A stretch of DNA of 34,245 bases. Source: Nitrospira sp. GTDB lineage: Bacteria > Nitrospirota > Nitrospiria > Nitrospirales > Nitrospiraceae. The notes beneath the pieces are model-generated. The model worked only from the letters and a program-made list of their open reading frames with translations. It was not told the DNA's origin and ran no database searches. Shown in pieces: positions 1-34,245 of this stretch. The stretch spans positions 1-34,245 of the forward strand of contig JANDJJ010000015.1 of the NCBI GenBank assembly GCA_024330945.1. Reading direction: 5' to 3'. The translations under genes were made by a program, and so were the position numbers. Position 1 is the first letter of the stretch. Every line of letters begins with the position of its first letter.

Positions 1-1312
1 ATTTGGAGACGCCGGTGGACGATTGGTGCGACAGGTGGCGATAGACGTTCTCCACCACCACGACCGATCCATCGACCATCATGCCGATCGCGATGGCCAA
101 GCCTCCGAGCGACATGAGATTGGCCGTCAGCCCGACCTGTTCCATGACGATAAACGTGGCCAACGGACTCAGGACCAACGTGGCCACGACGATGAGCGCG
201 CTGCGAATATTGCCCAGAAACAGAAACAACACGACAATCACCAGCGTCACGCCCTCGGCGAGCGCCTTGTACACCGTGTTCAGCGCGGCGGTGATCAGTT
301 CGATGCGGTCATAGAACGGCACGATGCGCATCCCGTTCGGCAACAGCCCTTTGGCATGGATGTCCTCGATGCGCGCCTTGATGCCTTCCACCACGTCTCT
401 GGCGTTCCCCCCTCGCAACATCAGAACAATTCCGCTCACGACTTCACGTTCACCGTTGAGCACCGTCGCCCCATGACGCACGGCATGACCAATGACAACA
501 TTGGCGATGTCCCCCACAAACACCGGCGTCCCCCCGACCTCTTTGACAACGATGCGCTCGATGTCTTGAAGCGACCGAATCAGGCCCCGCCCCCGCACGA
601 TGTATTTTTCTGCGTGTTTCTCCAAAATATTGCCGCCGGCATTGGCGTTGTTCCTGGCCACGGCCTCGAATACTTCACGCAACGAGAGGTTGTACTTCCG
701 CAGCATGGCCGGCTCGACCAGCACTTGATATTGCTTGACGTAGCCCCCCATCGAATTGACGTCGATCACCTCCGGTGTGCCCTTCAACAAGGGACGAATG
801 ACCCAATCCTGGATCGTGCGCTGATCGATGAGCCGTCGATACTCCTCCGCGTCGTCCGCCGGCGGATTGCTCGGCCCATCCAGATAATACTGAAACACCT
901 CGCCGAGTCCCGTGCTGTTGGGGACCAACATCGGTTCGGCCCCGGAGGGGAGCAATTCCTCCACTTCAAGAAGCCGTTCGAGCACCAGTTGGCGCGCGAG
1001 ATTGATATCCATCGAATCGTCGAACACGATCGTCACCAGCGAGAGTCCCACTTTCGTCAGCGAGCGCATCTCGGTGACGGCCGGCACGCCGGTCAGTTGC
1101 AATTCAATCGGATAGGTCACCAACCGCTCGACCTCGGTGGGCGAGAGACCGGGCGCTTTGGTCACGACCTGGACGAGCACGCTCGTCACGTCCGGAAACG
1201 CGTCGATGGGAATGGTCCTGAACGCATAGAGCCCTCCGCCGGCGATCAGAAGCGAGAACAGGACGATCAGCAGCCGCTGGCGAAGAGAAACATCGAGAAG
1301 ACGGGAGACCAT
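1..1312 (-). CDS. Heavy-metal-type RND efflux pump, CzcA/CusA family (partial, 3' end beyond window)
   Basis: Inner-membrane proton-driven pump of a tripartite efflux system. About 437 N-terminal residues lie in the window; family members are about 1000-1050 aa, so the C-terminal half is outside. The N-terminus has the typical amphipathic start followed by TM1 (LLIVLFSLLIAGGGLYAF) and the hallmark IPIDAFPDVT segment. The porter domain follows, then near the left edge TM2-TM4 with MSLGGLAIAIGMMVDGSVVVVEN, the conserved TM4 signature of this family with its proton-relay Asp and Glu. The ATG shares its A with the stop of the adaptor gene (TGATG), so the two are translationally coupled. The family is clear. 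The metal cannot be assigned: the TM4 motif is neither textbook CzcA (DFG...DGA) nor textbook CusA. Confidence 0.93.
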   Translation of the reverse strand, partial: MVSRLLDVSLRQRLLIVLFSLLIAGGGLYAFRTIPIDAFPDVTSVLVQVVTKAPGLSPTEVERLVTYPIELQLTGVPAVTEMRSLTKVGLSLVTIVFDDSMDINLARQLVLERLLEVEELLPSGAEPMLVPNSTGLGEVFQYYLDGPSNPPADDAEEYRRLIDQRTIQDWVIRPLLKGTPEVIDVNSMGGYVKQYQVLVEPAMLRKYNLSLREVFEAVARNNANAGGNILEKHAEKYIVRGRGLIRSLQDIERIVVKEVGGTPVFVGDIANVVIGHAVRHGATVLNGEREVVSGIVLMLRGGNARDVVEGIKARIEDIHAKGLLPNGMRIVPFYDRIELITAALNTVYKALAEGVTLVIVVLFLFLGNIRSALIVVATLVLSPLATFIVMEQVGLTANLMSLGGLAIAIGMMVDGSVVVVENVYRHLSHQSSTGVSK

Positions 1313-2556
1313 CAGACCTGTTTCTTGAGCAGCTCGGACTTCAACAGAAAAGCGCCGTGAGTGACGACCCGCTCCCCTTCCTCGAGGCCGGCGAGAATGG
1401 ACGTCAGCACACCGTTGGACTCGCCGACTTCGACTCCCCGCACTTCGTATTCGGTCGCTTTGCGCTGGACGAAGACGAACGTCTTACCTTGATCATGCTG
1501 CAGCGCCGCTTCCGGCACGGCCAAGCGATCCGGCTGCGGCTCGGAGAAGAGTCGAACCGTCGCAAACATCTCCGGTTTCAGACGGCCATCCGAATTGGGT
1601 AATTCAATGCGTAGTTGCATGGTGCGGGTCGAGGGGTCCAGCACATCCCCCACATAGGTGATCGTTCCGTGAAACACTTCCCCCGGATAGGCGTTCACGC
1701 GCACCTCCGCCTTGGTGCCTTTGGAAGCATGAACGGCGTGCACGAAGGGGATGTCTTTTTCGGGGATGTTGGCCAACACCCATACTTCCGACAGATCCGC
1801 GATGACGAAGAGGTTCTCGGTGGTTTCGACGACTTCTCCCCGCGTCAGCTTGCGGGCGATGATACGCCCCGCGAAGGGGGCCACAATCGGCACGACGGAT
1901 CGGATTTCCCTGCTTCGCTCCAGGCGCTTGAATTCTTCAGGAGTCATCCCAAGCAGCTTCAAGCGATCGTGCGCCTCGTTGGCTTCCGCCTGGATGCTCA
2001 AGAGCTCCGCCTGCCGCCGCTGGGCCTCCGCCTCACCGATCACTTTCTCTTCAAGAAGAAACTGGGCGCGTGAGTACGACTGTTCCGCCAAGTTCAGCTT
2101 CGCCTTGGCCTTCAGATAAGCGGACTGAGCCAGTCCCAATTCGCTGCTGTACAAAATAGCCAGCGGTTGATTGGCTTTGACCTCCTGGCCGAGATCCGCA
2201 TACACCTCGATCACCCGCCCCCTCACCAACGCCGTGATTTCGGCCATGTTGCGCTGGTTGGGCTGTACGATGCCGGGAAAGTCCCGATGGGTTCGGAAAT
2301 CGCTTCTGGCGACTGGTTGAACGACCAGCCCGATGCGGGACGCTTCTTCGGCCGACAAGGTCACCACTCCGGGAGGCGCCGAAACGCTGAGAGGTTTGTC
2401 AGCGATTGCGTCGTGCTGGGCTTTTTCGCAGCCCCATTCCGATGCCGCCAATCCGCAGAGCGCGGCCCCCAATGCGACGGGAAGCAACGAGCGTGCAGGC
2501 ACACCGGCCGCACGGTTCAGCATCCGGAAGCGATCGCATTCCGGCCGTCCCGTCAT
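1312..2556 (-). CDS. RND efflux periplasmic adaptor (membrane fusion protein, CzcB/CusB-like)
   Basis: Adaptor that bridges the RND pump and the outer-membrane channel in the periplasm; 414 aa. A hydrophobic N-terminal export segment (about residues 16-35) ends in a Cys (SEWGC) that is a poor lipobox. A barrel-sandwich/lipoyl half follows (RGRVIEVYADLGQEVKANQP), then a helical hairpin rich in Ala, Glu and Gln, the second lipoyl half (VPIVAPFAGRIIARKLTRGE) and the beta-barrel and membrane-proximal domains (DPSTRTMQLRIELPN, LKPEMFATVRL). I chose the ATG at 2556 because GGGAGG lies just upstream and the codon overlaps the upstream stop as TGATG; an ATG at 2523 is possible but has a weaker site. 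It is the middle gene of a tolC-adaptor-pump operon. No His/Met-rich metal-binding stretch is visible. Confidence 0.93.
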   Translation of the reverse strand: MTGRPECDRFRMLNRAAGVPARSLLPVALGAALCGLAASEWGCEKAQHDAIADKPLSVSAPPGVVTLSAEEASRIGLVVQPVARSDFRTHRDFPGIVQPNQRNMAEITALVRGRVIEVYADLGQEVKANQPLAILYSSELGLAQSAYLKAKAKLNLAEQSYSRAQFLLEEKVIGEAEAQRRQAELLSIQAEANEAHDRLKLLGMTPEEFKRLERSREIRSVVPIVAPFAGRIIARKLTRGEVVETTENLFVIADLSEVWVLANIPEKDIPFVHAVHASKGTKAEVRVNAYPGEVFHGTITYVGDVLDPSTRTMQLRIELPNSDGRLKPEMFATVRLFSEPQPDRLAVPEAALQHDQGKTFVFVQRKATEYEVRGVEVGESNGVLTSILAGLEEGERVVTHGAFLLKSELLKKQV

Positions 2557-3920
2557 CAAAATCCTCCCCCGACGGCCTGTTCGAGCTTGGCCAGCGAGAC
2601 CGAGAGGTTGTGACGCGCTTCGGCGTAGTCCAATTGAATTTGTCGCTGCACTCGTTGCGCGTCCAACACCTCGAGCAGGCTGGAGGCGCCCTGTTGAAAA
2701 CTGAACTGAGCCAGCCGGAGCGCTTCCTGCGCCTGTTTGAGCAATCCCTTGTCGAACACCTCGATCAGCTCGGCCGTGGTCCTGGCATCCTGGTAATGTT
2801 GATGGATCGCCATCGTCAACTCGTTGCGCACCCGCAGCAGTTCCGCCTCTTCTTTGCGCTTCGCTCCCATCGACGATGCGATTTCTCCCTCGCGGCGATA
2901 CCATAAGGGCAACGGAATCGACAGCCCTCCTTGATAGGCTTCCCTGCCCATTTCACGCCAAAAGCCACCGTTGACCGTGACGGTCGGCATCCGCATTTGC
3001 CGCTCGAACTCGATCTTCCAATCCGATTGCTCGACCGATTTGAGCAACCGTTGGATGGCGGGATGGCGCTCCATCATCTTGTTTATCAACTCTTCGACGC
3101 GCAAGCCCGAAGGGAACGCCATGAAGTCCCCCTCGATGTCGTACTCGGTTCCCAGCGCCCCGCCCGTCAGGGTATCCATGACCACTCGGTTGATCCGGAC
3201 GACGTTTTCCGCGCGCGCAAGCTGTTGTCTGGCTTTCAGAACCTCGACCTCGGCCTTGATCAACTCAAACTGCGGCGCCTCGCCGGATTTCACCCTCGCC
3301 TTGACGATCCGTTCGACTCCTTCGACGATTCCCAAGTTTTGTCTGGCCAATGCAGTGTCCTGTCTGGCCAGCAAGAGACCATAGAAAGCCACTTTGACCT
3401 GTGATCGTAAATTCAGTTGCGTCTCCATGAGGCCGGCGTTTGCCGTCGAAAGCCCAAGGTCCGCCACGCGCCGGCGCGCCTCACGCATCGTGGGCCACTC
3501 AAGCGGTTGGCCGACCGTGACGTTGTATTCGGTCAGAGACTCACGACCCGAGAACGAGCCAAGGCCGGCGCGGCCCGCATCTCGCAACATGCCATGTCCG
3601 CCCAAGCCGGTGATCGTCGGATTGGGATAGGCGCCGGCCACAGTCTGCAAACCGCGCTGCGCTTCGATTTGGCCTTCGGCGGAAAAGACCAGCGGGTTCT
3701 TGGCCAACGCCAGATCGACGATGGCATCCAGCGTGTAGACGCGGGGGGATTCGGCAAACGCCGCAGCCCCCTCCCCTGTCATGCGAAGCAAGGAGATCGG
3801 GAGACATGAGAACCACAGCAGCGACAAAAAAAAGAACAACATGGCCCTTGAACGAGGACAGGCGGACTGACTCAGGCGGTTGATAACCGGATGCACAATC
3901 TTACTGACATGATTGGTCAT
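2556..3920 (-). CDS. TolC-family outer-membrane efflux protein (CzcC/CusC-like)
   Basis: Outer-membrane channel of the efflux system; 454 aa. After a charged N-terminus a hydrophobic segment (about residues 27-48) acts as signal sequence. Two TolC/OEP repeats follow (LDAIVDLALAKNPLVFSAEGQIEAQRG..., then EELINKMMERHPAIQRLLKS...), rich in long Ala/Gln/Glu helices and ending in the typical ASSLLEVLDAQR segment. It is the first gene of the operon and its stop overlaps the adaptor start by one base. The ATG at 3920 lies about 18 nt below a predicted transcription start, which supports it; an internal ATG before MLFFFLSLLW is an alternative. The presence of all three components indicates one complete envelope-spanning exporter. 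Confidence 0.92.
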   Translation of the reverse strand: MTNHVSKIVHPVINRLSQSACPRSRAMLFFFLSLLWFSCLPISLLRMTGEGAAAFAESPRVYTLDAIVDLALAKNPLVFSAEGQIEAQRGLQTVAGAYPNPTITGLGGHGMLRDAGRAGLGSFSGRESLTEYNVTVGQPLEWPTMREARRRVADLGLSTANAGLMETQLNLRSQVKVAFYGLLLARQDTALARQNLGIVEGVERIVKARVKSGEAPQFELIKAEVEVLKARQQLARAENVVRINRVVMDTLTGGALGTEYDIEGDFMAFPSGLRVEELINKMMERHPAIQRLLKSVEQSDWKIEFERQMRMPTVTVNGGFWREMGREAYQGGLSIPLPLWYRREGEIASSMGAKRKEEAELLRVRNELTMAIHQHYQDARTTAELIEVFDKGLLKQAQEALRLAQFSFQQGASSLLEVLDAQRVQRQIQLDYAEARHNLSVSLAKLEQAVGGGF

Positions 3921-3944
3921 CGTGTTCGATACGATCCCTGCCGC

Positions 3945-3973
3945 ACTATAGAGAGACCATCAGAGATTTTCAA
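3945..3973 (-). promoter_or_regulatory. Sigma70-type promoter of the RND efflux operon
   Basis: Read on the minus strand, TTGAAA (3973-3968), a 17-bp spacer and TATAGT (3950-3945) match the sigma70 consensus at 5/6 positions in each box. The predicted start falls about 18 nt upstream of the tolC-like ATG. I saw no clear operator dyad around it. Confidence 0.6.
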
Positions 3974-4132
3974 TGGAATCGGCGGGAAGTCCATCCCGTT
4001 GCCGATTTGATCCTCCAGCCGATTCGATCGTCCCGGATTGGAAAGAGTTGCATGAATCGCTGAAGCCGAGGAATCCCGAGGACTCCGAGGAGAAGCACTG
4101 CCTCTCATTTTCGCTTGTTTCCACAAACACCG

Positions 4133-4945
4133 TTATGCGTTGGCTTGAAGCGCACTCAGATAAAATGCCGCGATCGCCGCCGTCGCAGCGACGTTCAATG
4201 ACTCAACCCCTTTGGAGAGCGGAATGGTGAACTTGACGGTGGAAAGGCGGACGATATCTTGCGCCAATCCCTCTCCCTCGTTGCCGACGGCAATCATGAT
4301 GCGGGGGGGAACGGCTCGGAGACTTTGAAGGGAGACGGCATCCGGCGACGGCACCAACGCGGAATAGATCGCACAACGACGCCTCGCCAAATCTCGAATG
4401 TCCGCCTCTCGGAAAACCGGGAGACTCAATACCGCGCCTGAAGCCGCGCGAACGGCTTTGGGACCGAATGGATCGGCGGAATCCGGACTCAACCACACGC
4501 CCGCTAGATCAAGCGCCGCGGCCGTCCGAATGATGGCTCCAACGTTGGCCGGATCTTGAAGCCGGTCCCCATAGATCCCCATGATTTTCGGTTGCTCCAG
4601 CACCCGCCTTTCATCCCACCGAGGCTGGCGAATCACGGCCATGACGCCCTGGGGAGCCTGCACATCGGACAGAGTGGCGAACGACGCATCCGAACAAACG
4701 AACTGGGCGACCGGCAGCCGGGCTCTTGCCGTCCGCCCTGCATCGTCTTCCGTACGCAGGTACCGCGGCGACAGAATCAGGCTCACGACCGTTTGGGGGT
4801 GATGGCGTATCGCTTCTTCGCAGAATTTGGCGCCTTCCAGCACAAAGACTCCTTCCCTTGCGCGCGTTTTTCCCTCACGCAGGAGTCGTCGAATCAGCGC
4901 GCTTTGGCGACGGGGCAACGCACGAGGAAGCAATGATCGAATCAT
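4133..4945 (-). CDS. TrmH/SpoU-family RNA 2'-O-ribose methyltransferase
   Basis: SAM-dependent methyltransferase of the SPOUT (trefoil-knot) class that methylates a ribose in rRNA or tRNA; 270 aa. The N-terminal part (about 1-100) resembles the SpoU substrate-binding domain. The catalytic domain carries all three motifs: DPANVGAIIRTAAA with the conserved Asn and Arg, then NEGEGL, then IPLSKGVESLNVAATAAIAA, which forms the SAM-binding knot. The length fits TrmH/RlmB-type enzymes. The target nucleotide cannot be read from sequence, so no gene symbol is given. It is about 210 bp upstream of the efflux operon on the same strand and probably independent of it. Confidence 0.93.
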   Translation of the reverse strand: MIRSLLPRALPRRQSALIRRLLREGKTRAREGVFVLEGAKFCEEAIRHHPQTVVSLILSPRYLRTEDDAGRTARARLPVAQFVCSDASFATLSDVQAPQGVMAVIRQPRWDERRVLEQPKIMGIYGDRLQDPANVGAIIRTAAALDLAGVWLSPDSADPFGPKAVRAASGAVLSLPVFREADIRDLARRRCAIYSALVPSPDAVSLQSLRAVPPRIMIAVGNEGEGLAQDIVRLSTVKFTIPLSKGVESLNVAATAAIAAFYLSALQANA

Positions 4946-4996
4946 CGGTCGTCGGGTCTGACCTGTACGACGGCGTCCTGCGACATGATCGAAGAT

Positions 4997-5338
4997 TTAG
5001 CGCCGCCTGCGTTCAGCCTCGGCCTCTGCGGCGCGGATCCGCTGGGCCCTGGCCTTTGCCCGCTTCAACGCCGTGAGTTTTCCTTTCGTTCGATCTTGCT
5101 CAAACCGTAACTGTTCCAACTGAGATCGGAGATAGGCCTTCTCCTGTTTATGGAGGTCCGCGCACTCCGCCTTGGAGAGCATCATCCAATCACCACGACT
5201 CCTCGCTCGTTTGATCCGCTGATCCAATGATTCCCGCAACTTTTTGGCTCGCATGATCATCAGCGACTTCAGCGCTTCTTGCCGGCGTTGGACTTCCTCT
5301 TCTTCCGCCATGATGCCGCGAATATCGGTACCCAGCAT
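4997..5338 (-). CDS. Hypothetical highly charged coiled-coil protein
   Basis: 113 aa, not recognised. The product is almost entirely Arg/Lys/Glu/Gln/Ala-rich helix with no signal peptide or membrane segment, and it ends in a basic tail (AEAEAERRRR). One Cys is present (SKAECADLHKQ). AAGGAGG lies about 9 nt upstream of the ATG, which argues that this is a real gene and fixes the start. A TACAAT box on the same strand (5445-5440) could be its -10, without a convincing -35. The composition suggests a cytoplasmic structural or nucleic-acid-associated coiled coil, but no function can be assigned. Confidence 0.7.
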   Translation of the reverse strand: MLGTDIRGIMAEEEEVQRRQEALKSLMIMRAKKLRESLDQRIKRARSRGDWMMLSKAECADLHKQEKAYLRSQLEQLRFEQDRTKGKLTALKRAKARAQRIRAAEAEAERRRR

Positions 5339-5993
5339 GGTCTCATTCCTCCTTCATTCCTTTTTCCTCTCCCGGGCCGGTGCCGATGAATCAATCATTC
5401 CTTTACCCCCCCTGAGAGAGAACACGATCGAGATTTCTCATTGTACTGAATTCCCCCCTTCCCTTCCACTCTTGGGCACGCAGAGGAATCCTGCTACGTA
5501 GCAAGGTTGCCCGCAAGCTTGGATCACGAGAATTCTGACAGAACATTGAATATATACCAATAAAAACAATGGTCTGCGCATCTTAAACCGATATGGACGA
5601 ACAACTCCATGCCAACTCCTTTGACGGAAATGCATTCCATAAAAAGATGACAGCGATCCCAACAGTTAATAACCTCTAATAACCTCTCGACAATCCGAGC
5701 CAACCGCCAGGAGCTTGGCACCAATCTCTTGTTCTTGATATGTCGCTGCAATTTGTGATGGCTCGACGGCTAATAATAAGTATTATTTTTTAGCATATTT
5801 CACCAATTTTCAAATGCGCCTCTCATGATTAAACTTGGGTCGTCACCTGGCAGCTTCCCAGGCTGGAATTTGTCGGCGTGAAGACAACTTACCCACAAGC
5901 ACCGGCTTTTCCTAGCCGCAAGAAGTGTGGCCAATGTGCTTACTCAACATAGGCCTCACGGCCGGAACAACCTTCAACTCAAAGGAGGATGTT
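5339..5993. other. Long AT-rich intergenic stretch without a convincing gene
   Basis: About 655 bp with clearly higher A+T than its surroundings, especially 5530-5840. I find no reading frame with family features or a ribosome-binding site. It contains a perfect 12-bp palindrome TGCTACGTAGCA (5492-5503), two tandem copies of TAATAACCTC (5667-5686) and an AT-only hairpin AATAAT-AAGT-ATTATT followed by T residues (5772-5790). It may hold the regulatory region of the small membrane protein that follows, or a decayed insertion. Confidence 0.5.
5667..5686. repeat. Two tandem copies of a 10-bp unit (TAATAACCTC)
   Basis: Two perfect head-to-tail copies of TAATAACCTC lie in the AT-rich non-coding stretch. 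The 10-bp period, about one helical turn, is compatible with a protein-binding site but could be chance. Confidence 0.5.
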
Positions 5994-6131
5994 ATGGACA
6001 AGGTCTGGTTGTATGTGGGAGGAATTCTTGTTGTTCTTGTGGTCGCGGCGTTGGTCGTCCTCAAGTCGGTCAGAAGCGTCGTGCCTCCCGCCGACGATCT
6101 AAGAGCCGGTATCGAGCGCACTGCCAAGTAG
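5994..6131 (+). CDS. Small single-pass membrane protein (45 aa)
   Basis: The ATG at 5994 has an excellent ribosome-binding site (AAAGGAGG, 5-nt spacing), which excludes upstream in-frame starts. The N-terminus MDKVWLYVGG is followed by a strongly hydrophobic helix (about residues 6-24, ILVVLVVAALVVL) and then a short polar tail with a basic start (KSVRSVVPPADDLRAGIERTAK). This is the layout of a small single-span membrane protein, probably with the tail in the cytoplasm by the positive-inside rule. No family is recognised. It stands alone between the AT-rich stretch and the hsp20 terminator, divergently placed from the coiled-coil gene. Confidence 0.75.
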   Translation: MDKVWLYVGGILVVLVVAALVVLKSVRSVVPPADDLRAGIERTAK

Positions 6132-6160
6132 GCGACGATTTCTCACTTACTCACCGTAGT

Positions 6161-6190
6161 AAAACAAAAGGGCCCACCGACGGTGGGCCC
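6161..6190 (-). terminator. Intrinsic terminator downstream of hsp20
   Basis: A perfect 9-bp GC-rich stem (GGGCCCACC/GGTGGGCCC, 6170-6190) with a 3-nt loop is followed on the minus strand by TTTTGTTTT (6169-6161). This is a textbook rho-independent terminator about 40 nt after the hsp20 stop. On the plus strand the hairpin has no U-tract after it, so it would act poorly for the small membrane gene. Confidence 0.88.
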
Positions 6191-6231
6191 TCTCGTTCGG
6201 GTGACACTCCTTTTGTATATCGGTTTTTCGT

Positions 6232-6681
6232 TTATCCCACTTTCACTTCGATCGCTTTGGGTTTGACCTTTTCCACTTTCGGCAGATGCAAACTCAAAAC
6301 ACCATCCTTGTACTCGGCCTTCACCCCCGTTTCATCAACCGATTCAGGCAACGTAAAGCTCCGCACAAAACTTCCATACGACCGCTCGACTCGATGATAT
6401 TTCCTGCCTTGTTCTTCCTTCTCTTGGCGCCGCTCCCCCTGGATCGTCAGCACACCGTCTTCCACCGTGACCTTGACGTCTTCCTTCTTGACCTCGGGGA
6501 GTTCGGCCTTAATCAAGTACTCATCATCGGTTTCACTGATATCGACGGTCGGTATCCAGTCGGCGACCGTCAAATGTTCCTTTCCACCCGTCGCACGAAC
6601 CGACGGACGGGCGAAGACTCGGTTCAGGCGTTCTGACATTTCCTCCAGCTCACGGAACGGATCCCAGCGGACGAGTGACAT
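6232..6681 (-). CDS. Hsp20/alpha-crystallin small heat-shock protein
   Basis: ATP-independent holdase chaperone that binds unfolding proteins as oligomers in the cytoplasm; 149 aa. The N-terminus MSLVRWDPFRELEEMSERLNRVF is the typical short arm of bacterial Hsp20. The alpha-crystallin domain runs from about residue 40 to 145 and contains DVKVTVEDGVLTIQGERR and the conserved YKDGVLSLHLPK (A-x(3)-G-x-L type) motif; the C-terminus is PKAIEVKVG. The start at 6681 is set by GAGGAGG seven nt upstream; an in-frame start 13 codons earlier lacks a site. It is monocistronic, with its own promoter and terminator. An inverted repeat in its leader suggests specific control. Confidence 0.96.
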   Translation of the reverse strand: MSLVRWDPFRELEEMSERLNRVFARPSVRATGGKEHLTVADWIPTVDISETDDEYLIKAELPEVKKEDVKVTVEDGVLTIQGERRQEKEEQGRKYHRVERSYGSFVRSFTLPESVDETGVKAEYKDGVLSLHLPKVEKVKPKAIEVKVG

Positions 6682-6718
6682 CGTCAACCTCCTCTTTGTT
6701 GGAATTGGGTTTACTTCC

Positions 6719-6731
6719 ACGGTCCGACCGT
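6719..6731. promoter_or_regulatory. Palindrome in the hsp20 leader
   Basis: ACGGTC-C-GACCGT is a perfect 6+6 inverted repeat with a 1-bp centre, inside an imperfect longer dyad. It sits just downstream of the predicted -10, at about +1 to +13, where a repressor operator or an RNA hairpin could act. It does not match the CIRCE (HrcA) element. Confidence 0.45.
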
Positions 6732-6738
6732 TGTGGAA

Positions 6739-6766
6739 AAGATAAATCCACCGCCCCTTGAGTCAA
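6739..6766 (-). promoter_or_regulatory. Promoter of hsp20
   Basis: On the minus strand, TTGACT (6766-6761), a 16-bp spacer and TATCTT (6744-6739) form a reasonable sigma70-type promoter about 50 nt upstream of the ribosome-binding site. The boxes fit sigma70 better than the sigma32 pattern. Confidence 0.5.
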
Positions 6767-6797
6767 GAGCAATCCTAGGGAACCCAGGCGTCAGTGT

Positions 6798-7931
6798 TTA
6801 TCGCTGATCGATCGGCACATAAGATCGATTGTGCTCGCCGGCATAAATTTGATCGGGTCGAAACAGCTTGTTTTCCCCCAGTTGCTCCAACCAATGAGCC
6901 AACCAACCGGACACGCGCGCCATGGCGAAAATCGGTGTGAAGAGGTCTGGTTCGATCCCCATCTTGTCGTAGATGATGCCCGAATAAAAATCGACGTTGG
7001 GATAAATTCCCTTGCCGCCGAGCCGCTCTCCGGCCGCCCGCTCAACCTCCAATGCAATATGATAGAAAGGAGACGGTCCGCTTTCGGTGAACAGGCGCTG
7101 ACAGAGTTCCTGAAGCACCGTCGCGCGCGGATCTTTGACCTTGTACACGCGATGACCGAATCCCATCAATTTTTGCTTGGCGCGCAGCTTTTCCTCCACA
7201 TACGTTCCGGCGCGATCCGGCGAACCGATCTCGATGAGCATCTGAACCACTTCTTCGTTAGCGCCTCCATGCAAAGGTCCCTTTAAGGCCCCGATCGACG
7301 ACGCGACGACCGTGTAGGGATCGGCGAGCGTCGAGGCCGTCACCAGGCCGGCGAATGTGGAAGCGTTCATTGTATGTTCCGCGTGCAAAATCAAACAATC
7401 ATCGAGCACCTCGCTCCACAAAGGCGGCGGCACCGTTTCCGTCAACATATAGAGAAAGTTCTCGGCGAATCCGAGGTCGTCGCGCGGAGGAATCGGGTCA
7501 TCTCCGCGACGAATGCGCGCCCATGCCGCCACGATCGTCGGTAGTTTGGCAATCAGCCGAGCGGCCGACCAATAGTTGTTATCGGCATCCTTGACGTTTC
7601 TGCCAGGATAAAACATGCCCAACGCCGCAACCGCCGCCTGCAACGCATCCATGGGATGGCCCTGTTCGGGCAAGCATTTAAGCAAATCCACAATGCGAAA
7701 TTTGATGCGCCGATGGCGAGTCACATCCGTCGTCCATTGTTGGAGCTCCGTCCTTGTCGGCAGACGGCCGAACAACAGGAGGTACGCTGTTTCAAGATAA
7801 GAAGACCGGGCACAGAGTTCCTCCACCCGGATGCCTCGATACTCAAGAACACCCCGTTGACCATCGACGTCGCTGATCGAAGACGTGGCGGCGGGAACCC
7901 CCGCCAAACCCGGCATGAAATCATGCGGCAT
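6798..7931 (-). CDS. gltA: Citrate synthase
   Basis: Condenses acetyl-CoA and oxaloacetate to citrate, the entry step of the TCA cycle; 377 aa. Active-site elements are visible: AEHTMNAS (His186), GPLHGGAN (His221, the catalytic His loop), GFGHRVYK (His260) and NVDFYSG (Asp314, catalytic). The length matches the short (about 370-390 aa) citrate synthase/2-methylcitrate synthase group rather than the 430-aa NADH-regulated enterobacterial type. A 2-methylcitrate synthase activity cannot be excluded, but no prpB or prpD gene is nearby. GAGGTG lies about 6 nt before the ATG. It appears monocistronic. Confidence 0.93.
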   Translation of the reverse strand: MPHDFMPGLAGVPAATSSISDVDGQRGVLEYRGIRVEELCARSSYLETAYLLLFGRLPTRTELQQWTTDVTRHRRIKFRIVDLLKCLPEQGHPMDALQAAVAALGMFYPGRNVKDADNNYWSAARLIAKLPTIVAAWARIRRGDDPIPPRDDLGFAENFLYMLTETVPPPLWSEVLDDCLILHAEHTMNASTFAGLVTASTLADPYTVVASSIGALKGPLHGGANEEVVQMLIEIGSPDRAGTYVEEKLRAKQKLMGFGHRVYKVKDPRATVLQELCQRLFTESGPSPFYHIALEVERAAGERLGGKGIYPNVDFYSGIIYDKMGIEPDLFTPIFAMARVSGWLAHWLEQLGENKLFRPDQIYAGEHNRSYVPIDQR

Positions 7932-8065
7932 AATTGCACCTCTTAACTCTGGTTGACGGACAGTCCGGTCGACAAGACTAAGCCTACCATGAATCGAGAA
8001 GGGTGCGGTGGAGGGAATTCTTGCAAACGAATCACCGCAGTTGGCATACTCCGATGCAAGTGACG

Positions 8066-8479
8066 ATGATGAAGAGGATACGGCAGAAAAAAGGGATGAC
8101 CGCCGTTTTCTGCTGGTTGCTGGCGGCGCAATTCATGGGGAACGGCGTTCACCCCAGTTCGGCACAAGAGAACGTGCTGGCGTTTGCCGTGGTCATGGCC
8201 CCCCCGACGGACAAGGCGCATATCGCGGCAAGGGTCTCGATCGAAAACGTCGTAGAAGACCTCGTGCTTCTCCCGACGGACCAGGTTCTCTCCAATCCGA
8301 TCTGGAAAAAATTGGAGATCTGCCATGCTCTAAAATTGGAAGGGCACAGGCTCAAGGAGGGGTTTCGCGTCACCTGGGTGCGAGTCCTTGACAGCGCGAT
8401 GCTGCCGATGGTGTTGCAAGGAGTCGCCGGAGATTGTCTGTTGAAAAAAGCGCTGGAGATCGCCCCGTTTGTGGATTAG
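8066..8479 (+). CDS. Exported protein of unknown function
   Basis: About 137 aa from the ATG at 8066; the reading frame is open upstream (ATG at 8054, GTG at 8003) and no start has a strong ribosome-binding site, so the N-terminus is uncertain. The N-terminal part MMKRIRQKKGMTAVFCWLLAAQFMGNGVHPSSAQE reads as a Sec signal peptide (basic n-region, hydrophobic core, cleavage near SSA-Q). The mature part is about 100 aa with two Cys (EICHALK, VAGDCLL) that might form a disulphide in the periplasm. No family is recognised. Its stop overlaps that of the zinc-ribbon gene on the other strand. Confidence 0.65.
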   Translation: MMKRIRQKKGMTAVFCWLLAAQFMGNGVHPSSAQENVLAFAVVMAPPTDKAHIAARVSIENVVEDLVLLPTDQVLSNPIWKKLEICHALKLEGHRLKEGFRVTWVRVLDSAMLPMVLQGVAGDCLLKKALEIAPFVD

Positions 8480-8844
8480 CGTCTGCATTCCGGGCAGAGC
8501 GCCGGTTCTTGGTCGGAATCGGCCTCTTCCCTGGTCAGCGGAAACAATATCTCGCAGGAGCGACAGGGGCGAATTTCAAAATAGGCCACACCCTGCTCAT
8601 CGATTTCAGTGGGGAGCAAGAGCTCGATCGGATCGTAGCCGACGATTCCGCCGTCGCCAAACTTGACGAGGGCGATTCGATCGTTGAATCCTTCAAAAAC
8701 GGCTTCTTGTCCACGCCGATTGAGCAGATGTCCGAGCACAAAAACCGGCTGGCCCTTTCGTTTGATGCGGAGGTCTCTGAGCGTATGCTGCGACGACGTC
8801 GCGCAGGAATATCGACCTGATGAACTGGTTCCGGCCCACGGCAT
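8476..8844 (-). CDS. Zinc-ribbon protein of unknown function
   Basis: 122 aa in the longest frame. The middle (about 30-90) looks like a small beta-rich domain (KGQPVFVLGHLLNRRGQEAV, IALVKFGDGGIVGYDPIELLLP). The C-terminus holds a treble-clef or zinc-ribbon-like Cys pattern: C94-x2-C97 and C117-x2-C120. The real start could be internal, since the first 25 residues are low-quality and no strong ribosome-binding site precedes the ATG. The stop codon overlaps the convergent exported-protein gene by a few bases. The function is unknown; the domain arrangement suggests a small nucleic-acid- or protein-binding factor. Confidence 0.68.
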   Translation of the reverse strand: MPWAGTSSSGRYSCATSSQHTLRDLRIKRKGQPVFVLGHLLNRRGQEAVFEGFNDRIALVKFGDGGIVGYDPIELLLPTEIDEQGVAYFEIRPCRSCEILFPLTREEADSDQEPALCPECRR

Positions 8845-8946
8845 GCGCCAAATCTCGACACAGTCAGTAGATGAATCGGATACGGGAGCATCTAATCACA
8901 GCCGTCAAAAATCCGTCAAGACGGACCACTCACCAAGGAGTCATAC

Positions 8947-9297
8947 ATGGCCAAGATCACCATTTATCACAAACCGACCTGCAGCACCTGCCGGGAAGCG
9001 ATCCGGCTTCTGAAAGACAGCGGCGAATCCTTCACGGCGATCAACTATTACGAACAGCCGTTTGATAAAAAACAGCTCAAGGCCCTTCTCAACAAAGCGG
9101 GACTGTCTCCGAAGGACGTGCTGCGAACGAAAGAGGACGTGTATAAGGAGCTCGGATTGGCCAAGAACACTCTCACGGACGATGAGTTGATCGAGCTGAT
9201 GGTGAAGCACCCGGATTTGATCCAGCGCCCACTCGTTGAAAAAGGCGACGAGGCGATCCTCGCCAGGCCTGCTGAATCAATCAAAAAATTACTGTAA
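8947..9297 (+). CDS. arsC: ArsC-family reductase (glutaredoxin-dependent arsenate reductase type)
   Basis: 116-aa thioredoxin-fold protein of the ArsC/Spx/YffB family. The N-terminus ITIYHKPTCSTCREA places the catalytic Cys at residue 12, and Arg60 (DVLRTKE), Arg94 (IQRPLV) and Arg107 (LARPAE) fall at the positions of the arsenate-binding arginines of the R773 ArsC. This makes an arsenate reductase more likely than a Spx-type regulator. A second Cys (C15) creates a CxxC that classical ArsC lacks. The start has AAGGAG 6 nt upstream. No arsR, arsB or acr3 is adjacent, so a role in arsenate detoxification is inferred only from the residues. Confidence 0.85.
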   Translation: MAKITIYHKPTCSTCREAIRLLKDSGESFTAINYYEQPFDKKQLKALLNKAGLSPKDVLRTKEDVYKELGLAKNTLTDDELIELMVKHPDLIQRPLVEKGDEAILARPAESIKKLL

Positions 9298-9308
9298 GGG
9301 CGGGCGTA

Positions 9309-9333
9309 TTCTCCTCCGCGCAGCGGCGGAGAA
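9309..9333. other. Hairpin downstream of arsC
   Basis: An 11-bp stem with one mismatch (TTCTCCTCCGC / GCGGCGGAGAA) and a 3-nt loop lies just after the arsC stop. No U-tract follows on either strand, so it is not a classical intrinsic terminator; it may protect the mRNA end. The remaining 190 bp up to 9525 hold nothing I recognise. Confidence 0.4.
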
Positions 9334-9525
9334 AGAACAAAGAGTATCGGTCGGCCTTTTCCATTTCGAAAATCATGGAGAACGCCGTCCGGCCATGGCG
9401 CGAGCCGCTCAGGTCATCTAAGGAACCGATGCACACGCGGCTCGTCAAGGCGACTGAAGCAGATGCGGGAAACCAGGGGAAACACCTGCCCGAATTCCAT
9501 AAAAACACATTGACCTCGTTTGAGC

Positions 9526-10734
9526 TTACCGTTCGCTCTCCATCGGTATCCGAACGCAGGACACCGCTCCGGTGAGAGGATCGGTCTTCACGGCCAGCTT
9601 TCCATCCAACACATCAAGGAGCAGATCCCCGACCAACGATTTCCTCCACCCTTTAAGGAGGGGAAGATCCATCGACGCGCGATTCACCTTTGCTTCCGCC
9701 AATGCCTGCAAGTCGGTCGTCGTCCCCAACATGGCGGGAGCGATGTCTTCCTGCGCGGCGCGGGCCTTGAGCACCGCTTGCAGCAATTCCAACAGCCCAG
9801 CTGATTCCGGCTCGGGCTTTCGTTCTCTGGGGACTTCGGGCCACTCGGAAGCGGGCAGCGCCAACGCCGCGCCGATGACGGCCAACAGCGCCTCGCCGTT
9901 GCGGTTGACTTCCGATTCGTGCACGCCGCGGACGCTCCGCAGTTCCTGAACCGTGCTCGGGGGACGCCGTGCCAATTGAAGCAAGACCTCGTCCCGCATC
10001 ACGCGGCTCCTCGGACTGTTGCGGCGTTTGGCTTCGTCCTCCCTCCAAGCCGCCAAGGCCCGGAGCACGGCCGCCGACTTGGGCTTGAGGGTGTCCCACC
10101 CCCGTACCCGCTGATAGCGCGCGTGAGGATCTCGCCGCATGTCTCCGACGGCCGACTCCAGACGGGAAAATTCTTCAACGGCCCACTCAAGCCTGCCGAA
10201 TTTGGAGAGTCGGGCGCGAAGGTGATCATAGATCGCCAGCAGATAGGTCACGTCGTCGAGCGCATAGGCCAATTGATCATGGGACAGAGGGCGGGCGCTC
10301 CAATTGGTGAACGTGTGCGCCTTGTCCAGCTTGGCGCCGTGAACCCGCTGAACAAGACTGGCATAGGCGACCTGCGCCCCGTATCCCACCATCGCGGCGG
10401 CGATCTGCGTGTCGAAAAACGGCTTCGGGATGCGCCCGGCGTGGACCGCAAACAAATCCAAATCCTGTCGGCCCGCGTGGACGACCTTTTCAATGTCCGG
10501 GTCGCAGAGGATTTCCCAGAAGAGATCCAGCGCGTTGCCGGCTTGAACGGCCGGAAAGTCGATCACCGCTGCGACGTCGTCCGTGGCGACCTGAATCAGC
10601 TCGAGCTTGGGTACGAAACTGTCTTCGCCGACGAATTCGGTATCCAGGGCGAGCCGGGAGCTGTCCTGCAATCGCTCGCAGAACTCACGCAATGCTTTGG
10701 CGCTCGAAATGTAATAAGGAGGGTGTATCGCCAT
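9526..10734 (-). CDS. rnd: Ribonuclease D (DEDDy 3'-5' exoribonuclease with C-terminal HRDC region)
   Basis: Trims 3' ends of tRNA precursors and other structured RNAs; 402 aa. The exonuclease domain (about 1-175) shows all DEDDy residues: Asp31 and Glu33 in LALDTEFVGED, Asp91 in HAGRQDLDLF, and Tyr157 and Asp161 in YALDDVTYLLAIY. An HRDC-type helical domain follows (about 215-290; AWREDEAKRRNSPRSRVMRD...) and a second helical region reaches the C-terminus (LPLLKGWRKSLVGDLLLDVLDGK). The length fits RNase D. It lies 12 bp after the J-domain gene on the same strand and is probably cotranscribed with it. Confidence 0.94.
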   Translation of the reverse strand: MAIHPPYYISSAKALREFCERLQDSSRLALDTEFVGEDSFVPKLELIQVATDDVAAVIDFPAVQAGNALDLFWEILCDPDIEKVVHAGRQDLDLFAVHAGRIPKPFFDTQIAAAMVGYGAQVAYASLVQRVHGAKLDKAHTFTNWSARPLSHDQLAYALDDVTYLLAIYDHLRARLSKFGRLEWAVEEFSRLESAVGDMRRDPHARYQRVRGWDTLKPKSAAVLRALAAWREDEAKRRNSPRSRVMRDEVLLQLARRPPSTVQELRSVRGVHESEVNRNGEALLAVIGAALALPASEWPEVPRERKPEPESAGLLELLQAVLKARAAQEDIAPAMLGTTTDLQALAEAKVNRASMDLPLLKGWRKSLVGDLLLDVLDGKLAVKTDPLTGAVSCVRIPMESER

Positions 10735-10746
10735 GAGCCCGTGACG

Positions 10747-11382
10747 TTATTCGAACGGATTATACGGACGATCGGGCGGACGCAGAGGATCGACGTTGCT
10801 CAAACTCAAATACTCTTTCAAAAATTGATACGCTTCCAGGATGCGGCGCAGCTCAGGCTCGGAGCTGCGATCGCCGTTGTTGGCATCGGGGTGCAACTGC
10901 TTCGCCTTTGTTCGAAACGCGGCCGTCACGTCGGCGAGGGAACTGCCGAACTCCACCCCCATGACGGCATAAGCGTCCATGGCCGTATGAATACCGCCTC
11001 CGGAATGGTCCGAGACCGCGCCGCTGTTTCCGCCGGAAGCTTTCAACATATCGGCAAGGTTGAGCTTTTTTCGCCGTCGCCTGGGTCGCTCCCTGATCTC
11101 GCTATCGAACTCATCCCAGCGGTCTTCAACAAATTCCAGCCGTGACTCCAGACGCATCGCTCCGGACAGGTCCCGGATCGCATCCAGTTCCTCTTCGATT
11201 TCGGCAAGGGATCGGATGATCTCCTCCAGCCCTTGCTCGACCCGAAAAAATCCATCGACCCGCTCCTCCATCATCACCTCGACGGCCACATCCAGACTTT
11301 CTTCCGTCTTGGAACGCAGTGATCCGATCCGGTTCTGCATCCCTTGACGGAATTTAAGATATTTGCTCATTGAAAACGGCAT
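10747..11382 (-). CDS. Protein with C-terminal J-domain (DnaJ-like co-chaperone)
   Basis: 211 aa. The first 110 residues are helical and acidic (EESLDVAVEVMMEERVDGFF..., EEIIRSLAEIEEELDAIRDL) and probably form a coiled coil. A basic stretch follows (RERPRRRRKKLN), then a Ser/Gly linker. The C-terminal part (about 135-195) is a J-domain, DAYAVMGVEFGSSLADVTAAFR...KQLHPDANNGD, with the essential HPD tripeptide that stimulates Hsp70 ATPase. There is no G/F-rich region or zinc domain, so it is a class III J-protein whose N-terminal part should choose the client. Starts at 11382 or 11370 are possible; a predicted extended -10 box about 26 nt upstream favours 11382. Confidence 0.85.
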   Translation of the reverse strand: MPFSMSKYLKFRQGMQNRIGSLRSKTEESLDVAVEVMMEERVDGFFRVEQGLEEIIRSLAEIEEELDAIRDLSGAMRLESRLEFVEDRWDEFDSEIRERPRRRRKKLNLADMLKASGGNSGAVSDHSGGGIHTAMDAYAVMGVEFGSSLADVTAAFRTKAKQLHPDANNGDRSSEPELRRILEAYQFLKEYLSLSNVDPLRPPDRPYNPFE

Positions 11383-11407
11383 CGCTCAACTCACCGGTAG
11401 CTGGTGC

Positions 11408-11416
11408 ATTGTAGCA
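11408..11416 (-). promoter_or_regulatory. Extended -10 promoter for the J-domain/rnd genes
   Basis: On the minus strand TGC-TACAAT is a good extended -10 element (5/6 match plus TGN) placed about 26 nt before the J-domain gene start. No -35 like TTGACA is present at the usual distance. The box is inside a small GTGC...GCAC inverted repeat. Confidence 0.4.
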
Positions 11417-11421
11417 CAGCG

Positions 11422-11458
11422 GGAAGGAGGTCCTGAAGAACCGGTCGGACCTCTTTCC
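11422..11458. other. Long stem-loop between malic enzyme and J-domain genes
   Basis: Two 12-bp arms (GGAAGGAGGTCC and GGACCTCTTTCC) pair fully if one G-U is allowed, with a 13-nt loop. There is no U-tract, so it may be a factor-dependent terminator or mRNA-end structure of the malic enzyme transcript. Confidence 0.4.
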
Positions 11459-11495
11459 TGCGACAACAGAGCAGCCGTCAGACCGATGCAGAGGC

Positions 11496-12980
11496 TTACC
11501 CTGCACCGGCATCAGGCTCGTCGCTGATCTTGGCGCGCCTTCTGGCAACACCCGTCCGCCTGGCGGCAATGGCCACGGCGCGAGCCACTCTCGGCACGAC
11601 CGTTTTGTCAAAGAGGCTGGGAATAATGTATTCCTCGCCCAATGCCCCGTCGGGAACGGACCCGGCAATGGCATGGGCGGCCGCCAGTTTCATGGCCTCA
11701 TTGATTTCGCGAGCCTGAACATCGAGGGCTCCCCGAAAGATACCGGGGAAGGCGAGCGCGTTATTGATCTGATTGGGAAAATCGGATCGGCCGGTAGCGA
11801 AAATGCGGCAATGCGACCGGGCGAGTTCGGGTGGAACTTCAGGGTCGGGATTCGCCATGGCAAACACGATCCGACCCGGCGCCATGACGTCAAGATCCTC
11901 GGCGCGTAGGATATTTCCCGCTGATACACCGATAAAGACATCGGCGCCCTTCAAGGCATCGCGCAAAGAACCTTGGGGACTGTTCGGAGTCAGACACGCG
12001 GTGAGGTCGGCCCGGCACTCCTGCAACGTGGCAGCATCACCCTTCAGAATAATTCCTTGTTTGTCGCACCCCACCAGATGCGAAACGCCGGCCGCCAGCA
12101 ACATGCGGCAGCAGGCCATGCCGGCCGCCCCCAAGCCGTTCACGACGATGCGCACGTCCTCCAACCGTTTTCCTGTCACCCGCAATGCGTTGGTCAACGC
12201 AGCCAGCACGACGACGGCCGTGCCGTGTTGATCATCGTGCATGACCGGGATCTCGAGCGATTGCTTAAGCCGCCGTTCTATCTCGAAACAACGGGGCGCG
12301 CTGATGTCTTCCAAATTCACAGCGCCGAAACCGGGCGCGATACCTTCCACGATGCGGACGATCTCATCAGGATCCTGCGTGTTGAGACACAGGGGCCAGG
12401 CATCGATACCGGCTAATTCCTTGAACAACATTACCTTGCCTTCCATCACGGGGAGCGCCGCTTCCGGACCGAGATTGCCCAGCCCCAACACCGCCGAGCC
12501 GTCCGTCACGACCGCCACGCTGTTGCCCTTGCTCGTAAAGACGTAGGCCTTAGCCGGATCCTGCGCGACAGCGGCGGCGACGCGGCCCACTCCCGGCGTG
12601 TAGACCATCGAAAGCGCATGTCTGGTTTTGACGGGCACCTTGCCCTCCACCCGAATTTTCCCGCCGAGATGGAGCAGAAAAATACGATCGGACGCCGAGA
12701 TCACCTCAACGTCCGGCAACAGACGCAGCCGATCCAACACCCGTTCGCCGTGCGCCTCGTTTTGCACGTCGAAGGTGATGTCCCGGACCAGGCTGGTTTT
12801 CGTCGCCGACACCAGATCGACGGCCCCGAGGTTCGCTTGCTCCTCGGCCAAAAGCGTCGCCACTCTGGCAAAGACGCCGGGTTGGTTGGCCAATTCCAAC
12901 CTGACGGTGAGGCGATAGGAGGAGAGATCGTCTTCGATCACGGGGACCCTGCCTCCCTGTTCTCTTATCAAGCCTACCAT
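11496..12980 (-). CDS. NAD(P)-dependent malic enzyme with N-terminal ACT domain
   Basis: Oxidative decarboxylation of malate to pyruvate with NAD(P)H; 494 aa. An ACT regulatory domain (about 21-100, YRLTVRLELANQPGVFARVATLLAEEQANLGAVD...) precedes the catalytic part. That part has the Tyr-containing SMVYTPGVG, the Lys-containing FTSKGNSVAVVTDGSAVLGLGNLGPEAALPVMEGK region, the metal-binding EDISAPRCFEIE and HDDQHGTAVV segments, and a Rossmann motif (VNGLGAAGMACC). The ACT domain suggests allosteric control by a small molecule, often an amino acid. Cofactor preference is not evident. The start is uncertain: the ATG at 12980 lacks a clear ribosome-binding site, and a downstream GTG before VIEDDLSSYRLTV follows GGGAGG. 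Confidence 0.93.
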   Translation of the reverse strand: MVGLIREQGGRVPVIEDDLSSYRLTVRLELANQPGVFARVATLLAEEQANLGAVDLVSATKTSLVRDITFDVQNEAHGERVLDRLRLLPDVEVISASDRIFLLHLGGKIRVEGKVPVKTRHALSMVYTPGVGRVAAAVAQDPAKAYVFTSKGNSVAVVTDGSAVLGLGNLGPEAALPVMEGKVMLFKELAGIDAWPLCLNTQDPDEIVRIVEGIAPGFGAVNLEDISAPRCFEIERRLKQSLEIPVMHDDQHGTAVVVLAALTNALRVTGKRLEDVRIVVNGLGAAGMACCRMLLAAGVSHLVGCDKQGIILKGDAATLQECRADLTACLTPNSPQGSLRDALKGADVFIGVSAGNILRAEDLDVMAPGRIVFAMANPDPEVPPELARSHCRIFATGRSDFPNQINNALAFPGIFRGALDVQAREINEAMKLAAAHAIAGSVPDGALGEEYIIPSLFDKTVVPRVARAVAIAARRTGVARRRAKISDEPDAGAG

Positions 12981-13099
12981 AAATCAAGGCCGATCAAGGC
13001 GATCCTCTGACGGAGTCGAATCGCGGTTCAGTCATCGGTCAGTTGTCATCGATCGCGGTACCCTCCTGTGACAGAGTACGGAGCGTCCGCTTCCCCTCA

Positions 13100-13129
13100 T
13101 TGACGCTGTTCCCGTCACGGTGCTAGGGT
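13100..13129 (+). promoter_or_regulatory. Promoter-like element upstream of the DUF255-AKR gene
   Basis: TTGACG (13100-13105), an 18-bp spacer and TAGGGT (13124-13129) lie directly before the ATG at 13135. If used, the start would be at about the start codon, giving a leaderless or near-leaderless mRNA. The same pair of boxes is found upstream of ppx. Confidence 0.35.
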
Positions 13130-13134
13130 GCGCC

Positions 13135-16100
13135 ATGTCTTCGAGCTCGAAACGGCCTAATCGCCTCATTCACGAAACCAGCCCGTACCTCCTTCAACAC
13201 GCCTATAACCCCGTGGATTGGTACCCGTGGGGCCCGGAGGCGCTCAAAGCCGCCAAGGATACCAACCGGCCCATCCTCCTTTCGATCGGCTATTCCGCTT
13301 GCCACTGGTGTCACGTCATGGAACGGGAATCGTTCGAAAACGAAGCGATCGCCGAGATCATGAACCGCGATTTCATCTGCATCAAGGTCGATCGCGAAGA
13401 GCGACCCGATTTGGACGAGATCTACATGCAGGCCACCGTCGCCATGAACCACGGCAACGGCGGATGGCCGATGACCGTCTTTTTGACTCCCGGCCAAGAA
13501 CCGTTTTTTGCCGGCACCTACTTTCCGCCGGAAGATCGATGGGGACGGCCTGGTTTCGGCACCGTGCTCAAACATATCGCCGAGGCCTGGAAAACCAATT
13601 CGGCGGACATCCACGCCCAAGCCCGAACGTTGACGGAACGGTTGAAACAAGCCGGTCGGGTTCCCCCTCCGATTTCCGTCGGCGAAACGGCCCTGGAGGA
13701 AGCCGTTGCGCAATTCAAAGAAGAATTCGATAAAACCTACGGCGGCTTCGGTTCCGCGCCGAAGTTTCCACCCGCTACGGGGTTGTCCCTCCTTCTGCGC
13801 TGCCACCGTCGATCGGGGGACGTACAGACTCTGGCCATGGTCACCAAAACGCTCGATATGATGGCGGCCGGAGGGATCTACGACCACATCGGCGGAGGGT
13901 TCGCCCGTTATTCGACCGACAACCGTTGGCTCGTGCCTCACTTCGAGAAGATGCTGTACGACAACGCACTGCTCGCTCGGGTCTACGTCGAAGCCTACCA
14001 GGTGACCCGCAAATCCCTCTACCGCCACGTGGCCGCGGAAATTCTTGACTACATCCTCCGAGAGATGACCGGTCCCGAAGGAGGATTTTACTCCGCCACC
14101 GACGCCGACTCGGAAGGAGTCGAAGGGAAATTCTTCGTCTGGACTCCGGCGGAAGTCTCGGCGGCGGTCGAGGACCAGGAGGAGGCCAAACGATTTTGCG
14201 CCCTCTACGACATCACCGACGAAGGCAACTGGGAACACAAGAACATCCCCAACCGCCTTCGCCCCATCGAAGATGTCGCCAAGCACCTGAACGTCACGCC
14301 CGACGAATTGTTGGAAACGGCGGCTCGCGTGAAGCCGGTCCTCTATCAAGCCCGCCAACGGCGCATCCCGCCGGCGTTGGACGACAAAGTCATCACCGCT
14401 TGGAACGGGATGATGATCTCGGCCTTCGCTGAGGCGGCACGGGTGTTTGGAAACCGCCGGTACCTGGAAGCGGCCGAACGGGCGGCGGATTTTCTTCTTC
14501 GAACCCACACCAAACCGGACGGTCGCCTCCTGCGAACGTCCCGGACCGGGCGTGCACATTTGAACGCTTATCTGGAGGACTATGCCTACCTGGCGGAGGG
14601 ATTGCTCGATCTGTATGAAGCGGGGGCGGATGAACGATACCTCCGAGCGGCGGCACGGTTGGCCGAGCTTCTTTTGAAGGATTTCCACGACGACACGCAG
14701 GGCGGATTCTTTACCACGGCGACAGAGCATGAATCTCTGATCCTTCGGACCCGCGAAGGGCATGACGGCGCGACTCCTAGCGCCAACGCCGTCGCCGCCT
14801 CAGCCCTGGCCCGCCTGTCGTTTCACTTCGACCGGCAGGACTGGCGCGAAGCGGCCGTCGGTGCCATCCGCGCGTACGGACGGCAAATCTCCCGCTATCC
14901 CAAGGCCTTCGCCAAAACCCTGTCGGTCGTCGATTTTTTAATCGAAGGACCGGTGGAACTGGCGTTCGTCGGTGAAGACCGCCAGGAAGGGTTGCGTGCC
15001 CTCCGTCAGGCCGTGGCGGAAATTTATCTCCCCAATCGCATCATCGCCACGCTCGCTCCCGGCGCAACCGCTTCGTTACCGCTGCTTCAGGGCAAGCGGC
15101 CCGTTGACGGCAAAGCGGCTCTCTATGTCTGCCGCCAGTTCTGTTGTCTCGCGCCGATCACGGACCCACACGACGTTCGCCATACATTGGAGTCGCCCGG
15201 GGGCGCGACCGAACGACGCGGCCGCGAACCCAAAATCCTCAAAGCCGCCGCTTTGGCCGGTTGCGCCACCGTCGAAGGGACCGCATCGTACGCGGCCCGC
15301 GTCATCGGGCGAACCGGCGACTCATCGTTGGCCAATGGGTTCACCACCTTCGGCGCCACGGGACTCACGACGACCCGCTTGGGATTCGGCACCTACCGGG
15401 TTCACACCCAGGAACCCGATCATCGAGAAGCCCTCAAGAAGGCCTTGCGCACCTCGTGCAATCTCATCGACACCTCGACCAATTATATGGACGGTGACAG
15501 CGAACGGCTGGTGGGCTCCGTCCTGGCGGAGCTGATTACGGCGGGAGACTTGCGACGGGAAGAAGTGATCATTGTCTCCAAAATCGGCTACATCCAAGGA
15601 CAAACCTTGAAATACGCCGAGATCCGAGAGCGATCGGGCCATCCCTACCCCGACACAGTGAAATATGGCGAGGGTATCTGGCACTCGATCCACCCGGAAT
15701 TCCTGGCCGATCAATTGACTCTATCATTGGATCGTCTGGGATTGTCGGCCTTGGATGTGTGCCTGTTGCATAACCCGGAATATTTTTTGTTGGACATGGC
15801 GCGACAGGGTGAACGTGACCGGACTGCGCTGCGCAAGACGTTCTACAGCCGGATTCAACAGGCCTTCGTGTATTTGGAATCACAAGTGGCGGCGGGGCGT
15901 CTCCAGTGGTACGGAGTTTCGTCGAACACGCTGGCATCCCATCCTGACGAGCTTGAGACGGTTTCGCTGGCTTCACTGCTGGAGGCCGCGCAGGCCGCGG
16001 CCCATTCGATCGGCTCCCGAACGCACCATTTCCGAATCATTCAATTCCCGATGAACCTGTTTGAGTCCGGCGGAACTCTGACGCCGAATACAGGCCTATC

Positions 16101-16815
16101 CAATGGGCTGACTGTTCTGGAACTGGCTCAAGAGACCGGCCTTGCCGTGCTCGTCAACCGTCCTCTCAACGCCGTGCCGACCCCACAGGGGGGCCTCGTG
16201 CGGTTGGCGGACCTCCCCCTCGATGACTCCGACATCGACGTGGACCGACGGCTTGACGCTGTCGGCGCGATCGAGCAAGAATATCGCGACTCGATTGCAC
16301 CGTGGCTCCAATCCGCCGGCCGAGGCGCGATGCCGGCGGACTTGTTCAATTGGTCTCAGGAATTACGGCGCCTACGCCCGCTGATCCGCGGGCTCGAAGA
16401 GTGGGAACAGATAGAGCAGCAGGGCGTCATTCCGCAAATCAACCGATCGGTGCAGCTCTTGTCGCGGCAGGTGACGGACGCGATGACGGAACAATGGGTA
16501 TCGTGGCGTGATCGGTACGCGGAGGAACTGAACGTTCTCTTGCGCGGCCTGCGGAAGGAGGCGACCGAGCGAAGCCGATCGAGAACCGCCGCAATCGCGC
16601 AGGCCACCGACCCATTGATACCGGAGAGTCGGCGATCCGAATCTCTCTCGCGCAAAGCGCTCTGGATCACGGCCGGCACGCCGGGCGTCACGTGCGTCTT
16701 AAACGGCATGCGAACACCGCACTACGTCGATGATTCTCTGGAAGTACTCAAATGGGAACGGTTCTCGGATAGCCGAGCGGTGTATCAACGGCTCAAATCC
16801 ATGTCCATCCAATAA
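13135..16815 (+). CDS. Fusion: DUF255/YyaL thioredoxin-like protein + aldo/keto reductase
   Basis: 1226 aa in one uninterrupted frame. Residues 1-690 form a complete DUF255 protein (YyaL/SPATA20 type). An N-terminal thioredoxin-like domain has the CHWC motif (Cys56, Cys59) in [17 protein letters not shown] and [14 protein letters not shown] six-hairpin glycosidase-like alpha/alpha barrel follows ([48 protein letters not shown]). After a linker of about 55 residues, residues 745-1226 are an aldo/keto reductase: LGFGTYRV, then the tetrad Asp779 and Tyr784 ([10 protein letters not shown]), Lys816 (VSKIG) and His879 (LLHNPEY). The reaction of DUF255 proteins is unsettled; the AKR half should reduce a carbonyl with NADPH. 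No internal ribosome-binding site is seen before the AKR part. The ATG was preferred over an upstream GTG at 13120. Confidence 0.9.
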
Positions 16816-16848
16816 ACACCATGCCGTTTTAACGAGGAGGGAGGGTTT

Positions 16849-17397
16849 ATGCGGCACGCGGGATACGTCGGAACAGTCGGAACGGTGATCATCGCCATGC
16901 TGTTTGCATCGGGTTGCGCCAGTCAATCAGGGTCGGGAAAGGGCGCCAACCGCGCGGGCCGTGCGGAACGTATCGCGCAGCAGCCGATCAAGGAAGTCGA
17001 TCGCAGCCTGGTCGCCAAGGCAAGCCAGGGCGACGTGGCAGGGGAAGGCGCGTCGGGCTTATCCCGTGAATCCTTGCAGGACATTCTCTTCGACTTTGAT
17101 CGGGATGTCCTGCGACCGGATGCGCTGACCGCGTTGGATTTGAACGCCAAGCGGCTGAGACAAGACCATGTCGCCCACGTCGTCCTCGAAGGCCGCGGCG
17201 ACGAAGTGGGAACGTCCGCCTATAATCTCGTCTTGGGAGAGCGCCGGGCCAGAAGCGTGAAAAACTATCTCCAGGAGTTGGGGCTGGCCGTCGATCTCAA
17301 GACCACGAGCTACGGGAAGGATCGTCCCCTGTGTGTTGAACACACGAGCGAATGCATGCAGAGAAACCGGAGCGTTCGCTTCGTCGTCAAGGACTAG
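16849..17397 (+). CDS. pal: Peptidoglycan-associated OmpA-family lipoprotein (Pal-like)
   Basis: 182 aa. The signal peptide (about 1-22) ends in ASGC, giving a lipidated Cys23. A Gly/Ala/Arg-rich linker precedes the OmpA-C domain (about 72-180): LQDILFDFDRDVLRP, then GRGDEVGTSAYNLVLGERRARSVKNYL, which closely parallels the peptidoglycan (mDAP) binding segment of E. coli Pal ([20 protein letters not shown]). Two Cys (C162, C169) near the end may form a disulphide. It anchors the outer membrane to the cell wall. A strong GAGGAGG-type ribosome-binding site precedes the ATG. It starts 33 bp after the DUF255-AKR gene and may be cotranscribed with it. No tolB, tolA or cpoB is adjacent. Confidence 0.88.
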   Translation: MRHAGYVGTVGTVIIAMLFASGCASQSGSGKGANRAGRAERIAQQPIKEVDRSLVAKASQGDVAGEGASGLSRESLQDILFDFDRDVLRPDALTALDLNAKRLRQDHVAHVVLEGRGDEVGTSAYNLVLGERRARSVKNYLQELGLAVDLKTTSYGKDRPLCVEHTSECMQRNRSVRFVVKD

Positions 17398-17481
17398 CGC
17401 CTTCACCGGGTCACGGCTGATCCGCTCGAACCGTCTCCCCGGGTTGCGCCCGCTTGTAACACAACCTTAATGTGTCCGTGC

Positions 17482-17510
17482 TTGACAGGCGGGCGCTCGT
17501 TCTTTAGGGT
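17482..17510 (+). promoter_or_regulatory. Promoter of the ppx-tmk-tmk operon
   Basis: A perfect TTGACA (17482-17487), a 17-bp spacer and TAGGGT (17505-17510) lie 45 bp upstream of the ppx start. The -35 matches fully; the -10 is GC-rich (3/6). The -10 hexamer and most of the -35 are shared with the element before the DUF255-AKR gene. Confidence 0.5.
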
Positions 17511-17554
17511 TCGGTCAGGGTTGTGCCGACGCCATCGTAGAGGCTGTTCCCGCA

Positions 17555-19105
17555 GTGGCTAAACTCGCCGTCATCGACATCGGGACCAATTCCATCCACA
17601 TGGTGCTGGCCGAAATCCTGCCCGACGCCGGGTACAAAATCATCGACCGTTTCAAAGACGTCACCCGCCTGGGCGATGGAGCCTTCGCCGCAAGACGACT
17701 ATCCGACGAGGCGATGGCGCGGGCGTTGTCGATTCTCAAAACGCTCGTCACCCTTGCCCGCAACAAAGGATTCGACCGGATGGCGGCGGTCGCAACCAGC
17801 GCGGTGCGCGAGGCACGCAACGGCGGCGAGTTCGTCAGCATGGTCAAGGAACATACCGGATTGACCGTTCGCGTCATCAGCGGAACGGAAGAAGCGAGGC
17901 TGATTTATTTGGGAGTCAAGAACAGCATCGCGCTTCCGGAGAAGCCGGCGCTGATCGTCGACGTCGGAGGAGGCTCGGTGGAACTGATCGCGGGCAACCG
18001 GGAGAGAATGCTGCACGCCAAAAGCCTCAAATTGGGCGCCATCAGATTGGCGGATCAGTTCCTTTCAAAAACGCCCCCTCCTGCGCCCATGCTGCGCGTG
18101 CTCGAAGAGACGGTGACGAATCAGATCCGGGCGGCGATCGACACGTTTCCGACCAAACAATTCGATTGGCTGGTGGCGACCTCCGGTATGGCCGGCAATC
18201 TCGCCGAAGTGATTCACATCAAACAAACCGGCCGGCCGCTGCCTCAGCACAATCTTGCCACAGTCTCACTCAAAGATCTGCGATCGTTGGAAACGGAATT
18301 GGCACGGTCTTCGCTGAGAGCGCGATTGGCGATCCCGGGCCTGGACCCCAAACGCGCCGACACGCTGCTGCCGGCCGCCGTCGTGCTCCGATGCCTGATG
18401 GAACTGCTGGGCCTGAACGCAATGACGCTCTGCGACAAGGCCATCCGCGAAGGCGTGATTTACGATTTCATCGTCCGCCATCGTGAGGGGCTGGAAGCGG
18501 AGCGGGAAATCCCCGACGTACGCCGCCGAAGCGTGATGCGCCTGGTCCGGCGTTGTCGAGCGCCCGAGGTTCATTCGCTTCAAGTGGCGGCGCTGGCCCT
18601 TCGCCTCTTCGATCAAACGCGACCGTGGCATCGGCTCGGGCAACAGGAACGCGATTGGCTCGAGTACGCCGCCATGCTGCACGATATCGGCTATCTCATC
18701 AACGCGCGCCAACACCATAAGCACGCCTACTATTTGATCAGACACAGCGATCTGGAAGGATTTACCGCTTCTGAAATCGAGGTGATGGCCAACGTCGCCC
18801 GCTATCACCGCCGCGCTCTGCCCTCCATCAAGCATCAGGGATTCGAGCGCCTGTCCCCAGCCCTGCGCCGCGTGGTGAAGATTTTGTCCTCCTTGCTGCG
18901 CATCGCGGACGGACTCGATCGAACCCATTTCTCTGTTGTTCATACGTTGAATGTAAAGCTCGGAAAAACTACGTCGATTGAAGCCGCGATCTCGGGCGAC
19001 GCGGAAATGGAGCTTTGGGCGGCCAAGAACCGTTCCGACTTGTTCGAACAGGTCTTCCGTCGCACCGTCCGGTTTTCGGAAGTCCCGCAAGGAGTATCTC
19101 TCTGA
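17555..19105 (+). CDS. ppx: Exopolyphosphatase/pppGpp phosphatase (Ppx/GppA) with C-terminal HD domain
   Basis: 516 aa; GTG start, since no ATG lies close upstream. The ASKHA-fold phosphatase half (about 1-305) has VIDIGTNSIHMVLAE, AVATSAVREARN, SGTEEARLIYLGV, LIVDVGGGSVELIAG and KLGAIRL, all typical of Ppx/GppA. The C-terminal half (about 320-480) is an HD-type helical domain with EYAAMLHDIGYLI and a His-rich HHKHAYYLI segment, as in full-length Ppx/GppA. It releases phosphate from polyphosphate and/or removes the 5'-phosphate of pppGpp; the two activities cannot be told apart by eye. Its stop overlaps the next gene (TGATG), so expression is coupled to the first TMP-kinase-like gene. Confidence 0.92.
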   Translation: MAKLAVIDIGTNSIHMVLAEILPDAGYKIIDRFKDVTRLGDGAFAARRLSDEAMARALSILKTLVTLARNKGFDRMAAVATSAVREARNGGEFVSMVKEHTGLTVRVISGTEEARLIYLGVKNSIALPEKPALIVDVGGGSVELIAGNRERMLHAKSLKLGAIRLADQFLSKTPPPAPMLRVLEETVTNQIRAAIDTFPTKQFDWLVATSGMAGNLAEVIHIKQTGRPLPQHNLATVSLKDLRSLETELARSSLRARLAIPGLDPKRADTLLPAAVVLRCLMELLGLNAMTLCDKAIREGVIYDFIVRHREGLEAEREIPDVRRRSVMRLVRRCRAPEVHSLQVAALALRLFDQTRPWHRLGQQERDWLEYAAMLHDIGYLINARQHHKHAYYLIRHSDLEGFTASEIEVMANVARYHRRALPSIKHQGFERLSPALRRVVKILSSLLRIADGLDRTHFSVVHTLNVKLGKTTSIEAAISGDAEMELWAAKNRSDLFEQVFRRTVRFSEVPQGVSL

Positions 19106-19854
19106 TGACGGCGCAAGATCAGGTGAAATCGCCCCCCCACCCCTATCCGGGGAAACTCATCATCGTCGAGGGCATCGATGGGTCGGGGAAAAGCACGCAG
19201 TTGCTCCTCCTGCACAAGTGGCTCGAGGCGAAGGGCCACAAGGTGTTTTTCACCGAGTGGAATTCGTCGGATCTGGTCAAGGACACGACGAAGCGGGGCA
19301 AAAAGACGAAGAGCCTCACGCCGACGACGTTCAGCCTGCTCCATGCCGCGGATTTCGCGAGCCGGCTGTACCATCACATTCTCCCTCCGCTGAAAGCCGG
19401 CATGCTCGTCTTGGCGGACCGCTACATGTACACGGCGTTCGCACGCGACGTGGTCCGCGGCGTGTCAAGGGAATGGATCAGAAAACTCTACGCGTTCGCC
19501 ATCAAGCCCGACATGGCCTTTTATTACAACGTCCCGATCGAGGTGGCGATCTCCCGGCTCGTACACGGAACGCGCGGCCAGTTCAAATATTACGAAGCCG
19601 GCATGGATCTGAACCTCAGTCCGGACATCACGGAGAGCTTCAGATTGTTTCAATCGCGCATCCTGGCCGAGTACGACAAGATCGTCGATGAGTTCGGCCT
19701 GCTCACCATGGACGCGACCGAAGACATCGAAACGCAACAGGAGCGGATGAGAAAGCTAGTCGAAGACGCCCTGCGGGGCTATAAACCTAGACGAGGAACC
19801 TATGGGCGACGCACGTTATTTTGGCGACGGTTTGACGTACCTCGATCCGAGTGA
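19105..19854 (+). CDS. tmk: Thymidylate-kinase-like protein 1
   Basis: 249 aa, P-loop nucleoside-monophosphate kinase family. Walker A is GIDGSGKST (residues 23-31); the LADRYMYTAFARD segment carries the conserved DR[YH] of TMP kinases, and a GMDLNLSPDITESFRLFQ segment follows in the lid/base region. TMP kinases phosphorylate dTMP to dTDP; whether this copy does so is unproven, since it is longer than usual (about 210 aa) and paired with a paralog. The ATG shares its A with the ppx stop and AAGGAG lies upstream. The 3' end (residues about 233-249) runs over the start of the second copy by 53 nt and its last residues look unlike the family. Confidence 0.85.
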   Translation: MTAQDQVKSPPHPYPGKLIIVEGIDGSGKSTQLLLLHKWLEAKGHKVFFTEWNSSDLVKDTTKRGKKTKSLTPTTFSLLHAADFASRLYHHILPPLKAGMLVLADRYMYTAFARDVVRGVSREWIRKLYAFAIKPDMAFYYNVPIEVAISRLVHGTRGQFKYYEAGMDLNLSPDITESFRLFQSRILAEYDKIVDEFGLLTMDATEDIETQQERMRKLVEDALRGYKPRRGTYGRRTLFWRRFDVPRSE

Positions 19855-20524
19855 TCTGAAGGGGAAACTCATCGCCATCGAAGGGACGGACGGCGTCGGA
19901 CGATCGACGCACGTCGAGATGTTACAGGAATGGCTGGAGGTGCAGGGCTACGGCGTGGTGACGACCGGCTGGACCAGGTCGAACCTCATGTCCAAAACCA
20001 TCGAAGCAGCCAAGGCGGGCAACATCCTCGATCGCTGGTCCCTCAGCCTGCTCTATGCGACCGACTTCGCCGATCGCCTGGAGCATCAAATCATCCCGGC
20101 GCTGCGATCCGGCTTCGTCGTGCTGTCGGACCGATACATCTACACCGCCTTCGCGCGCGACGTCGTGCGGAGCGGAGATCGGAAATGGATTCGCGACGTC
20201 TTCGGATTTGCGCTGATTCCGGACCTCGTGTGCTACCTTCGCATCGACGTCGACACCCTCGCGCTGCGGGTGATCGAAACCACCGGCATGAACTACTGGG
20301 AGTCCGGTATGGATTTGAGACTCGGCGCCGATCTGTACGACAGTTTCAAAAAATACCAGTCGCTGATGATCGAAGAGTTCGACAAAATGGCGGAGGAGTT
20401 CGGCTTTAACGTCGTCGACGCCAGAAAGTCGCCCGAAGAGATCCAGGAAGAGCTGCGAAGCTACATCCTGCCCGTCTTGCGGAATTCCAAACGGACGACA
20501 ACCTTGGAACCCACCGGAGCCTAG
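19802..20524 (+). CDS. Thymidylate-kinase-like protein 2 (Walker A Lys replaced by Arg)
   Basis: 240 aa, clearly paralogous to the gene before it: GKLIAIEGTDGVGRST against GKLIIVEGIDGSGKST, LSDRYIYTAFARDVVR against LADRYMYTAFARDVVR, and GMDLRLGADLYDSFKKYQ against GMDLNLSPDITESFRLFQ. The Walker A Lys is Arg34 here, a change expected to weaken or abolish phosphoryl transfer, so this copy may be a regulatory or structural partner. GAGG precedes the ATG at 19802; that start lies within the upstream gene (53-nt overlap). A start inside the overlap (TTG at 19831) cannot be excluded. It is the last gene of the ppx operon, 20 bp from the convergent sixA. Confidence 0.83.
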   Translation: MGDARYFGDGLTYLDPSDLKGKLIAIEGTDGVGRSTHVEMLQEWLEVQGYGVVTTGWTRSNLMSKTIEAAKAGNILDRWSLSLLYATDFADRLEHQIIPALRSGFVVLSDRYIYTAFARDVVRSGDRKWIRDVFGFALIPDLVCYLRIDVDTLALRVIETTGMNYWESGMDLRLGADLYDSFKKYQSLMIEEFDKMAEEFGFNVVDARKSPEEIQEELRSYILPVLRNSKRTTTLEPTGA

Positions 20525-20544
20525 CGGACGAACGTCCCCATCGC

Positions 20545-21054
20545 CTACGGCTCGCTTCCTCCCAACGTCCGCAAGAGCATCGGCTCAAGCCACCAGCGAA
20601 GCACCCCCTGACCCGGCTTGACGCCGTCCGGCAGATGAATCAGCGCGGCCCCGGCCTTTTTGAAGGGAAAGTTCTTGGTTACTTTCCCGCACAACAGGAG
20701 AGCGGCCGTTTCACTGAGCAGCGGCTCGTGCCCCACACAAATCACGGTCGAGGCCGATTGCAACGACGACAAGAGCGCGACGATCCGCTCCGGCGTCGAG
20801 CCCGGGGTCAGTTCCTCGCGCGTCTCCACTTTCATAGAGGGGCATAAGACGGATCGTATCAGTTTCGCCGTATCATGGGCCCGAACGAACGGACTGCTGA
20901 GCAGGTGAGACGGTTTGCAGTCCAGAGCCGCGAGGCCGGCGGCGGCTCGGAGCACTCGCTTTTTCCCCTTCGGAGTCAACGGACGCTTGTCTTCGCCCCC
21001 TTCCCATTCCTCGGGGCTCACGGCAATTCCATGACGGATCAATAGACAGTCCAT
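20545..21054 (-). CDS. sixA: SixA-type phosphohistidine phosphatase
   Basis: 169-aa histidine-phosphatase-superfamily protein. The N-terminus MDCLLIRHGIA holds the RHG motif with catalytic His8. LLSSPFVRAHDTAKLI supplies the second conserved Arg and ICVGHEPLLSE the second His. The short length and the KRPLTPKGKKRVLRAAAGL segment fit SixA rather than phosphoglycerate mutase. SixA proteins dephosphorylate phosphohistidine, for example on Hpt or PTS proteins. It converges on the ppx-tmk operon. An Hpt protein is encoded in the same window, but about 12 kb away. Confidence 0.9.
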   Translation of the reverse strand: MDCLLIRHGIAVSPEEWEGGEDKRPLTPKGKKRVLRAAAGLAALDCKPSHLLSSPFVRAHDTAKLIRSVLCPSMKVETREELTPGSTPERIVALLSSLQSASTVICVGHEPLLSETAALLLCGKVTKNFPFKKAGAALIHLPDGVKPGQGVLRWWLEPMLLRTLGGSEP

Positions 21055-21208
21055 CGGTCGTTCCCTTCGCGGCGGTTGTCCTCTCAGGCGGACCGCAGTG
21101 TATCACACCGGATCCCCGTCAGTCAGGGAAGAGGGCCACGTGGCAGGGGTTGGAACGTAGTTCGGCCATGGCCGTCGCGCTCCGGACTATGAAGGCCGGC
21201 GATCAGGC

Positions 21209-21712
21209 TTATTTGGAAGTTCCAAGCAGCGTTTGTCGAATTTTCAAGAAACCACCTGCTGGACGGGTTTCGTCCGCTCGGCCTTTTCCGGCGGACGGGC
21301 TGGGTCGTCGGGCACTCAACTGTTCGATACGAGCGGCCACGTCGCGATAGCCGGGGTCTTCCCGCCTGATCCAGCGATAGGCCTCGAGGGTCTCTTCCAT
21401 TCGCCCCAAGAACTCGAGGGTTCGGCCCAAGAGATACAACACCTGAACGGTTTCCTTAGGAGAGCCGGTCGAACAGGCAAGGGCCTTGCGGAAGGCCGTC
21501 ACCGCCTCTTCGCACATACCGTTGACCTTGAAACACAACCCGATTTGTGCGTAGGCCTTGACCGCAAAATCGGGATCGGCCACCGCCAACTCGAACTGAT
21601 CGATCGCCGCCTTATACAAGCCGGCATTTTTCAGCGCCAGCCCCCGTTCGTACCGCTCTGCCGCTGAAATGGCCCCTTGTCCTATTTCGCCCGGCCTTTG
21701 CGCCTCCATCAT
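21209..21712 (-). CDS. TPR-repeat protein
   Basis: 167 aa. Three or so tetratricopeptide repeats cover about residues 18-125: AERYERGLALKNAGLYKAAIDQFELAVADP, AYAQIGLCFKVNGMCEEAVTAFRKALA and VLYLLGRTLEFLGRMEETLEAYRWIRREDP. The C-terminal 35 residues are a Pro/Ser/Arg/Gly-rich tail. There is no signal peptide, so a cytoplasmic scaffold is likely. The start (two Met codons) has no clear ribosome-binding site, so it could be leaderless or start elsewhere. It is divergent from the T2SS operon across a 477-bp gap; a functional link with secretion is possible but unproven. Confidence 0.82.
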   Translation of the reverse strand: MMEAQRPGEIGQGAISAAERYERGLALKNAGLYKAAIDQFELAVADPDFAVKAYAQIGLCFKVNGMCEEAVTAFRKALACSTGSPKETVQVLYLLGRTLEFLGRMEETLEAYRWIRREDPGYRDVAARIEQLSARRPSPSAGKGRADETRPAGGFLKIRQTLLGTSK

Positions 21713-22189
21713 CAGCAGTCCATCATCATATAATAACGAACGTTTCTTCGAATGACTCTTTCCCTTAAGATCGAGCAGAATTCATGCCAGTCAAAATGGG
21801 ACCGGCTTTCCGAATTTTCTGGCAGAGACTCGTAGAATCATTAGAGAAATCAATTTGTTCTGAATTTCTTTTTCCTTCATCTCTGCACGGAGAATTTTTC
21901 TGAACACAGATGACCAACACAGTTCTTGGCACTCCCCGACCACTTTGGAACAGATTCAATCCTGATCACGCTGGCAAAGGAGCCTGCGGGGTTCCCAATT
22001 TTCGTCAAGTTTCCGTTTCATTGCCGGATGAAAAACAAATGGGTCACGAACGATGACGATTCTTGAAGAAGGCACGGTCAACGAGTCAGGTCCCACCATC
22101 CACCACGGGCGTCAAATCGTCTCCCATTTGCATAAGACACCATGAGCAGGTACTATAAGCTTCGTTCCAACACGACTCGCTGAATACCC
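21713..22189. other. Intergenic region upstream of the T2SS operon
   Basis: About 477 bp between the divergent TPR gene and gspC with no credible reading frame. The part from 21770 to 21960 is AT-rich. It should contain the control region of the secretion operon. I see no sigma54 (GG-N10-GC) site and no clear operator dyad. Confidence 0.5.
22128..22156 (+). promoter_or_regulatory. Possible promoter of the gsp operon
   Basis: TTGCAT (22128-22133), a 17-bp spacer and TACTAT (22151-22156) stand 33 bp before the gspC ATG. The matches are moderate (3/6 and 4/6), so this is only the best candidate in the gap. Confidence 0.25.
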
Positions 22190-23059
22190 ATGCACCGTCA
22201 GCCGTTGCGACCGATCGGCATATTGCTTTGCATCGTCGGGGGTGGTCTTCTGGCCGCTCACTCGATCAATGCGTTCGTGGCCGACGCCTTACAGGTCGCC
22301 CCCCTCGCGACCGCCGTTTCCCAAACGCCCAATGGGTCAGAAATCGGGATGACGGTGTCCTATTCCCCGACACGTTACGCTGACGACGTCCGATCCAGCG
22401 GCTTGTTCGCTTTACCCTCCAAACAGGAGCCGCAGAACCACGATGACGGATCACCCACCGCGCCGGTTCGAGCTTCATTGGGGGCTGCCGCCAAAATAAG
22501 CCTGATCGGAGTCGTGATGGGAGACCGAGAAGGAATCTTCGCCATCGTGGAGGAACGGGCCTCCAAGAGCCAGACGCTGTACCGGCTTCATGATTATATT
22601 CCCGACATCGGCGAGGTTTCAGACATTCGGCGGAACGGCATCGTGGTCCGGCAGGGAAATCTGGAAGAGCTGGTCGAATTGACCGCCTCTGAACAACCGT
22701 CCATTCAGGATGCCGGCGCGATCTCGACCTCCGCGGCCATGATGAAAAAGGTCATCGATCGACGGGAAGTGGATCACGCCATGAGCGATTTGCCCAAGCT
22801 CCTGACCCAGGCCCGCGCCGTTCCCCACATGGTCAACGGCGCCATCAACGGGTTTCGGATCGACTATATGGCTCCCGCCAGTTTTTATGAGAAGATCGGC
22901 ATTCGGACGGGCGACATTCTCCAGCGGGTCAACGGTGTCGAGATTCGCGACCCGGGCACGGTGCTGAACTTGCTTCAGCAGTTGAAAAATGAAAACGTCG
23001 TCAAGCTGGATATCGTCCGCAATAATCGACGCGCGACGGTCACATACGAACTGCGCTGA
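22190..23059 (+). CDS. gspC: Type II secretion protein GspC
   Basis: 289-aa inner-membrane component that links the inner-membrane platform to the secretin. A short cytoplasmic N-terminus and one TM helix (about 10-30, IGILLCIVGGGLLAAHSINAF) are followed by a linker and the homology region (about 95-160: ISLIGVVMGDREGIFAIVEERASKSQTLYRLHD..., VVRQGNLEELVEL). A C-terminal PDZ-like domain follows (about 198-289, GFRIDYMAPASFYEKIGIRTGDILQRVNGVEIRDP). This is the full GspC architecture. The homology region normally contacts GspD, which makes the missing gspD next door notable. The ATG has only a weak ribosome-binding site. Confidence 0.9.
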   Translation: MHRQPLRPIGILLCIVGGGLLAAHSINAFVADALQVAPLATAVSQTPNGSEIGMTVSYSPTRYADDVRSSGLFALPSKQEPQNHDDGSPTAPVRASLGAAAKISLIGVVMGDREGIFAIVEERASKSQTLYRLHDYIPDIGEVSDIRRNGIVVRQGNLEELVELTASEQPSIQDAGAISTSAAMMKKVIDRREVDHAMSDLPKLLTQARAVPHMVNGAINGFRIDYMAPASFYEKIGIRTGDILQRVNGVEIRDPGTVLNLLQQLKNENVVKLDIVRNNRRATVTYELR

Positions 23060-23097
23060 CTCCCCTCCGGTCTGTCACCATTACAAGGAGCAAGACG

Positions 23098-23205
23098 ATG
23101 CGGGAAAAGATCGGTCAGCGCCCTGCGGCGTGCTCCCGTTCCACAACGGTCTGGGCCATCTCCGGCATCTCGCAGACACCGCGCGTCCCTCGCGCGATCG
23201 AATAA
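23098..23205 (+). pseudogene. 35-codon reading frame at the gspD position (possible deletion remnant)
   Basis: Between gspC and gspE, where gspD normally sits, AAGGAG is placed 7 nt before an ATG at 23098. The frame stops after 35 codons at 23205, 27 bp before gspE. The start MREKIGQRPAACSRSTTVWA is basic, but the peptide has no secretin domain and no convincing signal peptide. A strong initiation site on such a short frame is what remains if most of a coding sequence is lost. Alternatives are an uncharacterised small protein or a leader peptide. No recognisable GspD sequence is left in any frame, so the link to gspD rests on position only. Confidence 0.4.
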
Positions 23206-23232
23206 GGCGGCGTAATCTCGACCGGCGCTGAC

Positions 23233-24954
23233 ATGGAATCACATTACGGCAGACCTCTTTTGGGGCGAATACTCGGAGAACGGTTCAAACTCTCGAGCGC
23301 CAAACTCGAAGAAGCGTTGGCCCACCAACAAGAAAAGGGAGGGCGGTTGGGCGAAGTTTTGCTGAACTTGCGCGCGCTGCGCGAAGAAGAATTGCTGGAA
23401 GGCCTCGCCATCCAGTTCGGGCTTTCGTGGATGCCCCAATTGGAAACCGTGGCCGTGGATCACAACCTGATCAAAAAAGTGCCCATCACGTTTTGTCGGC
23501 GGTACCGCGTGCTCCCCCTTCGGCAGGAAGAAGACGCCGTTCTCGTCGCTTCGACCGATCCGCTGGAAACCGTGGCGCTCGACGACCTTCGTCTGCTGCT
23601 CGGCAAGCCCGTCAAACCCGTGTTGACCACCGGCGGCGCCTTGCTCGCTCGACTGAATCGCGCGTATGACGAAACCGCCGATCCGGCCGGCGCCGAGCAA
23701 GTCATGGAGGACATCGCCGCCAGCGAGAGCCTCGATCAAATCGCCCACCAGCTCGACGAGCCACAGGATCTGCTGGACGCCACGGACGAAGCACCGATCA
23801 TTCGGCTGGTCAATTCGGTCTTGTTTCAGGCCGTCCGGCAGCGGGCCAGCGACATCCACTTCGAATCGTTCGAGCGGGGCCTGGTGATCCGATACCGCAT
23901 CGACGGCGTTCTTTATCCGGTCCTGACGCCGCCCAAACGCCTGCAAGCCAGCATCATCGCGCGCATCAAGATCATGGCCGGCCTCAACATCGCCGAGAAA
24001 CGCCTCCCACAGGACGGCCGGTTCGCGATTCGGACGGCCGGCAAGGATGTGGATCTGCGCGTGTCGGTGTTGCCCACGTCCCACGGCGAACGGGTCGTGC
24101 TGCGGTTGTTGGAAAAAGAAACCCGCCTGTTGAACCTGTCCGAGATGGGGTTCTCCGGAGAGCGCCTGTCCACGATCCACCAATTGATCCAGCTCGCGCA
24201 CGGAATGATCCTCGTCACGGGCCCGACCGGCAGCGGCAAGACCACGACCCTGTACGCCGCGTTGAGCCACATCAATTCGCCGGACAAGAACATCATCACG
24301 ATCGAAGACCCGGTGGAATACCAATTGCTCGGCATCGGCCAGATGCAGGTCAACCCCAAGATCAACCTGACGTTCGCCGCAGGATTGCGCTCGATTCTTC
24401 GACAGGACCCCGACGTCATCATGATCGGAGAAATCCGGGATCGCGAAACAGCCGAAATCGCGATTCACGCCTCCCTGACCGGGCACCTGGTGTTCTCCAC
24501 GCTGCATACCAACGACGCGGCCAGCGCCGCCACCCGCCTCATCGACATGGGCATCGAGCCGTTTCTGGTCGCCTCGTCCGTGGTGGCCGTCCTGGCACAG
24601 CGGTTGATCCGCAAAATCTGCCCGGACTGTAAGACCCCGTACAAGCCGAGCGCCGAGGAACTGAGCCGCCTCGACCTTCCCCCGAGATCGAACGTGACTC
24701 TGTATCGGGGAGCCGGCTGCCAAGCCTGTTCGCAGACCGGCTATCGCGGGCGAACGGGCATCTTCGAACTGATGGTGCTGGATGACGAAATCAGGCGCCT
24801 GATCGGGAGCAAGGCGGACGCGACGGCCATCAAGCAGGCTTCGATCGCGAAGGGCATGACGACGCTCAAGCAGGACGGCACCGAGCGCGTCTTGCAAGGC
24901 CAGACCTCGCTCGAAGAAGTGATGCGGATCACCCAGCAGGAAGTCGAAATCTAG
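23233..24954 (+). CDS. gspE: Type II secretion ATPase GspE
   Basis: 573-aa cytoplasmic hexameric ATPase that powers pseudopilus assembly. The N-terminal T2SSE-N domain spans about 1-150 (LLGRILGERFKLSSAKLEEALAHQQEKGGRLGEVLL). The core has the N2 segment (RASDIHFESFERGLVIRYRIDG), Walker A GPTGSGKTT (330-338), Asp box (ITIEDPVEYQ), Walker B region (ILRQDPDVIMIGEIRDRETAEIAI) and His box (STLHTNDA). The zinc tetra-Cys motif is intact: CPDC and CQAC flank about 40 residues, as in GspE and PilB. The length is a little above the usual 500-570. It starts 27 bp after the short frame that occupies the gspD position, and ends 2 bp before gspF. Confidence 0.96.
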   Translation: MESHYGRPLLGRILGERFKLSSAKLEEALAHQQEKGGRLGEVLLNLRALREEELLEGLAIQFGLSWMPQLETVAVDHNLIKKVPITFCRRYRVLPLRQEEDAVLVASTDPLETVALDDLRLLLGKPVKPVLTTGGALLARLNRAYDETADPAGAEQVMEDIAASESLDQIAHQLDEPQDLLDATDEAPIIRLVNSVLFQAVRQRASDIHFESFERGLVIRYRIDGVLYPVLTPPKRLQASIIARIKIMAGLNIAEKRLPQDGRFAIRTAGKDVDLRVSVLPTSHGERVVLRLLEKETRLLNLSEMGFSGERLSTIHQLIQLAHGMILVTGPTGSGKTTTLYAALSHINSPDKNIITIEDPVEYQLLGIGQMQVNPKINLTFAAGLRSILRQDPDVIMIGEIRDRETAEIAIHASLTGHLVFSTLHTNDAASAATRLIDMGIEPFLVASSVVAVLAQRLIRKICPDCKTPYKPSAEELSRLDLPPRSNVTLYRGAGCQACSQTGYRGRTGIFELMVLDDEIRRLIGSKADATAIKQASIAKGMTTLKQDGTERVLQGQTSLEEVMRITQQEVEI

Positions 24955-24956
24955 CC

Positions 24957-26192
24957 ATGCCTGTCTATCAATACCGCGGCTATCGCACCGACGGCGGCTC
25001 CGCGACCGGCATCATCGACGCCGAGAACCCCAAGGTCGCCCGCCTCAAACTTCGAAAAGACGGGATCTTTCCCACCGAGGTCGCCGAACAAACCCGCTCG
25101 TCGATCGGGCGCTCGGCAGAGACAAAAACCGACACAACCTCTCGTTCCGGCCGCTCCGCCTCCTTGACCTCCGGCGAGCTGGCGCTGATCACGAGACAAT
25201 TCGCCACTCTGCTGGTCGCCGGTCTGCCGTTGGTCGACGCGTTGGGCGTCATTGTGGACCAATCCGACAAAAAACCCGTCAAGGCGCTGTTCGCGGATAT
25301 TCGCGAGCAGATTCGAGCCGGTCGATCGCTGAGCGACGTCCTGGAAGCGCACGAAAAAGACTTCTCCCGCATCTACGTGCACATGGTCAGAGCCGGGGAA
25401 GCCAGCGGAGCGCTCGATCAGATTCTGTTCCGCTTGGCCGAATTTTTGGAAAAACAGTTGGCTCTCAAACATAAAGTGACCAACGCTGTTCTCTATCCGG
25501 CCTTGATGCTCGTCGTCGGCATCGCCGTCCTGTTTTTCCTGATGACCTTCGTCGTACCCAAGATCACCGCCGTCTTTGCGGACATGAACCACGCCTTGCC
25601 CTGGCCGACCATCGCGCTGATGGCGGTGAGCGGGTTTTTCTCTGACTATTGGCCGGTGTTGGTCGGCCTCGTCGCCGGCGGCGCGATCCTCGTTCAAAAA
25701 TCCCTGCAAACCGAACGAGGCCGGACGATGGCGGACCGACTGATGCTGCGGTTGCCGCTGATCGGGGAAGTCGCGCGGATGGTGTCGATCTCCAGATTGG
25801 CCGGCACGCTGGCGACGATGCTGGCCAGCGGCGTTCAGCTTCTGGACGCGTTGGACGTCTCCAAGCGCGTCATGAACAATCGCATCTTGGAAGAGGCCGT
25901 GGAAAGCGCCCGGCAAAACATCCGTGAAGGCGAAACCATCGCCGACCCGTTGAAGCGGAGCGGCGAATTTCCGGCGCTGGTCACCCACATGATCGCCGTC
26001 GGAGAGCGCAGCGGCGAGATGGAGGAAATGCTCGGACGCCTCAGTCAGATTTACGACGGCGAAGTGGAGCGAGTGATCACCCGATTGACGTCCCTTATGG
26101 AGCCGGTCATGATTTTGGCCATGGGCTTGATCGTGTTTTTCATCGTGGTGGCCATTCTCCTGCCCATTTTCGAAATGGGGCAGATGGTATGA
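24957..26192 (+). CDS. gspF: Type II secretion inner-membrane protein GspF
   Basis: 411-aa polytopic platform protein. The N-terminus MPVYQYRGYRTDGGSATGIIDAENPKVARLKLRKDGIFPTEV is typical of GspF. Two repeated cytoplasmic helical domains (about 70-170 and 275-375) each carry the family signature: LITRQFATLLVAGLPLVDAL and ISRLAGTLATMLASGVQLLDAL. There are three main TM regions (about 178-200, 225-245 and 380-405, ending LPIFEMGQMV). It couples GspE to the pseudopilus and GspL/M. It overlaps gspG by four bases (ATGA). Confidence 0.96.
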   Translation: MPVYQYRGYRTDGGSATGIIDAENPKVARLKLRKDGIFPTEVAEQTRSSIGRSAETKTDTTSRSGRSASLTSGELALITRQFATLLVAGLPLVDALGVIVDQSDKKPVKALFADIREQIRAGRSLSDVLEAHEKDFSRIYVHMVRAGEASGALDQILFRLAEFLEKQLALKHKVTNAVLYPALMLVVGIAVLFFLMTFVVPKITAVFADMNHALPWPTIALMAVSGFFSDYWPVLVGLVAGGAILVQKSLQTERGRTMADRLMLRLPLIGEVARMVSISRLAGTLATMLASGVQLLDALDVSKRVMNNRILEEAVESARQNIREGETIADPLKRSGEFPALVTHMIAVGERSGEMEEMLGRLSQIYDGEVERVITRLTSLMEPVMILAMGLIVFFIVVAILLPIFEMGQMV

Positions 26193-26695
26193 CACCGACG
26201 GAGGAGGAGGAGGAGGAGGAAACCGTGCAGACGCTCAGACGGACGACGGGATGGATGCGACGCCGAGCCGGCGAACGTGGATTCACTTTTATCGAGATCA
26301 TGGTCGTGGTGGCTATTTTGGCCATTCTCGCCGCGTTGGTCGTCCCCCGCATCATGGGACGGACGGACGAAGCCAAACGCACGGCGGCCAAGGTGCAAAT
26401 CCGAAACATCGAGGGGGCGCTCCAACTGTACAAATTGGACAACGGCGTCTATCCCTCGACGGAGCAGGGACTCAGGGCACTGGTGGAAAAACCGACCGTC
26501 GGCGTGATTCCGAAAAAGTGGAAACAGGGCGGCTACCTGCCGAAGCTTCCGGAAGATCCGTGGGGCAATCCGTTTAAGTACCAGAGCCCGAGCCCGCGGG
26601 GCGAATATGAAATCGTGTCCCTCGGCGTCGACGGAGAAGTCGGAGGGGAAGGCGCCAACGCGGACATCACCAACTGGAATTTGGACAAGGACTAA
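26189..26695 (+). CDS. gspG: Major pseudopilin GspG
   Basis: 168 aa from the ATG, which overlaps the gspF stop. The prepilin leader ends GERG, and the mature protein starts FTFIEIMVVVAILAILAALVVPRIMGR with the conserved Glu at +5. The globular domain has the GspG hallmarks IEGALQLYKLDNGVYPSTEQGL, PWGNPF and the calcium-site end GGEGANADITNWNLDKD. The annotated N-terminus includes six GAG codons plus a GAA (26201-26221), giving EEEEEEE. A GTG at 26225 just after this run gives a normal, shorter leader, with the GAG run serving as Shine-Dalgarno; I consider this start at least as likely. Confidence 0.94.
   Translation: MTPTEEEEEEETVQTLRRTTGWMRRRAGERGFTFIEIMVVVAILAILAALVVPRIMGRTDEAKRTAAKVQIRNIEGALQLYKLDNGVYPSTEQGLRALVEKPTVGVIPKKWKQGGYLPKLPEDPWGNPFKYQSPSPRGEYEIVSLGVDGEVGGEGANADITNWNLDKD
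26201..26218 (+). repeat. (GAG)6 microsatellite at the gspG start
   Basis: Six perfect GAG triplets, followed by GAA, lie immediately before a GTG codon (26225) in frame with gspG. The tract contains overlapping GGAGG cores complementary to the 16S rRNA tail. It can be read as a poly-Glu leader segment or as a multi-register ribosome-binding site. Confidence 0.85.
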
Positions 26696-26707
26696 ACGAC
26701 ATCGGAT

Positions 26708-27319
26708 ATGAAGGGCGCGTCGTCCGTCATACGACCAGGCTCCGCCGTCGGGCGATCGAGCTCCCCGCTCCACGGCGCACCGCCGGGGTTTACGATTATG
26801 GAGATGCTCATCGTCTTGTTTCTGGTAGGCACGGTGATGGCCTTGACGGTTCCACGGATCGTCCTCGGCGACGACTTGAGCGCGACGGGGCGGAAGTTCA
26901 TCGGCACGCTTCGCGCGTTGCAGCGAATGGCCGAGATTGGACAGAAGCCTGTGAAGCTCTACCTGGATCTTGACCGTGGCACCTATTGGGCGATGGTAGT
27001 GGACGGGCGGGAAGAGCGGCGTCCTCTCGACGCCGCCTGGGCTTCTCCCCGATCGTTTCCTGAGGCCGTTCGAGTGGCGGAAGTCTCCGTGAGAAACGTC
27101 TTGCGCACCTACGGGCAGGTGGAGCTGCTGTTCTTCCCGAACGGCCGCCTCGATCCGGCGACGATTTATTTTACGGACGGCGGCAACAACCTGTTGACAC
27201 TGAAGATCGACCATCTGACCGGCAACGTCACAACGTTCGACCGACGACTCGATCCGCCCGTCCCTCGACCGATTCCGGATCGTGTCAAAACCTTATTGCA
27301 GGCCGCTTCGCCCCGATGA
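26708..27319 (+). CDS. gspH: Minor pseudopilin GspH
   Basis: 203 aa. A 27-residue positively charged leader ends PPG, followed by FTIMEMLIVLFLVGTVMALTVPRIVL with Glu at +5, the standard prepilin cleavage and assembly signal. The rest fits the GspH/FimT domain: SATGRKFIGTLRALQRMAEIGQKPVKLYLDLDRGTYW..., VELLFFPNGRLDPATIYFTDG. It is a tip-complex pseudopilin. It starts 12 bp after gspG and overlaps gspI by four bases (ATGA). Confidence 0.9.
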   Translation: MKGASSVIRPGSAVGRSSSPLHGAPPGFTIMEMLIVLFLVGTVMALTVPRIVLGDDLSATGRKFIGTLRALQRMAEIGQKPVKLYLDLDRGTYWAMVVDGREERRPLDAAWASPRSFPEAVRVAEVSVRNVLRTYGQVELLFFPNGRLDPATIYFTDGGNNLLTLKIDHLTGNVTTFDRRLDPPVPRPIPDRVKTLLQAASPR

Positions 27320-27756
27320 CGGCGCCGCACGACATGCCGACTATCTTTTCTCGCGAAAGCGGATTCACCCTGCTGGAAGTGATGCTGGCCGTCGCGCTGC
27401 TGGCAATCGCGCTGCCCGTCCTCCTCGGCCTCCGCAACTTCGACATCGACCTGCACCATCGCGCGCGCGAGTTGACCACGGCGACGCTCCTGGCGCAGGA
27501 AAAACTGCTGGAAACCGAATTGGCCGGCCTGTACCCCATCGGGGAGACCACAGGAGAATTCCGAACGCCGCCGCTCGGCACCCTCATGGTCGCCCACACG
27601 TCGGACCGGCCGGCGGGGTATCGATGGAAACAGACGATCGCGCCGACGCCGCTTGAGTTGATTCGGGAAGTTCGGATCACGATCTCCTGGCCGCGAGGAA
27701 AGACCGAAGAAACGGTCGAGGTCAGCACCTATGTGTTCGCCGGCAACGCGTTCTAA
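27316..27756 (+). CDS. gspI: Minor pseudopilin GspI
   Basis: 146 aa. The leader ends SRESG and the mature N-terminus is FTLLEVMLAVALLAIALPVLLGL with Glu at +5. The soluble part (ARELTTATLLAQEKLLETELAG...) fits the GspI/PilV class with its conserved helix followed by beta strands. It is a part of the GspK-I-J tip complex. The start overlaps gspH (ATGA) and the 3' end overlaps gspJ by 26 nt. Confidence 0.9.
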   Translation: MTAPHDMPTIFSRESGFTLLEVMLAVALLAIALPVLLGLRNFDIDLHHRARELTTATLLAQEKLLETELAGLYPIGETTGEFRTPPLGTLMVAHTSDRPAGYRWKQTIAPTPLELIREVRITISWPRGKTEETVEVSTYVFAGNAF

Positions 27757-28348
27757 ATCACAAGACGGCTTTACCCTGATCGAGATCCTGATCGCGATCG
27801 CCTTGCTCGGCATTATCGCCTCGATGGTGTTCGGCTCGCTCATGACGACGAATCGCGCCGTCGAAGTGGGGCGAGACGCTTCCTTTCGAGAGCAGACGAT
27901 CAGAAGGGTGCTCCGCGTCATGGCCGAAGATCTGTCCTTGAGCAGGCAAGACGGCGCCTTGCCGTGGGTCGGGGCGAACGGTTGGCAGGAGGGACAACCG
28001 GCCGACATCGTCGCGTTTCTCGCGATGAACGACGGCTCAAGCGGGCCGGCGGCGCGAGAGACCGAATTGATCCGCGTGGTCTACACGCGCGAGGGCGACC
28101 GCCTGTTGCGATTCGCGAAAAAGAATTTGTACGGCCTCACCGACGAATCGATCGATCGCGTGGAATTGGCGAACCACGTCCGCTCGTTCAATCTTCGCTA
28201 TTTCGATGCGCAAAGCCGCGTGTGGCTCGACGAGTGGGGGGGGCTCAACAAATTGCCCAAGGCGGTGTTGATCGAACTCACCGTTCAGCCGCCCGATACG
28301 GACCCCTGGACCGTCCGCGAATGGGTCACGCTGGAAGCGGCATCATGA
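27731..28348 (+). CDS. gspJ: Minor pseudopilin GspJ
   Basis: 205 aa. The leader MCSPATRSKSQDG precedes FTLIEILIAIALLGIIASMVF with Glu at +5. The following region (IRRVLRVMAEDLSLSRQDG, ...ETELIRVVYTREGDRLLRF, VRSFNLRYFDAQSRVW...) matches the GspJ globular domain. It starts 26 nt inside gspI and ends in a four-base overlap with gspN (ATGA), so the pseudopilin genes form a tightly coupled block. Confidence 0.92.
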   Translation: MCSPATRSKSQDGFTLIEILIAIALLGIIASMVFGSLMTTNRAVEVGRDASFREQTIRRVLRVMAEDLSLSRQDGALPWVGANGWQEGQPADIVAFLAMNDGSSGPAARETELIRVVYTREGDRLLRFAKKNLYGLTDESIDRVELANHVRSFNLRYFDAQSRVWLDEWGGLNKLPKAVLIELTVQPPDTDPWTVREWVTLEAAS

Positions 28349-29229
28349 TCGGAAACTGGCTCGACGCTCGGAAGGAACGCCTCGCGTGGATTGCGGTCGG
28401 ACTCGGCACGTTCGGGTTCGGCCTGATCTCGACCTTTCCCTACGACGCATTGCAGACAAGACTCGTGTCAGAACTGAACCGGGCGACCGGGATCACCATC
28501 CGGGCGGAGGAATGGTCGGTGGCATGGCCGATGGGAATCGAATGGCAGCGGGTTTCCTTGTCTTTTCCCGAATGGGATCCAATCGAATTGGCCTTGCTCA
28601 AGGCGAACGTCGGTCTGCTTCAAGCGTTGGGCGGCGCCCTCGTCCTCGACGTCAGCGCCAGATCCGACGCCGCCTCACCCGTTGCCGGAGTGACCCGCGT
28701 CAGTTTGTCGGCGTCCTCGCTGACCGCACAGGGGCCGTGGTCGGCGACGGGGCGGCTTCAGCGCGTCGATTTGTCTCGGTTGTTCGGCCGGTACATCAGT
28801 CGCGGCGTGATCGACGGCGAATTTGCATACCGTGCCGAATCAAACCATCCCGTCTCTCAACAGGTCGGCGGAGAAGGAACGTGGAAGGCCGACGCGACGG
28901 ACGTCGCCATCGATCGCATCCCCCTGGGCAACGGGCGAACCCTGTCGCTGACGTTCACCAAGATCTCCGGCGGCGTGGAGTGTCGGGAGGGCGCGTGCAG
29001 AGTGACGGCCCTCTCCGGCGAGGGAGTCGACGGATCGTTCACGGGAGAGGGAACCATCACGATCCAGAGCCCGATGCGGAACAGCCGACTGGCCTTGACC
29101 GTGACCCTTGTACCGGGAACCGGATTCGCCGCGAAAGCCCCCGCTCTGGGGTTGCCTCCACTTCCGGTCGGCTCGCCGATCACCGTCAAGATCATCGGCC
29201 CATTGGCACAACCCAGGATCGCGTTGTAA
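28345..29229 (+). CDS. gspN: Type II secretion protein GspN
   Basis: 294 aa. There is one N-terminal TM anchor (about 13-33, AWIAVGLGTFGFGLISTFPY) and then a periplasmic, beta-rich domain with repeating weak AsmA-like strands (GITIRAEEWSVAWPMGIEWQRVSLSFPEW, GEGTWKADATDVAIDRIPLGNGRTLSLTF, GSFTGEGTITIQSP). This is typical of GspN, a non-core T2SS component of uncertain role. Two Cys (VECREGACRV) may form a disulphide. The ATG at 28345 overlaps the gspJ stop; the frame is open further upstream but that part lies within gspJ. GspN is usually at the operon end; here it lies between gspJ and gspL. Confidence 0.85.
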   Translation: MIGNWLDARKERLAWIAVGLGTFGFGLISTFPYDALQTRLVSELNRATGITIRAEEWSVAWPMGIEWQRVSLSFPEWDPIELALLKANVGLLQALGGALVLDVSARSDAASPVAGVTRVSLSASSLTAQGPWSATGRLQRVDLSRLFGRYISRGVIDGEFAYRAESNHPVSQQVGGEGTWKADATDVAIDRIPLGNGRTLSLTFTKISGGVECREGACRVTALSGEGVDGSFTGEGTITIQSPMRNSRLALTVTLVPGTGFAAKAPALGLPPLPVGSPITVKIIGPLAQPRIAL

Positions 29230-29326
29230 AGTAGCAAGAACGTTTCCGATTGTGAGCGGGAAGCGGCATCTTCTTGCAGTGTGAATCATGCACGTGGAAC
29301 CCTTGTCGCGTTTGTAAGGTTGATCG

Positions 29327-30910
29327 ATGGCGATCGTGACCGAATGTGTCGGACTTGACGTCGGGCAGACGGGATTCAAAGCCGTCCGTTTCCGCCGGCG
29401 ATTGAGCGGACGCGAGTCCATCGATTATTTTCATCGGCCGTTGCCGTTCATCCGCCCCGAAGATTTGGACCCCGCGCGGCGGGTTCAGGCTCTGCGAGGG
29501 TTTCTCTGGCACCATGGCCTCTACGCCACCGATCGCCTGGTGACCGCCATTCCCTGCCACGACTTGTTCGTTCGCACGCTCTCGTTTCCGTTCAAAGACG
29601 CGGCCAAACTGACCCAAATTGTTCCGTTCGAGGTGGAAAACCTGATACCCATGCCGCTCGAAGACCTGGCGATCGGCAGCGTCGTCTTGCCGCCCGGTCG
29701 CGTGTCCGACGGATCGCCTCGAGAGCAGAAGGGGTCGGAAGTGCTCGTCACCGCCGCTCCGAAGGACAAGGTGGCCGACCATCTCCGATTTTTGGCCCAA
29801 GCCGACATTGAGCCGTCGGCCGTCAACGTCGACGCGCTGGCCCTCTTTTCCGTCATTCAGCATCTGCGCGGCGAGCACCGGGACGTCCCCGAAGATCTGG
29901 TCGCCATCGACATCGGTGCGTCGAAGACGACCCTCTGTCTGATTCATGAAGGACGACCGGTGGTGCTTCGAACCATTCTGTGGGGCGGCAACCACCTGAC
30001 CCGCGCCGTGGCCGCACGGGAGCGATGCGGGTTTGCCGAGGCCGAACGCCTTAAGCGCGGCATGGCGGTCGAGCAGGTGGACGCGTGGCTCGACCCGTTG
30101 GTTCGGGAACTCTACGTCACGATTCAAGCCTACGAAGGATCGCAACGCAGCCGATTGACCCACTGCTGGGTCTCGGGAGGAGGGTCCAAGCTCCGAGAAA
30201 TGGGAGGATTCGTGGCCCGCCAATTGGGCCTTCATCCCGTCGGCCCCAGGCAAGGATTCGGCCCGGACAGCCCGCGGGCCTTCTCGATCGCATTCGGGCT
30301 GGCCGTCCATCCGAAGATCGTCAAACCCCGTTGGCGATTCACGCCTTCGACGGACGGCCTGGCCCTCGATTTCAAAAGCGTCTCCGGCGAAGCAACATCC
30401 AAAAGCAAGGCTTCCAAGTCCGACCTTCGCTTGGCCCTTGTCGCGGGGCTGATCATCGGACTCCTTGCCGTCGCGGACCTGACGATTCATTTCGTCCTGC
30501 AACGGAATCGAGTCTCCGATCTGAAGGCGGCGTTACAATCGCGCTACGAGCAGGTGTTCGGCTCGACCGCCGCGCCAGGAGACGAACTCGATCAGGCGCG
30601 CTATCGAATCGCGTCGATAGACAAAACCCTCGCCGTCATCGACGGTTCCCGGCAAAAAGTTCTTCCGATACTGTCGGCATTCGTCAAAGAGCTGCCGCCT
30701 GGCACTCCGGTAAAAGTCCGTGAACTGACGGTCGACGCCGGAACGATTCTTTTGGAAGGAGAGACGTCGTCCTTCGATGCGGTGGACAAAATCAAACACA
30801 TCTTCGCGGCGAGCGCCCGTTTCGAGGACGTCTCCGTCACGGAAACCCGCGTGGGCGCGGCCCCGAACCAGGTGGTGTTCCGCATGACCGTCACGGTGCG
30901 TCGGCCATGA
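29327..30910 (+). CDS. gspL: Type II secretion protein GspL (PilM-like ATPase fold + membrane/periplasmic domain)
   Basis: 527 aa, longer than the usual 380-430 of GspL. The cytoplasmic half (about 1-320) is an actin-like (ASKHA) domain: VGLDVGQTGFKAVRF (phosphate 1), LVAIDIGASKTTLCLIHEG (phosphate 2) and CWVSGGGSKLREMGGFVARQLG (adenosine). One TM helix follows a linker (about 367-388, LALVAGLIIGLLAVADLTIHF), then a coiled coil and a ferredoxin-like periplasmic domain (PGTPVKVRELTVDAGTILLEGETSSFDAVDKIKHIF). The layout is that of a PilM-PilN fusion. It recruits GspE to the membrane. A 97-bp gap separates it from gspN; it overlaps gspM by four bases. Confidence 0.88.
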   Translation: MAIVTECVGLDVGQTGFKAVRFRRRLSGRESIDYFHRPLPFIRPEDLDPARRVQALRGFLWHHGLYATDRLVTAIPCHDLFVRTLSFPFKDAAKLTQIVPFEVENLIPMPLEDLAIGSVVLPPGRVSDGSPREQKGSEVLVTAAPKDKVADHLRFLAQADIEPSAVNVDALALFSVIQHLRGEHRDVPEDLVAIDIGASKTTLCLIHEGRPVVLRTILWGGNHLTRAVAARERCGFAEAERLKRGMAVEQVDAWLDPLVRELYVTIQAYEGSQRSRLTHCWVSGGGSKLREMGGFVARQLGLHPVGPRQGFGPDSPRAFSIAFGLAVHPKIVKPRWRFTPSTDGLALDFKSVSGEATSKSKASKSDLRLALVAGLIIGLLAVADLTIHFVLQRNRVSDLKAALQSRYEQVFGSTAAPGDELDQARYRIASIDKTLAVIDGSRQKVLPILSAFVKELPPGTPVKVRELTVDAGTILLEGETSSFDAVDKIKHIFAASARFEDVSVTETRVGAAPNQVVFRMTVTVRRP

Positions 30911-31458
30911 TGCAGAATCTCCAAGAACGCTGGCGGCAACTTTCCCCGCGCGAGCGAACGATCGTGCTCGTCGGCGGAATCGTCGTCGGCCTCGGCCTGC
31001 TGTTCGCGCTCGTCGTCGACCCCCTGCTCGACTCGTACGACCGGCTGATCCGCCAGGAGGCGCGCAAGCGCAAAGACCTCCAGGAATTGGCCGTCTTGAG
31101 CCAGGAGTACTCGATCAAACGAGAGCGTCTCTCGCAAACCGAGCAACGTCTGCCTGAGGCGGGCGGCCACTTTTCTCTGCTGGCCTTCATGGAAGAAGCC
31201 GCCGGCTCGGCCCGCGTGCGAGACCGGATCGCCGGCATGCAGCCGCAGGTTCAAACGCTCTCCTCGGGATATGAAGAAACGGCGGTCGACCTCCGGCTCG
31301 ACGGAGTGCAGTTGCCGGAGTTGCTGCATCTGCTCGTGACGATCGACCAAGCGCCGTATGATCTGCAAGTCCGTCACTTGAAGATCCGCCCGAAATTCGA
31401 CAACCCCGTCAATCTGGAAGCGACGATCCGCGTGTTGAGTTATGCGAAAAGCCGATGA
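30907..31458 (+). CDS. gspM: Type II secretion protein GspM
   Basis: 183 aa. A short basic cytoplasmic stretch (QERWRQLSPRERTIV) is followed by one TM helix (about 20-41, LVGGIVVGLGLLFALVVDPLL), a coiled coil (about 45-85) and a C-terminal ferredoxin-like domain (VDLRLDGVQLPELLHLLVTIDQAPYDLQVRHLKIRP). The ERTIV and LL...VVDPLL segments are typical of GspM/PilO-type partners of GspL. The ATG overlaps the gspL stop; the 3' end overlaps gspK by 17 nt. Confidence 0.88.
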   Translation: MMQNLQERWRQLSPRERTIVLVGGIVVGLGLLFALVVDPLLDSYDRLIRQEARKRKDLQELAVLSQEYSIKRERLSQTEQRLPEAGGHFSLLAFMEEAAGSARVRDRIAGMQPQVQTLSSGYEETAVDLRLDGVQLPELLHLLVTIDQAPYDLQVRHLKIRPKFDNPVNLEATIRVLSYAKSR

Positions 31459-32395
31459 ACGAGGAATCGCGCTGCTGCTTTCCCTTCTTGTGCTGGCGCT
31501 CCTGACGGCGATCGTTCTCGAATTCGACGCGGAAGCCCGGCGCGAATACCGCGAGGCGGCTGCGTTCCGCGATCATGTGAAGTCCGGCGCCTTGATGCGC
31601 GCGGCCGTTCAGGCGGCAAGTGCGGCTCTTCAACAAGACTTTTTGCGAGACAAGCGAAGCGGCGAACGGTTCGACGGCCCGCTGGACCTGTGGGCGATCC
31701 CGATCAAAAATTACGCGATCGGCGACGGATTGTTGAGCGCAAAAATTCAGGACGAGCGTGGGAAACTGAATCTCAACGATCTTGTGGCTTCCGCCGGCGA
31801 TCCGATCCAATCCAAAACCCGTATCGACCGAATCCGTCGGCTCTTCGAGCTGCTCCAGATCAATCCCGATCTGGTCGACGCCTTGATTGATTGGCTTGAC
31901 CAAGACGATGCTCCCCGCCCCGCCGGCGCGGAAAGCCTGCATTATCAATCGTTGCGCCCCGCCTACCGGGCGGCCAACAGCCCGCTCCAGGCACTGAGCG
32001 ATCTTCGGCTCATCAAGGGCTTCACACCGGAGATCATCGATCGATTGTCGCGATACGTCACCGTGCATCCGATCGAGGGAGGTGCGCCGGTGAACATCAA
32101 CACCGCCGAGCCTTTTGTCATCCAGGCTCTCGATCCCGACATCACATCGGCGATGGCGACGGAAATCATCCAGGGACGGCCCTATAAAACCAAAGAGGAG
32201 TTGAACCGCATCGGCAGTTTCGTCGATATCGGCGCCAAGCTGCGCGCCTCAGGATCCGTCTACGACGTCAAGAGCGATCATTTTTCCGCGCAGCTCACCA
32301 TCACGGTCAACGAATCGGTCAAGAACGCCTTCGTCGTTCTGCACCGAGAACCGAACAAGGGCCGTTGTACCGTGAAATATCTGCGGGTGTTCTAA
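31442..32395 (+). CDS. gspK: Minor pseudopilin GspK
   Basis: 317 aa, the large tip pseudopilin. The leader MRKADERG precedes IALLLSLLVLALLTAIVLEFD; position +5 is not Glu, which is normal for GspK. The family features follow: AVQAASAALQQD, LWAIPIKNYAIGDGLLSAKIQDERGKLNLNDLV, DALIDWLDQDDAPRPAGAES and a helix-hairpin-helix-like region (GGAPVNINTAEPFVIQALDPDITSAMATEIIQGRPYKTKEEL). In most operons gspK lies between gspJ and gspL; here it is last, after gspM, so the order is rearranged. It ends 51 bp from a convergent gene. Confidence 0.93.
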   Translation: MRKADERGIALLLSLLVLALLTAIVLEFDAEARREYREAAAFRDHVKSGALMRAAVQAASAALQQDFLRDKRSGERFDGPLDLWAIPIKNYAIGDGLLSAKIQDERGKLNLNDLVASAGDPIQSKTRIDRIRRLFELLQINPDLVDALIDWLDQDDAPRPAGAESLHYQSLRPAYRAANSPLQALSDLRLIKGFTPEIIDRLSRYVTVHPIEGGAPVNINTAEPFVIQALDPDITSAMATEIIQGRPYKTKEELNRIGSFVDIGAKLRASGSVYDVKSDHFSAQLTITVNESVKNAFVVLHREPNKGRCTVKYLRVF

Positions 32396-32446
32396 CCGCC
32401 CGGCACGAGGCGTGTCGCCCAGTGACCGAAACATGCCTTTCCAGAT

Positions 32447-33346
32447 TCAGCCGAGCGGCACGGTAAACATCGCTTCATTGCCACGCTCGTTATAGGAGAG
32501 ATCAGGGAACAGTGAGCGCACCAACAACAATCCCCGCCCGCTGCCGTCCATCAATCCAACCCCATCCGGTTTCCGCTCCAACATCGTTCGCCAATTGAAC
32601 CCTTTTCCCTGGTCACGAATGCGATAATACAGCCGCCGTGCCTGTCCATCGTAGGAGACTTCCACAATGACACGCCGATCTCTGAGCACCGGCCTGGCCG
32701 CTCGCTCGTCGAGCAAGGCATCGTAGCATCCTTTGGCCACCGCCTGTTTTTTCTCGTCATGGGAAATCTCAAGGTTTCCATGTTCGACGGCATTGACCAG
32801 TAATTCTTGAAGCGCCCCACGCAGCCCCATTTGCATGGTGTCAGGCATCATCTTGGCCGTCTCGCCCACAAGCCACAAGACTGCTTCATCGATAGAGGAA
32901 GGGTCATTCGTCAGAACAAACCGTTGATCAAACCGCAGCACGCTCGAAACAGGAGTGGTCGATCCAACTGCCCCACACCGAACGCGATCGAGCACATGGG
33001 CGAATTCTTCCATGACAATCGGCTTTCGAAGGCACTGCGTCGCTCCAGCCCGAATGGCCTTGGCGATCGTTTGCTCAGACCACTTATCAGAGACGACAAC
33101 GATTGGGCACGTTCGGCCGAGACCTCTTAAGTCTTGAAGCAACGACAGCCCTGCCTCGCCGCACTGAGACAAATCGGTGATCACGACGTCGGGGGACCGT
33201 TGTTGGCACAACAGGACCGCATGAGATGGATCAGTGGTCGCGATCACAGTCAGTCCAGCCTGCTCGGCGTCACAAGCCAGCTCCGTTCGCAGATCGCAGG
33301 ATGGATCCACCAGCAAGACGACACCGGAATGCCGTTCCCCTTTCAT
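32447..33346 (-). CDS. Response-regulator receiver fused to RsbW-like ATPase domain
   Basis: 299 aa. The N-terminal receiver domain (about 8-125) has the phosphoacceptor Asp58 (VVITDLS), the conserved switch Ser86 (VVVSDK) and Lys108 (LRKPI). Its acidic pocket is reduced: VDPS replaces the usual DD, leaving only Asp14. The C-terminal part (about 155-299) is a HATPase_c domain of the anti-sigma/RsbW type: ELLVNAVEHGN (N box), IRDQGKGFNW (G1) and DGSGRGLLLVRSLF (G2). A receiver joined directly to such an ATPase, without a dimerisation/His domain, suggests phosphorylation-controlled partner switching or serine kinase activity. It overlaps the upstream hpt gene by four bases (ATGA). Confidence 0.88.
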   Translation of the reverse strand: MKGERHSGVVLLVDPSCDLRTELACDAEQAGLTVIATTDPSHAVLLCQQRSPDVVITDLSQCGEAGLSLLQDLRGLGRTCPIVVVSDKWSEQTIAKAIRAGATQCLRKPIVMEEFAHVLDRVRCGAVGSTTPVSSVLRFDQRFVLTNDPSSIDEAVLWLVGETAKMMPDTMQMGLRGALQELLVNAVEHGNLEISHDEKKQAVAKGCYDALLDERAARPVLRDRRVIVEVSYDGQARRLYYRIRDQGKGFNWRTMLERKPDGVGLMDGSGRGLLLVRSLFPDLSYNERGNEAMFTVPLG

Positions 33347-33702
33347 GCCGCCAGCTCCTTTTCCATGGCCGTGCGAAGGGCGTCGCGCAGCCTGGCCAGT
33401 TCCGTTTTCAACAGCGGGAAAATCCGCTGAGCCTCCGCGACATCACCGGATTTGCCTGCCGCCTCCACCGCCTTGGCCGCCTTAACTGCGGCCTCCGCGC
33501 AAAACTGAAGCACCGATCCTTTCAACCGGTGGGCGGCCTTCGCCACCGCCCCCGCCTCTCTCTGTTCCAAAGCCGTTTCGATTGCTGCCAGGTCCTGAGG
33601 GCCTTGCTCTAGAAACACCTCCGCCATCATACGAAACGTTTCATAATCATCATCGACGCGGCTCAATGCTTCTTTGAGATCAAAAATCGGCTCACTGCTC
33701 AT
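33343..33702 (-). CDS. Hpt-domain phosphotransfer protein
   Basis: 119-aa single Hpt domain. A four-helix pattern runs through the protein and the phosphorylatable His58 stands in the AKAAHRLKGSVLQF motif. The N-terminal FDLKEALSRVDDDYETFRMMAEVFLEQ is the usual first helix pair. It should pass phosphoryl groups between a hybrid histidine kinase and receiver domains, most likely including the receiver encoded directly downstream, whose start overlaps its stop. No kinase is present in the window, so the donor must lie beyond the right edge or elsewhere. Confidence 0.9.
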   Translation of the reverse strand: MSSEPIFDLKEALSRVDDDYETFRMMAEVFLEQGPQDLAAIETALEQREAGAVAKAAHRLKGSVLQFCAEAAVKAAKAVEAAGKSGDVAEAQRIFPLLKTELARLRDALRTAMEKELAA

Positions 33703-33744
33703 GGAGCACCTCGTTGGTTCTTAAACTGTCTCTTCGCTCTCCGA

Positions 33745-34245
33745 TTATGCTTTCAGTTCGATCCCTACCACCGCGACATCGTCTGGAAAGCCATCTCTGC
33801 CAGACCATTGAGAGGCCTCCGCAACGACAGTGGACAATGCCCCGCTCAACGTCCGATCCGCCGCTCGACACAGAGCGGCAGCGAAGCGCTCCTTTCCCCA
33901 AAGCTCGTCCTTCGAATTAGGTACTTCATAGATGCCATCGCTGAACAGATACAGGCGATCGCCCGGCAGGAAAGGAGTCTCCACCGAACGGTAAACACAG
34001 TCGGAGTCAAACCCCAATGGCAGGGTCGGGGGCGCTAACCACTGGAGATCTCCAGTCCGCCGATGGACACAGACCCCTGAATGGCCTGCCGTGGCATAAC
34101 GCACCTTCTGAGACCGTAGGTCCAGTTGCGCCATGACAATCGTGAAATACTCGCCTGCCCCCGTCATGGGAAACAATCGATTGACCTCTGTCAGAATGGC
34201 CCCTGGATCATGCGACCCGACATACCGCAGCAGGTTGTCCTCACG
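33745..34245 (-). CDS. PP2C/SpoIIE-family serine phosphatase (partial, 5' end beyond window)
   Basis: The C-terminal 166 residues of an RsbU/SpoIIE-type phosphatase; the frame is open to the right edge. Motifs seen are FTIVMAQLDLRSQKVRYATAGHSG, LPLGFDSD, LYLFSDGIYEVPNSKDELWG and GFPDDVAVVGIELKA; the last two contain metal-binding Asp residues. These enzymes dephosphorylate anti-anti-sigma (STAS) proteins. It is encoded upstream of hpt and the receiver-ATPase gene on the same strand (42-bp gap), so the three probably form one signalling operon. The missing N-terminus may carry a receiver or sensor domain. Confidence 0.9.
   Translation of the reverse strand, partial: REDNLLRYVGSHDPGAILTEVNRLFPMTGAGEYFTIVMAQLDLRSQKVRYATAGHSGVCVHRRTGDLQWLAPPTLPLGFDSDCVYRSVETPFLPGDRLYLFSDGIYEVPNSKDELWGKERFAAALCRAADRTLSGALSTVVAEASQWSGRDGFPDDVAVVGIELKA

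Follow-up and report, generated by a model that had tools for sequence, protein, structure and literature searches.

A type II secretion operon of Nitrospira and its predicted secretin, encoded at a separate locus

The gsp operon carried by a 34,245-nucleotide stretch of Nitrospira DNA (the window) has no gspD between gspC and gspE. It very probably belongs to an ordinary Nitrospira type II secretion system (T2SS), whose secretin gene left the operon before the sampled Nitrospira lineages separated. The gspD gene has a locus of its own, where a PilZ gene comes next on the same strand and sucD is usually close by. The initial annotation had proposed that gspD was deleted with its initiation site left behind, that it was moved elsewhere, or that about 2 kb were lost in the assembly. 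The second proposal is borne out by an intact GspD on another contig and by the same split across the genus. What is real is the gap, an old and fairly ordinary one; gspD itself is not lost.

The operon and its gspC-gspE junction

The operon lies on the forward strand in the order gspC-E-F-G-H-I-J-N-L-M-K and ends at position 32395. It starts with gspC (22190–23059, 289 residues), encoding a GspC homology region (PF11356, 27.9 bits for a cutoff of 27) and a C-terminal PDZ domain. Beyond a 173-bp spacer without secretin (23060–23232) lies gspE (23233–24954), which encodes a 573-residue ATPase with an MshEN N-terminal domain. GspE scores 713.7 bits against TIGR02533 (type_II_gspE, cutoff 630) and displays an MshE-type c-di-GMP motif (38.8 bits, cutoff 38). 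There follow gspF (24957–26192), the major pseudopilin gene gspG (26189–26695), a gspH-like minor pseudopilin gene (26708–27319), gspI (27316–27756), gspJ (27731–28348), gspN (28342–29229, the start being approximate; TIGR04411, 99 bits, cutoff 50), a gspL or pilM-like gene (29327–30910), gspM (30907–31458) and gspK (31442–32395). The operon was initially described as otherwise full, which agrees with the recognition of C, E, F, G, I, J, N, L, M and K, and of H as a weak match below the cutoff; GspI is just under its Pfam cutoff.

With these reservations for GspH and GspI, the operon supplies the GspE, GspF, GspG to GspK, GspL and GspM that define a T2SS, together with a GspC that has its homology region. 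The same genome contains a prepilin peptidase (PF01478, on contig C195) and a 509-residue GspD (on contig C41). Grouping of all genes in one locus, a usual but non-defining trait, is not observed, as gspD is on another contig.

Several neighbouring or related genes were noted. A tandem overlapping pair of thymidylate-kinase-family genes (19015–20524) is kept in relatives. Downstream of gspK, a response-regulator/HATPase gene (32447–33346) diverges unusually fast, with 62–70% identity among relatives whose gsp genes are 85–99% identical. A gspC paralogue, away from any gspE, occurs on contig C21 of the window's genome (locus L062, 5646–6569) and at loci L076, L078 and L079. Over the homology region and PDZ domain, its identity is 40–44% in L062, L076 and L078, and 33–37%, in two pieces, in L079. 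In L062, L076 and L078 it adjoins genes for a 599–637-residue protein and a long protein judged by eye to be filamentous-haemagglutinin-like, and ExbB/ExbD-like genes are nearby in L076 and L078.

The junction was found as initially annotated: the gspC stop codon ends at 23059, the gspE ATG is at 23233, and the 173 bp between them contain a frame of 35 codons plus TAA (23098–23205, forward strand), with AAGGAG (23085–23090) 7 nt ahead of its ATG at 23098. The absence of gspD from the gap was likewise confirmed, since tblastn with the genome's own GspD gave no match in the spacer of the window, nor in those of relatives.

The reading of this frame as a genuine small gene, or as what remains of the gspD start, is very improbable. 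In its favour are the AAGGAG motif and the nearest relative, locus L124, where the start, stop and length are retained, with GAGGAG in place of AAGGAG. The motif AAGGAG(4-9)ATG occurs six times in the window, both strands counted. The 12 differences from L124 are spread evenly over codon positions and yield a dN of 0.11 and a dS of 0.16 (ratio of about 0.72), whereas gspE compared between the same two loci has a dN of 0.007 and a dS of 0.22 (ratio of 0.03). No purifying selection on the frame is thus shown in its only conserved copy, and the frame was not recognisable in L128, L129, L130, L119 or L113. Its length is not strongly unusual: when the spacer was shuffled with its dinucleotides preserved, 6.1% of the shuffled sequences had an ATG frame of at least 35 codons, or 12.7% when GTG and TTG starts were counted. 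The peptide, compared by eye, is unlike the N-terminus of GspD, and the spacer has no GspD match. A deletion of gspD leaving its initiation site is accordingly unsupported. The 35-codon frame is best read as spacer and not as a gspD remnant.

Folding of the spacer gave no signal of RNA structure (z-scores of −0.36 and +1.38). Of 53 distinct Nitrospira spacers, 29 by manual count have a conserved sigma-70-like element, CCTTGCCAG...GAGTAT, ahead of gspE, which suggests a separate, putative gspE promoter. The element is absent from the window and its closest kin, which have spacers of 148–173 bp, so that gspE here may depend on transcription initiated ahead of gspC.

The secretin on contig C41

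The window comes from a MAG of 2.52 Mb in 205 contigs (G000), 95% complete. A search for the secretin family in this genome, of the kind that the initial annotation advised, returned a single match, an intact 509-codon frame on contig C41. Its product comprises a GspD-type N0 domain, one Secretin_N domain and a Secretin domain, the composition of the GspD family. Among NCBIfam models GspD ranks first with 341 bits, ahead of PilQ (166) and type III (130); the score of 341.4 bits against the curated equivalog TIGR02517 is 10 bits under the cutoff of 351.35, although this remains by far the best model. Among solved structures, type II GspDs are the closest. The protein aligns to the N0, the last N-domain and the secretin domain of 5wln, and seems to lack about two of the N-domains usually present. 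The operon-linked GspD frames of the sister family are similarly short (527–543 residues), and shortness is therefore not tied to relocation. On C41, the PilZ gene is next to gspD and sucD is near. Contigs C41 and C64 both fit the same clade, from a putative common cell of origin.

The secretin could instead serve another machine, such as a type IV pilus, leaving the T2SS without a dedicated pore or sharing one. This is very improbable. In its favour, the secretin is unlinked to the gsp operon, and the assembly yielded no PilQ even though pilMNOP are present. However, the pilMNOP contig stops within 141 bp past the pilP-like frame, at the place expected for pilQ, and of the seven nearest relatives that were tested, six have a separate PilQ, so that PilQ of this genome is probably just unassembled. 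Moreover, the C41 protein has the GspD-type N0 and groups with operon-linked GspD, and GspD and GspE are jointly absent from two near-complete genomes. A GspD common to the T2SS and the type IV pilus, considered because only one secretin was found, was discarded for the same reason, the contig ending at the expected start of pilQ. The C41 GspD is presumably the partner of the operon in the window. Had the loss been real, according to the initial annotation, the machine would have to use a secretin encoded elsewhere or a non-canonical outlet; the former is what C41 offers, and the latter is not needed.

Distribution and origin of the split

In a manual count of loci, 66 Nitrospira genomes, that of the window among them, have gspC and gspE in succession with no secretin between the two. 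The spacers measure 148–461 bp in 65 of them and 1829 bp in G069, where the gap holds two other frames and no gspD. A GspD orthologue is present in 71 of the 79 genomes of the genus. The eight others are six incomplete MAGs (54–87%) and two genomes that are 99% complete (G070 and G071), in which the GspE orthologue is missing as well. In genomes with both genes on one contig, the distance between gspD and gspE is about 304 kb (G021), 0.25 Mb (G064), 0.78 Mb (G059) or 0.86 Mb (G090). The notion that the nearest relatives keep GspD without the operon, raised by four genomes with no gspE match (G080, G082, G008 and G075), was rejected for two of them, as G080 and G008 have the operon tail on contigs that end inside the operon. 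No literature on the placement of gspD in Nitrospira was found in a search mostly outside subscription journals.

Genome G025 has a second, divergent gsp system, in which a gspC-like gene adjoins gspD and gspE is about 5 kb away, with unrelated frames between the two (L075, contig C37, 5756–10604). The gspD match of this second system has an internal TGA.

An assembly collapse or a loss of about 2 kb at a junction really containing gspD, as the fragmentation of the MAG might suggest, is refuted to near certainty by independent assemblies. The same junction, at 93% identity, lies on a 585-kb contig (JANDJI010000002.1) of the nine-contig genome G083, the gspD of which is on a different, 797-kb contig, and single-contig genomes also lack gspD there.

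Two peculiarities of the assemblies were observed. The ends of contigs C10 and C21 of the window's genome (L063 and L062) share a 373-bp overlap, 95% identical, that points to a duplicate in the MAG or to strain variation. Locus L238, on contig C2 of G079, carries gspK-RR-Hpt-PP2C 99–100% identical to the window, and G079 also has its own diverged copy on C113; cross-binning of contigs is probable.

The initial annotation also recommended comparing the junction with genomes having a complete gspC-D-E. Two genomes of the sister family, G037 and G043, keep gspD there, in the order gspC-gspD-gspE-F-G, whereas Nitrospira does not. In a tree, the sister-family GspD joins those of Nitrospira and is separate from PilQ and the other secretins; support for this grouping is moderate (87/87), and the branches are long. 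A single relocation of gspD before the sampled Nitrospira diverged is the simplest inference.

The PilZ gene comes after the relocated gspD, on the same strand and no more than about 360 bp away, at every scanned orthologue locus of the genus with enough sequence; the one exception was a contig ending 18 bp past gspD. No PilZ neighbour was found at the second gspD of G025 or at the sister-family operon loci. The sucD gene was near gspD in ten loci read, that of the window's genome included, and was not seen near it in G021, G024 and G029.

Predicted operation and known systems

The homology region of GspC binds the N0 domain of GspD, and both are present in the genome of the window. A GspD produced at the distant locus would build the outer-membrane pore, docking through N0 onto the GspC homology region. 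The gspD locus and the gsp operon would be expressed together, and the machine is predicted to work, a T2SS by definition secreting folded periplasmic proteins. The conserved gspD-pilZ unit, with the MshEN domain and c-di-GMP-type motif of GspE, could mean that the pore and the motor are both under cyclic-di-GMP control, a possibility regarded as unlikely. The pair is a testable lead on the regulation of secretion in Nitrospira nitrifiers, and the best lead when taken together with the MshE-type motif of GspE. Apart from it, the case is one of ordinary gene relocation. The absence of gspD from a T2SS operon does not by itself mean that the operon is broken, and the Nitrospira T2SS would be overlooked or wrongly scored by searches that require a single locus.

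Among surveyed T2SSs, 96.5% are in one locus (PMC4793230), and that of Legionella pneumophila is spread over five loci (PMC6617341, PMC4793230). As in Nitrospira, the genes of the Legionella Lsp system, including the secretin gene, are not in one operon (PMC6617341). In Legionella, however, the entire system is dispersed, with lspD and lspE as a pair, whereas in Nitrospira only gspD left an otherwise full operon and is paired with a PilZ gene. The canonical single-locus T2SS of G037 and G043 has the same gene set and order after gspE as the window, and its GspD is 44% identical and similarly short. It differs in the position of gspD, which is between gspC and gspE there and relocated in Nitrospira, and in that a homologue of the PilZ gene was not found nearby.
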